Source: Barnesiella sp. WM24 (GTDB lineage Bacteria; Bacteroidota; Bacteroidia; Bacteroidales; Muribaculaceae). From it: a stretch of 64,000 nucleotides of DNA. The position numbers and the translations under genes are program-made. Shown piece after piece: positions 1-64,000 of this stretch (position 1 is the stretch's first letter; each line of letters opens with the position of its first letter). The notes under the pieces are model-generated. The model did no database searches. It saw nothing but the letters and a program-made list of their open reading frames with translations, and was not told the DNA's origin. The stretch lies in contig NZ_SPPC01000007.1 in assembly GCF_004570975.1 (NCBI RefSeq), forward strand, positions 124,001 to 188,000, read 5' to 3'.

Positions 1-102
1 CTATTCCGCGACCTTAATTCCATAAAAGAATAGCGGCTGCAATCATCTGAGCCTTTTGGATAAAATGATGACTGAGGCCGACTGTGGATGGCTTAATTAG
101 GC

Positions 103-158
103 AATGGCAGGAAAAGAAACTGAGGACTCTCGCGATGAGAATCCTCAGTTCAGTACCC
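103..158. repeat. direct repeat copy 1 of tRNA-Leu terminator region
   Basis: About 55 bases nearly identical, in the same orientation, to 1597-1649. Both contain a strong hairpin (arms ACTGAGGA and TCCTCAGT) and end in GTACCC, which in copy 2 is the last part of tRNA-Leu. The two copies bracket the fic gene. This could be an attachment-site-like duplication from an old insertion at the tRNA 3' end, or simply a duplicated terminator. No integrase lies nearby. Confidence 0.7.
107..149 (-). terminator. Rho-independent terminator downstream of fic
   Basis: On the minus strand, an 8-base-pair stem with arms at about 119-126 and 142-149 is followed by a T-rich tail (TTTCTTTTCC). It lies about 115 bases after the fic stop codon and is the copy of the tRNA-Leu terminator. 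Confidence 0.65.
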
Positions 159-262
159 CCAACCGTGCCGTGTTAGAACCAATTTTGGCTGACCTCGACC
201 GATTGTGGGAAATGCGTCACTGGATGCCCGAACCTATAATTTGTAAAACTAATATTAATGGT

Positions 263-1399
263 TTAGTCAAACAGTGATAGATAGGATTTGCAAACATATA
301 ATCGGTTTCGGCTTTGACCTGTAACCTCTAACAATAAATTATCTTTTGTCATCATCTTGACAAGCGTATTTGCCGAATTATATGTTATATCACAAATAGC
401 CGCGGCATCGTCAATAGTTATATAGGGATTTTTCATAAGCCTATGAAGCAATCTAATAGCATTAGTAGAGCGACTACGGTAAGAGAATCGTATTAAATCC
501 TCTGCATCGCTCTTAAATCGCAATATTGAGGACAATGTTTCGACTGCTTTAGTCGCGGTTTGTTCAATACCCACAAGGAAGTATTTTATCCACTGCGTCA
601 TATCATTTTTTGTGCGAATAGAAGAGAGATTGTCATAATAAAGATCTTTTGGATTCTCGAAAAATGTAGAAAGGTAAAGCAATGGCATATCCAAAACTTT
701 TTCTTTGACAAGAAACAAGGTAATCAATAAACGGCCGATACGTCCGTTGCCATCTAAAAATGGGTGTATAGTTTCAAATTGATAATGAGCTATAGCTATT
801 TTCAACAAAGAAGGGAGATGAATTTGATTATTGTTAAGGAATTTCTCAAGATCTCCCATTAGTTCTCCAATGAGTTGATGAGTGGGGGGGATAAACTTAG
901 CGTCAGCAAGAGATTTACCACCAATCCAATTCTGACTTGTTCGGAACTCTCCAGGAAGTTTGTGTTCACCACGAACGCTATCTAACAATAGTTTATGAGT
1001 ATTACGAATTAGTCTGCTTGAAATGGGGAGCGTCTCCAAACTTTTGATAGCTTCATTTATTGCTTTTATATAGTTTTGAACTTCTTTCCAATCATCTCTT
1101 CTTTCAAACTTGATTTCTGCTTCAGGAAGTAGCGCTTCATCCATCCTTGTTTGAGTGCCTTCAATGCGGCTTGAAACAACAGCTTCTTTAGTTACATGTA
1201 GCTGTATGAATAAATCTATATTTGGAACAAGTTTGGAAAACGAATTTAGCTCGCCTAATTTTAAAGCTGCTTTCTCTAATAAATGGTTGATTGTAGAATT
1301 GTTCCATGTCCAATCTTGATTAATATAGTTAGGTACAAAGTACTTATAACCATATCCATCTTCGTAGTGTCCAGCATTAAATGTCTCTAAACTTATCAT
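263..1399 (-). CDS. Fic family protein (class II, self-inhibited)
   Basis: 378 aa. The Fic core motif HPFLDGNGRIGRLL sits near residue 215; the His is the catalytic base and the DGNGR loop binds the nucleotide. The N-terminal inhibitory helix motif SSRIEG is at residues 76-81, matching the class II pattern [S/T]xxxE[G/N], so the enzyme should be autoinhibited by the Glu. The C-terminal ~80 residues resemble a winged helix, as in the common Fic-wHTH architecture. Known Fic enzymes mostly transfer AMP to protein hydroxyls; the target here is unknown. It has its own promoter and terminator and stands alone, with no antitoxin partner gene beside it. Confidence 0.9.
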   Translation of the reverse strand: MISLETFNAGHYEDGYGYKYFVPNYINQDWTWNNSTINHLLEKAALKLGELNSFSKLVPNIDLFIQLHVTKEAVVSSRIEGTQTRMDEALLPEAEIKFERRDDWKEVQNYIKAINEAIKSLETLPISSRLIRNTHKLLLDSVRGEHKLPGEFRTSQNWIGGKSLADAKFIPPTHQLIGELMGDLEKFLNNNQIHLPSLLKIAIAHYQFETIHPFLDGNGRIGRLLITLFLVKEKVLDMPLLYLSTFFENPKDLYYDNLSSIRTKNDMTQWIKYFLVGIEQTATKAVETLSSILRFKSDAEDLIRFSYRSRSTNAIRLLHRLMKNPYITIDDAAAICDITYNSANTLVKMMTKDNLLLEVTGQSRNRLYVCKSYLSLFD

Positions 1400-1414
1400 A
1401 TCGCTAGTTTTCTA

Positions 1415-1446
1415 CAAAATTACAATAAAAATTTGGTTATCTCAAA
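1415..1446 (-). promoter_or_regulatory. promoter of fic
   Basis: Minus strand TTTG (1443-1446), exactly 20 bases, then TAATTTTG (1415-1422). This matches the Bacteroidota primary sigma consensus TTTG/TAnnTTTG and lies just upstream of the fic ATG at 1399. Confidence 0.7.
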
Positions 1447-1460
1447 TTTTAACAAAAAAA

Positions 1461-1484
1461 TGAAATAACAAAATTCTTATTTCA
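1461..1484. promoter_or_regulatory. inverted repeat upstream of fic promoter
   Basis: TGAAATAA (1461-1468) and TTATTTCA (1477-1484) form a perfect 8-base dyad 15 bases upstream of the fic -33 element. This is a plausible operator, perhaps for the winged-helix domain of Fic itself; that role is inference. Confidence 0.4.
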
Positions 1485-1596
1485 TTTTTTGGAGGAATGC
1501 AAAAATCTAACGAATATGATTGTTGAAAGAATATAGAACCGACTCATATAACAAGGCATTGAAACTTATCTATGATCAGACCAATGAGTTAAGAGG

Positions 1597-1649
1597 AATG
1601 GAAAAAGAAACTGAGGACTCTCGTAGTGAGAATCCTCAGTTCTGTACCC
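1597..1649. repeat. direct repeat copy 2 at tRNA-Leu 3' end
   Basis: Second copy of the repeat at 103-158, overlapping the last five bases of tRNA-Leu. Differences from copy 1 are confined to the hairpin loop and a few flanking bases. Confidence 0.7.
1600..1640 (-). terminator. terminator of tRNA-Leu
   Basis: Hairpin with arms ACTGAGGA / TCCTCAGT (outer ends at 1610 and 1640) followed on the minus strand by TTTCTTTTTCC, directly after the tRNA 3' end. Confidence 0.75.
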
Positions 1650-1726
1650 AGACCCGGGATCGAACCGGGATGGATTGCTCCACTGGTGTTTGAGACCAGC
1701 GCGTCTACCGATTCCGCCATCTGGGC
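1645..1726 (-). tRNA. tRNA-Leu (anticodon CAA)
   Basis: 82 bases on the minus strand with a class II fold. The 7-bp acceptor stem is GCCCAGA paired to TCTGGGT (a G-U at position 1), the anticodon stem is CTGGT/ACCAG around the loop CTCAAAC, and there is a long variable arm and the T-loop TTCGATC. Anticodon CAA is complementary to 1690-1692 and reads UUG. CCA is not encoded. Confidence 0.95.
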
Positions 1727-1849
1727 TTTTGCGAGGGCAAAGGTAATTACTTTTTCTTTTATGTGCAAATATTTGGGTTTAAATTGCAGAATATGAGATT
1801 TTGGCTGTAATTATTGAAAAATAATTGTATGATAATTTGTTTTATGTGA

Positions 1850-1857
1850 TAAGTTTG
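1850..1857 (+). promoter_or_regulatory. -7 box of the 1933 gene
   Basis: TAAGTTTG fits TAnnTTTG and lies 75 bases upstream of the ATG at 1933. No good TTTG is found at the right distance, so the -33 element is weak. Confidence 0.4.
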
Positions 1858-1932
1858 ATTACATTTGAGCGCAAACCAAATCAAGTATCTTGCTGAAACA
1901 CATTTAATAATAACCAAAATAACATTTCTCGT

Positions 1933-3723
1933 ATGAAAAAGAACTTAGTAGTAGCGTTGGTCATGGTATTTGCGGGCTTGTGTGCCCATGCCGTCAATTA
2001 CGTGACGGCAACTCATAAAGAAGGTAAATATACTATAAAAATTAATCTTGATAAGGCGTATGCCGGCAAGACGACATATCTTGAAATGTCGGTATATGAG
2101 GACTTTGGCAGAGTTAGAAGCATGAAAATCTCCCCTGCCGAACTTAACGCAGGGGAAGTGAGGACACGGACTTTTTCCGATTCTGCGCTGCCGGAGGGCG
2201 ATTACTATTGGCGCATATGTATTTATTCAGCGGATAAAGATGGTTCAAAGTGGATATATCCCGGAGAGACCGACATGCAGACGCTGCATATGACAGGCGA
2301 GCCCACTAAATACAATATGCAAGCCGACGATACGGAGTTTGAACCGGCGGAGTTTGACGACGGTACCAGGCTTGAGCTGTCGTCGGTGTGGCTCCGGTCA
2401 AGTGTGCTTGGCAATCACCCTTACCCGGGTGTCGACCTTCCGGGTCTTGACAATAAGCGTACGATTGTGTATAACCATGGCGTATATGTAAAAGATGGTG
2501 TCATATACCTGTGCAGGGGCAGCTTTATGTCGGCGGGTTGGGCAAGCGACCCTACACGTGTGTGGCTGTTACGTTATGACCTTGCGACCGGCGAGGAGTT
2601 GCCGATGCTCCGCGTGTATGCTCCGGGCGGAAATGCTTATCCTGATGCTCTTGTGATGCCGAGGATTCATGTTGACAGTGACGGGACGCTTTATTTCACG
2701 ACATATCAGGTAGCCATCAGTCCGAAGAGAATGACCATGTATACGGTTGACCTTTCCGACGTTACGCCTGAGACTACCTCTGTAGTGGCACGCGAGGCAA
2801 TATCACTGGAGAGAAAGAAAGGTGATATGCCCGAATTATTTGCCGTTAAAGGAAGCATACTAAGCGGTGATTATGAAATATGGGGTTATTCCGACAACGA
2901 AAGTGATATGGATAATATGGATTATACCGACTGGCATGTCGTAAGATGGAAGGTAAGAGGCGGTGTTGCGACTGAGGAGTGGAGCATCCTGCCTAAAACC
3001 GTGTCACCGACAAAAGCGTCATTCCGCGTCAAGTTATATCCTGTAGGTGACGATTGTTTTTATGTGTGTGGCTGCAGCATGTATGGCGAATTGATTTTCC
3101 CGGCTCTTTACCGTTTTAATGTAAAGGCGGAAGCCGAGTTGCTGAGCAGTTACACTGACGAGGCGATGCTTCCCGAGGAGGCTGAGCCGCAGGCCAGTGG
3201 ACTCGCAATGCCTATCATCGCCGGCAAGCAGCTGCTTGTCTATGGCATACACGCTGCCGGCAATCCCGAGGCGACGGCTGCGAGGATTGTGTCTACACCG
3301 TCTTTGACTGCTGGCTTCGACACTCATAAGATACTCTGGTGTCCGGGTGATTCCAAAGGGTTTTCTACCAATGACATGCAAGGTCTTGACGCTAAATATA
3401 TCCCTGACGACAGTGAAAACACCGGTGGCATTCTGGTGTTGTTCCTTGGCAACGGTGCGCTCGGGGTGTATCGCGTCAATGTCACGTCTCCAACTGTCTC
3501 GATCAATCAGCCGGGCGTCGCGCCCGTTGCAGTGACCTACGACGGCAGTTATGTGAACCTCGGCGTAAAAGTGGCGGGTGCCGGAGTCTATGACATGCAG
3601 GGCCGTCGTATCGCTGCCGTGACTGATGTCGCCGACCGTATTTTCACCGGCTCGCTTGACAAGGGAGTGTATATCGTGAAGTCGGGAGACAATAAGCAAA
3701 CTATGAAATTAATCGTGTATTGA
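1933..3723 (+). CDS. secreted protein with type IX sorting tail
   Basis: 596 aa. It has an N-terminal signal peptide (lysines, hydrophobic stretch, cleavage near AHA). Residues ~25-120 look like an immunoglobulin-like beta domain, and the following ~400 residues have repeated beta-rich segments of propeller character (for example the RVWLLRYDLATGEEL and MTMYTVDLSD strands). The last ~75 residues, with VYDMQGRRI and a final KGVYIVKSG strand, match type A C-terminal sorting tails used by the Bacteroidota type IX secretion system. It is therefore probably exported across the outer membrane and attached to the surface or released. Substrate and function are not recognisable. Confidence 0.75.
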   Translation: MKKNLVVALVMVFAGLCAHAVNYVTATHKEGKYTIKINLDKAYAGKTTYLEMSVYEDFGRVRSMKISPAELNAGEVRTRTFSDSALPEGDYYWRICIYSADKDGSKWIYPGETDMQTLHMTGEPTKYNMQADDTEFEPAEFDDGTRLELSSVWLRSSVLGNHPYPGVDLPGLDNKRTIVYNHGVYVKDGVIYLCRGSFMSAGWASDPTRVWLLRYDLATGEELPMLRVYAPGGNAYPDALVMPRIHVDSDGTLYFTTYQVAISPKRMTMYTVDLSDVTPETTSVVAREAISLERKKGDMPELFAVKGSILSGDYEIWGYSDNESDMDNMDYTDWHVVRWKVRGGVATEEWSILPKTVSPTKASFRVKLYPVGDDCFYVCGCSMYGELIFPALYRFNVKAEAELLSSYTDEAMLPEEAEPQASGLAMPIIAGKQLLVYGIHAAGNPEATAARIVSTPSLTAGFDTHKILWCPGDSKGFSTNDMQGLDAKYIPDDSENTGGILVLFLGNGALGVYRVNVTSPTVSINQPGVAPVAVTYDGSYVNLGVKVAGAGVYDMQGRRIAAVTDVADRIFTGSLDKGVYIVKSGDNKQTMKLIVY

Positions 3724-3897
3724 TAATTTGGGTGATAATTGTCGGCTTCCGGCGGTCATATTGCTTCGCTTTTGATAGCGGCAGGGTGGCTGCCGGTTGC
3801 ATTTTTGCTCAAAAATATGTTATATAGCACATTTTTGCGTCGAGTGTGCCATAGGTTAAGGTTGTGTTAAAATGTGTTGTCGAAGCAAATCTTTTAT

Positions 3898-3905
3898 TAT
3901 ATTTG
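3898..3905 (+). promoter_or_regulatory. -7 box of the kor operon
   Basis: TATATTTG fits TAnnTTTG 35 bases before korD. A degenerate GTTG at 3876-3879 could serve as the -33 element (spacing 18). Confidence 0.5.
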
Positions 3906-3939
3906 CCATGAGTTTTACAATAACTAACACATTCTCAAC

Positions 3940-4170
3940 ATGGCAAAAGTCCAAGGCGCAGTAATAATAAACGAAGAGCGGTGTAAGGGGTGTGACCTTT
4001 GTGTGGTCGCCTGTCCCACCGGAGTACTTGCCCTCCAGCCCAAGGAGGTCAACGACAGGGGTTATCATTTCGCATATACAGATAAGCCCGAGGCATGCAT
4101 CGGTTGTGCAAGTTGCGCCGTAGTGTGTCCCGACGCCTGTATTGAGGTCTACCGGGTGGTGGAAAAGTAA
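3940..4170 (+). CDS. korD: 2-oxoacid:ferredoxin oxidoreductase, ferredoxin (delta) subunit
   Basis: 76 aa. Two [4Fe-4S] binding motifs are visible: C15, C18, C21, C25 and C53, C56, C59, C63 (CxxCxxCxxxCP). It passes electrons from the catalytic alpha/beta core to soluble ferredoxin. It is the first gene of a tight four-gene operon and lies 20 bases before the alpha subunit. The gene order delta-alpha-beta-gamma is usual for Bacteroidales Kor/Vor-type enzymes. Confidence 0.9.
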   Translation: MAKVQGAVIINEERCKGCDLCVVACPTGVLALQPKEVNDRGYHFAYTDKPEACIGCASCAVVCPDACIEVYRVVEK

Positions 4171-4190
4171 ATCACAAGTCAATTAGTGTT

Positions 4191-5282
4191 ATGAAAGAAG
4201 AAGTAAGATTGATGAAAGGCAATGAGGCTATAGCCCATGCCGCTATCCGATATGGCGCCGATGGATATTTCGGCTATCCGATTACGCCTCAAAGCGAAAT
4301 CCTTGAGACCCTTGAAGAACTGATGCCCTGGGAGACCACCGGCATGGTCGTATTGCAGGCTGAAAGTGAAGTCGCCGCAATAAATATGGTCTATGGAGGC
4401 GCGGCTTGTGGAAAAGCTGTGTTCACGTCATCGTCATCGCCCGGTGTCAGCCTGAAGCAGGAGGGCATAAGCTATATCGCCGCAGGAGAATTACCGGCAT
4501 TGATTATCAATGTGATGCGCGGAGGTCCCGGTCTCGGCACCATCCAGCCGTCGCAAGCCGATTATTTCCAGGCTACAAAAGGTGGAGGACATGGCGACTA
4601 CCGTCTTATAACCCTGGCGCCGTCGTCGGTGCAGGAGATGGCTGACTTCGTAGGGCTTGGCTTTGACCTTGCGTTTAAATACCGCACCCCGTCGATAATA
4701 CTTGCCGACGGAATCGTCGGTCAGATGATGGAAAAGGTTGTCCTTCCCGAGCAGCGTAAGCGTCGCAGCGACAGCGAGATTGCCGAGCAATGTCCCTGGG
4801 CTGTTACAGGCAAGCCGGCAGGAAGAGGGCGTAACGTGATGACCACTCTTGAGCTTGAACCCGCCGCAATGGAGGTCATCAACAACCGCCTGCAGGAAAA
4901 ATACCGCCTGATAGAAGAGAATGAGGTGCGCTTCCAGACTTACGATATCGAAGATGCCGATTATCTTATCGTTGCTTTCGGATCCATCGCCCGTATATGT
5001 CAGAAAGCAGTGGAGGTGGCGCGTGAAAATGGCGTAAAGATAGGGTTGCTCCGTCCTATAACCCTGTGGCCTTTCCCGACAGAGGAGATCGAGCGTCTGT
5101 CATCCCGGATGAAAGGCATACTTGTGGTTGAGATTAACGCCGGTCAGATGATTGAGGACGTGCGTCTTGCCTGTCATGACAATATTCCGGTATATCACTT
5201 CGGAAGACTCGGCGGCATCGTGCCTAATCCTCAGGAGGTACTTGATGCGTTTTTCAATCATTTTCCTGAAGCCAACTCCTGA
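4191..5282 (+). CDS. korA: 2-oxoacid:ferredoxin oxidoreductase, alpha subunit
   Basis: 363 aa, the usual length for separate alpha subunits. The N-terminal pyrimidine-binding domain carries GYPITPQSEI near residue 30, where the conserved Thr contacts the thiamine diphosphate/2-oxoacid. The C-terminal domain II has LRPITLWPFP. With the beta subunit it oxidatively decarboxylates a 2-oxoacid with CoA, giving acyl-CoA, CO2 and reduced ferredoxin. Closest named families are KorA and VorB; 2-oxoglutarate is the likeliest substrate in a fumarate-respiring Bacteroidales, but the sequence alone does not settle it. Confidence 0.88.
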   Translation: MKEEVRLMKGNEAIAHAAIRYGADGYFGYPITPQSEILETLEELMPWETTGMVVLQAESEVAAINMVYGGAACGKAVFTSSSSPGVSLKQEGISYIAAGELPALIINVMRGGPGLGTIQPSQADYFQATKGGGHGDYRLITLAPSSVQEMADFVGLGFDLAFKYRTPSIILADGIVGQMMEKVVLPEQRKRRSDSEIAEQCPWAVTGKPAGRGRNVMTTLELEPAAMEVINNRLQEKYRLIEENEVRFQTYDIEDADYLIVAFGSIARICQKAVEVARENGVKIGLLRPITLWPFPTEEIERLSSRMKGILVVEINAGQMIEDVRLACHDNIPVYHFGRLGGIVPNPQEVLDAFFNHFPEANS

Positions 5283-5299
5283 TTGTATAACAGCTATAA

Positions 5300-6079
5300 A
5301 TGACGACAATGGATATTAAAGATATTATAAAGCCTGAAAACAAGGTTTATTCACGCCCGAGGCTGATGACCGAAAATACGATGCACTATTGTCCCGGATG
5401 CAGTCATGGTGTTGTTCACAAGCTGGTCGCCGAAGTGGTCGAGGAGCTTGGTCTTGAGGACAAGACCATAGGCATCGCTCCGGTAGGCTGCGCGGTGTTT
5501 GCCTATAATTACATAGATATAGACTGGATCGAGGCTGCCCACGGAAGGGCTCCGGCAATAGCCACGGCGGTAAAGCGTCTACAGCCCGACAAGATGGTGT
5601 TTACCTATCAGGGCGACGGCGACCTCGCCGCAATCGGTACATGCGAGTCCATACACGCGGCAAACCGTGGCGAAAATATCGTCATAATATTTATCAACAA
5701 CGGTATCTACGGCATGACAGGCGGTCAGATGGCGCCTACTACCCTTGAGGGCATGAAGACCTCTACCACCCCCTACGGACGCCGCGTCGACCTTAACGGC
5801 TATCCTCTCAAGATAGGCCCTATATTTGCCATGCTTGACGGTACATGCTACGTGACCCGCCAGGCAGTCCACACCCCCGCGAGTGTGCGTAAGGCTAAGG
5901 CGGCGCTCAAGCAGGCGTTTAAAAACTCTATGGAAGGACGTGGCACATCGGTGGTGGAAGTAGTCAGCACCTGTAGTTCAGGGTGGAAGATGTCGCCTGA
6001 GCAGTCCAACAAATGGATGGAAGAAAACATGTTTGCCCATTATCCTCTGGGTGATCTTAAAAACACAGTCAAGCAATGA
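5300..6079 (+). CDS. korB: 2-oxoacid:ferredoxin oxidoreductase, beta subunit (TPP-binding)
   Basis: 259 aa. CPGCSHG near residue 32 and the thiamine diphosphate/Mg motif GDGDLAAIG ... NNGIYGMTGGQ (about residues 98-145) are diagnostic of KorB-type subunits. Two in-frame ATGs (5300 and 5309) could start it; the choice changes three residues. Its TGA stop overlaps the ATG of korC by four bases, so the two are translationally coupled. Confidence 0.9.
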   Translation: MTTMDIKDIIKPENKVYSRPRLMTENTMHYCPGCSHGVVHKLVAEVVEELGLEDKTIGIAPVGCAVFAYNYIDIDWIEAAHGRAPAIATAVKRLQPDKMVFTYQGDGDLAAIGTCESIHAANRGENIVIIFINNGIYGMTGGQMAPTTLEGMKTSTTPYGRRVDLNGYPLKIGPIFAMLDGTCYVTRQAVHTPASVRKAKAALKQAFKNSMEGRGTSVVEVVSTCSSGWKMSPEQSNKWMEENMFAHYPLGDLKNTVKQ

Positions 6080-6615
6080 AAGAAGAAATCATTATAGCCG
6101 GATTCGGCGGACAGGGCGTGCTCTCTATGGGCAAGATACTTGCTTATGCGGCGCTTATGAATGACCTTGAAGTGACATGGATGCCTGCCTACGGTCCGGA
6201 GCAGCGTGGCGGCACAGCCAATGTCACCGTGATATTGAGCGACACGCCTGTCAGTTCGCCCGTACTTGACAGTTATGATGTGGCTGTAGTGCTTAACCAG
6301 CAGAGTCTCGACAAGTTTGAAGACAAAATCAAGCCCGGAGGCATGTTGATATATGACTCCTACGGCATTCATCGCGCACCCCACCGTAAGGATATAACGG
6401 TCCATGAGGTAAAGGCGATGGACGCATCACTTGAGATGGGTAATGTGAAGATTTACAATATGATTGTGTTGGGCGCTTTGCTCGGGTTGCGTGACCTTGT
6501 CCCGATGGATGCCGTTATCCGCGGTCTGAAGAAGACGCTTCCGGAGCGTCACCATCATCTTATCCCGCTTAATCAGGAGGCTATAGCCAAAGGCAAGTCA
6601 CTTGTAAGCCGTTAG
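6076..6615 (+). CDS. korC: 2-oxoacid:ferredoxin oxidoreductase, gamma subunit
   Basis: 179 aa. The start GFGGQGVLSMGKIL is the gamma-subunit signature, followed by MPAYGPEQRGG and the CoA-contacting domain. It closes the operon. Its stop (6613-6615) overlaps the stop of the convergent fimbrillin reading frame (6612-6614), so the two genes end tail to tail with no spacer. Confidence 0.9.
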   Translation: MKEEIIIAGFGGQGVLSMGKILAYAALMNDLEVTWMPAYGPEQRGGTANVTVILSDTPVSSPVLDSYDVAVVLNQQSLDKFEDKIKPGGMLIYDSYGIHRAPHRKDITVHEVKAMDASLEMGNVKIYNMIVLGALLGLRDLVPMDAVIRGLKKTLPERHHHLIPLNQEAIAKGKSLVSR

Positions 6616-7628
6616 TTTATTTCGACTTTCATTCCTGTCGACTGCTTTATTGCCGGTGAGTTGCCCGGGATGAGTTCTGCTGTATAATTGTAGCTCCATC
6701 CCTGATGCCAGCTGTTGCCGTCAAGACCATCGATGAGAGAATATCGTGCAACGGCATATTGCTGTTCCTCCCAGTCGAGGTCTTGCTGTGGTGTCTGAGC
6801 CGATGGTCACAGCAACTCTCCGCTTTGCCTGTCGTGTACCTGATACAACACCTCTATTCGTGAGCCGTGGTAATATCCGGAGTATTGCAGAGGGTCAAGT
6901 TCGCCGGGCAGGAAGAAGCATCTCTCGCCGGTGAGGTGTATAGGTCGGGTGGTAAGGAGTGTGTCTCTTTCTGTCTTGTATAGCGTATAGGTCACTGACG
7001 ACTTGTTGAACGTGTTCCATTCGCCGTTGACCTGCGACGAGCCGTCGGGCTCCAGGGGAGAGGTGGTTTCCGATGGCAGATAGTAGTTGCCTTGAGAGGC
7101 GATGTCTTTCAAGTACACCTTGTGGACGGTTATGTCCATATCGTCGTTTGCAGTAAACAGGTTGACATGCACCTGGGCAAGTGTGTGGCGGAAGTTAAGT
7201 TTTATATTACCCTCCCCTTGGTGAGCGTCAAACCGCGTTGCGACAAGCAGGTCCTCCGCTCCGGTGCATATATAGTCCTGAATCACGTTTCGCCACCAGT
7301 AGTTTATGTTTATCTTGTTGTCAGCCGGGCTTACGGCAAGGAAATTGACCGGAGCGTCAGGCCAGTCTACCGCCGGGGAGTAGCTCCATTTGTTTGGTCC
7401 GGTGCGCCTTACCGTCACCGAGTCGAGAAGGGTGGTGAAGCCATGACCGTCGGGGTAGTAGGCTGTTACTGAAAATTCATCTATTGTTTCAGTCGTCGTC
7501 GGGGTATTGCGGTGAGAGGCTACCCCTTCAAAGGCTATCTTCTCCTGCATAGGGCAGTCAGCCTCGGGCGATGAACATCCGAAGCTGACTGCTGTGAGTG
7601 ATAATATGAGAAACACGCTGCCCCTCAT
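6612..7628 (-). pseudogene. fimbrillin-like lipoprotein interrupted by in-frame TGA
   Basis: The frame from 7628 gives 273 aa, meets TGA at 6809-6807, then continues in the same frame for 64 more codons to TAA at 6614-6612 (338 codons in all, close to the 345 of the neighbour). The TGA stands where the neighbouring paralogue has Trp: GELL-stop-PSA against VTLWPSA, so TGG to TGA explains it. There is a signal peptide with lipobox (SFGC), the shared PTTTETI motif after it, and the WSYSP...WP...FLAVSP block typical of Mfa-like fimbrillins (PF13149 type). Without readthrough the product lacks its C-terminal strands, which usually include the donor or packing region. It could be a recent pseudogene or a sequencing error. 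Confidence 0.8.
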
Positions 7629-7639
7629 TGCCGTGAAGA

Positions 7640-8677
7640 CTAATTCTCTACAGGAATGTCGTTGAAGTCCTGATACTCATCGACTGTCACGTCAAAGTTG
7701 ATGCGGTCGGTAGATGACGGGATTCCTATTGTCAGGTTATATCGGTAGGCATTTCCGAGTTCCCAGTTGTTGTTTGAGTCATTTACGAGAGGAAATACGA
7801 TATATCCGCCGTTCAGGTCATTGACATAGTTGGGGTCGCTTGCCGACGGCCATAAGGTGACGCCTGTAGCCGGGTCGGTTATTTTGCAGAGCACGCGTAT
7901 GTAAGAGCCGGAATATGTGGCTGCTGTAGCTTCTGTCTCGGTCAATGTCTGCGGAATGGCAAATATGTTTCCGGTATTGCGGTATTCGGCATATTCGTCA
8001 CCGAGGTCGGCGGTTGCGTTGGCATAGACCGCGATTTCGCCATTGTCGGTTGTGGTCACCCATTCACCCTTGGCTGTCGAAGTCGATGATGTGGTCTCTT
8101 TCGGGAAGTTGAATGAGCCTGTCGTGGCAACGTTGACTACTTTCAGCTCACTGATTTTGACATCTATTGCCCGGTTGGATATTGATGCCGGCTGCTTCCT
8201 GATAAAGAACCTTATCTGGGATAGCGCATGCCGGAAATTGATGTGTACCTGCTTGTCGGTCTTTCCGTTTACATCCATGTTCACGCCGTAGAGGAGGTCG
8301 ACGTCACCCGGCGACATGTAGTCGGCGATGTCGGGAGAGTCGGCTGTTACGGGTTTGGTCGTTTCGAGCGCGGGGCTGTAAGAATAGAAGTTCAACGATT
8401 CATCCACAGGCCAGTAGGCGGTAGGAGAGTACCCCCATAGACCGTTTTCGCCCTTTACCACCTCGACGTTTGACATGTAAGGCTTGCCGTCGGCAAAAGC
8501 CCATGTGTTAAATGTCTTGATGGTTTCTGTCGTTGTCGGGACGCGTGGGGCATTGGGCACATTGACTGAAAATTGGATGGACTGTAAATCAGATGGTGCA
8601 TTTGATTGTGTGTCATTTGAACATCCGGCTAATAGGCAGACTGCGGGTAGCAGTGCTAAGATAGATTTTGTGTTCAT
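7640..8677 (-). CDS. fimbrillin family lipoprotein
   Basis: 345 aa. Lipoprotein signal LLAGC (Cys near residue 19), then PTTTETIKTF and WGYSPTAYWPVDESLNFYSYSP, the conserved fimbrillin (Mfa_like_1-type) core, and a FRHALSQIRF segment shared with the neighbouring broken paralogue. It is probably a structural or accessory subunit of type V pili, which are exported as lipoproteins, cleaved and polymerised at the surface. Third gene of the DUF3575-DUF5119-fimbrillin-fimbrillin cluster. Confidence 0.82.
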   Translation of the reverse strand: MNTKSILALLPAVCLLAGCSNDTQSNAPSDLQSIQFSVNVPNAPRVPTTTETIKTFNTWAFADGKPYMSNVEVVKGENGLWGYSPTAYWPVDESLNFYSYSPALETTKPVTADSPDIADYMSPGDVDLLYGVNMDVNGKTDKQVHINFRHALSQIRFFIRKQPASISNRAIDVKISELKVVNVATTGSFNFPKETTSSTSTAKGEWVTTTDNGEIAVYANATADLGDEYAEYRNTGNIFAIPQTLTETEATAATYSGSYIRVLCKITDPATGVTLWPSASDPNYVNDLNGGYIVFPLVNDSNNNWELGNAYRYNLTIGIPSSTDRINFDVTVDEYQDFNDIPVEN

Positions 8678-8720
8678 GATGGACGTGTTTTATGTTAGTG
8701 TGTCATCTGAGTTGATAACA

Positions 8721-9662
8721 TTACTCAAATGGTTTAAGTTCAATGTCAATCGTGTGCCATGAGTCTACATCCACCCCTATGCCTCCTCCTGCCGGGGCGT
8801 CGGGAGGCAGGCTTATTTCCGGCAGGTCAAGACCGTCGATGTTTATTGTCACATTCAGCGGGTCGGGCGCCTCTCTTATCTGTGAAGTCACGTCAAAGGT
8901 GCAATAGTATTTGCTCCCGTCTTTAAGCCAGAAATAGAGTGTAAGTATATTGGCAGCGACAGGATTGGCGGGGATGCCAAATGTAATCAGCGAGCCTGTT
9001 ATGGCTTTGCCTTCCTTTATGGTCGCTTGTGACGGTAGGGTGACGGGATATTCCGCGGGTGTAAGGTTGTTGAGGTAGATGCCGCCTGTGTTTCCGCTGA
9101 GAGTGGCGCATAAGTCGCTGACACCATCGGAATTTCTGACTCCGGTCACGTTAAACGTATAGCGTGGCGTGAGCTGTTCAGGCACAAGCGTGACTAAGCC
9201 GCCGGTTATTTCAACGTCGGTAGCCGTGGTCCACATCATGTCGGGAGTGATTACCACCGGCTCTGTGATGACAAGTGGAGGAAGAGCCCCTGTATAAGGG
9301 GTTTGGGCGCCGTCAAGCAGCCTGCCGCGACGGGTATAGATTTCAAACAGCTCATAGTCGTCAGTGTTGCGAAACAATATGCCGTCAGTGTTATTGTTAT
9401 AGGTGATTGCGCGATATATGTCCTGCGGCACATTTATTATTCCCCCGTTTTTACTGAGATTGAAAAGCCAGGGATGTTCATCCGTGCCAAGAGGATACAT
9501 GTATAGTGACATGGCGGAAGGCAGGTCGCCGCTACACCGTGACCAGTCATATTGTATCTCTGTCGTCTCTATCGGCGATTCAGGAAGCCACAGCGGTTTG
9601 TGTTCACATGAAGAGGCGGCAATCAGCAGAAACAGGGATAATATGTGGCATAGCGGCTTCAT
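8721..9662 (-). CDS. DUF5119 family lipoprotein of a fimbrial cluster
   Basis: 313 aa from the ATG at 9662. The frame is open further upstream, but this ATG overlaps the stop of the DUF3575 gene (ATGA) and is followed directly by a lipoprotein signal, LFLLIAASSC, so it is chosen. The N-terminal part has the WSRCSGDLPSAMSLYMYP region characteristic of DUF5119 proteins, which in Bacteroidales sit next to DUF3575 and fimbrillin genes. Likely a cell-surface anchor or assembly subunit of the pilus; that role is inferred from context. Confidence 0.75.
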   Translation of the reverse strand: MKPLCHILSLFLLIAASSCEHKPLWLPESPIETTEIQYDWSRCSGDLPSAMSLYMYPLGTDEHPWLFNLSKNGGIINVPQDIYRAITYNNNTDGILFRNTDDYELFEIYTRRGRLLDGAQTPYTGALPPLVITEPVVITPDMMWTTATDVEITGGLVTLVPEQLTPRYTFNVTGVRNSDGVSDLCATLSGNTGGIYLNNLTPAEYPVTLPSQATIKEGKAITGSLITFGIPANPVAANILTLYFWLKDGSKYYCTFDVTSQIREAPDPLNVTINIDGLDLPEISLPPDAPAGGGIGVDVDSWHTIDIELKPFE

Positions 9663-10303
9663 CTGTATTTGATTTTTGACGGGTTGATGTTGCCTTTCCC
9701 TATAAGCCAGCAAAGGGAAATCTCCAGACGAGTGGGTCCCACATAATTTATGTCGCGTGTCGATGACCACACATAGCGGTCACACAACGGGTAGTAGCGG
9801 TATTGCTTTCCGCCCAGATAGCCTATGCCGATGGTGAAGTCGAGCGACAGTCTTCCGGTGACGGGCAGCGTGTAGCCGTAGGCTATGCCGCCGCCGGCGC
9901 TCCAGCGCGGACCCATATAGCCTTTGTTGCCAAACTCGAAGTCGTAGGTGGCAATCTGTCCGTAGATGCCTATGTGATGTCCCTCCATCTTGTTTTTGCC
10001 GTCACGGTTGCCGAGATAGGCACGTATCTCGGCGTGTCCGCCATATGTGCGCCAGTAGCGGTGACGGGCGTTGTTTGACCACCACGCGTAACTCCATGAC
10101 AGGTCGGCGGCCCATCTTCCGGCAATAGGTATTGTCGCGCCTATGTTGGGGATAAGCGCGATGTCGGAGACAAGGTTGGTGCGCAACGCGACAGGCGGTA
10201 TGCAACATTCCAGACAATTCTCCTGTCCGGCTCTGCTGTCGTCGTTGGCAGCGGCGCTTAGCCCGATCAGCGTTATCAATAAGAGTAAAGTGTAGCGTGT
10301 CAT
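9659..10303 (-). CDS. DUF3575 family outer-membrane-like protein
   Basis: 214 aa with a signal peptide. The ALRTNLVSDIALIPNIGATIPI start and the alternating aromatic strands (WAADLSWSYAWW, HHIGIYGQIATYDFEF, FTIGIGYLGGKQYRYYP) are the DUF3575 signature, suggesting a small outer-membrane beta barrel. First gene of the fimbrial operon, overlapping the next start by four bases. Function unproven; family members regularly accompany fimbrillin operons. Confidence 0.8.
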   Translation of the reverse strand: MTRYTLLLLITLIGLSAAANDDSRAGQENCLECCIPPVALRTNLVSDIALIPNIGATIPIAGRWAADLSWSYAWWSNNARHRYWRTYGGHAEIRAYLGNRDGKNKMEGHHIGIYGQIATYDFEFGNKGYMGPRWSAGGGIAYGYTLPVTGRLSLDFTIGIGYLGGKQYRYYPLCDRYVWSSTRDINYVGPTRLEISLCWLIGKGNINPSKIKYR

Positions 10304-10484
10304 ATTCCCTCGTTTAGTAAGTGGCTCACGATAAAAACATTTTATTGGTCAATAAGGTTTCGCCGCGATGGCATTACCGGGGCAATGGCTGAACCTTTTT
10401 TCATGAGGTTTGTTATGATTGACAAGAGAAGGCATTTTGCTGACGTTAATAAAAAGTCATTTTTAAATAGTCTATCGCCTTCCA

Positions 10485-10519
10485 AGCCCGCTTTCAGAAA
10501 TGAATGCGGGCTCTTTTTG
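10485..10519 (+). terminator. Rho-independent terminator-like hairpin
   Basis: AGCCCGC (10485-10491), 14-base loop, GCGGGCT (10506-10512), then CTTTTTG on the plus strand. No plus-strand gene precedes it, so it would end either a short unannotated transcript or antisense readthrough. Its T-run supplies the -33 TTTG of the next promoter. Confidence 0.55.
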
Positions 10520-10547
10520 TAGGTATGGCTTATTTGTCGTAACTTTA
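10516..10547 (+). promoter_or_regulatory. promoter of the SGNH esterase gene
   Basis: TTTG (10516-10519), 20 bases, TAACTTTA (10540-10547; one mismatch to TAnnTTTG), 47 bases before the ATG at 10595. Confidence 0.55.
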
Positions 10548-10594
10548 GCGTTGAAATAACACAACCGATTTTTTTCATTTAAGACTCATAAAAC

Positions 10595-11653
10595 ATGTTA
10601 CGACAATTTATTGCTCCCGTCCTTGCCGTGGCTGCATTAGGCTGCACGGCGTCACAGCCGGTATTTGTGTCGCCGTCATCTGATGATATCCTTTATATGG
10701 GGCGTATTAACGATGCCGATTCCTCAGCTCTTGAATTTACCTATCCCGGTATTACGGCTATGTTTAATTTCACAGGCACTTCGCTCGCGTTTGCCGCGAG
10801 TCCGGGGAGCGGTCAGTTCATGGTGGAGCTTGACTCGATTCCGGCTTACAAGATAAATTTCACACCCGCCGACTCGGTGATTACAATCGCCGATTCGCTT
10901 CCCGACGGCAATCACTCGGTGCGCATCACTTATGCTATCGAGGGCTATGAGCGCCATCCTCATTTCCGTGGCTTCTACCTTTCTCCCGGAGCCGTGATGC
11001 TTCCCGCGCCGGAGCGTCCACGGCTGAGAATAGAGTTTATCGGTAATTCTATAACATGCGGCTACGGGACAGAGGAGGATAATCCCAAGAAGGGATTTTC
11101 ATATGACACGGAAAACCATACTCTCAGTTATGCCTATCTCACGGCACGCAGCCTTGACGCTGACGTGAATGTCGTGGCGCGGTCGGGCATAGGCATGTAC
11201 CGGTATTTCGGCGGCGCTAAGGAGGGTACTGACAAGACGATTCCCCTGGAATATGATAACACGATGCTATACCGCTATGACTGCAAATGGGATCATTCAC
11301 GTTTCGTCCCCGATATAATCTGCATTAATCTCGGCACTAACGACACTTCGCTCGGAAATTATGACATAAAGCGTTTTGAAGCCGCCTACAGCGATTTTGT
11401 AAAGCGTCTGCGCAATCTGCATCCCGATGCAAAGATTGTGCTTCTTACAGGCTCGATGATGTCAGGAAAGCCGCTTGCCGACGTGAAGGGCGTGCTCGAC
11501 CGTATAGCGGCAACCGACGGGCATGTCTACCGCTTTGACATGACCCCTCAGGACGGTTCGCTCGGCTACGGTGCCGACTATCATCCGTCGCGCCGTCAGG
11601 CTCAGAAGATGGCGACAGAGCTTACCGGCTATCTGCGTACACTTGTAGATTGA
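10595..11653 (+). CDS. SGNH/GDSL carbohydrate esterase (CE2-like)
   Basis: 352 aa. A lipoprotein-type signal (AALGC, Cys near 17) puts it in the periplasm or outer membrane. Residues ~25-140 form an N-terminal beta (jelly-roll) domain. The hydrolase domain begins with GNSITCGYGTEE (nucleophile Ser of block I), then NLGTNDTSLG (block III Asn) and ends with ADYHPSRRQ carrying the Asp-x-x-His pair. The two-domain build matches carbohydrate esterase family 2, which removes acetyl groups from plant polysaccharides. The exact sugar target cannot be told. Confidence 0.8.
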   Translation: MLRQFIAPVLAVAALGCTASQPVFVSPSSDDILYMGRINDADSSALEFTYPGITAMFNFTGTSLAFAASPGSGQFMVELDSIPAYKINFTPADSVITIADSLPDGNHSVRITYAIEGYERHPHFRGFYLSPGAVMLPAPERPRLRIEFIGNSITCGYGTEEDNPKKGFSYDTENHTLSYAYLTARSLDADVNVVARSGIGMYRYFGGAKEGTDKTIPLEYDNTMLYRYDCKWDHSRFVPDIICINLGTNDTSLGNYDIKRFEAAYSDFVKRLRNLHPDAKIVLLTGSMMSGKPLADVKGVLDRIAATDGHVYRFDMTPQDGSLGYGADYHPSRRQAQKMATELTGYLRTLVD

Positions 11654-11693
11654 TATACAATAACCTGATTGCCGCAACGCAATTACCTATATG

Positions 11694-11731
11694 ACAACGG
11701 GTCTGTGCCAATTTTGGCACAGACCCGTCAT
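11694..11731. terminator. bidirectional terminator
   Basis: A perfect 13-bp stem, ACGGGTCTGTGCC (11697-11709) and GGCACAGACCCGT (11716-11728) around an AATTTT loop, lies between the convergent esterase and aquaporin genes. Confidence 0.7.
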
Positions 11732-11751
11732 TGTAAGGTGTTGCAACCTGA

Positions 11752-12444
11752 TTATTTCTTGTTGAGGTAGGGAGCCACGGCTTTCCATGCCACGGCTGCG
11801 ATGAGAGCTCCTACGAGCGGACCTACAACCATAATCCAGAAGTCGCCGAACGCTCCGGGGCTCCAGAGGGCGGGACCGAAGCTACGTGCGGGATTTACAG
11901 AGCAGTTGTCAACGGGAATGCCCACGATGTTTACGAGTCCGAGCGCGATACCGATTGCAAGACCGGCAAACTTGCCGAATCCGTGGTTTTCGTCAGTTGC
12001 GCCAAGGATTATAAACACGAAGAAGAATGTGAGAAGAGCCTCGCAGAGAAGAGCCATGCCGGGGGTTGCTCCGGGCTGAAGCACATTGGTGGCGAGATTG
12101 TTGTCACCGGTCACTCCGCCGAAGTTGAATTCGGGCGACATGTTGACAAACCAGAACAGGAAGCCGGCACCGATAGCCGCGCCGATAAACTGGGAAATCC
12201 AGTAGCATATCATCTCCTTGCCGCTCATTTTGCCACTGACCCACATACCGAACGACACGGCGGGATTCACATGACAGCCTGAGATATTGCCGATGCAATA
12301 GCAAAGACAGATAAGGACGAGTCCGAAACATACACCTACGCCATAGCCGCCTATTGACGGACCGGCAAGAACTGCGCTACCACAGGCGAGAAGCACGAGA
12401 AACATTGTTCCGATTGCTTCAGCCAAATACTTTTTGAAGTTCAT
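11752..12444 (-). CDS. aqpZ: aquaporin / MIP family channel
   Basis: 230 aa with six predicted membrane spans and the two half-helix motifs GCHVNPAVSFG and NCSVNPARSFGPAL. The Arg after the second NPA and the aromatic/His-type filter fit water-selective AqpZ better than glycerol facilitators. It allows passive water movement across the inner membrane. Monocistronic by position. Confidence 0.88.
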   Translation of the reverse strand: MNFKKYLAEAIGTMFLVLLACGSAVLAGPSIGGYGVGVCFGLVLICLCYCIGNISGCHVNPAVSFGMWVSGKMSGKEMICYWISQFIGAAIGAGFLFWFVNMSPEFNFGGVTGDNNLATNVLQPGATPGMALLCEALLTFFFVFIILGATDENHGFGKFAGLAIGIALGLVNIVGIPVDNCSVNPARSFGPALWSPGAFGDFWIMVVGPLVGALIAAVAWKAVAPYLNKK

Positions 12445-12493
12445 GTTAGTTGAAATTGGTGAATAAATAAATTATGGTTATGATTGAGTTGTG

Positions 12494-13171
12494 TCACTCT
12501 TCTTCGATAGAGTAGTTGAGAAATTGGATGAACGGTTGCAGCACCCTGAACCTTTCGGCGGCTTTCTCAGGCCAGCGCGGGTCGTGGAAAAATTTTTCGT
12601 CAAGAGGGCAGAATTTCCCGTAATCTTTCAGGCGCAGCAGCTCAATCTGCGGATGGTCTTTGTCCCATCCCTTGGGTGCTGTCTTCAGCGTCTCGCTGCT
12701 TATCCATCCCGGGAAATAACGGTTTACCGCCTTGTTGTCGGTTATCTCCTCCCATTCTTCGATATTATCTACGATTGCCTTGCGGAGCTTACGCAACAGC
12801 GGCGCCTCCGGTCGCCATATTCCTCCATAGAGCCCGGTCTCTCCGGGGCGTATGTCCATCTGGAGATAATAGCCCGGGCGATGAGCGTTTTTTAAATAGG
12901 GATTTATCGAGGCGGAGAAAAATACCTTGTAAGGAGTCTTGTCGAGTGAAAACCGCGTGTCGCGGTATATGCGGTAAGCCGATTCCTTTGCCGTGCGCCC
13001 TTTCAGCCGCGGCTCCCATTCGCCCATGCAGTCGATGAGGTGTTGCAGGTCGTCAAGCCATAGTTCGCGCAGCCTGTCATACTCTTCCTTGTGGGCGGCA
13101 AACCACTCGCGGTTGTTGTTGGCGGCGAGGCGTCGCAGGAAGTCAAAAAGAGCCAGTGTATAGTAATCCAT
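12494..13171 (-). CDS. DUF2461 family protein
   Basis: 225 aa. The start with FLRRLAANNNREWFAAHKEEY, the YRIYRDTRFSLDKTPYK block and the YYLQMDIRPGETGLYGGIW block are hallmark segments of DUF2461, a soluble family of unknown function. Last gene of the minus-strand psd-pssA-DUF4834-DUF2461 run, starting three bases after the previous stop. Confidence 0.85.
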   Translation of the reverse strand: MDYYTLALFDFLRRLAANNNREWFAAHKEEYDRLRELWLDDLQHLIDCMGEWEPRLKGRTAKESAYRIYRDTRFSLDKTPYKVFFSASINPYLKNAHRPGYYLQMDIRPGETGLYGGIWRPEAPLLRKLRKAIVDNIEEWEEITDNKAVNRYFPGWISSETLKTAPKGWDKDHPQIELLRLKDYGKFCPLDEKFFHDPRWPEKAAERFRVLQPFIQFLNYSIEEE

Positions 13172-13174
13172 AAT

Positions 13175-13504
13175 CTACTTGATTTCAGTCCACTCGGCAT
13201 CGCTTACCTGCTCTTCGGTCTCGTAACTTACCGAGGCTGACGATGTGTCGCGCGGAACTGCGGTTATCTCTTCAAAGTCGACATACTCTCCTTCATTCTT
13301 GTTGAATATCTTTTTCTTGCGTGAAGGCTGCTGCCGGCGGCGATACTCCTGATATGACGCGTTGTCGCGATTGTAATAGGAGTAGCGCGGTGATTCCTCC
13401 TGACCGGTGACGCGTCTCCACCATCCCACCACTTTCTGTAGCAGGATTGCCGGCAAAATCAACAGCAGGAGTAATATGAATAGTAAAAAGGCAAAAAAGC
13501 TCAT
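13175..13504 (-). CDS. DUF4834 family small membrane protein
   Basis: 109 aa. One very hydrophobic N-terminal helix (about residues 2-24), then a basic, disordered, Tyr/Arg/Gln-rich cytoplasmic tail with KKKIFNKNEGEYVDFEEI. This is the DUF4834 pattern found next to pssA in Bacteroidales. Function unknown. Confidence 0.8.
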   Translation of the reverse strand: MSFFAFLLFILLLLLILPAILLQKVVGWWRRVTGQEESPRYSYYNRDNASYQEYRRRQQPSRKKKIFNKNEGEYVDFEEITAVPRDTSSASVSYETEEQVSDAEWTEIK

Positions 13505-13560
13505 ATCTAATTAACGAAGAAAAGTGGAAAATGTTGTGACCCCGCCTGTGTGGTTACGCC

Positions 13561-14271
13561 TTATTTGCCGCGTGAGGCAGGGATGAGCGACAATAGGATA
13601 TAGGCAGCTATTGTCCATGCGAGTCCTGCCACTCCGGTAGTGGCGACAAGGATCACCGCTATGATTATGATGAGGTAGCGGCGGAAGTTCTCGCGCAGGT
13701 TGAAATTTTTGAATTTCAGCGAGAACATCTTCAGTCCGGTCATGACCATCAGCAGCGACACCACAATCAGCATTACGGCAGCCACTGCATCGCCCGGATA
13801 GCCGAACCGGTGAATAGAGTCGCAGGCGCCGATCCAGAAAAGGGCGTTTGCGGGGATGGGAAGTCCGAGAAACGAGGTTGTCTGGCGGTCATCGATATTA
13901 AACCGGGCAAGTCGCAGCTCGCCCATTACAGGTATCAGTATGGCGAGGTAGGCTATCCAGTGGCAATCAGCCGAAGTCAACAGGGTGTTGTACATCAACA
14001 TTCCCGGCGCCACGCCGAAGCTTACGAGGTCGCTCAGTGAATCCAGCTCCTTGCCGAGAGCCGAGTAGGCGTGGAGTGCCCTTGCCGCAGCTCCGTCAAG
14101 AAAATCACATACAGCCGCAACGCCTATCAGCACAAATGCCCATTGATAGCCTTTCAGCCCGAGGCAGTAGACGGTGTCGTAGCTGAACGACATGATTATC
14201 GCGAGGCAGCCACACACGAGACTCAGGCAAGTGATAGTGTTGGGTATGTTGGATATCATTTTTTTCAGCAT
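13561..14271 (-). CDS. pssA: CDP-diacylglycerol--serine O-phosphatidyltransferase
   Basis: 236 aa integral membrane enzyme that makes phosphatidylserine from CDP-diacylglycerol and serine. The CDP-alcohol phosphatidyltransferase signature DGx2ARx8Gx3Dx3D is complete (DGAAARALHAYSALGKELDSLSD, split as DG-AA-AR-8-G-3-D-3-D, about residues 58-80). Several hydrophobic spans follow. It lies 9 bases after psd, so the two steps to phosphatidylethanolamine are co-transcribed. Confidence 0.92.
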   Translation of the reverse strand: MLKKMISNIPNTITCLSLVCGCLAIIMSFSYDTVYCLGLKGYQWAFVLIGVAAVCDFLDGAAARALHAYSALGKELDSLSDLVSFGVAPGMLMYNTLLTSADCHWIAYLAILIPVMGELRLARFNIDDRQTTSFLGLPIPANALFWIGACDSIHRFGYPGDAVAAVMLIVVSLLMVMTGLKMFSLKFKNFNLRENFRRYLIIIIAVILVATTGVAGLAWTIAAYILLSLIPASRGK

Positions 14272-14280
14272 CGCCGGAGA

Positions 14281-14949
14281 TTATTGTTTTGACTTGAGGC
14301 GGGCTACTTCTGTGACTCCGCCGGTGGTAATGTCGCCAAGTTTTACGAGAATCTCTGCATCAAGGGGAAGATACAGGTCAACCCTTGAGCCGAACTTGAT
14401 GAATCCCATGTGGTCGTTGATGTCGGCTGTGTCTCCCGGCTGCGCATAGGTCACGATGCGGCGGGCGAGCGCACCGGCAATCTGTCTCATAAGTATAGTC
14501 TGACCGTTAAGGGCACGGATAGCCACTGTCGAACGTTCGTTTTCAGTGCTTGATTTGGGAAGGTAGGCCGACAGGTATCTTCCGGAGTGGTGACGCACAT
14601 ACAATACCTCGCCGTCGACCGGAAACCAGTTGGCGTGTACGTTAAGCACACTCATGAATACTGACAGCTGGATGCAGCGGCAGTGCAGATATTCGCTTTC
14701 GTAGGTCTCTTCAAGCGCCACGACCTTTCCGTCGGCTGAGGCAACCACCACATTCTCCCTGTTGCCGCGGAAATGCCGGCGCGGCGATCGGAAGAAATTC
14801 AATACAAGCAGATAGACTATCGCTGAAATAGCGGAAAAAGTGACAGGGATGGCGACAGGGCGTATGAAAAGCCATGCCGGGAAATTAATCACCAGCAGAA
14901 TCGCCAACAGGATAGCTAATATGTTAAGTCCTTCTCTATGTATCTTCAC
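14281..14949 (-). CDS. psd: phosphatidylserine decarboxylase proenzyme
   Basis: 222 aa, the short form of Psd. Two N-terminal membrane helices are followed by the conserved NVHANWFPVDGEVLY region, and the C-terminal self-cleavage site FGSR lies in GFIKFGSRVDLYLP; the Ser becomes the pyruvoyl group. It decarboxylates phosphatidylserine to phosphatidylethanolamine. First gene of the four-gene operon. Confidence 0.92.
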   Translation of the reverse strand: MKIHREGLNILAILLAILLVINFPAWLFIRPVAIPVTFSAISAIVYLLVLNFFRSPRRHFRGNRENVVVASADGKVVALEETYESEYLHCRCIQLSVFMSVLNVHANWFPVDGEVLYVRHHSGRYLSAYLPKSSTENERSTVAIRALNGQTILMRQIAGALARRIVTYAQPGDTADINDHMGFIKFGSRVDLYLPLDAEILVKLGDITTGGVTEVARLKSKQ

Positions 14950-15085
14950 GGATGTTGCCTATTCAAAGTAGTGCAAAGTTATACTTTATATGTAGAAATC
15001 GCAAATTTTACCGCAAAAGTTGACAATTTATTCCTGCAATGACTTTTTTAACTATCCGTATTCCACGCCAATCAAGATTTTTTAG

Positions 15086-15093
15086 TACTTTTG
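15086..15093 (+). promoter_or_regulatory. -7 box of the TonB receptor gene
   Basis: TACTTTTG fits TAnnTTTG, 75 bases upstream of the ATG at 15168; no clear TTTG at -33. Confidence 0.45.
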
Positions 15094-15167
15094 TGAAAAT
15101 TTGCTATCGGATTTTAAACAGGAACCATAATAAATTTTATCGTTAACATTTCTAACAAGTCATCATT

Positions 15168-17894
15168 ATGTTGAAGAGACTTCTTCTCTTAGTCAGCACA
15201 GTCTGGCTCATGTGTGCGGCGGCATTCGCTGCGCCCGGTGATATTAAATGCAGTGGCGTTGTTGTGGACGACCAGGGAGAGCCGATTATCGGCGCTACGG
15301 TCTCTGTACCCGGCACTTCAGTCGCTATCGCCACTGACATTGACGGTCGCTTTCTCCTCGATGTGCCCAAGGGCAAGACTATCCGTGTCGTATATATCGG
15401 CTATAAACCTGTGACTCTTTCCGCAAAGGAAGACATGGGCAATATCGCTCTTGATATTGAGGCACAGTTGCTCAAGGACGTCGTGGTGGAGCAGTCGGTG
15501 GCAAAGACCCGTCTTACTCCTGTCGCAGCCTCCACTATCGGAGCGCAGACCATCGATGTCAAGATGGGCAACCAGGAGCTGCCCGAGGTGTTGAAGACCA
15601 CTCCCGGTGTGTGGGTGACACGCGACGGCGGCGGTTTCGGCGATTCAAAGATTAACATGCGCGGTTTCAAGAGCGAGAATATCGCCACCATGGTCAACGG
15701 TATTCCTATCAATGACATGGAGTGGGGTGGTGTCTATCAGTCCAACTGGGCGGGTCTCGGTGACGTGATGGCAAATATCCAGACTCAGCGCGGTCTTGGC
15801 GCGACTATCGTCTCTACCCCCTCTGTCGGCGGTACGGTCAACTACACCACCCGCACTATCGATGTAGAGAAGGGCGGCCGTGTATGGTACGGAATGGGTA
15901 ATGACGGCTACAACGTATATGGCGTGAAGCTTTCTACCGGTCTTATGAAAAACGGCTGGGCCATCACGTTGCTCGGCTCTCGCAAGTGGGGTGACGGTTA
16001 CATCCAGGGTACTCCGTTTAACTCTTACAACTACTTCCTGAATGTGTCAAAGCGTCTTAACGAGAATCATCAGCTTTCGTTCACGCTTACAGGCGCTCCC
16101 CAGACCCACTACAAGCGCAGCTCGCAGGACGGTCTTTCAATCGAGGGCTACCAGACCTACGGCAAGCGTTACATGGACGGCGAAAGCATGTACAAGTACA
16201 ACCCCGTCTACGGTTTTGACAAGCAGGGACAGATGCGCAGCTCAGGCTATAACTTCTATCACAAGCCTCACATGTCGCTCAACCATATCTGGAAGATTGA
16301 CGAGACTTCTTCTCTGTCATCGGCGGTTTACTTCTCGTTTGGTACAGGTGGTGGCTACAGCGGACAAGGCAACGGTCTTGACGGATACAGCTACAGTGAC
16401 TGGTATGGTGCAAGCAGCGGCGCGCTTAACATGAAGTTCCGTGCTGCCGACGGTACATTTGACTACGCCGCAATCCAGGATCTCAACGCCCAGAGTACAA
16501 AGGGTTCTTATCTTGTGATGTCGCAGTCGCTCAACAACCACCAGTGGTATGGTCTTGTGTCATCTTACAAGAAGGAGTGGACACAGAACAACGGCAACCG
16601 AATCAACCTTACCGCCGGTCTTGACATGCGTTACTATATCGGTGACCACAAGAACAAAATCTGTGACCTCTATGACGGTGAATACTTCATGGACTACTCT
16701 ACACGTAAGAACGTAGACCCGACCCTTAACGCGGCGGCAGCCGACCCCAACTGGAAATATCAGAAGCTCGGTGTGGGCGATGTCGTATATCGTAACTACA
16801 AGGGTTATACCGTTCAGGAAGGTGTATATGCACAGGGTGAATACACCATGCTTGACGGCAATCTTAACTTCGTAGTGGCAGGCGCCTTGAACAATAACAC
16901 TTACTGGCGCCGCGACTTCCTTTACTATGATAAGGATCATGAGCGCTCTTCTACCAAAAACTTTATCGGTGGAACTATCAAAGGTGGTGTGAACTACAAT
17001 ATCGACCGTTTCAACAACGTGTTCTTCAACCTTGGTTACATCAGCCGTGCGCCTTTCTTCTCTGGCGGTGTGTTCTTGAACGCCACCACTTCCAATGAGA
17101 TAAACAAAAACGCAATCAACGAGAAGGTAGTTTCCTTCGAGCTTGGCTACGGTTACACTTCCCGTCCGTTCTCAATGATGGTGAATGCTTACTATACACG
17201 CTGGATGGACAAGACCACTACCCGTGGAGGTAACTTCTCCGATGCCGACGGCCGCTACTATATCAACATGCAGGGTGTGGACGCTCGTCACATGGGTATC
17301 GAGCTTGACTTCGCCTGGGTTCCGGAGCGCTGGCTTGACATCAAGGGTATGCTCTCATGGGGCGACTGGATTTGGGACAGCAATGCCTCGGGTTACTTCT
17401 ACAATCAGCTCGGACAGCCTATCACCAACCTCCGCGACGGTGCTCTTGCATCGGGAATCGGTGCTGAGGACCACCTCAAGTCAACCATCAATCAGAAGGG
17501 TGTGAAGATAGGTGGATCGGCACAGACCACTGCTTCTCTTACCGCTACCTTCATGCCGTTCAAAGGCTTCCGTATCGGTGCCGACTGGCTCGTGGGCGCA
17601 CGTAACTACAGTGACTTCCAGGTTAGCTCAAGCAGCCTTAACGGTTCAGTGGTTAATGTCAACGACCCGTGGGAAATACCCTGGGGACAGCAGTTTGACC
17701 TGCATGCCAACTACCGCTTCAAGATTGGCGGCGTAAACGCTACCATCTATGGTAATGTAAACAATGTATTCAACTACAACTATATAGTTGATGCCTATAC
17801 CTCAACCAGCTCAAAGGGTACATGGCAGGATGCTTACCGTGTGTTCTACGCATTCGGCCGCACCTACTCTGTACGTCTGCAAATCAACTTCTAA
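15168..17894 (+). CDS. TonB-dependent outer-membrane receptor
   Basis: 908 aa. Signal peptide (to about residue 22), then a carboxypeptidase-regulatory-like domain (GVVVDDQGEPIIGATVSVPGT...DGRFLLDVPKG), a plug domain with ELPEVLKTTPGVWV and NMRGFKSENIATMVNGIPIND, and a C-terminal 22-strand barrel ending in an aromatic strand (TYSVRLQINF). It imports a substrate across the outer membrane using TonB energy. The length and plug resemble general TonB receptors rather than the ~1000-aa SusC group. It is followed 22 bases later by a lipoprotein gene, the usual receptor-lipoprotein pair. Substrate unknown. Confidence 0.88.
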   Translation: MLKRLLLLVSTVWLMCAAAFAAPGDIKCSGVVVDDQGEPIIGATVSVPGTSVAIATDIDGRFLLDVPKGKTIRVVYIGYKPVTLSAKEDMGNIALDIEAQLLKDVVVEQSVAKTRLTPVAASTIGAQTIDVKMGNQELPEVLKTTPGVWVTRDGGGFGDSKINMRGFKSENIATMVNGIPINDMEWGGVYQSNWAGLGDVMANIQTQRGLGATIVSTPSVGGTVNYTTRTIDVEKGGRVWYGMGNDGYNVYGVKLSTGLMKNGWAITLLGSRKWGDGYIQGTPFNSYNYFLNVSKRLNENHQLSFTLTGAPQTHYKRSSQDGLSIEGYQTYGKRYMDGESMYKYNPVYGFDKQGQMRSSGYNFYHKPHMSLNHIWKIDETSSLSSAVYFSFGTGGGYSGQGNGLDGYSYSDWYGASSGALNMKFRAADGTFDYAAIQDLNAQSTKGSYLVMSQSLNNHQWYGLVSSYKKEWTQNNGNRINLTAGLDMRYYIGDHKNKICDLYDGEYFMDYSTRKNVDPTLNAAAADPNWKYQKLGVGDVVYRNYKGYTVQEGVYAQGEYTMLDGNLNFVVAGALNNNTYWRRDFLYYDKDHERSSTKNFIGGTIKGGVNYNIDRFNNVFFNLGYISRAPFFSGGVFLNATTSNEINKNAINEKVVSFELGYGYTSRPFSMMVNAYYTRWMDKTTTRGGNFSDADGRYYINMQGVDARHMGIELDFAWVPERWLDIKGMLSWGDWIWDSNASGYFYNQLGQPITNLRDGALASGIGAEDHLKSTINQKGVKIGGSAQTTASLTATFMPFKGFRIGADWLVGARNYSDFQVSSSSLNGSVVNVNDPWEIPWGQQFDLHANYRFKIGGVNATIYGNVNNVFNYNYIVDAYTSTSSKGTWQDAYRVFYAFGRTYSVRLQINF

Positions 17895-17916
17895 CCATTA
17901 ACCGCGAATTACAATT

Positions 17917-20049
17917 ATGAGATACAATATTTTCAAGAGCCTGCTCGCGTGTGGTGCATTGATGGCTTTTGCAAGCTGCTCGGAAAACTCATGGAATGAT
18001 GAATATCTCGATGATTTCGAGACTGAGACTCCGTCGGTGTATCCTGACAAGCAGTCGGCGGAATATGAGCTTCTCGCCAAGGACTACAAGACCATCGCAT
18101 CGCTACAGGAAAATATCGACAAGGCGACTGCCGCCGGTGTGCTTGAACAGCTTGAGGCTGTAGGTGCGAATGGTTATTTCAACGATGCCATCTCGCCCGC
18201 CGAGTATCTTCCCGCGTTCCTTAACAGCGTGAAGGCAAACACCAACTATCCTCTATATTATCTGAATCCGAAGTCGTCGCTTCGCGTCATCTTCAAGAGT
18301 GGCGCCGCACAGCCTGCCGAGGTGACTGACATTGAAAAGGCTCCCGCCTACACTGTCACCACCGCCGACTATCAGTCAGTGTGGGGCAGTGACGAAGACT
18401 ATGCCGAGAGCTTCGCTCCTTCACGCAAGCCTGCGAAGTTTGTGCCCGCGATGTTATCAGCCGCTTATCCCAATGCTGCCGAGGGTGACTTTGCTTATGT
18501 GACTTACAACATGGCGTCGCAGGACCCCGTATTTGGCGGTTCGGCTCCCGCAGGTCCCGCGTTTGAGCAGACAAGCGTGGCTGCGACCGTTGAACTTACC
18601 AAGACTTATACCATCAGCGGTATCGTCACCGGTCTCTGCGCGCAGGGATTGATGATTACCGACCTCAGCGGTACTGTATTCGTGTATAAGGGTTCAAGTT
18701 TCGATATTTCCGCTTATTCTATCAACGAGCAGCTCACTGTCACCGGCAAGGGTGCTCAGTATAGCGGAGGTATGCAGATCAGCTCTCCTGAGTTTGAATC
18801 GGCAGGTATCGCCGCCGATCCCTATGTATATCCCTCAGTCACTCCTCTCACCGATGCAGAGTGGGAAGCTGATTTCGCAGTGTTCAAGGCTGCCAACCAG
18901 GCTAAGGAGGGTGCGTTCCCCATTTATGCCGAGGTTGATGTTGAAATCACCAAGTCGGAAAAAAATGACAAGGGTTCAATCTATCTTAATTATAAGGTAG
19001 GCTCTTCACTCGTGGAAGGTGCCATCTATCAGGCTACCGACGCTCAGATGAATGCTCTTACCGTAGGCAAGAAGTGCCGCCTTGCCGGCTACCTCATGTC
19101 ATGCTCTACCAGTGGCAACGGCCGTCTTAACATGCTTCTTGTATCTGTTGACGGTGTGCCCGAGTTTGGTGGTTCGGCAGCCAAGGCTCCTGTAAGAAAG
19201 GTTGCCACTCTGGCTTCTGAGGTAGAAAGCGAGGTTTACGCTTACAATGGTTCGGCATGGACTCCCGCCGAGAATGTCGTAGTCGTTCAGGCTTCTGACT
19301 ATGCCGCAATGGGGGTAAGCAATTTCAGCTCTTCTAATGTCGCCACCTATGTTCCCGAGTTCCTGAAGCAGGAGTTCCCCTATGCTTCAGCCGACGACGT
19401 GAAGTATGTCGTATGCAAGTATTACGACTCGTCAAGCAAGGAGACCATCGCGCAGCACTGCGAGCGTGCCGTATTTGACGGTACTGTCTGGACGGTAAAT
19501 ACCATCGAGACTCTCAGCGACAAGTTTGCGTTGAATGGCTCTACCTGGGTATATGACCCGTCAGTGACCATTGACCTTCCCCGTAACGGCAAGCCCCAGA
19601 TTTCAGTTGACTTCTATCAGGCTTGTGTAAACTGGGTATATAACAATATCGATGTGCCTCAGTTTGGCTCGGAGGATATCAAGAGCGGCAAGGGCTATGT
19701 GACCTCTTACGGTAATAATGAATATTATTCCGGAGCTTCCGCTTACCAGTGTGACGTCGACCTTCGTCCCTCGGAGGCTAAGAAGCAGTGTCCTGCCGGA
19801 TGGGAAGGCAAGAGCGACGAGCAGATTCTTGCCGACATGAAGTCTCACTTCGAGAAGGAAGTGTGTCCCGCTGTGCTTCATGAGCTTTATCCTGACCAGA
19901 TGCCCGGCAACGGTGTCGACCTCTACTACTACATCAACTTCATCGGTTACACCGTGGAGGATGGCAACGTAGAGTATACAGCTACCTATCTTGTTACCGC
20001 CAAGGGCGAGTTCAAGTATATCAGCTGTACATGGAATGATGCAGAATAG
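17917..20049 (+). CDS. surface lipoprotein paired with the TonB receptor
   Basis: 710 aa. Lipoprotein signal FASCS (Cys near residue 21). The middle part (about 220-410) begins TKTYTISGIVTG and has two OB-fold-like stretches. Two similar segments flank it: TTADYQSVWGSDEDYAES...FVPAMLSAAYPNA near residue 145 and QASDYAAMGVSNFSS...YVPEFLKQEFPYA near residue 455, evidence of an internal duplication. It shows no SusD-type TPR pattern. Probably a substrate-binding or processing partner of the upstream receptor; no enzyme motif recognised. Confidence 0.7.
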   Translation: MRYNIFKSLLACGALMAFASCSENSWNDEYLDDFETETPSVYPDKQSAEYELLAKDYKTIASLQENIDKATAAGVLEQLEAVGANGYFNDAISPAEYLPAFLNSVKANTNYPLYYLNPKSSLRVIFKSGAAQPAEVTDIEKAPAYTVTTADYQSVWGSDEDYAESFAPSRKPAKFVPAMLSAAYPNAAEGDFAYVTYNMASQDPVFGGSAPAGPAFEQTSVAATVELTKTYTISGIVTGLCAQGLMITDLSGTVFVYKGSSFDISAYSINEQLTVTGKGAQYSGGMQISSPEFESAGIAADPYVYPSVTPLTDAEWEADFAVFKAANQAKEGAFPIYAEVDVEITKSEKNDKGSIYLNYKVGSSLVEGAIYQATDAQMNALTVGKKCRLAGYLMSCSTSGNGRLNMLLVSVDGVPEFGGSAAKAPVRKVATLASEVESEVYAYNGSAWTPAENVVVVQASDYAAMGVSNFSSSNVATYVPEFLKQEFPYASADDVKYVVCKYYDSSSKETIAQHCERAVFDGTVWTVNTIETLSDKFALNGSTWVYDPSVTIDLPRNGKPQISVDFYQACVNWVYNNIDVPQFGSEDIKSGKGYVTSYGNNEYYSGASAYQCDVDLRPSEAKKQCPAGWEGKSDEQILADMKSHFEKEVCPAVLHELYPDQMPGNGVDLYYYINFIGYTVEDGNVEYTATYLVTAKGEFKYISCTWNDAE

Positions 20050-20076
20050 TTTTCTTCATGATAAATGATTGATTTG

Positions 20077-20106
20077 GGGCGGTTCCTTCGGGAACCGCCC
20101 TTTTTT
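20077..20106 (+). terminator. terminator of the receptor-lipoprotein operon
   Basis: GGGCGGTTCC, TTCG tetraloop, GGAACCGCCC, then TTTTTT: a 10-bp stem with the stable C(UUCG)G loop, right after the lipoprotein stop. Confidence 0.9.
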
Positions 20107-20184
20107 GTTAATTAAAAGTGAACTAAATGTTATATAGAGTAATATCGGCAACATATTTTGCGTTACATGTATATGAGATTATAT

Positions 20185-20192
20185 TAACTTTG
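20185..20192 (+). promoter_or_regulatory. -7 box of the GH3 gene
   Basis: TAACTTTG fits TAnnTTTG, 34 bases before the ATG. A TTTG at 20157-20160 is 24 bases upstream, somewhat too far. Confidence 0.5.
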
Positions 20193-20225
20193 TGAAAAAC
20201 CAACCATCTAACTTATTTTCTTTAC

Positions 20226-22436
20226 ATGAAGCATACTATATTTGCTATGGCTTGTGTGGCTGCGTCGCTCCCCGCTTTCGCGTCACAGCCTGCCTACCTT
20301 AATGAATCACTTCCGCTGGAAGAGCGAGTGGAGGATGCTCTTGCCCGCATGACTCTTGATGAAAAGATTGCGATGTGTCATGCCGAGGGTAAGTTTGCCG
20401 CCGCAGGTGTGCCGCGTCTTGGCATTCCCGACCTGTGGACCAGCGACGGACCTCACGGAGTGCGTGCCGAAATAAACTGGAACGACTGGGGCTACGCCAA
20501 TCACACCAATGACTCAATCACCGCGTTCCCCGCCCTTACGGCGCTTGCCGCCACGTGGAATCCTCAGCTGTCATTTGACTATGGCAATGCCATAGGCGAA
20601 GAAGCGCTTTATCGTGAAAAGGATGTCATGCTCGGCCCCGGTGTAAATATATACCGCACGCCGCTCAACGGGCGCAACTTCGAGTATATGGGCGAGGATC
20701 CCTATCTTGCGTCGGTGCTTGTGGTGCCTTACATCAAGGGCATGCAGCAAAACGGTGTTGCAGCTTGTGTGAAGCATTATGCACTCAACAATCAGGAGAA
20801 ATGGCGCGGACATATCGACGTGGAGCTTAGCGACCGTGCGCTCCATGAGATATACCTGCCGGCGTTCAAGGCTGCTGTCACTGAAGGCGACGTGTGGTCG
20901 ATAATGGGTGCCTACAACAAGGTGCGCGGTCAGCATGCCTGTCATAACGAACTTCTTCTTAACGACATTCTAAAAAAAGACTGGGGCTTTGAGGGAGTCG
21001 TGGTGACCGACTGGGGTGGAGCCCATGACACAAAGGAGGCGGCTCTCTACGGTCTTGACCTTGAGATGGGTTCGTTTACCAACGGTCTTACCTCGGAAAG
21101 CGATTTCGGATATAACGACTATTATCTTGCCGATCCTTATAAGAAGATGCTTGAAAGCGGCGAGGTGCCTATGTCGACTCTTGACGACAAGGTGCGCCGC
21201 CTGTTGCGCCTTAACTTCCGCACGGCGATGAACCGAAACAAGCCTTTTGGTTCTGTCGCTTCTCCTGAGCATTATGCCGTAGCCGAGAATATCGGTGATG
21301 AGGCAATCGTGCTCCTTAAAAACGCTCCTGTCACTAAAGGCGGCTCCAGGCTGCTCCCTATCGACGATTCCAAATATGGGTCAATACTTGTTGTCGGAGA
21401 CAATGCCGTGAGGATGCTCAACAAGGGCGGCGGCTCAAGCGAGCTTAAAGTGAAGGATATGGTAAGCCCTCTTGACGGTATGAGAGCGCTTTATGGCGAC
21501 AAGGTAAAGTTTGCGCAGGGCTACAAGGCAGGCAAGCCTATGTATAATCATGTCGAGGAAATCCCTCAGACTGTAGTGGACTCTCTGCGTGAAGAGGCTG
21601 TCGCGATGGCGCGTGAGGCTGACCTTGTGGTGCTTTTCGGAGGCCTTAACAAAAATGCGGAGCAGGATTGCGAGGCCGATGACCGCACTATCTACGGGCT
21701 GCCTTTCAGCCAGCCTGAGCTTATAGAGTCAATTCAGGCTGTCAACCCCAATCTTGTTGTAGTGCTTCTTAGCGGTAATGCCGTGGAGATGCCCTGGGAG
21801 TCCAAGGTGCCTGCTATCGTGGAAGGATGGTATCTCGGGTCGATGGGCGGCAATTCGCTTGCCAATGTGCTTAGCGGCAAGGTAAATCCGTCGGGCAAGC
21901 TTCCCTTCTCGTTTCCTGTGAAACTGGAGGACTGCGGCGCCCACTCTTTCGGCGAGATATGCTATCCGGGCGACAGCATCACCGAGAAATATCTTGATGA
22001 CATCCTTGTCGGCTATCGCTGGCATGACACAAAAAAGATAGCGCCCAAGTATTCTTTCGGTCACGGATTGAGCTATACTGACTTCCGTTATGGCAAGGCT
22101 GAGGCTTCGGCTAAGGAGCTTGCCGCCGACGGCGAAATATTGATAAACGTGCCGGTCACCAATGTCGGCGACCGCAAGGGTAAAGAGACTGTGCAGCTCT
22201 ATATCGGCGATGACAAGTCGTCGGTCATGCGCCCTGTGAAAGAACTGAAGGGTTTTGAAAAGATTGCCCTTGCTCCGGGAGAAACGAAAAATGTGACATT
22301 CACCATTGACATAGACGACCTGAAATTTTATGATGAGACACTGAAGGACTGGAAAGCCGAGCCGGGCAGATTTACCGCCTACATAGGCAGCTCTTCGACC
22401 GACATACGTTGTAAAGTCCCCTTCACATTAAAGTAA
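20226..22436 (+). CDS. glycoside hydrolase family 3 (beta-glucosidase type)
   Basis: 736 aa with a cleavable signal peptide (cleavage after FAS/QPA). The N-terminal GH3 barrel includes LGIPDLWTSDGPHGVR and the nucleophile region GVVVTDWGGAHD (Asp). Next come the GH3 C-terminal sandwich (VVLFGGLNKNAEQDCEADDR, GNAVEMPW) and a final fibronectin III-like domain (VPVTNVGDRKGKETVQLYIGD). It removes beta-linked sugars from non-reducing ends, probably in the periplasm. It has its own promoter and terminator. Confidence 0.9.
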   Translation: MKHTIFAMACVAASLPAFASQPAYLNESLPLEERVEDALARMTLDEKIAMCHAEGKFAAAGVPRLGIPDLWTSDGPHGVRAEINWNDWGYANHTNDSITAFPALTALAATWNPQLSFDYGNAIGEEALYREKDVMLGPGVNIYRTPLNGRNFEYMGEDPYLASVLVVPYIKGMQQNGVAACVKHYALNNQEKWRGHIDVELSDRALHEIYLPAFKAAVTEGDVWSIMGAYNKVRGQHACHNELLLNDILKKDWGFEGVVVTDWGGAHDTKEAALYGLDLEMGSFTNGLTSESDFGYNDYYLADPYKKMLESGEVPMSTLDDKVRRLLRLNFRTAMNRNKPFGSVASPEHYAVAENIGDEAIVLLKNAPVTKGGSRLLPIDDSKYGSILVVGDNAVRMLNKGGGSSELKVKDMVSPLDGMRALYGDKVKFAQGYKAGKPMYNHVEEIPQTVVDSLREEAVAMAREADLVVLFGGLNKNAEQDCEADDRTIYGLPFSQPELIESIQAVNPNLVVVLLSGNAVEMPWESKVPAIVEGWYLGSMGGNSLANVLSGKVNPSGKLPFSFPVKLEDCGAHSFGEICYPGDSITEKYLDDILVGYRWHDTKKIAPKYSFGHGLSYTDFRYGKAEASAKELAADGEILINVPVTNVGDRKGKETVQLYIGDDKSSVMRPVKELKGFEKIALAPGETKNVTFTIDIDDLKFYDETLKDWKAEPGRFTAYIGSSSTDIRCKVPFTLK

Positions 22437-22464
22437 TTACATAACCCACATTTTCTATTGCGTC

Positions 22465-22497
22465 AGCCGGTAGTCCGAGAAGGATTACCGGCTTTTT
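22465..22497 (+). terminator. terminator of the GH3 gene
   Basis: AGCCGGTAGTCC and GGATTACCGGCT pair over 12 bp (one G-U) around GAGAA, followed by TTTT. Confidence 0.8.
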
Positions 22498-22501
22498 GCG
22501 T

Positions 22502-22873
22502 TTACTTAATGAACACGAAATACACTGCGAGAATCAGGCATATGAACGCGGCGAAATGATTCCAGTGAAGTGACTCCCCGTTGAAAAATACTACGGTGAA
22601 CAGTGTGAACACCACCAGCGTGATAGCCTCCTGAATGACTTTCAGCTGCATCAGTGAAAATGTGCCGCCGTTGCCTATATAGCCCATGCGGTTGGCGGGC
22701 ACCTGGCAGGAGTATTCGGCAAGCGCTATCACCCATGATATGAGGATTACCACATATAGCGGGGTGTTGGAGGTGATGACTTTCATCTGTTGCAGTTTCA
22801 GATGCCCGTACCATGCAAAAGTCATGAAAATATTGGAGATTACAAGAAGTCCTACTGTCAGCCAGCCGTTCAT
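22502..22873 (-). CDS. DMT/DUF486 family membrane protein
   Basis: About 123 aa from the ATG at 22873; an in-frame TTG at 22903 is less likely. Four membrane helices, with SWVIALAEYSCQVPANRMGY in the middle, match DUF486 (PF04342-type) proteins related to small multidrug/metabolite transporters. Substrate unknown. Confidence 0.8.
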   Translation of the reverse strand: MNGWLTVGLLVISNIFMTFAWYGHLKLQQMKVITSNTPLYVVILISWVIALAEYSCQVPANRMGYIGNGGTFSLMQLKVIQEAITLVVFTLFTVVFFNGESLHWNHFAAFICLILAVYFVFIK

Positions 22874-23003
22874 AATGTTGTCGTTTTTTATTTCGAGGTG
22901 CAAATTTACGACTATCCTTTATGATTTACAACATGTGAACCCCTTGTTGACCGATGATGTTATATATCCTGTAGAAGAACCTAAAAAACACTACTATTAT
23001 ACT

Positions 23004-23723
23004 ATGACTAAAGTGACTTATCTTGACCATAGCGGATTTGCCGTTACCACTCCGCAGGTCATAATTGTATTTGATTATTTCCGTGACCCTTCCCACGCTC
23101 TTGAGAAACTCCTGGACCATAACAAGGAGCTTCCGGTGGTTTTCTTTGCGAGCCATCGTCACCCCGACCATTTTAATCCGGTGATATTCAATCTTGCCCA
23201 GAATCATGAGCGCGTCTATGTGCTTTCCAATGACATTGTGGTGCAGCAGCTTCACAAGGGTGTCAGCGTGGCGGCTATGAGCAAGGGCGATGTGCTTGAA
23301 AATCTTCCCGGCGGAGTCAGGGTAAAGGCTTTCGGCTCCACTGATGAAGGGATAAGCTTCCTTGTCACGCTCAGTGACGGGACCACGGTGTTTCATGCCG
23401 GCGACCTTAATGACTGGCATTGGAAAGACACTTCGACCGAGCGCGAGGTGCAGAAGGCTGAAAATGACTTTAAGGTGATTGTCAACCGCATAAAGAGTGA
23501 ATTTCCTGAGATTAATATCGTTATGTTTCCTGTCGACCCGCGACAAGGCAGCGACTTTGCCCGTGGAGCCACGATATTCCTTGACGAGATTGCCACAGGC
23601 GATTTCTTCCCGATGCACTTTCAGGGCGAACACTCGGAGGCGTGTGACTTCGCGTCATATGTCCCGGAAGGCAAGACGTCGTGTCATTGTCTCGCCACCC
23701 CCGGAGAGTCGATAAGCCTGTAG
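23004..23723 (+). CDS. MBL-fold metallo-hydrolase
   Basis: 239 aa from ATG 23004; the frame is open upstream but would overlap the DUF486 gene and carries no homology-like sequence. The metal-binding motif SHRHPDHF (HxHxDH) is near residue 50, with a later FHAGDLNDWHW and GEHSEACDF supplying the Asp and His ligands. It resembles the UlaG-like branch of metallo-beta-lactamase hydrolases. Cytoplasmic; substrate not identifiable. Confidence 0.8.
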   Translation: MTKVTYLDHSGFAVTTPQVIIVFDYFRDPSHALEKLLDHNKELPVVFFASHRHPDHFNPVIFNLAQNHERVYVLSNDIVVQQLHKGVSVAAMSKGDVLENLPGGVRVKAFGSTDEGISFLVTLSDGTTVFHAGDLNDWHWKDTSTEREVQKAENDFKVIVNRIKSEFPEINIVMFPVDPRQGSDFARGATIFLDEIATGDFFPMHFQGEHSEACDFASYVPEGKTSCHCLATPGESISL

Positions 23724-23754
23724 CTTCAGCTTGGCTGTAGCCGATTGACAGAAT

Positions 23755-23800
23755 AAATTCAGGGCGTATCAAATGGAAACATTCGATACGCCCTGAATTT
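23755..23800. terminator. bidirectional terminator
   Basis: A perfect 16-bp stem, with arms 23755-23770 and 23785-23800 and a 14-base loop, between convergent genes. The AAATT/AATTT outer ends supply U-tracts in both directions. Confidence 0.8.
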
Positions 23801-23816
23801 AGTGTAGACAAAAGTA

Positions 23817-26546
23817 TTATTTTATCAGTATCTTTTCTTTAGTTGAGCCTTGACGGCGTATGTAAATTCCGCCTGTTGCCGGCTCGTTGACGCGTACGCC
23901 CTGAAGGTTGTAGTATTCAACCTCGGCTGACTTGTCGGCATTTATATTGTCTATCGACACGGTGGGGTCTATTACCGCTTTCATGTAGCGGAAGGGAAGA
24001 GTGCATTTAAGAGAGAGCTGTCCATAACTTACTTCGTTAATCATCTTTATGAGTTCGGGAGTAAGGTCGACCGTCACTGTGGATAATCCTTCGGAACTGA
24101 TAAATGATTCTTCTTCAAAGATTATATTGTTGGAGTCATCACCCGGAGTCGGATAGAAAGTCAACTCTTTGGACCCGTTGATTTTCTCGTCGTCAAATGT
24201 AATTTCAAGGGCGATCGCGTTATGCGGGATTTTGACGGTGATATTGGTATTTGAATGTTCTGTGGTGCCATAGGCAAGCATATCAGTCGGGTCAAAGCGG
24301 TCGCGCAGGATTTCCACCTTGTTAATCATGTATGAGCCATGCAGCAAGATGTTGTCATTGCAGCTCTCGATGAACTGATTGGTAATGCCTATGTCCTGAT
24401 AGCATTTGTTATATCCGTAATCCATAATCCAGTTGACAGTGCCGCTGATAGTGCCGTAGTTGTCAGTATAAGGGGTAAGGTGGTTGAGATTGCCGGTTTC
24501 CGATGCGAAATGAATCCGGATTACGTCTCCGGCATTTATCCCGTCGGCAGGCATGGTGAATGGCTGCGAGTATTTTTCATGCCAGGTGCCGTAAAATTGG
24601 TGGAACCCGTAGAAAAGATTGTCATCGGGCTTCATTGCGCTTTCGATTGACACATGTGACAAGGTGAATCCATCTCCCGCGATCACAATCCCTTCAGCTT
24701 TCAGGCGCTCGGCTTGCTCATTGTCAAGAGTTATCTCCACTCGGCACAGACCGTCGGGATTAAGTTCCTCCTGAAAAAAGTTGTAGTAGTAAAATTGTTC
24801 CCAATTACTACCATACATGATTGCAATTATGCCATAACCTTTGTCGGTGGTGGCATCATCGACATGGAAGTAAATCTTGTCACCGGCACTGACATGGCTG
24901 AACACTCCGGCGGAAAACTTCAGATAAGTCACCCAATCACTGATTTTCATCGCCTTATCCCAGATAAGGTCGTGGGTGTCATCTACTCCGGGCACATCCA
25001 TGGTCGGATTGGTATAGACATATTTGAAGTCGGCATCCGACTCGATTCTGAAATGCCCTGTCGTGCGTATCGCGTTAATGATTTCCGGGGTCATGTAAAA
25101 TACCATCACTGTCGAGCCGTCGGCGCGTACACGGCTAAGAGCTGTGGATTGGTCGCCGATTTTTACCGAGTAGTCGGTTCCGGTGCTGAGGGTGACCGAT
25201 GTGGGCTTGCGTGAGAACATGACGGCGATTTTGTCATCGGAATCGGTCGGGTAGGTGTATATGTTACGGGCTTTACAGGTGTTGTTGTCATGATGCCCGT
25301 AGGCAATTACCCCCTTGGGGTTGAATCCCGACTCCACGCGCTCGATTTTGACAAGCCGTGGCGAGTATGCCGGCAGTTCAAATACGATTCCTTCAGATTT
25401 AAGATTATACAGCATTTCATTTGTGACTCCGATTTCCAATATACCGTCGGTGATGTCGGAGATGGCCGGGTCGGCGATGCCGTTCTGATGGATTTTTGCG
25501 TGGAATAATGCCACGGGGATGATATTTATGATGTCGGTGGAGAGTTTGGCGTCTTGCGAGAATGTCAGCCTTATAATATCACCCGCGGAGATTTCATCTG
25601 GATTAATCAAGCCCGCATAGCCGGAGTCCTGTCCGTTGCCTGACCATAGCAGATTCATGTCGGGTTTTGATTCGAGATAGGGACCGAAGCGCACGTTGTC
25701 GATGTAGAACGAGCCTTTTTCTTTACCAAACTGGATGACCAGTGCATCAGCTTCTTCTCCTTCTGAGATTTCAAATTCGGCTTCAATCTTGCTCCAGTCA
25801 GTGCCGGCAGTCACATTGTGAAATTTGACTCCGAAATAATTGGTTGAATTAGAGAGCACAACTAACAGGCTGCCACCGGTGTCAATATCTGATTTGACGT
25901 TAAATTCAAGCTTGTATTTTCCGGGGGCAAGAGTCTCGGGGAATATATATCTGAATTGGTTTTCCCATATTTCACCTTCGCTTGTGTTTACAAGCTTCAT
26001 GGCTGTGTCGCTATTATATCCGTTGCCGTAATCAACAGCTTGTATGGCGTCAAAGTGTGCTCCCCATGTATCCCAGCCGCTTTGCGGTGCTTCAAATCCG
26101 GAGTTTTCACCCCATATCATGTCGTGGATATATCTGGGACGCTCACTGAAGTCTACAGTGACTTTGGTGAGATAATAGTTGCATCCATGGATAATCACGC
26201 CGGTAGAGTTTACTGCAGCTGTTTGTTCGGGAGTCAACGGGACCGATAATTTGCCGGATCGAGAACCGGTCAGGACATTGTAGAAGCTGAATATCTCTAT
26301 TGCTTTCCAGTTGCCGTCGCTCAACTGTATTGTCGCATCAAACTCCCCGTTATAAAATAGGTCGTCATAGTAAAGGTTAATGGTAGTGAAACCTTGATGT
26401 TGCTGAAAAACGGAGGCATCGATAATCTCGTAGTGGTTCCAGTCCGGTGTAAATTCCGCTTTAGATTCCCAGATAGTGGATTCTTGTGAGTGAATTGCCG
26501 AAGCAGTCAGCAAAAGACATAAAGATAAAAGTAGTTTTTTGATCAT
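23817..26546 (-). CDS. large modular secreted protein with type IX sorting tail
   Basis: About 909 aa from ATG 26546 (an earlier in-frame GTG exists). After a signal peptide (LLTASAIHS) there are four related beta-rich modules. Each ends in a shared pattern, for example STGVIIHGCNYYLTKVTV, SEGIVFELPAYSPRLVKI, AEGIVIAGDGFTLSHVSI and NDNILLHGSYMINKVEIL, with linkers such as DPTDMLAYG. A carbohydrate-binding-like domain (residues ~150-295, GSFYIDNVRFGPY) lies between modules one and two. The tail (VEYYNLQGVRVNEPATGGIYI) is a type A sorting domain. Probably a surface glycan-binding protein; no catalytic motif seen. Confidence 0.72.
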   Translation of the reverse strand: MIKKLLLSLCLLLTASAIHSQESTIWESKAEFTPDWNHYEIIDASVFQQHQGFTTINLYYDDLFYNGEFDATIQLSDGNWKAIEIFSFYNVLTGSRSGKLSVPLTPEQTAAVNSTGVIIHGCNYYLTKVTVDFSERPRYIHDMIWGENSGFEAPQSGWDTWGAHFDAIQAVDYGNGYNSDTAMKLVNTSEGEIWENQFRYIFPETLAPGKYKLEFNVKSDIDTGGSLLVVLSNSTNYFGVKFHNVTAGTDWSKIEAEFEISEGEEADALVIQFGKEKGSFYIDNVRFGPYLESKPDMNLLWSGNGQDSGYAGLINPDEISAGDIIRLTFSQDAKLSTDIINIIPVALFHAKIHQNGIADPAISDITDGILEIGVTNEMLYNLKSEGIVFELPAYSPRLVKIERVESGFNPKGVIAYGHHDNNTCKARNIYTYPTDSDDKIAVMFSRKPTSVTLSTGTDYSVKIGDQSTALSRVRADGSTVMVFYMTPEIINAIRTTGHFRIESDADFKYVYTNPTMDVPGVDDTHDLIWDKAMKISDWVTYLKFSAGVFSHVSAGDKIYFHVDDATTDKGYGIIAIMYGSNWEQFYYYNFFQEELNPDGLCRVEITLDNEQAERLKAEGIVIAGDGFTLSHVSIESAMKPDDNLFYGFHQFYGTWHEKYSQPFTMPADGINAGDVIRIHFASETGNLNHLTPYTDNYGTISGTVNWIMDYGYNKCYQDIGITNQFIESCNDNILLHGSYMINKVEILRDRFDPTDMLAYGTTEHSNTNITVKIPHNAIALEITFDDEKINGSKELTFYPTPGDDSNNIIFEEESFISSEGLSTVTVDLTPELIKMINEVSYGQLSLKCTLPFRYMKAVIDPTVSIDNINADKSAEVEYYNLQGVRVNEPATGGIYIRRQGSTKEKILIK

Positions 26547-26652
26547 AAGCACTTCTTGATGATTGGTTTAAATCACAAAGATATGCGTGGATGCTTTGAT
26601 TTGATAATACTTTTTTGTCTTTTTATGATGCTTTTGTGTGATTTTGTTATAA

Positions 26653-29271
26653 TCAGGATTTGCCGGTTATTATGGCGCGGATGTCGTTGAGCTTGTTGAG
26701 GGCAGCCATGGGAGTGAGGTTGTTGATGTCGATATTGAGGATTTCATCGCGAATCTGGGTGAGCACGGGGTCGTCGAGCTGGAAAAACGAGAGCTGCACT
26801 CCGGCGCGGTCGTCGGCTACAGATGAAAGGTCTTTGGCGATGCTCTCCTGACGGTTGCCGGTCTCAAGGCGTGTCAATACCTCGTCGGCGCGCTTTACAA
26901 TCGAGGGGGGCATGCCGGCAAGTTTGGCGACATGTATACCGAAGCTGTGCTCGCTGCCACCGCGGGCGAGTTTGCGCAGAAACACTACCTTGCCGTTGAT
27001 TTCCTTGACCGAGACGTTGAAGTTCACAACCCTTCCGAAGCTTGACTCCATCTCGTTAAGTTCATGGTAATGGGTTGCAAAGAGCGTCTTTGGGTGCATT
27101 GAGCCATGTTCGTGGATATGCTCCACGATAGCCCAGGCTATAGATATGCCGTCGTAGGTTGAGGTGCCTCTGCCGAGCTCGTCAAAGAGTATCAGGCTGC
27201 GCTCGCTCATGTTGTTGAGTATTGACGCCGCCTCGTTCATCTCGACCATGAATGTCGACTCTCCGAGCGATATATTGTCGCTTGCGCCTACTCGGGTAAA
27301 CACCTTGTCGACCACTCCTATGCGTGCGCTGTCGGCAGCCACGAAGCATCCTATCTGGGCGAGAATCACGTTGAGGGCGGTCTGTCGGAGAAGCGCCGAC
27401 TTACCCGACATGTTGGGACCCGTGATCATCATTATCTGAGTGCCCGAATTGCTGAGGCGCACACTGTTGGTGATATATGGCTCACCCGGGGGAAGCTGTC
27501 GCTCGATTACCGGATGGCGTCCCTCCTCGATGTCAATGTCAAGTGAATCGTCGACCACGGGGCGGTTGTAATGGTTTTCCATCGCCACGCGCGTAAATGC
27601 GGCAAGCACGTCAAGCCGTGCTATGAGGTTGGCGTCAAGCTGAATCACGGGTATGTATTCGGCAAGACGTGTTATCAGTTCGGTGTACAGCCGGGTCTCG
27701 ATGATTGCTATTTTTTCTTGTGCGCCGAGTATTTTCTCCTCATATTCCTTCAGCTCCTGGGTGATATATCGCTCGGCGTTGACAAGAGTCTGCTTGCGAA
27801 TCCAGTCGGCAGGCACTTTTGACTTGTGGGTGTTGGTCACCTCGATATAGTAGCCAAACACATTGTTGTATCCGATCTTGAGGCTTGATATTCCTGTCGC
27901 CTCGACCTCCCGCTGCTGCACTTTAAGCAGGTAGTCCTTGCCCTGGAAGGCGATTTCGCGGAGCTCGTCAAGCTCGGCGTCGACCCCGGGGCGTATTACG
28001 GTGCCGCGGTTCACGGCTATCGGGGCGTCGTCGACAATCTCGGCGGCTATGCGGTCGCGGATGAGGGTGCATGGATTGAGCTGTTCGCCTATGGCGCGCA
28101 GAGCCTCAAGCTCGCTGTCGCAGCATAGATTCTTGATTGGCTCGATGGCAGTCAGCGCATTTTTCAGCTGCACGACTTCGCGCGGGGTCACGCGGCCTAC
28201 CGCCACTTTGGATATTATGCGCTCAAGGTCGCCTATCTGTTCAAGCAGGCTTTTCAGTTCCTCCCGCTGTTCCGGATGGCGGAAGAAGTATTCCACAACG
28301 TCAAGACGCCTGTTGATTGCGGCTACATCCTTGAGGGGGAACAGGAGCCAGCGGCGCAACATTCGTGCCCCCATAGGGCTTATAGTGCGGTCTATCACGC
28401 CAAGCAGGCTTTTGCCCTCTTCACCCATGCTGTCGATAAGCTCGAGGTTGCGCACCGTAAACTTGTCGAGCCTCACGTAAGAGTCTTCCTCGATGCGCTG
28501 CAGCTTGGTTATGTGGCTTATGCGGCTGTGCTTGGTGATGTCAAGATAGTGAAGCACCGCGCCTGAGGCTATAATCGCGGAGTGCAGGGTGTGTACGCCG
28601 AATCCTTTCAGATTGCGGGTCTCAAACTGCTTCAGCAAGCGGTCGCGTGCCGCCTCTTCGGTAAATATCCAGTCGTCAAGCTCAAAGGCGAGATAGCGGT
28701 TGTTGAACGTCTCGTCGAGCAGCTTGCGGTTGCCGCGCTCTACGAGCACTTCTTTTGGCGCGAAGTTGTTAAGGAGCTTGTCGATATAGTCGGCATTGCC
28801 CTCTGCCGTAAGGAACTCTCCTGTGGAGATGTCGAGAAACGCCACTCCTATCATTCCCCCGCGGGCAAAATGGAGCGCCGAGAGGAAATTGTTTTCGCGG
28901 TGGTTGAGCACAGTGTCGTTGATTGACACTCCCGGGGTCACCAGCTCCGTGATGCCGCGCTTCACCAGCTTTTTGGTGAGCTTCGGGTCTTCAAGCTGCT
29001 CGCATATCGCCACGCGCTTTCCCGCCCTTACGAGTTTGGGCAGGTAAGAGTCGAGCGCATGGTGGGGAAATCCGGCAAGCTCGACATACTGCGCCACTCC
29101 GTTGGCGCGTCGGGTCAGCGTGATGCCGAGAATCTCTGACGTGACTATGGCGTCTTCGGAAAAGGTCTCGTAAAAATCGCCGACACGAAACAGGAGTATT
29201 GCGTCGGGATGTTTTCCTTTCATCTCGACATACTGTTTCATCAATGGGGTCTCCGCGATTTTTTTTGCCAT
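26653..29271 (-). CDS. mutS: DNA mismatch repair protein MutS
   Basis: 872 aa, full length. The mismatch-recognition domain has GDFYETF (Phe-x-Glu, near residue 33). The C-terminal ATPase carries Walker [15 protein letters not shown] (about residue 617) and the [13 protein letters not shown] signature. It binds mispaired DNA and starts strand-directed repair. Monocistronic, with a strong promoter immediately upstream. Confidence 0.97.
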
Positions 29272-29293
29272 TTCCTTTTCTTTTATTTTCAGT

Positions 29294-29325
29294 CAAAGTT
29301 ACAACTTCTGCGGCTTTTCAGCAAA
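29294..29325 (-). promoter_or_regulatory. promoter of mutS
   Basis: Minus strand TTTG (29322-29325), 20 bases, TAACTTTG (29294-29301): a perfect Bacteroidota consensus, 23 bases before the start codon. Confidence 0.75.
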
Positions 29326-29349
29326 TCACGATAGTTAATTTGATATGCA

Positions 29350-29382
29350 AGGAGGGGTGTCGCATGTCGCGACACCCCTCCT
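29350..29382 (-). terminator. hairpin between a type IX gene and mutS
   Basis: A 14-bp perfect stem (29350-29363 with 29369-29382) lies 19 bases after the stop of the 29402 gene. No U-tract follows, so it may act as a Rho-dependent stop or as an RNA-stabilising hairpin. Confidence 0.55.
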
Positions 29383-29401
29383 CAAATGTACTTCATAGTT
29401 A

Positions 29402-30673
29402 TTAGCGAACGATAATCTTGCTGTGTTCTGTGGTTGTCACGCCGTCGCTGACAGTGACAACATACATTCCCGAGGGGAGGGAGCCTGTGGCGATTTCAGC
29501 CGATGAAACGCCCGGGGCGAGCTGACGGCGCAGGTGACACACTCCGTCGGTGCCTGTCACGGCAAGCGTCATCGGCTTCCCGTTGCTCTCGCCGAGTGTC
29601 ACGGTTACAGGTATCGACCGGTCGACTACCGACGGGCTTACCGAAATCTTAGCCGGCTGACATGCCATCTGCAGACTTCCGGTTGACTTGTCGATGCGGT
29701 AGACCGCCGTCATGTCGCTATCCGATTCACGATAATTTATTGACATGTATTTGATGTCACCGATTTCAAACAGCCTGATGCTGCCGGGATAGTAATACTC
29801 GGCAAAATTGATTGTGGCTACTGTCGCGCCGTTATCTGACTTCACGCAGAGTGATGTGGGCATGTATGTATCCTTTATATCATAAAACATCGCATAATCC
29901 GATTGTCCGTTTTCTTCTACTACTGTATAGGGGGTGTATACAGGCACGATATATTCAACGGCATCGTCGGCGTTGAAAAAGGCTGTGGTGACCGCAACGC
30001 GGGTCTCGCTGCCGGTGTCAGTGACATAGACGGGGGTGTCGAGCATTGACAGCCGGACAGTCGAGCCGTAGGGCTCGCCATAAGGGATACGCTCGGTCTC
30101 AAAATTGCCTGTGGGGTAATACGAGGTTTCATATGTGACGCGCAGCTCGCCTTCGGAGGTGAGGCAGGCATAGCGCGTGGGATATCTTTTGCCGAATATA
30201 TCATAGATAAAGAAATAGTCATTGGTAGCGTCGACGAATAGATAGTTGCCATCCTGCTTCCTGATTTCATAGGTCGACTCATCATAGCCAAGTGACAGGA
30301 GCACTTCTTTTGCTCCTTCAAGAGAGAAAGTCATTCCTTCTGTCCCCGGGAAAGGTCGTGAATAGTCTCCCCGCTGCTCAAGGATTGCGGGTCTTATCTC
30401 GCGCTTTTCGGTTATTGACTTATTGACGACTGAAGTTACAGAGAAGCCCGACGTGCGTCTGAAATTTTTATCGTAGAAAGAAAATTCTGTCTCGTTGTCG
30501 TTTTGCTGCGCGATGTAAGGCATTGCGATGTGATCTGACGACAGCGCCGCCGGCATAATGCTGACGCCAGTTGCTGAATTGAACGCTGTTACCTGTTCTG
30601 CCGATGTCTGCGCCGATGATGCCATTGTGCCAATCATCGCCGCCATTGTGATTAGTGAGATTTTCGATTCCAT
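29402..30673 (-). CDS. secreted protein with type IX sorting tail (paralogue of 38415 gene)
   Basis: 423 aa. Signal peptide ending MASSAQ. The body shares blocks with the gene at 38415-39611: FNADDAVEYIVPVYTPY against FNDDDAYEYIVPIFTYK, and SVSPSVVDRSIPVTVT against SISPRVAQNSTPVNIT. The C-terminus (LPSGMYVVTVSDG...KIIVR) is a type A sorting tail. Function unknown; the family appears specific to this group. Confidence 0.68.
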   Translation of the reverse strand: MESKISLITMAAMIGTMASSAQTSAEQVTAFNSATGVSIMPAALSSDHIAMPYIAQQNDNETEFSFYDKNFRRTSGFSVTSVVNKSITEKREIRPAILEQRGDYSRPFPGTEGMTFSLEGAKEVLLSLGYDESTYEIRKQDGNYLFVDATNDYFFIYDIFGKRYPTRYACLTSEGELRVTYETSYYPTGNFETERIPYGEPYGSTVRLSMLDTPVYVTDTGSETRVAVTTAFFNADDAVEYIVPVYTPYTVVEENGQSDYAMFYDIKDTYMPTSLCVKSDNGATVATINFAEYYYPGSIRLFEIGDIKYMSINYRESDSDMTAVYRIDKSTGSLQMACQPAKISVSPSVVDRSIPVTVTLGESNGKPMTLAVTGTDGVCHLRRQLAPGVSSAEIATGSLPSGMYVVTVSDGVTTTEHSKIIVR

Positions 30674-31311
30674 TGCTTTTGTAATGATGTTGTGAGATTT
30701 TTTACCGTTAAAAGCGGGTCGCCGTTTATGGACTTATGCAATGGATATCGTCACCGGATTCAGACACGAACAAAGGTCGTGTGGAAATTGGCTATACTAT
30801 GAGGTAACTGAATTGTCCGGACTGAAAAAGGGGGGATTAGTGAGGATATCAATACATGCGTGTCACAAATGGCTTCTTTCCCCGGCATTGCGGAAGAAGA
30901 AGCTGTTACTGACGACCCGATGTTAAATCTACGATACTTTTAAGTAAGTTATCTTAAATTTAAGTTACACGTATATGATAATCCTCAGCGAGCTGTGTCG
31001 CCTACGATGACTGTCTGACAGGAAGTGGATGTCTCCCGGTGTCGGATTGACCTATGTTGTTGCCGTTGTGCTGTCGACCAGGCTATTCCCTTCTCAATGG
31101 CAAGCGCCATCTTCCACACTCCGGCGGTCAAAACATCCCGTTTGGACGAAACATCCATGAGAATAACCACTTCCGGCAATTGTTTGCCATAGCGGTGGTT
31201 TCGTCTGCAAATATAAACGATATGATTGAATTGTGCAAAAAAATGTTGTCCCGGCAGGCGGGCAGAACAAAGTGGACGGGGAAATCGTTTCAACATAAAA
31301 CTTTATTACAT
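30674..31311. other. 638-base intergenic region
   Basis: No convincing gene. It holds an excellent minus-strand promoter (31208-31239) far upstream of the 29402-30673 gene, an AT-rich dyad around 30954 (TTAAATTTAA), and the 5' region of the flavin reductase-rubrerythrin gene. A plus-strand promoter for the latter is not clear; TATGATTG at 31221-31228 is the closest -7 candidate. Confidence 0.5.
31208..31239 (-). promoter_or_regulatory. strong minus-strand promoter with no adjacent gene
   Basis: TTTG (31236-31239), 20 bases, TATATTTG (31208-31215) on the minus strand: a perfect consensus. The nearest minus-strand gene starts at 30673, over 500 bases away, implying a long leader or a non-coding transcript. 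Confidence 0.55.
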
Positions 31312-32493
31312 ATGGAAAATCCGATGTTTAAGATCCCTTACGGGCTTTATGTCGTAACGGCTAATGTGGACGGTCGTGACAACGGCTGTATATCAAATAC
31401 TTTCGGACAGGTGACTGTCGAGCCTAATCAGGTCTCGCTGTGTATCAACAAGCTTAATCTTACATGTGAGATGATTATGAAATCGAAGGTCTATACTGCC
31501 TCGATTATCAGTGAGAAAGCCGATTTTTCGCTTTTCAAGCGTTTTGGATTCCAGACAGGAAGAAAGGTCGACAAGTTCAAGGATTTCACTGCCTGCCGTC
31601 GTCTTGACAACGGTACAATGGCAATCACCGAGGGGACAAACTCCTATATCAGCGTCAAGGTCACTGACTCGCTTGACCTCGGCACCCACATGATGTTTAT
31701 CGGCACGGTGACCGGCATGGAATCGTTGTCCGACGTGCCCTCTGCCACATATTCCTATTATCAGGAGCATATCAAGCCGAAACCTCAGCCGAGCGAGGCT
31801 GCCCAAAAGGGTCACACAGTGTGGCGCTGCAAGGTGTGCGGCTATGAATATGTGGGCGATGAGCTTCCGTCTGATTTTGTTTGCCCTGTGTGCAAGCATC
31901 CCGCCTCTGATTTCGAGAAGGTCGAGATTACCGACAATGTTGCCGACCAGCCTGCCAACCAATACTCCGGGACAAAAACCGAGCAAAATCTCCGTGACGC
32001 ATTTGCCGGAGAGAGCATGGCGCGTAACAAATACACTTATTTCGCATCGGTGGCGCGTAAGAACGGCTTTGAGCAGATTGCGGCCCTTTTCCTGAAGACC
32101 GCCGACAATGAGAAAGAACACGCCGAGTTGTGGTGCAAGGCTTTAGGCGGCATAAGCCAGGACACTGCGGTCAACCTGCTTCATGCCGCAGAGGGCGAGA
32201 ATTACGAGTGGACCGACATGTATGACCGTTTTGCCCGCGATGCCGATGAGGAAGGTTTCCACGAGCTTGCGGAGCAGTTCCGCGGAGTCGCCGCAATCGA
32301 GAAGCATCATGAAGAGCGTTACCGTGCGCTGTTGCGCAATGTGGAGGCCCACGAAGTGTTCCGCAAGAGCGGAGTGACGGTGTGGGAATGTCGCAATTGC
32401 GGTCACATCTGTATAGGCACCGAAGCGCCCGAGGTATGTCCCGTATGTTTCCATGCTCAAAGCTATTTTGAGGTTCATGCCGAAAATTACTGA
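31312..32493 (+). CDS. flavin reductase-rubredoxin-rubrerythrin fusion
   Basis: 393 aa from ATG 31312; the upstream open frame lacks meaningful sequence. Residues 1-155 are a flavin reductase/flavoredoxin domain (PYGLYVVTA...[11 protein letters not shown]). Residues 170-200 are rubredoxin with C173, C176, C191, C194. Residues 222-345 are a rubrerythrin four-helix diiron domain (ExxHAE-type NEKEHAE, and IEKHHEERY). Residues 358-388 are a second rubredoxin-like site with C360, C363, C376, C379. Together this would move electrons from NAD(P)H through flavin and iron to reduce hydrogen peroxide (or oxygen) within one chain. Cytoplasmic protection of an anaerobe; followed by a strong terminator. 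Confidence 0.88.
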
Positions 32494-32538
32494 TAAGGTT
32501 ACTATTGAAAAAGACACTATAGATTGAAAATGAGAGAG

Positions 32539-32578
32539 CCGTTCCGCCTGCATGTCATGTAAGCGGAACGGTTTTTTT
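32539..32578 (+). terminator. terminator of the rubrerythrin fusion gene
   Basis: CCGTTCCGC and GCGGAACGG form a 9-bp stem followed by seven T residues. Confidence 0.88.
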
Positions 32579-32652
32579 ATTCAGCAAGTCATATAGGCGT
32601 TTGTGCGGATTGCGTAGTATGCAGAGATGTGTTAAGGCATGTACATGCAGTG

Positions 32653-32761
32653 TAGGGGCGAGTGGAAGCTCGCCCGCGATACGGGCATGGGGATATGCAA
32701 TCTATCCCCGGGAGGGGATAATCTTTGTTTAGCCGTGGGTTGAGCGCAGCGATACCCACGG
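32653..32761. repeat. REP-like end, cassette 1 left
   Basis: Composite palindromic element: a hairpin GGGCGAG/CTCGCCC, a GATACGGGCAT segment, a hairpin TATCCCC-GGGA-GGGGATA, then the core 29-mer at 32733-32761 with arms CCGTGGGT/ACCCACGG. The core recurs at 33358-33386 (inverted), 33586-33614 and 33978-34006 (inverted). Confidence 0.75.
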
Positions 32762-32810
32762 TTTGGTTGGCATTTTAATTATGTTTCCGTAGGAATCATC
32801 AATGTACACA

Positions 32811-33251
32811 TTAATTTCGCAGGTTCTTCGTTTGCATGCCGTTTTCCTTCATCCATATTTCAATTTCTTCGATGAAAGACACTCTCTTATGATGCTCCTT
32901 CTGCCCTTTGATGTAATTTATAATCTTATCAGCCTCATTGCGAGAATAGGTGAACGCACCATAACCCTCTTGCCAGCCATCCCATTTCGGTAAAATCGAA
33001 TCTCTATTTATGGCAAGACTTGATTCACGTTTTAATTTCTGGATAAATTCTGATACAGCAAAAGTCGGTGGGATGGATATGAATAGATGAATATGGTCGG
33101 GCATGCCCCCAATCCTTAATGTTTCAGCACCATATTTCTTTAATATTGCAAACAGCAACCCGTACACCCTTCGCTCGTTTTTTATTAAAATTAATGGTCG
33201 TCGATTGCGGGTAGAAAATATTATGTGGTAAAGGAGATGGGTGTAGCTCAT
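32811..33251 (-). mobile_element. RAYT / IS200-type Y1 transposase, intact
   Basis: 146 aa Y1 transposase of the REP-associated (RAYT) branch. It has the HUH metal motif in GGMPDHIHLFISIPP (HIH near residue 54) and the C-terminal catalytic Tyr in FTYSRNEADK (or the following INYIKGQ). It is flanked by inverted palindromic cores at 32733-32761 and 33358-33386, the arrangement expected for single-strand DNA transposition of REP-type ends. A near-identical, internally deleted copy follows at 33664. Confidence 0.88.
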
Positions 33252-33357
33252 GTTTAATTAACTTTTTGCTAATTAATACAAATAAATTCAAAGATGCAAA
33301 TAGTTTGTGATTATTTTGATGATTCCTGTCGGAAACATCATTTGTGATGACGCTTGT

Positions 33358-33440
33358 CCGTGGGTATCGCTTCGCTCAACCCACGGCTACAAGTAGGATT
33401 ATCCCCTGGCGGGGAAACCATGAGCCCGCGATACGGTCAT
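33358..33440. repeat. REP-like end, cassette 1 right
   Basis: Inverted counterpart of the left end: core 29-mer 33358-33386 (CCGTGGGT/ACCCACGG), then a TATCCCC-type hairpin at about 33398-33417 and a GATACGG segment at 33430. Confidence 0.75.
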
Positions 33441-33585
33441 TGCGTTTGCGTGAACTTGGGCGACCGGGAGCTTGTCTGCGATACGGTCATTGCGGTTGCG
33501 AGAACTTGGGGCGACCGGGAGGTCGTCAGCGATACGGGCATTGGGATATGCAACCTATCCCCGGGAGGGGATAATCTTTGTTTAG
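33430..33585. repeat. tandem ~50-bp repeats between the RAYT cassettes
   Basis: Units begin with GATACGG at 33430, 33480 and 33531 and contain TTGCG, GAACTTGGG and GCGACCGG. A further copy begins at 34050 beyond cassette 2. They run into the left REP-like end of cassette 2. Confidence 0.65.
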
Positions 33586-34006
33586 CCGTGGGTTGAGCGC
33601 AGCGATACCCACGGCTTGTTTGGCATTTTAATTATGTTTCCGTAGGAATCATCAACGTTCACATTAGTTTCGCAAGTTCTTCGTTTGCATGCCGTTTTCT
33701 TTCATCCATATTTCAATTTCTTCGATGAAAGACACTCTCTTATGATGCTCCTTCTGCCCTTTGATGTAATTTATAATCTTATCAGCCTCATTGCGAGAAT
33801 AGGTGAACGCACCATAACCCTCTTGCCAGCCATCCCATTTCGGTAAAATCGAATCTCTATTTATGGCAAGACTTGATTCACGTTTTAATTTCTGGATAAA
33901 TTCTGATACAGCAAAAGTCGGTGGGATGGATATTTCTGATGATTCCTGTCGGAAACATTATTTGTGATGACGCTTGTCCGTGGGTATCGCTTCGCTCAAC
34001 CCACGG
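33586..34006. mobile_element. second RAYT cassette, internally deleted
   Basis: Bounded by core palindromes 33586-33614 and 33978-34006, like cassette 1 (654 bp core to core) but only 421 bp. Outside the deletion it is almost identical to cassette 1, including the flank with TTTCCGTAGGAATCATCAA, so the duplication is recent. It lacks the promoter-proximal half of the transposase and could move only in trans. Confidence 0.75.
33664..33933 (-). pseudogene. truncated RAYT transposase
   Basis: Carries the last ~90 codons of the transposase, including the Tyr region, but ends at GGATGGATAT where cassette 1 continues. About 232 bp (matching 33081-33312), with the start codon and HUH motif, is missing; the junction reads straight into the right flank (TGATGATTCCTGTCGG). 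Confidence 0.85.
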
Positions 34007-34226
34007 CTACAAGTAGGATTATCCCCTGGCGGGGAAACCGTGAGTCAGCGATACGGGCATTGCGGTTGCGTGAACTTGGGGCGACCGGATGGGGATTGGC
34101 GCCGGTGTTTGTTAAATTTGATTTAAAGCTAATGTTATGATTAAACTATGTAATTTCAGCGATGTTGTCATTTTATAGACAGTAGAAATTGTCATTGATT
34201 AATAACAAACATAAATAATAGATATT
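34007..34226. other. junction of REP cassette and oxalate operon leader
   Basis: The REP-derived sequence (TATCCCC hairpin, then one 50-bp unit from 34050) ends near 34100. A -7 box TAAATTTG lies at 34113-34120, without a good -33 element, and about 100 bases of AT-rich leader precede frc. Confidence 0.5.
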
Positions 34227-35525
34227 ATGAACAATGCACCATTGCAAGGAATCAAGGTGATAGACTTTACCGAGGTTCAGTCAGGACCGTCATGTACACA
34301 GATGCTCGCGTGGCTCGGCGCCGAAGTGATAAAGATTGAGCGTCCCGGTGTGGGCGACGCCACCCGTAAGGAATTGCAGTTTGACCCTGACCTTCCAAGC
34401 TATTATTTCCTTCAGCTTAACTCCGACAAAAAGTCGCTTGCTCTTGACGCCAAGACTCCCGACGGCAAGGCTATACTCACCAAGCTGATAAAGGAGGCTG
34501 ACGTGTTCATCGAGAATCTTCATCCGGGAGCTATGGACAAGCTCGGTTTCAGTTGGGAAGAGGTCCACAAGCTCAACCCGAAATGTATCTATGGCACAAT
34601 AAAGGGATTTCCGCTCTCTTCCAGATTCAAGGACCTGAAGGCTTACGAGCCTATAGCCCAGGTGACAGCCGCAGCAGCCTCGACCACAGGATGGTATGAG
34701 GGCGAGTATAACATCCCGACACAGTCGGGTGCGGCGCTCGGTGACTCCAATACGGGCATGCACCTAACCATCGGCATACTTGCCGCACTGATGCAGCGTG
34801 AACACACCGGCGAGGGCAGCTATGTCTATCAGTCAATGCACAACGCATGTCTTAACCTCTGTCGTATCAAGACACGCGACCAACTTACCCTTGACAGGAT
34901 AGGCTATCTGACCCAATTCCCGCAGTATCCCGACCAGAAGTTTGGCGACTTTGTGCCGCGTGCCGGCAACATGGAGGGCAGCGGAGTGCTTGGCTGGACT
35001 TACAAATGCAAAGGATGGGAGACCGATCCCAATGCCTACGTGTATGTGATCCTGCAGCGCGGGGCAAAAGATTTCGAGCTTGCCTGCAAGGGTCTCGGCT
35101 TCGAGGACTGGCTCACCAATCCGGATTTCAACACCGCCGATGCCCGTGACCGCCACAAACAGGAAATCTACAAGCGCATCGAGTCGTTTACTATTGACAA
35201 GGACAAGATGGAGGTAGTCAAACTGCTGTCGCCTTACGGCATACCTTGCGGTCCGGTGCTGTCGACCAAGGAGATTATGAGCGATGAATCGCTTTATGAC
35301 GGCAACACTCTTGTAAAGATAAACCAGGGCGGCAAAATCGGCGAGTTTGTGACTGTGGGATGCCCGTTCACCATCTCCAATTATCAGCCCGTCTACGGTC
35401 CGTGTCCGGAACTTGGAGGAAATACCGAAGAGGTGCTTACCTCGCTGGGATATACGGCTGAAGAGCAGGCTCAGTTCAAGGCTAACGGCACAACAGCCCC
35501 GCTTCCAAAGGAGGCTGAGAAATAA
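34227..35525 (+). CDS. frc: formyl-CoA:oxalate CoA-transferase
   Basis: 432 aa class III CoA-transferase. It matches Frc end to end: KVIDFTEVQSGPSCTQMLAWLGAEVIKIERPG at the start, QLNSDKKSLALD, and GAALGDSNTGMHL holding the catalytic Asp that carries the CoA as an acyl anhydride. It transfers CoA from formyl-CoA to oxalate. First gene of an operon with oxc and an AEC transporter, 38 bases before oxc. Confidence 0.93.
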   Translation: MNNAPLQGIKVIDFTEVQSGPSCTQMLAWLGAEVIKIERPGVGDATRKELQFDPDLPSYYFLQLNSDKKSLALDAKTPDGKAILTKLIKEADVFIENLHPGAMDKLGFSWEEVHKLNPKCIYGTIKGFPLSSRFKDLKAYEPIAQVTAAAASTTGWYEGEYNIPTQSGAALGDSNTGMHLTIGILAALMQREHTGEGSYVYQSMHNACLNLCRIKTRDQLTLDRIGYLTQFPQYPDQKFGDFVPRAGNMEGSGVLGWTYKCKGWETDPNAYVYVILQRGAKDFELACKGLGFEDWLTNPDFNTADARDRHKQEIYKRIESFTIDKDKMEVVKLLSPYGIPCGPVLSTKEIMSDESLYDGNTLVKINQGGKIGEFVTVGCPFTISNYQPVYGPCPELGGNTEEVLTSLGYTAEEQAQFKANGTTAPLPKEAEK

Positions 35526-35563
35526 CAAGGCTTTATAATTACCTGACATAAAACACTACTATT

Positions 35564-37291
35564 ATGTATATAGATAAAATTCCCCATACCGACCCTTCCA
35601 CTGCAAATGAAGTGACAGGAATGTGGATTCTTGCCCAGGCTCTGAAGAAGGTGGGAATCGACACCATGTACGGGCTTGTGGGAATACCGGTGACTGAATT
35701 TGCCTACATCGCCCAAGGTGAGGGCATACGGTTTGTCGGATTCCGCCATGAGCAGCAGGCGGGCATGGCAGCCGCTACCCACGGCTATCTGACCAAGACA
35801 CCCGGTGTATTGCTTACTGTGTCGTCGCTCGGCTTCCTGAACGGACTGACGGCGACTGCAAATGCCACTGTCAACTGCTATCCTATGATTCAGATTTCAG
35901 GGTCAAGCGACAGGGTGCCTATCGACCTTGAACAGGGCACATATGAGGGTCTCGACCAGTTGAATATCGCCAAGCCTCTTGTCAAGGCGGCTTACAGGAT
36001 AAACCGTCCCGAGGATATCATGACAGGTGTGGTGCGCGCCTATCGCGCCGCCGTCTCAGGGCGTCCCGGAGGTGTCTATCTTGACGTGACCACCCCGTGT
36101 CTCGGCGCGGTAATGGAGAGGAGCGCCGCCGAGGCTACGCTATACACCCCTGTCGACCTCTGTCCGGCTATGGTCCCCTCGCCGCAGTCGGTGACCCGCG
36201 CCCTCGAGCTGCTTGCCTCGGCTAAGAAGCCGGCGATACTGATAGGCAAGGGTGCGGCATATGCCGGGGTGGAAGACAAGGTAAAGAAACTTGTCGAGTC
36301 AACCGGCATTCCGTTTTATCCGATGTCGATGGCTAAGGGCGTGCTGCCCGACGATCATCCGCTCTCGGCATTGTCGTCAAGGAGCCTTGTCATGGAACAG
36401 GCCGATGTGGTGATGCTCGTAGGCGCCCGTCTTAACTGGCTGCTTTCGCGCGGACACGGCAAGTGGAATCCTGCCGGCAAGTTCATCCAGCTTGACATAG
36501 ACCCGGAGGAGATTGACATAAACCGCGCCATTGCGGCTCCGGTGGTCGGTGACTTGGCGTCGTCGCTTGACGCCCTGTTGACAGCGCTGCCACAGTATAA
36601 GATGTCGGTCGACCCGGATTGGGTCAAGACGATACAGACCGAGGGCAAGGCTAAGGATGCGAAATTTGCCGAGCGTCTTGTCCCGCAGACTGTGCCGATG
36701 ACCCACTGGAGCGCGTTGAGCGCCATAAAGAAAGTGTTTGAGAAAAATCCCGACGTGATACTTGTCAATGAGGGCGCCAACACGCTTGATGACACCCGCG
36801 ACACTCTGCTGATGAAGCTGCCGCGCCACCGCATAGACTGCGCGACATGGGCTATCATGGGCATGGGTATGGGCTCGACCGTTGGTGCGGCGATTGCCAC
36901 CGGCAAGTCGGTAGTGGCTATCGAGGGTGACAGCGCTTTCGGCTTCAGCGGAATGGATTTCAGCACCATATGCCGTTTTGACCTCCCCGCTACTGTCGTA
37001 GTCTTCAATAACGGCGGTATATACAACGGTGTAGGTGAGAACCTCAGCGGCAACGGTGACCCTGCTCCGACAACTCTTGACGTCAAGGCCCGTTACGACA
37101 AACTTGGCGAGGCGTTTGGCGCTACTACCTATTATGTCGCAACCCCTGCCGAGCTTGAGACCGCGCTGACCGAGGCAATTGCGTCGCGCAAGCCATGTCT
37201 TATCGACGTCCAGCTTGCTGCCGACTCCGGCAAGGAGAGCGGTCATATAGGCTATCTGAATCCCGAGGCGCTTATACCTATCAAGGTGTAA
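35564..37291 (+). CDS. oxc: oxalyl-CoA decarboxylase
   Basis: 575 aa thiamine-diphosphate enzyme. The N-terminal domain has GLVGIPVTEFAY and FRHEQQAG with the essential Glu. The C-terminal cofactor motif is GDSAFGFSGMDFSTICR...FNNGG. Family-typical residues such as NRPEDI and the SRSLVM region favour Oxc over acetolactate synthase. It converts oxalyl-CoA to formyl-CoA and CO2, and the formyl-CoA is recycled by Frc. Confidence 0.93.
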   Translation: MYIDKIPHTDPSTANEVTGMWILAQALKKVGIDTMYGLVGIPVTEFAYIAQGEGIRFVGFRHEQQAGMAAATHGYLTKTPGVLLTVSSLGFLNGLTATANATVNCYPMIQISGSSDRVPIDLEQGTYEGLDQLNIAKPLVKAAYRINRPEDIMTGVVRAYRAAVSGRPGGVYLDVTTPCLGAVMERSAAEATLYTPVDLCPAMVPSPQSVTRALELLASAKKPAILIGKGAAYAGVEDKVKKLVESTGIPFYPMSMAKGVLPDDHPLSALSSRSLVMEQADVVMLVGARLNWLLSRGHGKWNPAGKFIQLDIDPEEIDINRAIAAPVVGDLASSLDALLTALPQYKMSVDPDWVKTIQTEGKAKDAKFAERLVPQTVPMTHWSALSAIKKVFEKNPDVILVNEGANTLDDTRDTLLMKLPRHRIDCATWAIMGMGMGSTVGAAIATGKSVVAIEGDSAFGFSGMDFSTICRFDLPATVVVFNNGGIYNGVGENLSGNGDPAPTTLDVKARYDKLGEAFGATTYYVATPAELETALTEAIASRKPCLIDVQLAADSGKESGHIGYLNPEALIPIKV

Positions 37292-37341
37292 GCCCCGGGC
37301 TTCACCCGAAATTATGTGCAATCTTTTAAACGCGATGACTT

Positions 37342-38313
37342 ATGGGACATATTATACTTTACGCCATAGTCCCGATATTTGTGATAATGGCACTGGGATA
37401 TATCTCGGGAAAGAAAGGGGCATTTTCAGGCGCTGATGCCAAGATATTGAACAAGGTGGTGCTTAACTATGCGTTGCCCGCCGCCCTGTTTGTCTCCATC
37501 ATCAAGGCTAACCGCGAGATGCTGAGTGTCGACCTGAAGCTGACGGTGATAAGTTTCACTGTGCTGATAGCCTGCTTCTTCCTTGTCTATTTTGTGTTCA
37601 AGTATCTTTACAAGGACACAACGGCTGAATCGGCGGTGTCGGCTCTTATCAGCGGTTCGCCGACAATCGGATTTCTCGGTTTTGCCGTGTTGCAGCCTAT
37701 ATTCGGCTCGTCGGCATCGGTGGGTCTTGTAATCGCGATAGTGGCAATTGAGGTCAATGCTGTCGGTATACCTATCGGACTGTCGCTCCTTAACGCCGGA
37801 AATGAAGCTGCGGCGGCAAAAAACGGCGGCAAGAAGCCTAATCCGTGGAAGCCGGTGATTCACGCCCTCGAGCAGCCTGTCGCCTGGGCGCCGATACTGG
37901 CGGTGATTCTCGTGTTGTGTGGCGTGAAGTGGCCCGCCTGCCTTGACCCGTCGTTCAACCTTATCGCCGGAGCCAATGCCTCTGTGGCTGTGTTTGCCGC
38001 CGGCATCACGCTTTCATCGGTGAAGATAGTGCTCAACGGTCAGGTGTTCATGGGCTCGTTCCTGAAACTGATTGTCATGCCTCTCGCCATACTGATTGTG
38101 GGTCTCCTCTTCCACATGGAGCCGTTCAATCTGAAGATGCTTGTAGTCTGTGCGGCACTCCCGCCGGCATTCTCCGGAATCATCATCGCGAGCCGTTACA
38201 ACACTTACGTTGCGACCGGAACATCATCGCTTGCGGTAAGTACACTGCTATTCATGGGCGCGTGTCCGTTGTGGATATGGCTTACCGACCTTGCCCTGAA
38301 GTGGTGGGCATAA
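37342..38313 (+). CDS. AEC family transporter, probable oxalate/formate carrier
   Basis: 323 aa with about ten hydrophobic helices; auxin efflux carrier (AEC) family, with NKVVLNYALPAALF near residue 35 as the typical block. It lies 50 bases after oxc. In Escherichia coli the related yfdV sits with yfdW (frc) and yfdU (oxc), which supports a role in oxalate, formate or related acid exchange. The specificity is inferred from context only. Confidence 0.82.
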   Translation: MGHIILYAIVPIFVIMALGYISGKKGAFSGADAKILNKVVLNYALPAALFVSIIKANREMLSVDLKLTVISFTVLIACFFLVYFVFKYLYKDTTAESAVSALISGSPTIGFLGFAVLQPIFGSSASVGLVIAIVAIEVNAVGIPIGLSLLNAGNEAAAAKNGGKKPNPWKPVIHALEQPVAWAPILAVILVLCGVKWPACLDPSFNLIAGANASVAVFAAGITLSSVKIVLNGQVFMGSFLKLIVMPLAILIVGLLFHMEPFNLKMLVVCAALPPAFSGIIIASRYNTYVATGTSSLAVSTLLFMGACPLWIWLTDLALKWWA

Positions 38314-38343
38314 CCGAGGCTATCGCCAAGTCTATATAAATCC

Positions 38344-38386
38344 AGCGGATGGAAAGGTTTCATCGCCTTTCCACCCGCTTTCTTTG
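38344..38386 (+). terminator. terminator of the oxalate operon
   Basis: AGCGGATGGAAAGG and CCTTTCCACCCGCT pair with one mismatch around an 8-base loop, then TTCTTTG. Confidence 0.75.
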
Positions 38387-38414
38387 TGTGTGTCTCTCTC
38401 GCTGTGATTGCTTG

Positions 38415-39611
38415 TCAGCGGATTATGATCTTGCAGTTTTCAACCATCTTGTCGCCCTCGCTGACCAATACGATATAGGTGCCTGACCTGAATCGTGATG
38501 TATTGATTGTGGCTGATGTCGAGCCTGCCGGTATCTTGGTTGTGGTCATTATGCTGCCGTTGGCAGAGATTACCTTTATTGTGCGGTCGCTGTCGCTTTC
38601 TGTTGCTGTAATGTTGACCGGTGTCGAGTTCTGCGCCACGCGTGGAGAAATGCTTACTCCCGAGGGCATGCTTACTTCGGCAAGGGTGCTGCTGCCCGAT
38701 TTGTTTACACGGTAATATTTTTCACTATCCGGAGTGAAATATATATTCTCCCCGAGAATAAATGCATACATGCGATGCCAAGAAGAGTTAAATGTCTGCA
38801 AGGTTTCGCCTTTGTCATTCATAATCTTGAATCCGGTCACAAAGTCACCAACTTCTGCGGTTTTATATTCATACATTCCATTAATGCACGCTCCTTCATA
38901 GTATTCTGCTGTCTTGTAGGTGAATATGGGAACAATATATTCATATGCGTCATCATCGTTGAACAGCTTTTGTGTAGCAGTAAGCGATCCATCGATTTCT
39001 CTTCCATTGATGTTAAGATATGTATTCCCGGGGTAGGAAGTGTATTCGTATACGGTTGGCTCATGGATTTGTATCCACTTGTCGGAGTATGCTGTAATTT
39101 CCTTATACAATATATATGTATACCAAAGTGAACCGTCGCTCTTTAATGAATAGTAAACCCTGGGGAAATTTTCTTCATATCTCCATGAATCATAATATTC
39201 ACATACAAACCATGTCTCCGTTCCATGTTCCTCGACTTTTATATTATTATTAAGATTTTCTTGAATATATGAAAGTGCGGTACCTACGGTGAATTTAGTC
39301 CCTTCCGCCACAGGATATTCTTCTTTGTCGGTTGCAAATATTGGCAAAGCACGATAATCCGTTTCTACCGGTTTCACTTCCTGTGTCTCGAAAGAGAAAC
39401 GCTTTATTTCCTTGAAGTTGTCATCAAGTACAACAATCTCGTTTTCATTAGTATATACTATTTGCGGTAGATTGCCGTCACATATCTCGGGTGGAGCTAC
39501 GTCAAGGGTACATCGTGTTTCGTGCTCGAATACGGGTGTGTCTGATACCTGTGCGACAACTGTTGACGCAACGACCATAGCCACGCCTGAAAGGAGTAGT
39601 TTTTTCATCAT
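38415..39611 (-). CDS. secreted protein with type IX sorting tail (paralogue of 29402 gene)
   Basis: About 398 aa from ATG 39611 (an in-frame TTG lies 6 bases earlier). Signal peptide ending STVVAQ. It shares its FNDDDAYEYIVPIF block, its VSISPRV block and its C-terminal sorting tail (RSGTYIVLVSEG...KIIIR) with the gene at 29402-30673. The Tyr-rich centre is beta-structured. Function unknown. Confidence 0.68.
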   Translation of the reverse strand: MMKKLLLSGVAMVVASTVVAQVSDTPVFEHETRCTLDVAPPEICDGNLPQIVYTNENEIVVLDDNFKEIKRFSFETQEVKPVETDYRALPIFATDKEEYPVAEGTKFTVGTALSYIQENLNNNIKVEEHGTETWFVCEYYDSWRYEENFPRVYYSLKSDGSLWYTYILYKEITAYSDKWIQIHEPTVYEYTSYPGNTYLNINGREIDGSLTATQKLFNDDDAYEYIVPIFTYKTAEYYEGACINGMYEYKTAEVGDFVTGFKIMNDKGETLQTFNSSWHRMYAFILGENIYFTPDSEKYYRVNKSGSSTLAEVSMPSGVSISPRVAQNSTPVNITATESDSDRTIKVISANGSIMTTTKIPAGSTSATINTSRFRSGTYIVLVSEGDKMVENCKIIIR

Positions 39612-39772
39612 AGTCAAAATTTGTTTTGTGATAATGAGGTTTTATAATATGATAAGTGAGTGCAAGTTACCATATAGATTCCGTGTGTGCCCCCCCATTT
39701 CAGGAATGTTTAACACTTGGCTGGCTAAATGTTAATAAGTGTGTTTGTCGCAACGTCCTGCCGTGTAGTGGA

Positions 39773-39807
39773 TAAAAAAGAAAGGCGCGCCGTTGAGGGC
39801 GCGCCTT
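39773..39807 (-). terminator. terminator of gap
   Basis: On the minus strand AAGGCGCGCC, loop CTCAAC, GGCGCGCCTT, then TCTTTTTT: a 10-bp GC-rich stem with a U-tract, 25 bases after the gap stop. Confidence 0.9.
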
Positions 39808-39831
39808 GTATCTAAAAGGTGACGGTAATGA

Positions 39832-40944
<1,113 letters not shown>

Positions 40945-41001
40945 TTACTAATTTTTTTCCAATAAAATTATTCTGCATATAAAATAAAGGAAAAAAATCT
41001 T

Positions 41002-41009
41002 TAATTTTG
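41002..41009 (+). promoter_or_regulatory. -7 box of mscL
   Basis: TAATTTTG fits TAnnTTTG, 49 bases before the mscL ATG at 41058; -33 element not clear. Confidence 0.45.
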
Positions 41010-41057
41010 CGTGAAAATGTAGGAATGAGCAATTTATGAACTAATAAAATATTGATT

Positions 41058-41492
41058 ATGGGAAAATTTCTCACTGAATTCAAGGAGTTTGCCATGAAGG
41101 GAAATGTCGTTGACATGGCGGTCGGTGTAATAATCGGTGGCGCATTTGGAAAAATCGTGTCTTCGCTGGTCAATGATGTGGTGATGCCTGTCGTGGGGCT
41201 TGCCACAGGCGGACTTGATTTCAAAGAGCATAAGCTCATATTAAAGGAGGCGGTGATGAACGGTGAGGAGATTGTGACTCCCGAAGTGGCGATGACCTGG
41301 GGCGTCTTTGTCCAAAACATCGTCGATTTCCTTATCGTGGCAATCTGTATCTTTGTGGCAATCCGTTTCATGAACCGCTTCAAGAAGAAGGTGGAGGAAG
41401 CTCCCGCCGCTCCTGCGGAGCCTACCAAGGAGGAGGTGCTGCTTACCGAGATACGCGACTTGCTGAAGCAGCAGGCTGCCGATAAAAAATGA
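41058..41492 (+). CDS. mscL: large-conductance mechanosensitive channel
   Basis: 144 aa. [41 protein letters not shown] is the conserved first helix and pore-lining helix (given here as positions 1-41). A periplasmic loop, a second helix ([16 protein letters not shown]) and a charged cytoplasmic bundle follow. The inner-membrane pentamer opens under tension on osmotic downshock. Start chosen at ATG 41058 rather than the in-frame TTG two codons earlier. Confidence 0.95.
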
Positions 41493-41517
41493 TATTACTT
41501 ACCTAAATAATATAATA

Positions 41518-42723
41518 ATGGCAAAAGTCATAATAATAGGAGCCGGCGGCGTAGGTACGGTCGTGGCTCACAAGTGTGCGCAGAATCCCGATGTATTCAC
41601 CGAGATCGTGCTTGCATCACGCACTCAGAGCAAGTGTGACGCCATCGCAAAGGCGATTGGTGCCAAAAACATAACCACCGACCACGTCGATGCCGACAGC
41701 GTTGAGGAGCTTGTGGCTCTTTTCCGCCGTCATAATCCCGACCTGGTTATTAATGTGGCTCTCCCTTATCAGGACCTTACGATTATGGACGCGTGTCTGG
41801 AGTGTGGGGTGAATTATCTCGACACGGCAAATTATGAACCCAAGGATGAGGCTCATTTCGAGTATTCATGGCAGTGGGCTTACCGCGAGCGCTTCGAGAA
41901 AGCCGGTCTGACGGCGATACTCGGCTGCGGATTTGACCCCGGAGTGTCAGGTGTGTTCACCGCCTATGCGGCAAAGCACTATTTCTCGGAGATGGAGTAT
42001 CTTGACATCGTTGACTGTAACGCCGGCGACCACGGAAAGGCGTTTGCGACAAACTTCAACCCTGAAATCAATATCCGCGAGATCACCCAGAACGGACGCT
42101 ACTATCAGGAAGGAAAATGGGTCGTGACAAAGCCGCTCGAAATACACGCTCCGCTCACATATCCCAATATCGGCGCACGCGATTCTTATCTTCTCTATCA
42201 TGAAGAGCTTGAATCGCTTGTCGAAAACTTCCCGACAATCAAGAGGGCGCGTTTCTGGATGACATTCGGACAGGAATATCTGACCCACCTGCGTGTGATA
42301 CAGAACATAGGCATGGCGCGCATCGACGAGGTAGACTACAACGGCACCAAGATCATTCCGCTGCAATTCCTGAAAGCCGTGTTGCCCAATCCTCAGGATC
42401 TCGGCGAGAACTATCACGGCGAGACCTCAATCGGCTGCCGTATATCAGGTAAGGATAAAGAGGGCAAGGAGCTGACATATTATATATATAATAACTGTAG
42501 CCACGAGGCTGCTTACAAGGAGACAGGCATGCAGGCTGTCAGCTATACGACCGGAGTGCCGGCGATGGCGGGCGCCATGATGTTTCTTACCGGAAAATGG
42601 GTGAAGCCCGGCGTACATAACGTTGAGGAGTTTGATCCCGATCCGTTCCTTGAGGTTATCGCGGCACAGGGACTGCCCTGGCACGAAGTGTTTAACGGCG
42701 ACCTTGAGGTCGACAAGATCTAA
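41518..42723 (+). CDS. saccharopine dehydrogenase family; carboxynorspermidine dehydrogenase-like
   Basis: 401 aa. Rossmann start AKVIIIGAGGVGTVVAHKC, then NVALPYQDLTIMDACLECGVNYLDTANYE and GCGFDPGVSGVF, as in bacterial carboxy(nor)spermidine dehydrogenases. These reductively condense aspartate semialdehyde with a diamine using NADPH in the alternative spermidine pathway common in Bacteroidota. The decarboxylase partner gene is not in this window. The family is certain; the exact substrate is likely but inferred. Confidence 0.85.
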   Translation: MAKVIIIGAGGVGTVVAHKCAQNPDVFTEIVLASRTQSKCDAIAKAIGAKNITTDHVDADSVEELVALFRRHNPDLVINVALPYQDLTIMDACLECGVNYLDTANYEPKDEAHFEYSWQWAYRERFEKAGLTAILGCGFDPGVSGVFTAYAAKHYFSEMEYLDIVDCNAGDHGKAFATNFNPEINIREITQNGRYYQEGKWVVTKPLEIHAPLTYPNIGARDSYLLYHEELESLVENFPTIKRARFWMTFGQEYLTHLRVIQNIGMARIDEVDYNGTKIIPLQFLKAVLPNPQDLGENYHGETSIGCRISGKDKEGKELTYYIYNNCSHEAAYKETGMQAVSYTTGVPAMAGAMMFLTGKWVKPGVHNVEEFDPDPFLEVIAAQGLPWHEVFNGDLEVDKI

Positions 42724-42740
42724 GAGGTTATCATAATAAA

Positions 42741-42768
42741 GAAGGAGGGTCTGCACCCTCCTTTTTTT
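42741..42768 (+). terminator. terminator after the dehydrogenase gene
   Basis: AAGGAGGGT, CTGC loop, ACCCTCCTT, then a T-run: a 9-bp stem with U-tract. Confidence 0.85.
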
Positions 42769-42791
42769 ATTATCTGTAGCTGAAACTACTT

Positions 42792-43187
42792 TTAATCGTC
42801 AAGCTTGTCGGCGAGATTGTGAAGCGCGTCGCCTCCTGAGTCAAGCAGGTCTGACGCCTTGTCTTTCAGTTTGTCTATAAGCGAGCCGCCTTTTTCTTTT
42901 GCAGAGGCGAGCATATCGGCGGCCTGGTCCTTGATGTCACCGAGCTTGTCGGCGGCTGCATCCTTGATGTCGCCTAATTTGTCGGCAGCCTGGTCCTTGA
43001 TGTCACCGAGCTTGTCGGCAGCGGCTTCTTTAGCCGTCGCAGCGCTTTGTTTCAGGTTTTCAATCTGCTGTTTGGTCTCGTCCTTTACAGCTGTCTTTGC
43101 GGCATCGACGCTTACCTTTGCGGCGTCGGCGCTTATTTTAGCCGCGGCCTCCGAGGTCTGAGCGGCAATTTTAGCATTGGTATCCAT
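42792..43187 (-). CDS. LEA/apolipoprotein-like 11-residue repeat protein
   Basis: 131 aa from ATG 43187 (MDTNAKIAAQ). Almost entirely amphipathic, Ala/Lys/Asp-rich helix. Three consecutive 11-residue units AADKLGDIKDQ, AADKLGDIKDA, AADKLGDIKDQ and a fourth variant AADMLASAKEK are plain, also visible as 33-bp DNA repeats. No signal peptide. This resembles group 3 LEA and YtxH-type stress proteins, which protect membranes or proteins. No enzymatic function expected. Confidence 0.7.
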   Translation of the reverse strand: MDTNAKIAAQTSEAAAKISADAAKVSVDAAKTAVKDETKQQIENLKQSAATAKEAAADKLGDIKDQAADKLGDIKDAAADKLGDIKDQAADMLASAKEKGGSLIDKLKDKASDLLDSGGDALHNLADKLDD

Positions 43188-43390
43188 AATAAGTTGAATT
43201 TTGGTGTTCTTAGATTCAACATCCGCGGTGCATCCAAGGTTGACGCTGTTAACTCCTTTTAGTAGAATTGCCGCGGCTTTCTGTGGATTCCCGCTCATGG
43301 CGCCGGCTCATAAATGAAAATATGTCGGTTATTGTAGGCTGATAAGGAATAATTGACTAATTTTGTAATGTAAGGAAAAACATTTTGAAC

Positions 43391-44590
43391 ATGAAATATC
43401 TTATAGCATCCATTCTTGCCGGCGCGCTTGCCTTTGACGCGGCCGCCGATGATAAAGTGATTGTCCCGGACAGCACCGGCTTCAAGTTTACCGACGTAAA
43501 GGTGGTTAAGACCACTCCTGTCCGTGACCAGAACCAGTCAGGCACATGTTGGTGTTTCTCTACCAATTCGTTTCTTGAGGGAGAGATGATGCGTCAGGGC
43601 GCAAAGCCTGTCGACCTTAGCGAGATGTACACTGTGCGTCACTGCTATCTTGACAAGGCGCGCAAATATGTCAGGATGGACGGCAAGGTCAACTTCTCCG
43701 AGGGCGGTGCGGCTCACGACGTGCCCTATGTCATCGAGATGTACGGCGCCCTGCCTGAAGAGGCTTATCCCGGACTTAACTATGGCGAGGACAAGCATGT
43801 CCACGGCGAGCTGTCGTCAGTGCTGAAGGCTTACCTCGACGCCGTGATACGCGTTCCCGACCGCAGGCTCTCGACAGCGTGGGAAAAGGGATTCAACGCT
43901 ATCCTTGACGCTTATTTCGGCGAGGTGCCGGAGACATTTGAGTATGAAGGCAGGACCTATACCCCCAAGTCATTTGCCGAGTCTCTGAGCATAAAGCCCG
44001 AGGACTATATCGAAGTCACTTCATTTACCCATCATCCGTTCTATAAGCCTTTCGCTCTGGAAGTGGCCGACAACTGGCTCTGGGGCACGATGCAGAATGT
44101 CCCGCTTGAAGAGATGAAGGCAATCGTTGACAACGCCATTGACAACGGCTATCCCGTAGCGTGGGGTGCCGATGTGAGCGAAGGCGGCTTCAAGTGGCGT
44201 AAGGGCTATGCCGTGATACCTGTGGAGAAGGGAGAGAAGGACCTCACCGGAACCGAATTGTCGCGTTGGGTGCAGCTCAGCGACAAAGACCGTCAGGATG
44301 AACGCTATGACATTAACGGTCCTGTCGAAGAAATCACTGTCACCCAGGAGTCACGTCAGGCGATGTTTGACCGAAAGGAGACTACCGACGACCACGGAAT
44401 GGTGATTGTAGGAAAGGCAGTCGACCAGAATGGCAACAAGTATTATAAGGTGCAGAACTCATGGGACACCAACCAGCTATATGGCGGATATTTCTATGTG
44501 TCGGAGCCTTATTTCCTTGCCAAGACTATGGATGTGATGGTACACAAGGATGCAGTTCCATCTGCCATTGCCGCTAAGTTCAAGAACTAA
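43391..44590 (+). CDS. pepC: C1 family peptidase (bleomycin hydrolase / aminopeptidase C type)
   Basis: About 399 aa from ATG 43391 with an N-terminal signal peptide (LAFDAAAD), so periplasmic rather than cytosolic as in classic PepC. The catalytic triad is visible: Cys in QSGTCWCFST, His in TDDHGMVIVG and Asn in VQNSWDTN. Cysteine peptidase that trims peptides. It opens a long plus-strand gene run. Confidence 0.88.
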   Translation: MKYLIASILAGALAFDAAADDKVIVPDSTGFKFTDVKVVKTTPVRDQNQSGTCWCFSTNSFLEGEMMRQGAKPVDLSEMYTVRHCYLDKARKYVRMDGKVNFSEGGAAHDVPYVIEMYGALPEEAYPGLNYGEDKHVHGELSSVLKAYLDAVIRVPDRRLSTAWEKGFNAILDAYFGEVPETFEYEGRTYTPKSFAESLSIKPEDYIEVTSFTHHPFYKPFALEVADNWLWGTMQNVPLEEMKAIVDNAIDNGYPVAWGADVSEGGFKWRKGYAVIPVEKGEKDLTGTELSRWVQLSDKDRQDERYDINGPVEEITVTQESRQAMFDRKETTDDHGMVIVGKAVDQNGNKYYKVQNSWDTNQLYGGYFYVSEPYFLAKTMDVMVHKDAVPSAIAAKFKN

Positions 44591-44616
44591 AAGAGACCGA
44601 CTAAATAATCAGGATT

Positions 44617-45345
44617 ATGCAACTCACCCCGTTTCACGAGCGCACAGCGTTGCTTCTCGGCGACAAGGCGATTGAGCGCCTTGCCGGCAGTCATGTCATG
44701 GTTGTCGGCACAGGGGGTGTAGGCGCATATGCCGTCGAGATGCTCGCGCGTGCAGGCGTGGGGCATCTGACGCTGATTGACGGTGACACAGTGTCGCCCA
44801 CCAATCTTAACCGTCAGCTTCCGGCGCTTAACTCCACCATAGGCGAGCCCAAGGTCGAGGTCATGCGCCGCCGGGTGCTTGACATTAATCCGGAGTGTGA
44901 CGTGGTCGCCGAGATGCGTTTTATCACGCCCGACGACATCGCTCCCTTGCTGGAGCGGCGTCCCGATTTCGTGATTGACGCCATAGATGCCCTGTCACCC
45001 AAAGTGGCGTTGCTCGCCTGCTGCTACCGTAACCGTGTAAAGGTAATCTCTTCAATGGGAGCCGGGGGCAGGGTTGACCCTACAAAGGTGAGATATGCCG
45101 ACATACGTGACACATTTCATGACGGGCTTGCCCGCGAGGTGCGTCGCCGGCTCAAAAAGGAGGGTATCACTTCCGGCATAAAGACCGTGTTTTCGGAAGA
45201 GGCACCGCGCAAAAACGCGCTGGTGATGACCGATGAAATTGAGTATAAACGCTCGTCCTACGGCACAGTGGCATGGCTGCCCGCAATTTTTGGCATGATG
45301 CTTGCTTCCTATGCTGTAGAACGGCTTATAGCTGACACAAGATGA
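44617..45345 (+). CDS. tcdA: tRNA threonylcarbamoyladenosine dehydratase
   Basis: 242 aa ThiF/E1-like protein. ATP-binding [22 protein letters not shown] and the [13 protein letters not shown] motif are typical. TcdA cyclises t6A37 of tRNA to ct6A using ATP. Its TGA overlaps the ATG of lolD by four bases. Confidence 0.9.
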
Positions 45346-46010
45346 TAAAGGTAAGAGACATATCAAAGAGCTACGATAATCTGAAGGTGCTTGACGGGAT
45401 AAACCTTGACATCAACCGTGGTGAGGTGGTGTCGATTGTGGGTCCGAGCGGTGCCGGAAAGACCACTCTGCTCCAGATAATAGGCACGCTTGACCGTCCC
45501 GACTCCGGCACGGTGACCTATGAAGGCGAGGATGTGCTGTCGATGAAAGACCGGTCTCTTGCACGCTTCCGCAATAGCAATATCGGCTTTGTGTTTCAGT
45601 TTCATCACCTGCTCCCGGAGTTCACGATGCTTGAAAACGTGGCGCTCCCCGCGATGATAGGCGGCAAGAAAAGAGACGAGGCTTTTGCTATGGCAAGAAA
45701 GCTGATAGATTACCTCGGACTCGCCGACCGCCGGTCACATAAGCCGGGAGAGCTTTCGGGCGGAGAGCGGCAGCGCGCGGCGGTGGCAAGGGCTCTTGTC
45801 AACAATCCGCGTGTCGTGCTTGCCGATGAACCGTCGGGTAGCCTTGACTCCCATAACCGCCACGAGCTTCACCGGCTCTTTTTCGACCTGCGCCGCGACA
45901 TGGGACAGACATTTGTCATCGTGACCCACGATGAAAGCCTTGCCGAAGAGTGTGACCGCGTGATACACATGCGCGACGGTCGTATAACCGATATAACAGG
46001 ACGCCGATGA
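45342..46010 (+). CDS. lolD: ABC transporter ATP-binding protein, LolD type
   Basis: 222 aa. Walker [10 protein letters not shown] (about residue 33), signature [15 protein letters not shown], Walker [10 protein letters not shown]. The sequence style fits the LolD/MacB subfamily, which powers release of lipoproteins or similar substrates from the inner membrane. The membrane partner is not adjacent. Overlaps both neighbours. Confidence 0.85.
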
Positions 46011-46663
46011 TGTCACGATTACATTACATCTTGCCTTTAGCCGCATTGTCGTTCCTGGCTTCATGCTCTGACGACGCTGATTATAACGACAGCGCCTTCT
46101 TCAGCGACATCGTTACGGTGGAAAGCACCGGTGACACAGGGTCGCGCTTCACTTTCCGCCGCTACGGCGACTCTCCGCTTGTCACGCTTACCGACCCGGC
46201 TCTGACGCTTGACGACGAGCTGACCGGGAAGCGCGTCTTGCTCAGGTATTACGCCGAGTCGGGAGAGCCTTATACCGACGGACTGATACGCACAATCGGT
46301 CTAAGCCGGGTAAACTGCGACACGACGGTCATACGTCCCGTCGAGCGCTATGACTGGGATGCCGACGCTGTGTTCCTTAACTCGATATGGCGCAGCGGCA
46401 ATTACATAAACCTTCATCTCCGGGCGGTGTATTCCGACAAGCCGCGCTATTTCAGCCTTATGGTGGACTCGCTGACGCTCACCGATCCGGTGCCGCAGGT
46501 GTATCTGGTGCATAATACGCTGGGCGCTCCCGACAATTATATGAGCGAGGTATATGCATCGTTTGACATTACCAACGTGTGGGACCTCCCCGGCTGCGAC
46601 GGAATAGAGATTCATGTCAATGACAGCAATTTAAAGAAAGATATATACACATTTAATAAATAA
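46007..46663 (+). CDS. NigD-like lipoprotein
   Basis: 218 aa. Lipoprotein signal SFLASCS. The [14 protein letters not shown] motif in the middle and the C-terminal beta region resemble NigD-like proteins of Bacteroides, a family first named for nigrescin immunity but of general unknown function. Translationally coupled to lolD (ATGA overlap). Confidence 0.65.
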
Positions 46664-46684
46664 CATCATTAAAAATTGAAAGAT

Positions 46685-46996
46685 ATGGAAAATAACAACA
46701 AGAAAAATGAGATAAAAATCGAGCTTACTCCTGAAGTAGCCCACGGTCACTATGCCAACCTCGCCATGATTGCTCATTCACCGACAGAATTTTTTATCGA
46801 TTTTATCGCAATGGCTCCCAATATGCCTCAGGCAAAGGTGCAGAGCCGCATCATCATGTCGCCTGAAAACGCCAAGCAGCTTCTCTTCGCGCTCCGCGAG
46901 AATGTAGAACGCTATGAAAACACTTTCGGCGTCATCGAGCGCAAGGTGCCCAAAAACGCCGGCAACAACGGTGACATGAACCCTTTCAAGGCATAA
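46685..46996 (+). CDS. DUF3467 family protein
   Basis: 103 aa from ATG 46685. The core IELTPEVAHGHYANLAMIAHSPTEF, DFIAMAPNMPQAKVQSRIIMSPENAKQLL is the DUF3467 signature (split here for length). Small cytoplasmic protein of unknown function, usually monocistronic or beside housekeeping genes in Bacteroidota. Confidence 0.88.
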   Translation: MENNNKKNEIKIELTPEVAHGHYANLAMIAHSPTEFFIDFIAMAPNMPQAKVQSRIIMSPENAKQLLFALRENVERYENTFGVIERKVPKNAGNNGDMNPFKA

Positions 46997-47020
46997 CCAC
47001 CCCGATTCATAAAGTCAATC

Positions 47021-48511
47021 ATGATTAAAGAAAACGATTTTACAATTTATAACTCACTGACACGCTGCAAGGAGCGATTTGTGCCTATCCATGAGGGAAA
47101 GGTGGGAATGTACGTCTGCGGACCGACAGTGTATGGCGAGGGTCATCTCGGTCATGCGCGTCCGGCGATTACATTTGACGTGCTTTTCCGCTACCTTACC
47201 CATCTCGGTTACAAGGTGCGCTATGTGCGCAATATCACCGATGTCGGTCATCTCGAACATGACGCCGACGATGGTGAAGACAAGATTGCAAAGAAAGCGC
47301 GTCTTGAGCAGCTTGAGCCGATGGAGGTGGTGCAGCACTATCTCAACAGCTACCACAAGTCGATGGAGGCGCTCAATGTGCTTTCTCCGTCGATAGAGCC
47401 TCATGCGTCGGGTCATATCATCGAGCAGATAGAGTATGTAAAGAAAATACTTGAGAGCGGATATGCCTACGAGAGCAACGGATCGGTATATTTTGATGTC
47501 CCCAAGTATAACCGCGACCACCGCTATGGCAAGCTTTCAGGCAGAAATATCGATGAGCTGCTTGCCACTACGCGTGCGCTCGACGGACAGGAAGAGAAGC
47601 GCAATCCCGCTGATTTCGCCCTATGGAAAAAGGCTTCGCCCGAGCATATCATGCGCTGGCCTTCTCCCTGGAGCGACGGTTTCCCGGGATGGCACCTCGA
47701 ATGTTCGACGATGGGAGAGAAATATCTCGGCACACCCTTCGACATCCACGGAGGCGGCATGGACCTGATGTTTCCTCATCATGAATGTGAGATTGCCCAG
47801 TCGGTGGCTCACAACGGAAAGGATTCAGTACATTACTGGATGCACAATAACATGATTACCATCGCCGGAAAGAAGATGGGCAAGAGTCTCGGCAATTTTA
47901 TCACGCTCAATGAGTTTTTCAACGGAAGTCATCCGTTGCTGACTCAGGCTTACTCGCCGATGACGATACGCTTCTTCATCCTGCAGGCTCAGTACAGAAG
48001 CACACTCGATTTCTCAAACGAGGCTCTGCAGGGCGCGGAAAAGGCTCTTGCAAGAATGCTTGACGGATGGCGACGCCTCAACGAGCTTACTCCTTCGGAG
48101 AAGTCGACGATTGATGTGAGCGACCTGCGCCGCAAGTGTTACGAGGCTCTTGACGATGACCTGAACACGCCCGTTGTCATAGCTCATCTCTTTGAAGCGT
48201 GCCGCCTCATCAATCAGGTGAATGACGGTAACGCCACAGCTACCGAGGCCGACATCAACGAGCTGAAGGAGCTGTTTGGCATATTCCTTGTCGACATCCT
48301 CGGAGTGCGCACCGACCTCGTGGGCGCCGACGGTGACGGAGCGGCTCTGAAGCCATTTGAAGATGCCGTGGCGTTGCTGCTTGAAATGCGTGCCAAGGCA
48401 AAGGCTGACAAGGACTGGGCTACCAGCGACCTTATAAGAAACCGTCTTGCTGAAATCGGATTTGATGTCAAAGACACCAAAGACGGCTTCGAGTGGAGCC
48501 TTAAAAAGTAG
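47021..48511 (+). CDS. cysS: cysteinyl-tRNA synthetase
   Basis: 496 aa class I synthetase. HIGH-type motif HLGH in [20 protein letters not shown]-type motif KKMGKSLGN; zinc ligands in MYVCGPT, LECSTMG and HHECEIAQ. Charges tRNA-Cys. Its TAG stop shares one base with the GTG start of the helicase gene. Confidence 0.96.
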
Positions 48512-49908
48512 TGGATCTACTCCAGTTTGCACAACTTGTACTCGATAATCTGCCCTATGAGCCCACCTCCCAGCAGGTGGAGCTCATAGCGGCGTTGTCG
48601 AGATTCTGTTCGGCGCGTACGGCGTCGGACTCCGTGTTTCTGCTCAACGGCTATGCCGGCACGGGCAAGACCTCGCTCTGCGCCGCGCTGGTAAAGGCTC
48701 TAAACATGGCAGGGATAGGGACAGTGTTGCTTGCCCCTACAGGTCGTGCGGCAAAGGTGTTCAGCCGTTTTGCCGGTCACCCCGCCTACACCATACACCG
48801 CCGCATCTATTCCGTGGGCGGCAACGGGGTCACGTCACCGCGAGACATACGTCCTGCCGCCAACCGCTCGGTAAATACAATCTTCATTGTCGACGAGGCG
48901 TCGATGATAGGCGCCGATTCCGGTTCCGGAAACCTCCTGGAACATCTGATTCATTATGTCTATTCCGGGGTAAACTGTAAGCTTATACTGCTTGGCGACA
49001 CCGCCCAGCTGCCTCCTGTGGGCTGTGACGAGAGTCCGGCGATGAGCGCGAAGACCCTTCATGCCGAGGGATTGCGTGTGACCCGCGCCGTGCTCACAGC
49101 GACTGTGAGGCAAGCGTCAGATTCCGGGATACTGTACAATGCCACGTGGCTGCGTCGTGCCATGAGGCTCGAAGAACTTCCCGCGCCGGTGTTGCGCGCC
49201 GCGCCTTTCAATGATGTACATGTCACCGACGGAGAGGAGCTGGAAGATGCGCTCAACGCGTCCTACAATGTCGATGGAGTGGGGGAGACCATATTGGTGA
49301 CACGCTCCAATATGCGCGCCACACGCTTTAATCTCGCAATCAGGTCGCGAATACTCGGCTATGAGGAAGAGTTGTGTAATGATGACCGCCTGCTTGTCGG
49401 GAAAAACAATTATTACTGGACCAGGGAGGTAAAAGGAGTCGACTTTATCGCCAACGGCGACTCGGCTGTGGTCGAGCGGGTCATAGCCACTGAGTCGCGC
49501 TATGGGTTCCGTTTTGCCGATGTCGTGATGCGCCTTCCTGACCGTGACGTGTCGATAGAGTGCAAGATAATACTTGACACTCTTGTCAATGACGCCGCCA
49601 CGCTGTCGCGGGCTGAGATGACCGAGCTGTATGAACATATCGTGGCTGACGGTGATCCCTCGCTGTCGGCTTCAACCCGGGCGGCTGAAGCTATGAAAAG
49701 CCCCTATTTCAACGCGCTGCAGGTTAAATACGGCTATGCTGTCACCTGCCATAAGGCACAGGGCGGTCAGTGGCGCAATGTATATGTCGACCTCGGCTAC
49801 ATTCCGCCTGAGTCAATCGGCATGGAGTTTTACCGGTGGCTATATACAGCTGTGACACGTGCCACATCACAGTTATATCTTGTAAATCCTTCGATTGAAA
49901 TCAAATAG
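48511..49908 (+). CDS. RecD-like superfamily 1 DNA helicase
   Basis: 465 aa with GTG start. Motif I GYAGTGKTS (about residue 50), motif II VDEASMIG, motif III GDTAQLPPVG, and the C-terminal UvrD_C_2-type motif VTCHKAQGGQW...YTAVTRA. This small single-subunit RecD2/Dda-like helicase would unwind DNA 5' to 3'. Long N-terminal RecD2 HhH regions are absent, as in other Bacteroidota members. Confidence 0.88.
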   Translation: MDLLQFAQLVLDNLPYEPTSQQVELIAALSRFCSARTASDSVFLLNGYAGTGKTSLCAALVKALNMAGIGTVLLAPTGRAAKVFSRFAGHPAYTIHRRIYSVGGNGVTSPRDIRPAANRSVNTIFIVDEASMIGADSGSGNLLEHLIHYVYSGVNCKLILLGDTAQLPPVGCDESPAMSAKTLHAEGLRVTRAVLTATVRQASDSGILYNATWLRRAMRLEELPAPVLRAAPFNDVHVTDGEELEDALNASYNVDGVGETILVTRSNMRATRFNLAIRSRILGYEEELCNDDRLLVGKNNYYWTREVKGVDFIANGDSAVVERVIATESRYGFRFADVVMRLPDRDVSIECKIILDTLVNDAATLSRAEMTELYEHIVADGDPSLSASTRAAEAMKSPYFNALQVKYGYAVTCHKAQGGQWRNVYVDLGYIPPESIGMEFYRWLYTAVTRATSQLYLVNPSIEIK

Positions 49909-49975
49909 GATTACAAAAATGTTACCATTCTGTGTAAATTCTGTACTGAAAAAGTTTTTATATGTAGAATAGTGG

Positions 49976-49983
49976 TAGCTTTG
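49976..49983 (+). promoter_or_regulatory. -7 box of the histidine kinase gene
   Basis: TAGCTTTG fits TAnnTTTG, about 58 bases before the GTG start at 50042; T-rich sequence upstream lacks an exact TTTG. Confidence 0.45.
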
Positions 49984-50041
49984 CAATCTAATCTAACTCA
50001 CCTATCAGCTAACATAAACATAAAAAATACCATTTAACGAC

Positions 50042-52174
50042 GTGTTAAGAATTTATTGGACGTTATTATTAATTGCCGTATATGGATTCTGCGGTGCGAC
50101 TCCTCGGCTAAATATGCAAGAGACCCGCGACTCTTTATTCCGCACTCTTGCCCACAAGACAACTCCTAAAGACAGTATTGCCACGCTGTATGATCTATAT
50201 GACCTGTCGGAGCGCGGGATGCGGGCTGAAACCGGCATGATTATATATGACGTGGCATCGCGCTCCGGTGACACCGCCGTGCAGCTTGACATACTTCGCA
50301 ACAATACCAATCTTTATCTTGGCTCCGACTCGATAATGGAGCATTACCAGAATCTCGCCGAGTCGTTGCCCGACAGTGATGATAAAGAAGAGACGCTTAC
50401 GTTTATCTTGGTCAACCGATTGTCTTACAAGTATCGCCGCGCCGGTGAAAGTGAGCGTCAGGAGATAATGAAAAAGCTTATAAAGCAATATGACCGTGGC
50501 GGTGACGATAACGATAACATACATGCCGGTATACGCCGTCTGTATGAATTGTGTGTCTGTCTCAGCATAAGCTCACAGGGCGATTTATACAGCAAATACA
50601 TGAAGAAGCTCGGTGAACTTATCGACACTCTCCCGAAAGACAGGAGCAATGCAGTGCGCAACATGTATCTTACTCAACGCGCTATTATCGAGTCATATAA
50701 ACAGAACTATCCTGAAGCTGTCGCAGCCGACAAGGAGCTGCTGAAAGAAATCTGGCGCTTGAAAAAGATGTACAGGGAGAAAGGCCGGAATTACCGTAAC
50801 TATGACGTGAACGAGTATCTGTGCTTTACCAGGCTGCTCGGTAATTTCCCAGAGCTTAAACCCGAGGAGGTTGAGCGCTATTATAAGAGTGTGAACAGTA
50901 TCGCCTCGCGTAATGAGGATGTAGCGCGCGACCTGGAATCCAATAAGCGTGCTACCATATATTACCTTATGGCCAACCGCCGCTATGCCGAAGCGTTGCC
51001 TTTGCTTAAAGAGCAGGTACTCAATGATAAAAACCGTCAGTACCGCCGACAGTTTTTCCGGTTCATGACAGAGGCGGCTGAAGCGGTCGGTGACAAGGAG
51101 ACACAGCTCTATGCGGTAAAGTCATATAACATCGAGCTTGAGGCATTTCTGCAGAATGAGGCGATAGACCGATATAATGAGTTGCAGATTTTGTATGATG
51201 TTTCCGACCTGAAGGCGGAGAAGGCGCGTCTGCAGATTGAGAAACAGACCGCTGAAACATCATGGCATCACAAGGCATTGATACTCTCGGCGATTGCGTT
51301 GGTGTTGCTGATTTCACTCATCATCGTGCTTGCCATTATGTACACCCGCACCCGTCGTCTTGCCGTCAGCCTTGAACAGTCGAAGGTCAGCCTGCAAAAT
51401 GAGAAGAAAAATCTTCTTGAGATGCAAGAGGAGCTTGTACAGGCACGTGACCAGGCGGAGCAAGCCAGCATGACCCAGACGCAATTTATCCAGAACATGC
51501 GCCATGAGATACTCACGCCGCTTAACGCCATAACCGGATTTTCGCAGCTTATCGTCGATTCTGTGCCCGACAATATGAAGGGCGGCATTGACAGATATTC
51601 CCAGATAATAAGCGAAAACAGCGAGTTGCTGCGCACTCTTGTCAACGACGTGCTTGACATCTCGATGATGGAGTGTGGCGAAATAAGGCTGTCGCGCCAG
51701 CCTGTGTCATTGCGTAAGCTTTGCACGCTCTGCGTGACAAATATGTCACGGAAGACACGTGAGGGAGTCGAGATGGAGTTTGCCGGAGCTGCTGACAAGG
51801 CTGACTTCACCCTGTTTATCGATCCGGTAAGAGTCGAGCAGGTGCTTAATAATTTCTTGTCAAATGCGGTGAAATACACTGACAGCGGGAAAATAACACT
51901 TGACTATGAAGTGGACGAAAAACGCAATGAAGTGGTATTTTCGGTCACTGATACGGGCATAGGTGTCCCTGACGGTAAGGAAGAAGTGATATTTGAGCGC
52001 TTTGTCAAGCTGAGCCGCTATCAGACCGGCACAGGACTCGGGCTGCACATTTGCCGTTTTATTGCGGAAATGCTCGGAGGAAGGGTCATGGTCGACACTT
52101 CCTACAGCGACGGGGCTCGCTTCCTGTTTATTCTTCCTATTGATGGAAATCAGGGCACTGACGGCACCTTGTAG
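50042..52174 (+). CDS. TPR-type sensor histidine kinase
   Basis: 710 aa, GTG start. Signal peptide, then ~380 residues of helical (TPR-like) sensor in the periplasm, a membrane helix (LILSAIALVLLISLIIVLAIMY, near residues 408-430), a coiled coil, the HisKA box FIQNMRHEILTPLNAI (phospho-His) and HATPase boxes FLSNAVKYT, VTDTGIGVP, GTGLGLHIC. It ends after the kinase: no receiver or AraC output domain, unlike Bacteroides hybrid two-component proteins. No response regulator is adjacent. Its 3' end overlaps the convergent permease gene by 25 bases. Confidence 0.9.
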   Translation: MLRIYWTLLLIAVYGFCGATPRLNMQETRDSLFRTLAHKTTPKDSIATLYDLYDLSERGMRAETGMIIYDVASRSGDTAVQLDILRNNTNLYLGSDSIMEHYQNLAESLPDSDDKEETLTFILVNRLSYKYRRAGESERQEIMKKLIKQYDRGGDDNDNIHAGIRRLYELCVCLSISSQGDLYSKYMKKLGELIDTLPKDRSNAVRNMYLTQRAIIESYKQNYPEAVAADKELLKEIWRLKKMYREKGRNYRNYDVNEYLCFTRLLGNFPELKPEEVERYYKSVNSIASRNEDVARDLESNKRATIYYLMANRRYAEALPLLKEQVLNDKNRQYRRQFFRFMTEAAEAVGDKETQLYAVKSYNIELEAFLQNEAIDRYNELQILYDVSDLKAEKARLQIEKQTAETSWHHKALILSAIALVLLISLIIVLAIMYTRTRRLAVSLEQSKVSLQNEKKNLLEMQEELVQARDQAEQASMTQTQFIQNMRHEILTPLNAITGFSQLIVDSVPDNMKGGIDRYSQIISENSELLRTLVNDVLDISMMECGEIRLSRQPVSLRKLCTLCVTNMSRKTREGVEMEFAGAADKADFTLFIDPVRVEQVLNNFLSNAVKYTDSGKITLDYEVDEKRNEVVFSVTDTGIGVPDGKEEVIFERFVKLSRYQTGTGLGLHICRFIAEMLGGRVMVDTSYSDGARFLFILPIDGNQGTDGTL

Positions 52175-53373
52175 TGGCGCAGGTCGCGACGCTTACACCA
52201 TTTCTCTATTATCACTGCGATGAAATAGTAGGCGATAGTGAGAGCCCAGAGCATGAGATAGGGCGTCGACATCTCACCGAGGGTGGCGCCATTGGAGTTG
52301 ATGCCTATGAAGCCTTCTATACCCCATGTCGCAGGCACGAGGCTTGACAGCATGAACCATACATCGCTCATTGCCGGTCGCGGCCATGTAAGACCCGACA
52401 GGAAGAGAAACAGCACCGAAGTAAACACAAATACCAAAAATGAGCTCTCTCGCTCCACCACAAGCGGGCGCAGCATCTGTCCGAGGAATGTCGAGGCAAG
52501 AAGCATCGGCAGTATAAAGGTCAGATAGTCGAGCGGATTGCCGATATGCGGCAGGCTGAACATCACCGGTATATAGTGCAGGATATAGATTGTCAGCGGT
52601 GCATATATCGTGAGGTAGCAGAGGCTCTTGCCAAGAATGCTCGCCGACATCGGTCCGTCGGTCTCCTCCGGGTCAATGCCGCGGTTTTTGCGGCGACGCT
52701 CGCTGCTGCCTCCGCCAAGCATAAGCACTCCGAGCACAAGGCTCTGCTGCAGGATGAGCACCACGATTCCAATCATGACAAACGAGGCAAATCCCTGGGT
52801 GACATCGCCAAGGAAGAATGACTCCGTGCTGACGGTGCTTCCTACGGCTGTGGAGAGCAGTGCTACCGGCGAGTAATCGATTTTCTTTGTGCGTATGTCT
52901 GACCCGAGCTGGAGCGACACGTCGGTCGTGGCAAGCAATATGCTCTTGTAGCGCAGCAGCAGGCTCATGTCGCAATATATCGGCACTACCGCCTGTTCGT
53001 TTCTGCCTATTTTGCGTGAATAATCGTGGGGCAGCTCCATTATACCGTAGACTTTGCGCTCTTTCATCCATGTCTTGGCTTCTTCAAGGTCGGAGGCATA
53101 TCCTGCAACCTTCGTGTAAGGGGAGGCGTCAATCATGCGGGCAAACTGACGGCTGTCGGCTGTGCGGCAGTTGTCGACCACTGCCACAGGCACGTCATAC
53201 ACTATCTCGGGGTTATATATGAGAGTGTAGACGATAGGATAGGCAAGCGGCAGGGCTATGAAGAAAAGCAGCACTCCGAGGTCGGAAAATACGAGACGGT
53301 ACTCTTTTATCCACACCTGAAACAGAGTGTGCCACCATCTTTTTATGTTGTCGATAATCTTTTTCATAATCAT
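52150..53373 (-). CDS. ABC-2 type permease
   Basis: 407 aa. N-terminal membrane helix, a ~150-residue periplasmic domain, then five membrane helices (e.g. YLTIYAPLTIYILHYIPVMF): the ABC2_membrane_3/YhhJ architecture. Fourth gene of the efflux operon, six bases after the other permease. No nucleotide-binding domain is fused. Confidence 0.85.
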   Translation of the reverse strand: MIMKKIIDNIKRWWHTLFQVWIKEYRLVFSDLGVLLFFIALPLAYPIVYTLIYNPEIVYDVPVAVVDNCRTADSRQFARMIDASPYTKVAGYASDLEEAKTWMKERKVYGIMELPHDYSRKIGRNEQAVVPIYCDMSLLLRYKSILLATTDVSLQLGSDIRTKKIDYSPVALLSTAVGSTVSTESFFLGDVTQGFASFVMIGIVVLILQQSLVLGVLMLGGGSSERRRKNRGIDPEETDGPMSASILGKSLCYLTIYAPLTIYILHYIPVMFSLPHIGNPLDYLTFILPMLLASTFLGQMLRPLVVERESSFLVFVFTSVLFLFLSGLTWPRPAMSDVWFMLSSLVPATWGIEGFIGINSNGATLGEMSTPYLMLWALTIAYYFIAVIIEKWCKRRDLRHYKVPSVP

Positions 53374-53379
53374 GAATCA

Positions 53380-54552
53380 TCAGGGGATATACACCGGGTT
53401 GAGGCTGTAACGCTTGAGTTTCCACAACATTCCCATAGGGGCGAGCGGGAACAGAATCAGCGCTATGTAGTCCCAGCGGCAATAGAATATCTCATATCCG
53501 TTAAGCGCTGTGTTGGCGTAAATCAGGAAGTAATAGCGCGCCGGGATTATGTAAGAGAAGATGCCGATGGCGGGATACATGTCTTCCACGGGGAAGGAGA
53601 AGCCTCCTACGGAGAATGACAGGATGCCAAGCAGCGAGAGCACCGACAGCGCGAAACGCAGATTGGGGATGATGCAGGATATGAGCAGGGCAAACGCCTG
53701 GCTTGCGGCTACCATAAGCAGCATCGCCGCAATCATGTTGAGAGGATTGCTGTTGAGCGGGAAATCCCAGAACCCATACATCATCGCCTGCATGGCAAGC
53801 CCCGTAATCGAGAAGATTACAAATTGAGGCAGCAGTTTTCCGGCACATGCGATTGTGACAGAGCCTCCGGCGTCTTTAATCCACTGAATGGAAGTGCCTC
53901 GCTTGATTTCCTGTAGTATCGAGAATGCCGTGACCTGGAAGATTATCAGCTGGAGCAGGCATGGCAGAAACGAGTTACTGAGGTAAATCGAGTAGTTGAG
54001 CCAGGGGTTGCCGATGACATGAGCCTGGGTTACGACCGGCTGCATAAGGTTGCTTACAAGCCCTTCGTTGACACCGACTCCCACGAGCGTAGTCATCACG
54101 ATGGAGCCTGAGGTGGTCACTGCCGTCTGCTTGAAGGTCTTGAACGACAGTGTTCCCGGGATGAAGTATGCCATATTGCAGTAATATGTGATGGCTGTCT
54201 CCCTGCCTGCCTCGGCATCGGCCTCGAAGTCGCGCGGAATCATGAAGAAGCCATAGATCTTGGCGCTTTTCAACAACTCCATTGCGTCGGCGTAGCTTGT
54301 GGGGTGATACTTTATGTCGACCAGTTCGGAGGCTCCGAGATTGCGTGTCACATTGCGCGATACAGGCGTATTGTCGAGGTCAACAACAGCAGCGGGGGTC
54401 TTCAGCGGGAGTCCTTCGTTCATGAAATCGAGGAAGAAGAAGGTGCAGAAGAGCGGTACGCCTACCATTGTGAGCAGGTATATGGGGCGGCTTGCGAGCT
54501 GCCTCACTCCATCGACAATGGCGTTTTTTAGTGCTGACCAGTTGAAATGCAT
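53380..54552 (-). CDS. ABC-2 type permease
   Basis: 390 aa, same architecture as the following gene; the two are likely partners of one inner-membrane export complex. VGGFSFPVEDMYPAIGIFSYIIPARYYF near the C-terminus is the typical block of this permease group (longer than 20, so read as residues ~320-347). Third gene of the operon. Confidence 0.85.
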   Translation of the reverse strand: MHFNWSALKNAIVDGVRQLASRPIYLLTMVGVPLFCTFFFLDFMNEGLPLKTPAAVVDLDNTPVSRNVTRNLGASELVDIKYHPTSYADAMELLKSAKIYGFFMIPRDFEADAEAGRETAITYYCNMAYFIPGTLSFKTFKQTAVTTSGSIVMTTLVGVGVNEGLVSNLMQPVVTQAHVIGNPWLNYSIYLSNSFLPCLLQLIIFQVTAFSILQEIKRGTSIQWIKDAGGSVTIACAGKLLPQFVIFSITGLAMQAMMYGFWDFPLNSNPLNMIAAMLLMVAASQAFALLISCIIPNLRFALSVLSLLGILSFSVGGFSFPVEDMYPAIGIFSYIIPARYYFLIYANTALNGYEIFYCRWDYIALILFPLAPMGMLWKLKRYSLNPVYIP

Positions 54553-54583
54553 GGTTGTTTGGGTCTTATTGTTGGACTATGGT

Positions 54584-55609
54584 TTATTTGCCGGGGGCGT
54601 CGTAGATTACTGACATTCCGGGGCGAAGGTCGGGTAGGTCTTCTGTCGGGCGTGCCTTGATCTGGAACGTGCGGCTGTCCCATTCACCTGTCGCCTTGGT
54701 TGAACGCCAAATGGCATATGTGCCCATGTCACGGATATAGTAAACCTTTGCCTTTACAATCTTCTTGTCAAGGGCGGGAATCATCACCTCTATTTCTTTG
54801 CCCATGGGGAGGTCGTTAAGCAGCTCTTCACGCACATTGAATGTCACCCACTTGTCGGAAATCTTGACAAGGTTCATGATAGGGGTGCCGAGTGACACGA
54901 GTTCGCCTTCATGAGGATAGATGATGTCGATTTCACCGTCGGCGGGAGCAGTAAGATACTGGTCCTGGAGAAGAGCCTCTACCTCCATCACGCTTCCCTG
55001 CGCGGCATTTACAAGCGCTTTAGAGCTAACCTTGTCTTCTGACTGCGCACCCTCTTTTGCCATCATGTACTGGCTCTTGGCAGCGCTTTCGCCCGACACG
55101 GCCGCTGTATAGGCGGCATATGCCTCGTCACGTTTCTGAGCCGACACAACATCCTGCTTGAAGAGTGACTCCATGCGGTTGTAGGTCTTTTCAGTGATAT
55201 TTTTGGCGGCGATAGCCTGCTGCCAGAGGTCGTAGGCGCTCTGGACTATCTGCTTGCGGGTACCGGCATCAATCTTCTTGTTTTGTGCGGCGGCAGCTTC
55301 TTTCATCGCTTCAGCCTGATATAGCTTGGCGTCGGCTACAGAGGAGTGGATGTGGACAAGGGTGTCGCCGGCTTTCACTTTCTGTCCTTCGGTTACGTAA
55401 AACTCCACGACACGTCCCGGGAGCTTGCCTGATATGCGTACTGAGGTCGCTTCGGCCTGTCCTTCGATGATTTGTGACTTGGGCTTCAGAAAGAGAAACC
55501 CGATGAGCGCGAGCAGTGCAACTGCGATTACCACGATTACAAGAGTGCCTACGAGGGCGTTTTCTTTCTTGGTGGTGACTTGTCCTGATGATTGATCTAT
55601 GTTTGCCAT
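54584..55609 (-). CDS. HlyD-family membrane fusion protein
   Basis: About 341 aa from ATG 55609. One N-terminal membrane helix, a lipoyl-like/barrel-sandwich half (VRISGKLPGRVVEFYVTEGQ), a long alpha-helical hairpin (residues ~85-190), the second half (LTAPADGEIDIIYPHEGELV) and a beta-barrel domain. Bridges the inner-membrane permeases to the TolC channel. Second gene of the operon. Confidence 0.9.
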   Translation of the reverse strand: MANIDQSSGQVTTKKENALVGTLVIVVIAVALLALIGFLFLKPKSQIIEGQAEATSVRISGKLPGRVVEFYVTEGQKVKAGDTLVHIHSSVADAKLYQAEAMKEAAAAQNKKIDAGTRKQIVQSAYDLWQQAIAAKNITEKTYNRMESLFKQDVVSAQKRDEAYAAYTAAVSGESAAKSQYMMAKEGAQSEDKVSSKALVNAAQGSVMEVEALLQDQYLTAPADGEIDIIYPHEGELVSLGTPIMNLVKISDKWVTFNVREELLNDLPMGKEIEVMIPALDKKIVKAKVYYIRDMGTYAIWRSTKATGEWDSRTFQIKARPTEDLPDLRPGMSVIYDAPGK

Positions 55610-55618
55610 ATCCAAATG

Positions 55619-57097
55619 CTATTTTTCTGTATCGTAATAAGTTTCGTAATCCATTGTGCCGATCACCTTTGACAGGTAGACGCGACACAGGTTCACGTCG
55701 ATTTCGGCATCGATGTTTTCAGAGTTGGCTTTGAGCCAGGCGGTCTGGGCTTCCATCACATTGTCGGTCGTGGAGACTCCTTCTTTAAAGCCGAGTTGTG
55801 CCTGGCGCAGATTCTCATCGGCTTTGGTGAGATTGGCCTGAGTCATGGCGTAGGTCTTCATCGCCTCGCGTGCCTTGAATGCCGCCTGGCTTACCTGTAG
55901 CTCGATTTTTTCTTTAGCGTCTTCAAGCTGAAGCTTCATGATGTTGACATCGGTCTTGGAGGCGCGGTATTTGTTGTAGTTTCCGCCCCAGTGCCAGATG
56001 GGTATTGTGAGCATTGCTCCTACCGAAAACGCCCCGTTGAAGCGCTTCTTGAATCCGTCATACATGTTGGGGTTGGAGAAAGAGTAGGCTCCTACAAGTG
56101 CAAGGTTGGGGAGCATTGACGAGAGCGCCACCTTGCTTTTCTCGCCGGCGATTTTCACGCCGAGTTCAAGCGCGTGCAGGTCGGGTCGGCGGGAATATAC
56201 GTCGGTCATGTTGTATTCTGTGGCTATCGGCGCCTGGTCGGGTCGGTCGGCATTTTCATCGACAAGGTGCATGTCGGAGTTTACGGGAAGTCCGCAGAGC
56301 TGGGCGAGCGCCATGCGTGACAGGGTAAGCCCGTTTTCCACTTTCACGAGGTCGACGTTTGCCGAGTTGAGTTTCACGTCTACGGTAAGCAGGTCGCTGC
56401 GTGTTGCCACTCCTTCGTTGATCATCGCCTGCACATTGTTGTGGAGGGTGTCAAGAAGGGCGACATAGCTTGTGGCAAGCTCATGCTTCGCGTTGAGCGA
56501 CACTACCTGCCAGTAGGCTGCATCGACGGCATATATTATATCTTCTGCGCTGTTGTCCTGCAGAGAGCGAGCCAGTTCCTCGGCATATTTCGTGATTTTG
56601 TTCATCGCCACGATCTTTCCGCCCATGAAGATGGGCTGGGTGAGAGTCACGGCTCCGAAAAATACATTGTGGATGTCGTAGGTCATGGCATCCTTGGGCA
56701 GATATGCCACATTCTTGGGGATATACTCTCCGTTAGGCCCTTTCACCGGCATGCCGTCGGGTCCCGTTACAAGGTCGAAGCTGTAGCCCTTGCCGTCAAA
56801 GGTCTGTATAGGCAGGTGCTGGTCGGAGTCAAATATTGACAGCTTCTTCTGGTTATAGGTATATCCTCCGGCAAAGTCGATTGCCGGGAGATAGGCTGCA
56901 AAGGCTTCTTTCTTCTGGTAGCCGGCGGCTTTTACCTGCTCGGCTTTTATACGCATCTGCTTGTTGTTGGCGATTGCCATCGCGCGGCAAGAGTCAAGCG
57001 AGTAAGTGCCCGGTGCTTCGGCCGCGGTCTGTGCCCCGGCAAATGTGGCTCCAAGCATCACGCAACACAGTAGTGATCTGAATCTGGATAATCGCAT
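55619..57097 (-). CDS. TolC-family outer-membrane channel
   Basis: 492 aa from ATG 57097 with a signal peptide (GATFAGAQT). Two outer-membrane efflux domains show the internal repeat typical of TolC (SLDSCRAMAIANNKQMRIKA near the start; VQ/NA-rich helices). First gene of the operon, 9 bases before hlyD. With the fusion protein and two permeases it forms a tripartite exporter of unknown substrate. Confidence 0.9.
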   Translation of the reverse strand: MRLSRFRSLLCCVMLGATFAGAQTAAEAPGTYSLDSCRAMAIANNKQMRIKAEQVKAAGYQKKEAFAAYLPAIDFAGGYTYNQKKLSIFDSDQHLPIQTFDGKGYSFDLVTGPDGMPVKGPNGEYIPKNVAYLPKDAMTYDIHNVFFGAVTLTQPIFMGGKIVAMNKITKYAEELARSLQDNSAEDIIYAVDAAYWQVVSLNAKHELATSYVALLDTLHNNVQAMINEGVATRSDLLTVDVKLNSANVDLVKVENGLTLSRMALAQLCGLPVNSDMHLVDENADRPDQAPIATEYNMTDVYSRRPDLHALELGVKIAGEKSKVALSSMLPNLALVGAYSFSNPNMYDGFKKRFNGAFSVGAMLTIPIWHWGGNYNKYRASKTDVNIMKLQLEDAKEKIELQVSQAAFKAREAMKTYAMTQANLTKADENLRQAQLGFKEGVSTTDNVMEAQTAWLKANSENIDAEIDVNLCRVYLSKVIGTMDYETYYDTEK

Positions 57098-57619
57098 AAT
57101 ATATACCCTCGTTTTTTTGATTTTCTTTATAAATCTCCTCAATGATTTTTCAGGATGCAAATATAACTTAAAATGAGCAAAAATAGTTCGTTGCAAATTG
57201 ATGAAAAGACATCCGGTTTTACTAAAAATTGGTCAGTTTTTCCGGAGAAAAGTCGTGATGGCGCGAAATAGGGCTAAAAATCAACTTTTACGAGATATTT
57301 TTTGCAATTTTAGCATTATTAAATGCTACGAAGAGTCAATGAATTGAAAACATGATGATATATCAATGATTTTTTCTAATTTTGCCGCCGGAAAGTTGAG
57401 ACGACAGAGTTTCCGCGATTCAAGATTTCTGCCGGCGTGGTTTTTTGAACCGACAAAGCTACAATTGCCAATTATTATGAACCTTCATCTACGGCTGTCG
57501 TTATTAAAATGAGGGTGTGTGGCAAAGAGGCTTCTGACTCTTGCCATTCGGTTAATGACATTTTATAGCTTAAATTGCATTAATAAAATTATAACTAAAA
57601 TTCTAAACTTGAAATTTAA
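57098..57619. other. 522-base AT-rich divergent intergenic region
   Basis: Holds a minus-strand -7 box TATATTTG (57158-57165) for the efflux operon and a plus-strand TAATTTTG (57377-57384) that may serve the YeiH gene through a long leader. No gene seen. Confidence 0.5.
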
Positions 57620-58657
57620 ATGCCGAATATTTCAGAAAAGCGCATCAGCATGTTGCATGGTATACTGCTGATTGCATTGTTCGCGTGTGCCGCGTTTTAC
57701 ATTGGAGAAGCGCAATTTTTAAAAGACATCTCGTTCAGCCCGATGATTATTGGTATAATCCTGGGTATGTTATATGCCAACTCGCTGCGCAATAACCTGC
57801 CGGAGACATGGGTGCCCGGCATTCAGTTCTGTTCAAAGAAGATATTGCGTCTCGGTATTATCCTTTATGGATTCAGGCTTACATTTCAGGATATAGTAAA
57901 TGTCGGCGTGGCTGGTATAGTGGTCGACGCGATTATTGTGGTGGTCACTATATTGGGAGGTATATGGATAGGGCGCATGCTCAAGATGGACCGCGACACG
58001 GCGTTGCTCACCTCGATAGGCAGCGGTATATGCGGTGCTGCCGCAGTGCTTGGCGCGGAGTCAACCATACGCACCCAGCCTTACAAGACGGCTGTCGCTG
58101 TAGCCACAGTGGTGATATTCGGAACTATATCCATGTTCCTTTATCCGGTCGCCTATCGCTCGGGATGGCTTGACCTGAACGCGCAGGAGATGGGTATTTA
58201 CTGCGGCTCCACTCTTCATGAAGTGGCTCATGCCGTGGGTGCCGGCAACGCTATGGGTACCGATGTTTCCAATGTCTCCATCATTGTCAAGATGATACGT
58301 GTGATGCTGCTTGTGCCGGTATTGCTTGTGCTCGGTTTCTGGGTTGCTCGCCGCAACGCCAAAAACGGTACATCGGCAGAGAAGGGTAAGGTCAATATAC
58401 CCTGGTTTGCCGTAGGCTTCCTTGCTGTGATCGGTTTTAACTCGTTCAACCTTCTTCCTCCTGTATTTGTAGAGGCAATCAATTATTTCGACACATTCCT
58501 TCTTACTATGGCTATGGCCGCGCTTGGTGCGGAGACAAGCATTGACAAGTTCAAGAAAGCCGGTGCAAAACCGTTTGTCCTTGCCTTCTGTCTTGATGTG
58601 TGGCTGATAGGCGGCGGTTATATACTTTCCAAGTATCTCGCGCCGATATGGCTCTAA
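57620..58657 (+). CDS. YeiH/YadS-type putative sulfate (anion) exporter
   Basis: 345 aa with about ten membrane helices. Conserved blocks GIILGMLYANSLRN, LRLGIILYGFRLTFQDI, SIGSGICGAAAVLGAE and GSTLHEVAHAVGAG place it in the Cons_hypoth698 (PF03601) family. Members are annotated as sulfate or sulfonate-related exporters; no substrate is proven here. Monocistronic. Confidence 0.88.
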   Translation: MPNISEKRISMLHGILLIALFACAAFYIGEAQFLKDISFSPMIIGIILGMLYANSLRNNLPETWVPGIQFCSKKILRLGIILYGFRLTFQDIVNVGVAGIVVDAIIVVVTILGGIWIGRMLKMDRDTALLTSIGSGICGAAAVLGAESTIRTQPYKTAVAVATVVIFGTISMFLYPVAYRSGWLDLNAQEMGIYCGSTLHEVAHAVGAGNAMGTDVSNVSIIVKMIRVMLLVPVLLVLGFWVARRNAKNGTSAEKGKVNIPWFAVGFLAVIGFNSFNLLPPVFVEAINYFDTFLLTMAMAALGAETSIDKFKKAGAKPFVLAFCLDVWLIGGGYILSKYLAPIWL

Positions 58658-58810
58658 ACTGTCAAAATCTGGGAAAAAGCGGAAAATGACGATTTTTCAG
58701 TCCGCATAGGCTGTAATGTGCTCTAAGACAATATGATACATTCCTCAAATATCGCCATGCCCGATATTTGGGGAATTGTTGTAATTTAGCCGTCGTAAAA
58801 AAAAGTAAAT

Positions 58811-59470
58811 ATGGAACAATCAAATAACATGCAGCCTTCTTTCGACATGACGCCCTACATGAAAGATGATTTCATAAACTGGTGTGTCGAAAAAAGAGGA
58901 AAGAAGCCCGATAAGGCAAAGGAATATGTGCGCAGTCTGCGTAAAATTGCTAAAACATGCTGGAACGAATCTGTGCTGGGTTGGTTCAGTGATGTCAGGG
59001 AGGCCTTTGAGACACCGACGGAAAATTTTTCGGAGTTTATCGGATGTCAGATTGCCGCACGGATACAACTGGAGAATCAGCTTGATGTCATATCATGGTA
59101 TGCTTCATTTGCCGATGAGGCGGCAGCCGAAGCGAAAACCGGAGTCACTGACGGGAAAAAGGTTGAGGAGACGATATGCTCGGCGACTTTTCGGAAATGG
59201 CATACGGCACTCAAGGAATATTGTAAGTTTCTGGAATACACCACGTGTAAAGCTCTTGAGAATGGAGGGTTCGGAGGGGATAAGGATGGTAACGTCATGC
59301 CCGGTGATGACGACTTCGTGAAGATGGAACGCGATGCAAAGAGGGCTGCTCTCCGATGGTGGTATTCGCCCTTTGGAAGTAGTGGCGCGTTGACCGATGA
59401 ACGGGTTGACAAAGTGCCGATCGAGCCATTTGTGACGATGAGGAGTCACGCAGAAAATACCGGCGGTTAA
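58811..59470 (+). CDS. unknown protein, possibly N-terminal part of a frameshifted gene
   Basis: 219 aa, mostly alpha-helical, with no signal peptide. Residues ~18-60 (FINWCVEKRGKKPDKAKEYV) loosely recall SAM-like DNA-binding folds of tyrosine recombinases, but no catalytic domain follows. The next open frame (from about 59410) is in the -1 frame, overlaps its last 60 bases and reads as convincing protein, so one longer gene may have been split. Not recognised otherwise. Confidence 0.55.
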   Translation: MEQSNNMQPSFDMTPYMKDDFINWCVEKRGKKPDKAKEYVRSLRKIAKTCWNESVLGWFSDVREAFETPTENFSEFIGCQIAARIQLENQLDVISWYASFADEAAAEAKTGVTDGKKVEETICSATFRKWHTALKEYCKFLEYTTCKALENGGFGGDKDGNVMPGDDDFVKMERDAKRAALRWWYSPFGSSGALTDERVDKVPIEPFVTMRSHAENTGG

Positions 59471-60123
59471 AGCTCTATGACACTCGATATGACTGGCGTC
59501 CGCGAAAGACAGGGGATAATGGTTTGGTTGGCTTGGTTTCTCCGACCGGTGAACGGTTGTTGCCCGAATGTTTTGGCGATGTGTTCACGCAATTTGATGC
59601 CATAAACAGTAATCCCTGCATCATTCCGGTATCAGATGGAGAGGCATGGGCTTTGGCGTCATTGTCCGGTCAGCCGATATTGCTGACCGAATTTCGCTAC
59701 AACGCCATAATCCCGGAGCGGCATGAACGACGGCTGTTCTTTATTCAGGACAAGGAGACTATGAAATGGGGCGCGATGTCAGTTACTGCTCCAATCATAA
59801 AATGCCGCGGAAGATATGGGGTTGGATTGGTCGGTTTGAAGACAGTGATGCCGCCGGTCGCTGATGAAATCTACGAAGATGAACTGATGACCGAGTGTGA
59901 GCCGATGATTTTCTTTATGACCCGCAGAGGGGACAAAATCGGTATATTGACTGACTTCGGTTACTCTGATATAGCATATGACTCTTATGAGGTTGACAAT
60001 ACAAAATGCTCATTCCGACTGATAAGAAGTGACAGAAAAAGAGCTCGGAGGGCTGATTACTGGCATCCCGACGGAAAAGGCTTATATGTAAACATGATGC
60101 GCACTCAAAGAGCGAAAAAGTAG
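59410..60123 (+). CDS. WG-repeat-like protein, start unclear
   Basis: Open from 59410 to TAG at 60123 (about 237 codons), but the only standard start inside is TTG at 59524, 199 aa. The upstream part (CDDEESRRKYRRLKLYDTRY, from ~59431) reads as protein, suggesting the true start lies in the previous gene. Segments GLVSPTGERLLPECF, KWGAMSVTAPI, GVGLVGLKTVMPPVADEIY and DKIGILTDFGYSDIAYD are WG-repeat-like beta units (cf. KWGLID). Function unknown. Confidence 0.55.
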   Translation, partial: QSADRAICDDEESRRKYRRLKLYDTRYDWRPRKTGDNGLVGLVSPTGERLLPECFGDVFTQFDAINSNPCIIPVSDGEAWALASLSGQPILLTEFRYNAIIPERHERRLFFIQDKETMKWGAMSVTAPIIKCRGRYGVGLVGLKTVMPPVADEIYEDELMTECEPMIFFMTRRGDKIGILTDFGYSDIAYDSYEVDNTKCSFRLIRSDRKRARRADYWHPDGKGLYVNMMRTQRAKK

Positions 60124-60328
60124 ATTATGTGGTCATGGGATGTGTCTCCACGAGAGTCGGTCGTAATAAAGAGGCAGGCATTGCTTCGGCAACTGCAACA
60201 TTCGCTCTCGAGGCGCATTGCATCGCTTTTCATCGCTCTGCTCCGCCAAAGTATGGATTACCTGCAAGTTCCCTCACTTGTCGTATCTATATAACGAATA
60301 TATGGGATATTAAGATATATGGCATGAG

Positions 60329-60941
60329 TTAAGATTCCTTATTTACAACCCATTCTCCATTCTTATTAGCACCCTTTCTTGAAATAGCGCCAGATTGCTG
60401 TAGACGGTTTGTAATTTTCTGCACACCTCTCTTTGTCATATTCAGATACTCTGCTATTTTATCTAAGGTGAGTCTGCTATCATGGTTCAATAACATCAAG
60501 ACTTTCTGGTCTGATGAACTGTTATTGAATTCCGGTGAACTTATAATGGTTTCCAGTGAACTTTCTGGTGAACTGATATTGGTTTTCTGGTGAACTTGAT
60601 TCATCTCTGGTGAACTCTGAATCTGACCATTTATTGATGGTTGAGCGGTGGTTGAGCGGTGGTTGAGCGGTGGTTGAGCGGTTCATCATCTTGCTTGGAC
60701 TGTACTTGTGCGATATTTGAACCGTGCTTAGCCGGTCGTTTGAAGGTGACATAAACGGAGCCGCCGTCCCAACGCCATGTCGGGTCTTCGACGCCTTGCT
60801 CGCGGCAGGCTTCGATGATGCGGTGGATGCCGCTGCCCCAGCTTTCAAGGAAGGTTGAGCGGTATAGAGCATGTGCCATATTGCGGTTGTAGGGAAATGA
60901 CTCATCTGAAGCAATCAAGCCTTTATATCCATAATCGTCAT
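60329..60941 (-). pseudogene. internally deleted AlbA_2/HATPase-type regulator gene with 11-bp tandem repeat
   Basis: It starts like the fragment at 62865 (ATGACGATT..GATATAAAG..TTGATTGCTTC.GATGAGTC), then jumps directly to the C-terminal HATPase_c_4-type segment PYNRNMAHALYRSTFLESWG...SGIHRIIEACREQG. The AlbA_2 and middle domains are gone. A one-base shift near 60918 separates the ATG frame from this segment. After it come four exact 11-bp repeats (60638-60681), a stop at 60633-60631, and in a third frame a linker with repeated SSPE motifs and a winged helix (LTLDKIAEYLNMTKRGVQKI). Not functional as it stands. Confidence 0.75.
60638..60681. repeat. 4 x 11-bp tandem repeat
   Basis: Four perfect copies of TGGTTGAGCGG. 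Being 44 bp, the tract changes frame in the surrounding coding sequence; three or six copies would join the HATPase segment to the winged helix in one frame. Confidence 0.95.
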
Positions 60942-60947
60942 AATTTC

Positions 60948-62680
60948 TCAGGGTTTAAATAATGATTCTCCTTTTCCCGTAAGCTTATAAGCCTGCTTTG
61001 CACTTGTGGGCTTGTCAGGATTCGTCATTGTAATATATTTGAGCTTTATCAAAGGTGAGATTATTTTCCTTTTGAGATCTTTTGTGGATGTATAATCAAG
61101 CCTAATTGAAAGTTCATTAGCAGAAAGCTGGCTTTCATGCAACATACATAGAAGATCAATTGTGGCTGATATCATTTCAGTAGCATTATCTTTTATCTTA
61201 GAACTATTCCATGCTTGGACAAATAGTTGCTCAAGTATTTGTCCAAGTTGAATTTTATCCGTAATAACACGCTGATTAATAGATTCTTGAACTTGGACAG
61301 CATTTTGTCCAAGTATCTGTCCAAGTCCATCGCCAATATAATTTTCAACACTATTGATGGTATTTACAACTTCATTTGAAAAAACCTCTCTACAAGGTAT
61401 TGTCATAAGAAAATATGTTCTGTCATCATCTGTGTCAATAACTGCAGGTGATGATCCATTTTCTCTCAATGCCTTTTGGATTGTAGGTATCCCCGTGGCT
61501 CGACCTTCGGTTAAATCCAGCTCCTTTAGGAAGTCTCCCAATCTTCTGTTTCTGTATCTCCGTGCCTTTAACTTTCGAGCTGATTTTATCGCTTCTGAGC
61601 TGATCGAACGGTCAGGCCCTGCGTAACTTAAAATGTCAATATGTGTAGGCTCAATTGTAATTTCAACTGGTTCTCTTTCTTGATAGTCACGATGATAAAG
61701 AGCATTAACAACAGCCTCTTCAAAAGCTTGATAAGGATAATTGTAAATTTTATCCGATTTTTCATCATTTGACGGCTTTGTAATCTGTTTTTTAATAACG
61801 TTAGTGCGTAAGTATGACAAAGTCTCCTTTATCATCCGAGGGACAGGCCCTGTAATCTTTGGAACTTCAATCATTAAATCCGGATTTTCAACACTTCCTT
61901 CCGGAAAAATAACCATATCAACTTGCGTCACTGGGAAAAATTTCTCAGGATGTTCAGAAAACATCATTGCAGCCACATTCTTTATGGATTGGTTTTCTGT
62001 AGGGCAGACCAACAAATCCATTTCATCCAGAATATCCATTAGCGGTCGACCAATAAAATTGTCAGCCAATTTGCTTTTTACAGCCTTAAGATGCTCATAT
62101 ACCAGAATTCCTGAGATATCTTGAATCTTAATTGCCTCATTCCCTCGTTCATCAAAAGGAGTGCGGTCTGCCAAATTACGAACCTCATCCAAGGCTTCTC
62201 CTCGTGCTTCTATGGTTGAGGCCTTGCTGCGTATGTAATATTTGAGAGGAGACTTACCCTTGGTAACGATGCTTTCCGGAACACAATATGGACGATTAGC
62301 GCCAGTAGGCACCCAGATCACGAGAATGCTCTGACCATCAACTTCTTCCTTTGAAACTCTGCTATTATAAGCTACGGATCTTAGGTTTGATGACGTGATT
62401 TTGGCATCATATCCTACCATGTCCTGCAGTATTCCATCGATCGTTTCTATCGGCAACCCTTTAACCGGGCGTTTAGCAATTCCATTCTCATCCTGTTCTA
62501 CCCCAACAAGTATATATCCGCTTCCCGTATTATCAAGGTCGGTAGCAAAGGCTCATATTGTATGGTAGATCTTATCCGGATTCCATCCGCGCTTAAACTC
62601 AATACGGTTGGATTCTATCTTTTGTTTATTCAGCAGGTCTTCTATATTTACAGGTCTTCTATATTTATAGGTAGAGCCAT
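60948..62680 (-). pseudogene. AlbA_2 / HATPase_c_4 transcriptional regulator, two N-terminal lesions
   Basis: From the likely ATG at 62680 (MALPINIEDL) the gene meets a 17-bp tandem duplication (62634-62667) that shifts frame, then an in-frame TGA where Cys or similar is expected (KIYHTI-stop-AFATDLDNTG). Beyond it a 502-codon frame is open to 60948: the rest of the AlbA_2 domain (GYILVGVEQDENG), a middle region, an ATP-binding HATPase_c_4-like part (FEEAVVNALYHRDYQ; GRATGIPTIQKAL), a Gln-rich linker (LGQILGQ, LGQILEQ) and a winged helix. A shorter protein starting at the TTG at 62456 is possible but would lack half the AlbA_2 fold. Confidence 0.8.
62634..62667. repeat. 17-bp tandem duplication
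   Basis: CAGGTCTTCTATATTTA occurs twice without spacer (62634-62650, 62651-62667). Removing one copy restores MALPINIEDLLNKQKIESNR, the expected N-terminus. Confidence 0.9.
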
Positions 62681-62682
62681 AT

Positions 62683-62865
62683 CTATATAAAAAATTTAAT
62701 GGTTAAATAGCGGTCATACTTAACGTTCCTATTATTGATACATCCCGTATTCAGAAACGCGCACGCCGCATGCATACCGTCCTTCAATTCGCCGGTAGTC
62801 TTCTTCAGCTCCAGAGTCCGCGACTCATCCGAAGCAATCAATGTCTTTATATCGTCAATCGTCAT
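62683..62865 (-). pseudogene. N-terminal fragment of an AlbA_2 gene
   Basis: MTIDDIKTLIASDESRTLEL then KKTTGELKDGMHAACAFLNTG is the canonical start of AlbA_2 (Schlafen-like) regulators. After residue ~41 similarity stops and the frame runs 19 unrelated codons to a stop. The remainder of the gene is missing here. Confidence 0.8.
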
Positions 62866-62886
62866 GGCTGATAGGGATTGTCTAAT

Positions 62887-63085
62887 TTATTTGCCTGTTA
62901 TAAGCTGTCGAGGATCAACTTCTAATAAAGCCGCTATTTTGTATAATGTCTGCAAATCCGGCTGACTTACATTGGTACACCATTTAGAAACAGTGGAAGG
63001 ATTCTTACCGAGTTCCTCTGCAAGCCATTTACTCGTTTTTCTTTTATGCCAATACAACTTAACGCCGGTTTAAGTCTTCGATCAT
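62887..63085 (-). pseudogene. XRE-type HTH regulator with one-base frameshift
   Basis: ATG 63085 gives MIEDLNRR then TAA, while one base out the sequence continues VKLYWHKRKTSKWLAEELGK ... PSTVSKWCTNVSQPDLQTLY ... LLEVDPRQLITGK to TAA at 62889. This is a complete small Cro/CI-like helix-turn-helix. Removing one C near 63064 would give an intact 65-aa protein. A TTG start just after the shift could still make a 54-aa version. Confidence 0.75.
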
Positions 63086-63221
63086 TCAATAATTATTATT
63101 CAGTCGTAAAGTTAATGAAAAAACACGATGTGGATATTATTTCAAATCTATGTTATAAAACACGCCTGACAAAAGGAATCAGCTAATTGTGATTGCTTAA
63201 AGCATTATTATGGCGTGTTGA

Positions 63222-64000
63222 TTATATGACTTTGCGCCCGATTGCCTCTATTTTTATAATCTTATTAGTGGAGCCATCGACTTCCATATACAGGATGTCG
63301 GTCACGTTATCATCGTTAGGGTTCGGTTTGAACTTTACCTCGAATGAATACTTTTCCAGCGGAAGTCCTGTAAAGCCGTCTTGAGGTTCTATATGAATTG
63401 TCTTATAAGCGTGCCGAAAGTCGGTATCATCCAAAACAATCGGAAAAGCACCGGCTGATAGTTCTTCGGCAAGCTCTTTGGTGCAATACTGTCCATACAG
63501 TCTTTTCAAGTCTGCCGATGACGCGCCTACGGCTCTTTCGTTCAGATACAGAGCCATGAAGTCAGCCACTACATAAAAGCCATCAACGCCCATATATACA
63601 TCAATGACAATGATATTTGATGTACCGTCGGGTAGAATCTGATACAGCATATTCCAGCCATCGTCCGTGTCGGGAAGAACGCAACCAAACGACAAGTAAA
63701 TAGCGGAGTCAGAGTCCCAAAAGACTTCGCCACCCCACTGCATCATATATTCACCCTCGTTGCCGACCAAATCTTTCGTGCGAATTTCCTTGTCGGAGTA
63801 CACGATATTTCTGTCATACGACAGGGTAAGAAATACGGATGAATCTCTTACAGCCCAATCGTGTCGTCCAACAATTACATCATTGGAGTCTTTTAATGCT
63901 TTTATTGTCCAGTGGCCGATAACGGTATCTTCGACAATCCTGCCTCTGACAACCTGAGGAACCGTTGCAATTACGGTGTCCTCTGCCGTTTGCCGTGGCG
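63222..64000 (-). CDS. unknown protein, 5' end beyond the window
   Basis: Open frame from TAA at 63222 through the window edge (at least 258 codons). The segment TVIGHWTIKALKDSNDVIVG near the visible start and the beta-rich middle (AIYLSFGCVLPDTDDGWNML) are followed by a helical segment (LKRLYGQYCTKELAEEL) and more strands. Not confidently recognised; a DUF4738/DUF3828-like Bacteroidota protein is a weak possibility. An in-frame GTG at 63803 is probably internal, since coding-like sequence continues upstream. Confidence 0.6.
   Translation of the reverse strand, partial: PRQTAEDTVIATVPQVVRGRIVEDTVIGHWTIKALKDSNDVIVGRHDWAVRDSSVFLTLSYDRNIVYSDKEIRTKDLVGNEGEYMMQWGGEVFWDSDSAIYLSFGCVLPDTDDGWNMLYQILPDGTSNIIVIDVYMGVDGFYVVADFMALYLNERAVGASSADLKRLYGQYCTKELAEELSAGAFPIVLDDTDFRHAYKTIHIEPQDGFTGLPLEKYSFEVKFKPNPNDDNVTDILYMEVDGSTNKIIKIEAIGRKVI

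Follow-up and report, generated by a model that had tools for sequence, protein, structure and literature searches.

The window analysed here, a stretch of 64,000 nucleotides from Barnesiella sp. WM24, contains two tandem cassettes in which inverted sets of hairpins enclose a gene for a Y1 HUH transposase (tnpA), or what is left of one (Table 1). The preliminary description had reported a 29-bp palindrome (hereafter C) at four sites, each beside a TATCCCC hairpin (B), and on both counts it was accurate: the palindromes carry zero or one mismatch, with none expected in shuffled sequence, and hairpin B accompanies each of them, inverted between the two ends. Its account of two Y1 HUH transposase cassettes holds for the first, whose gene is intact, but not for the second, whose gene has lost 233 bp (corresponding to 33081-33313 of the first copy), and with them the start and codons 1-57, among them those of the HUH motif. 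The intact protein has the HUH histidines H53 and H55, Tyr113, and Gln117 with the motif QKEHH. A third hairpin, D (GTTTCCGnAGGAATCATC / GATGATTCC..GGAAAC), is present at every end and was missing from the earlier list of features. Folded as single-stranded DNA, each end formed three hairpins, with z at -5.2 for the end lying 5' of tnpA and at -3.0 for the one lying 3' of it. The two C palindromes of an element differ in their feet, GTAG in one and TTTAG in the other, which makes the element polar.

Table 1. Positions of the cassette features within the window.
Feature	Position	Strand	Remarks
GTAG-tagged REP hairpin A (GTAGGGGCGAGTGGAAGCTCGCCCGC), outermost	32652-32677	+	second REP family, 235 genome copies
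Hairpin B, cassette 1, 3' of tnpA	32703-32720		TATCCCC-GGGA-GGGGATA
Palindrome C, cassette 1, 3' of tnpA	32730-32761	-	29-mer 32733-32761; TTTAG-type foot
Hairpin D, cassette 1, 3' of tnpA	32782-32802		ATGTTTCCGTAGGAATCATCA
tnpA, intact	32811-33251	-	146-aa Y1 HUH protein, TnpA-Y1 subclass 1.2
Hairpin D', cassette 1, 5' of tnpA	33316-33342
Palindrome C', cassette 1, 5' of tnpA	33358-33390	+	29-mer 33358-33386; GTAG foot 33387-33390 on - strand
Hairpin B', cassette 1, 5' of tnpA	33402-33415		TCCCC-TGGC-GGGGA
Two degenerate direct A-REP-like units, inter-cassette	33424-33518		family D3
Hairpin B, cassette 2	33556-33573
Palindrome C, cassette 2	33583-33614	-	29-mer 33586-33614
Hairpin D, cassette 2	33635-33655
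tnpA remnant, cassette 2	33667-33933	-	retains codons 58-146; 233-bp deletion has taken the start and HUH motif
Hairpin D', cassette 2	33936-33962
Palindrome C', cassette 2	33978-34010	+	29-mer 33978-34006; GTAG foot on - strand
Hairpin B', cassette 2	34022-34035
Degenerate A-REP-like unit, outer flank of cassette 2	34044-34088		family D3

On one side the cassettes adjoin genes with Pfam matches, in order, to a family III CoA-transferase, a TPP enzyme and a membrane transporter (34227-38313), a gene order resembling a cluster for oxalate breakdown (formyl-CoA transferase, oxalyl-CoA decarboxylase and carrier). On the other, in a single open reading frame (31054-32493), a flavin reductase domain is joined to rubredoxin-like domains and rubrerythrin (Pfam). 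A known RNA element was rejected, as Rfam returned zero matches across positions 31000-36000. A plasmid or phage element was likewise rejected, given that all matches fell below 60% identity and those listed were ordinary IS200/IS605 enzymes or unannotated.

Judged by its sequence, the transposase is a member of TnpA-Y1 subclass 1.2, a sister of the IS200 enzymes, and not a RAYT (REP-associated transposase). It scored 80 bits against the NCBIfam IS200 model NF033573 (cut-off 55) and 87 bits against PF01797, but 32.5 bits against the RAYT model NF047646 (cut-off 80); all 22 of the 22 aligned relatives match both the IS200 and the RAYT models. Its signature, DHIH / YIKGQKEHH, combines the Y---Q of class 1 with the Y---Q--HH of subclass 1.2, found at 28 of 28 family loci, and lacks the NP motif that follows the catalytic tyrosine in RAYTs. 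Phylogenetically the protein falls within a set of 29 subclass 1.2 rows (SH-aLRT 97), apart from both class 1.1 and the class 2 RAYTs, and a topology uniting the 39 subclass 1.2 rows in one clade was not rejected (p-AU 0.68). The predicted structure (mean pLDDT 87.6) had its best E-values with IS608/ISDra2 among PDB relatives, and its lowest RMSD among HUH hits with the E. coli TnpA-REP 4er8 (2.7 A over 119 columns); as a single-chain prediction does not distinguish a monomer from a swapped dimer, we base no conclusion on it.

The preliminary description had assigned the cassettes to a canonical REP-RAYT system. Its reading of the layout stands, as the arrangement resembles that of a REPtron, with palindromes inverted on the two flanks, a GTAG at one of the ends, and dispersed extragenic repeats for one gene; its reading of the protein does not. 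It had named absence of the palindrome elsewhere, and of RAYT affinity in a phylogeny, as evidence against itself: the palindrome does occur elsewhere, but the RAYT affinity is absent. With the model score, the missing NP motif and the tree all placing the enzyme outside class 2, we rejected a class 2 RAYT, and consider a canonical RAYT-REP system scarcely credible here. The feet are more equivocal: RAYT repeats have GT[AG]G directly at the stem, and the window pairs a GTAG end with a TTTAG end, but across the group the foot is TA[AG]C, which counts against a RAYT-REP system.

The 29-mer count that the preliminary description had called for was run on the host genome (3.49 Mb in 40 contigs), allowing up to 3 mismatches. 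It returned 39 copies of C, 21 on the plus and 18 on the minus strand, and 0/0 for the reversed pattern. Sixteen pairs form doublets, all in a single relative orientation and 119-157 bp apart, and the rest belong to the cassettes or are among a few singles. The transposase is encoded by the one intact and one internally deleted copy in the window and nowhere else in the genome, bearing out the expectation of a single transposase for many repeats. The repeats are also a type of their own, as had been proposed, and proved to be dispersed and mostly extragenic: only 2 of 38 palindrome midpoints fall inside open reading frames of at least 200 aa, against a background of 77%. At a 130-aa threshold the overlap is 15 of 38, which probably reflects palindrome arrays devoid of stop codons. 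One lone C palindrome (L035:8935-8963), with a foot on each side and lying between two B hairpins, has the form of a collapsed doublet and resembles REPs of subclass 2.4 that have been described as 'double foot'.

Each gene-free copy is a symmetric nested unit, B-C-D-core-D'-C'-B', in which 18-21 nt separate C from D and the core measures 16-19, 37 or 52 nt. These copies could be internal-deletion MITEs of an ordinary IS200-type insertion sequence, scattered through the genome, with the single tnpA as the surviving parent. Such an origin would fit a class 1 protein placed beside IS200, the second cassette, which is itself an internal-deletion derivative, and the retention of both ends in gene-free copies. 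The cores, however, do not read as remnants of tnpA: just 1 of 11 scored above all shuffles, which is unconvincing after 11 tests, and a remnant origin for them was rejected. The structure of the ends and the number of genes per genome, considered below, also bear on this reading.

A second repeat, the A hairpin (GTAGGGGCGA...TCGCCCGC), has 235 copies in the host genome, in BIME-like arrays, and 14 of the 16 C doublets sit between A hairpins. A second Y1 gene (L047:1366-1860; G000:C37:113077-113571), encoding a class 2-like protein of 164 aa with NHFH/WQ/YIENN, has inverted A REPs (GTAGGGGCGA) on either side. Because C doublets nest in A arrays, and the class 2-like gene is itself flanked by A, we count two REP-type systems in the host genome, of which one is nested inside the arrays of the other. 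As so many doublets lie within A-REP arrays, the dynamics of those arrays could account for part of the spread of C. It might further be supposed that the palindromes are passengers in A doublets mobilized by the class 2 Y1 enzyme, and that the subclass 1.2 gene is incidental; the nesting and the flanking of the class 2 gene would agree with this, but two doublets (L039 and L042) stand free of A.

Within the arrays at L033 (2531-4341) and L044 (2891-3991), unfilled A-A' intervals hold one B hairpin and those filled with C-D hold two; the two kinds of interval may represent natural empty and filled sites. Their comparison raises the hypothesis that the element is inserted or excised at hairpin B. 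We put this no more strongly because L036 and L043 also have A-A' intervals lacking any B, and the B at L042 is altered.

Near identity of the two cassettes had been taken as a sign of recent activity, a suggestion that was not sustained. The cassettes differ by 24 mismatches, chiefly beyond the element itself, and both lie among degenerate A-REP units arrayed in tandem, as do other tandem doublets in the genome. Since they resemble the tandem filled units in A arrays at L033, L035 and L041, array duplication explains their similarity most simply, and the pair look like the product of such a duplication and a 233-bp deletion rather than of recent transposition.

Homologues of tnpA occur in half of 297 genomes of the host family, spanning 24 of 30 genera, mostly as 1-3 divergent copies per gene-bearing genome, and no near-identical tnpA sets were seen among the family genomes inspected. 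At 28 family loci, the upstream flank was scored against the reverse-complemented downstream flank, with medians of 41.5 when both came from one locus and 9.5 when they came from different loci (99th percentile 27). The inversion recurs across Bacteroidota: at 75 loci of the wider phylum, a sample that shares some genomes with the family set, the medians were 29 for matched and 9.5 for mismatched flanks, and 55 of the 75 exceeded the 95th percentile of mismatched pairs. Many Chryseobacterium loci had no flanking inverted repeat detectable at the sensitivity used. Most of the 28 and most of the 75 loci share a common end order, namely hairpin B, TA(A/G)C foot, palindrome C and hairpin D. A TA[AG]C foot with a perfect 7-bp stem was present in 41 of 86 upstream and 43 of 84 downstream flanks, as against about one per set in shuffled controls and 0-4 when the foot was altered; this strict test is failed by about half of the loci. 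The foot occurred at 0 of 9 class 1.1 and 1 of 22 class 2 loci. As there are 18 distinct arm sequences among the 41 flanks with foot and stem, pairing is conserved while sequence changes.

These surveys bear on the derivation of the gene-free copies from an ordinary IS200 element. That reading sits poorly with genomes holding mostly 1-3 divergent genes and, among those inspected, no near-identical sets; and the ends are inverted palindromes, unlike the asymmetric ends of IS200 elements, class 1.1 loci having little flanking inversion (median 12.5). Together with the cores, these observations leave it, in our judgment, an unlikely explanation.

For most of 17 genomes examined, copies of the end that flanks the gene are also present at sites away from it. 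When nine genome-specific B-C units were matched against nine genomes, each found 4-44 matches in its own genome and, among those listed, there was about one cross match overall. The window's palindrome is similarly near-private, being present in 8 of 297 family genomes, seven of which have 1-5 copies. Genome G155 has a 37-bp REP in 53 copies for one gene, with 0 copies in four other genomes, two of them congeneric, and 0 of 19 of its copies in open reading frames of at least 200 aa. Outside the family, where match counts are upper counts as both strands of one palindrome were sometimes counted, a genome of Bacteroidaceae had 80 matches for 2 genes, Prevotellaceae 58 for 1, and unassigned Bacteroidales 46 for 2; two Chryseobacterium genomes had 13 and 7 matches with 3 genes each, and Prolixibacteraceae 5 with 4 genes. 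In five genomes, 1-2 genes are accompanied by about 40-80 repeat copies, and in G445 and G447 the matches listed adjoin the gene only. Dispersed elements of G155 (L189, L203, L206) are bounded on the outside by inverted GTGTCAAAAT...ATTTTGACAC ends, and some have short tandem units of end and B beside them. REP copies and arrays are frequent at contig ends (G448 C11:1-68, C7:1-68 and C2:2-70; the end of G000:C3), and assemblies therefore probably undercount them.

Aligned gene-free elements of G155 and G097 comprise the complete B-C-D-D'-C'-B' unit, and no A-type hairpin was seen at the loci read in other genomes with B-C-D elements. Dispersed elements in those genomes keep B-C-D around their own subclass 1.2 gene where A is unseen, and the pairing of gene and repeat is private to each genome; both facts, with the A-free doublets of the host, speak against C as a passenger of the A system, a reading we hold to be distinctly improbable.

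We consider it probable that the window holds the transposase-bearing copy, and a deleted tandem copy, of a REPIN-like family in which a single subclass 1.2 enzyme serves the gene-free elements in trans. Each element is a symmetric single-strand hairpin array, B - foot+C - D - core - D' - C'+foot - B', whose core holds tnpA in one copy per genome and ~16-52 nt in the rest. Subclass 1.2 TnpA may bind the C hairpins and their TA(A/G)C/GTAG feet in single-stranded DNA, and would nick or cleave them using Tyr113 and the HUH histidines. The short gene-free elements might then be mobilized in trans, as has been proposed for RAYTs and REPINs (PMC2817692, PMC3116915), each enzyme presumably being specific to its own palindrome. 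What the analysis observed is the anatomy of the elements, their dispersal and orientation, the scarcity of the gene, and a private pairing that recurs across Bacteroidota; binding, nicking and mobilization by this protein are inferred. More tentatively, and with somewhat more doubt than conviction, we suggest that subclass 1.2 represents a second transition from an IS200-like transposon to one enzyme with a private population of gene-free hairpins, separate from that of the class 2 RAYTs, Bacteroidota-wide, and with an end code of its own (B, TA(A/G)C foot and C, D), in which B is perhaps a paired cleavage or target site.

TnpA-Y1 subclass 1.2 was described as low-copy, found in Cyanobacteria and Bacteroidetes, generally without the typical IS200 terminal structures, and lacking REPs ('REP: no'; Quentin et al. 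2018, PMC6006769); a search of the open-access literature turned up no report of REPs for this subclass. The system at hand pairs a TnpA of subclass 1.2 with a REP-like population, a partner that had been reported absent, and by our reading it works like REP-RAYT and REPIN systems. This contradicts an account in the literature by which an entire transposase subclass is REP-free, and adds a Bacteroidota-wide REP/REPIN-like system whose gene is present in half of the sampled family genomes. It also provides a comparison lineage for how a transposon turns into a single-copy enzyme that maintains repeats; as the pairing of gene and repeat is private to genomes, coevolution and specificity are directly testable. 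The repeats are, further, a candidate explanation for contig-end repeat arrays in gut metagenome assemblies.

The enzyme shares with published subclass 1.2 members DH[IV]H, Y---Q--HH, a length of about 148 aa, a C-terminal tail, low copy number and occurrence in Bacteroidetes, but differs from their description in its inverted triple hairpins and dispersed cognate repeats (PMC6006769). IS608 and ISDra2 of the IS200/IS605 family are its closest sequence relatives of known structure, with a HUH fold and Y---Q, and they likewise act on hairpins in single-stranded DNA; here, however, no tnpB was seen beside the gene, there is no multi-copy IS behaviour, and the ends are inverted rather than asymmetric. 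TIRtrons (TIRYT) also have a Y1 gene between terminal inverted repeats, some with genome-dispersed repeats (PMC3733652), although the majority of TIRYTs on record belong to class 2.1 and bear C-terminal HTH domains (PMC6006769), in contrast to the subclass 1.2 protein here. With the REPtrons of RAYT/TnpA-REP (Nunvar et al. 2010, PMC2817692) the system has in common one gene between inverted dispersed palindromes, private pairing and BIME-like arrays, and departs from them in its class 1 glutamine, absent NP motif, three hairpins per end, and a TA(A/G)C foot in place of GT(A/G)G at the stem. Compared with REPINs (Bertels and Rainey 2011, PMC3116915), the elements are longer, at about 200-300 bp, each half contains three nested types of hairpin, and the partner is of subclass 1.2, yet they share the inverted extragenic REP doublets, long hairpins, single-copy gene and tandem clusters of that system.
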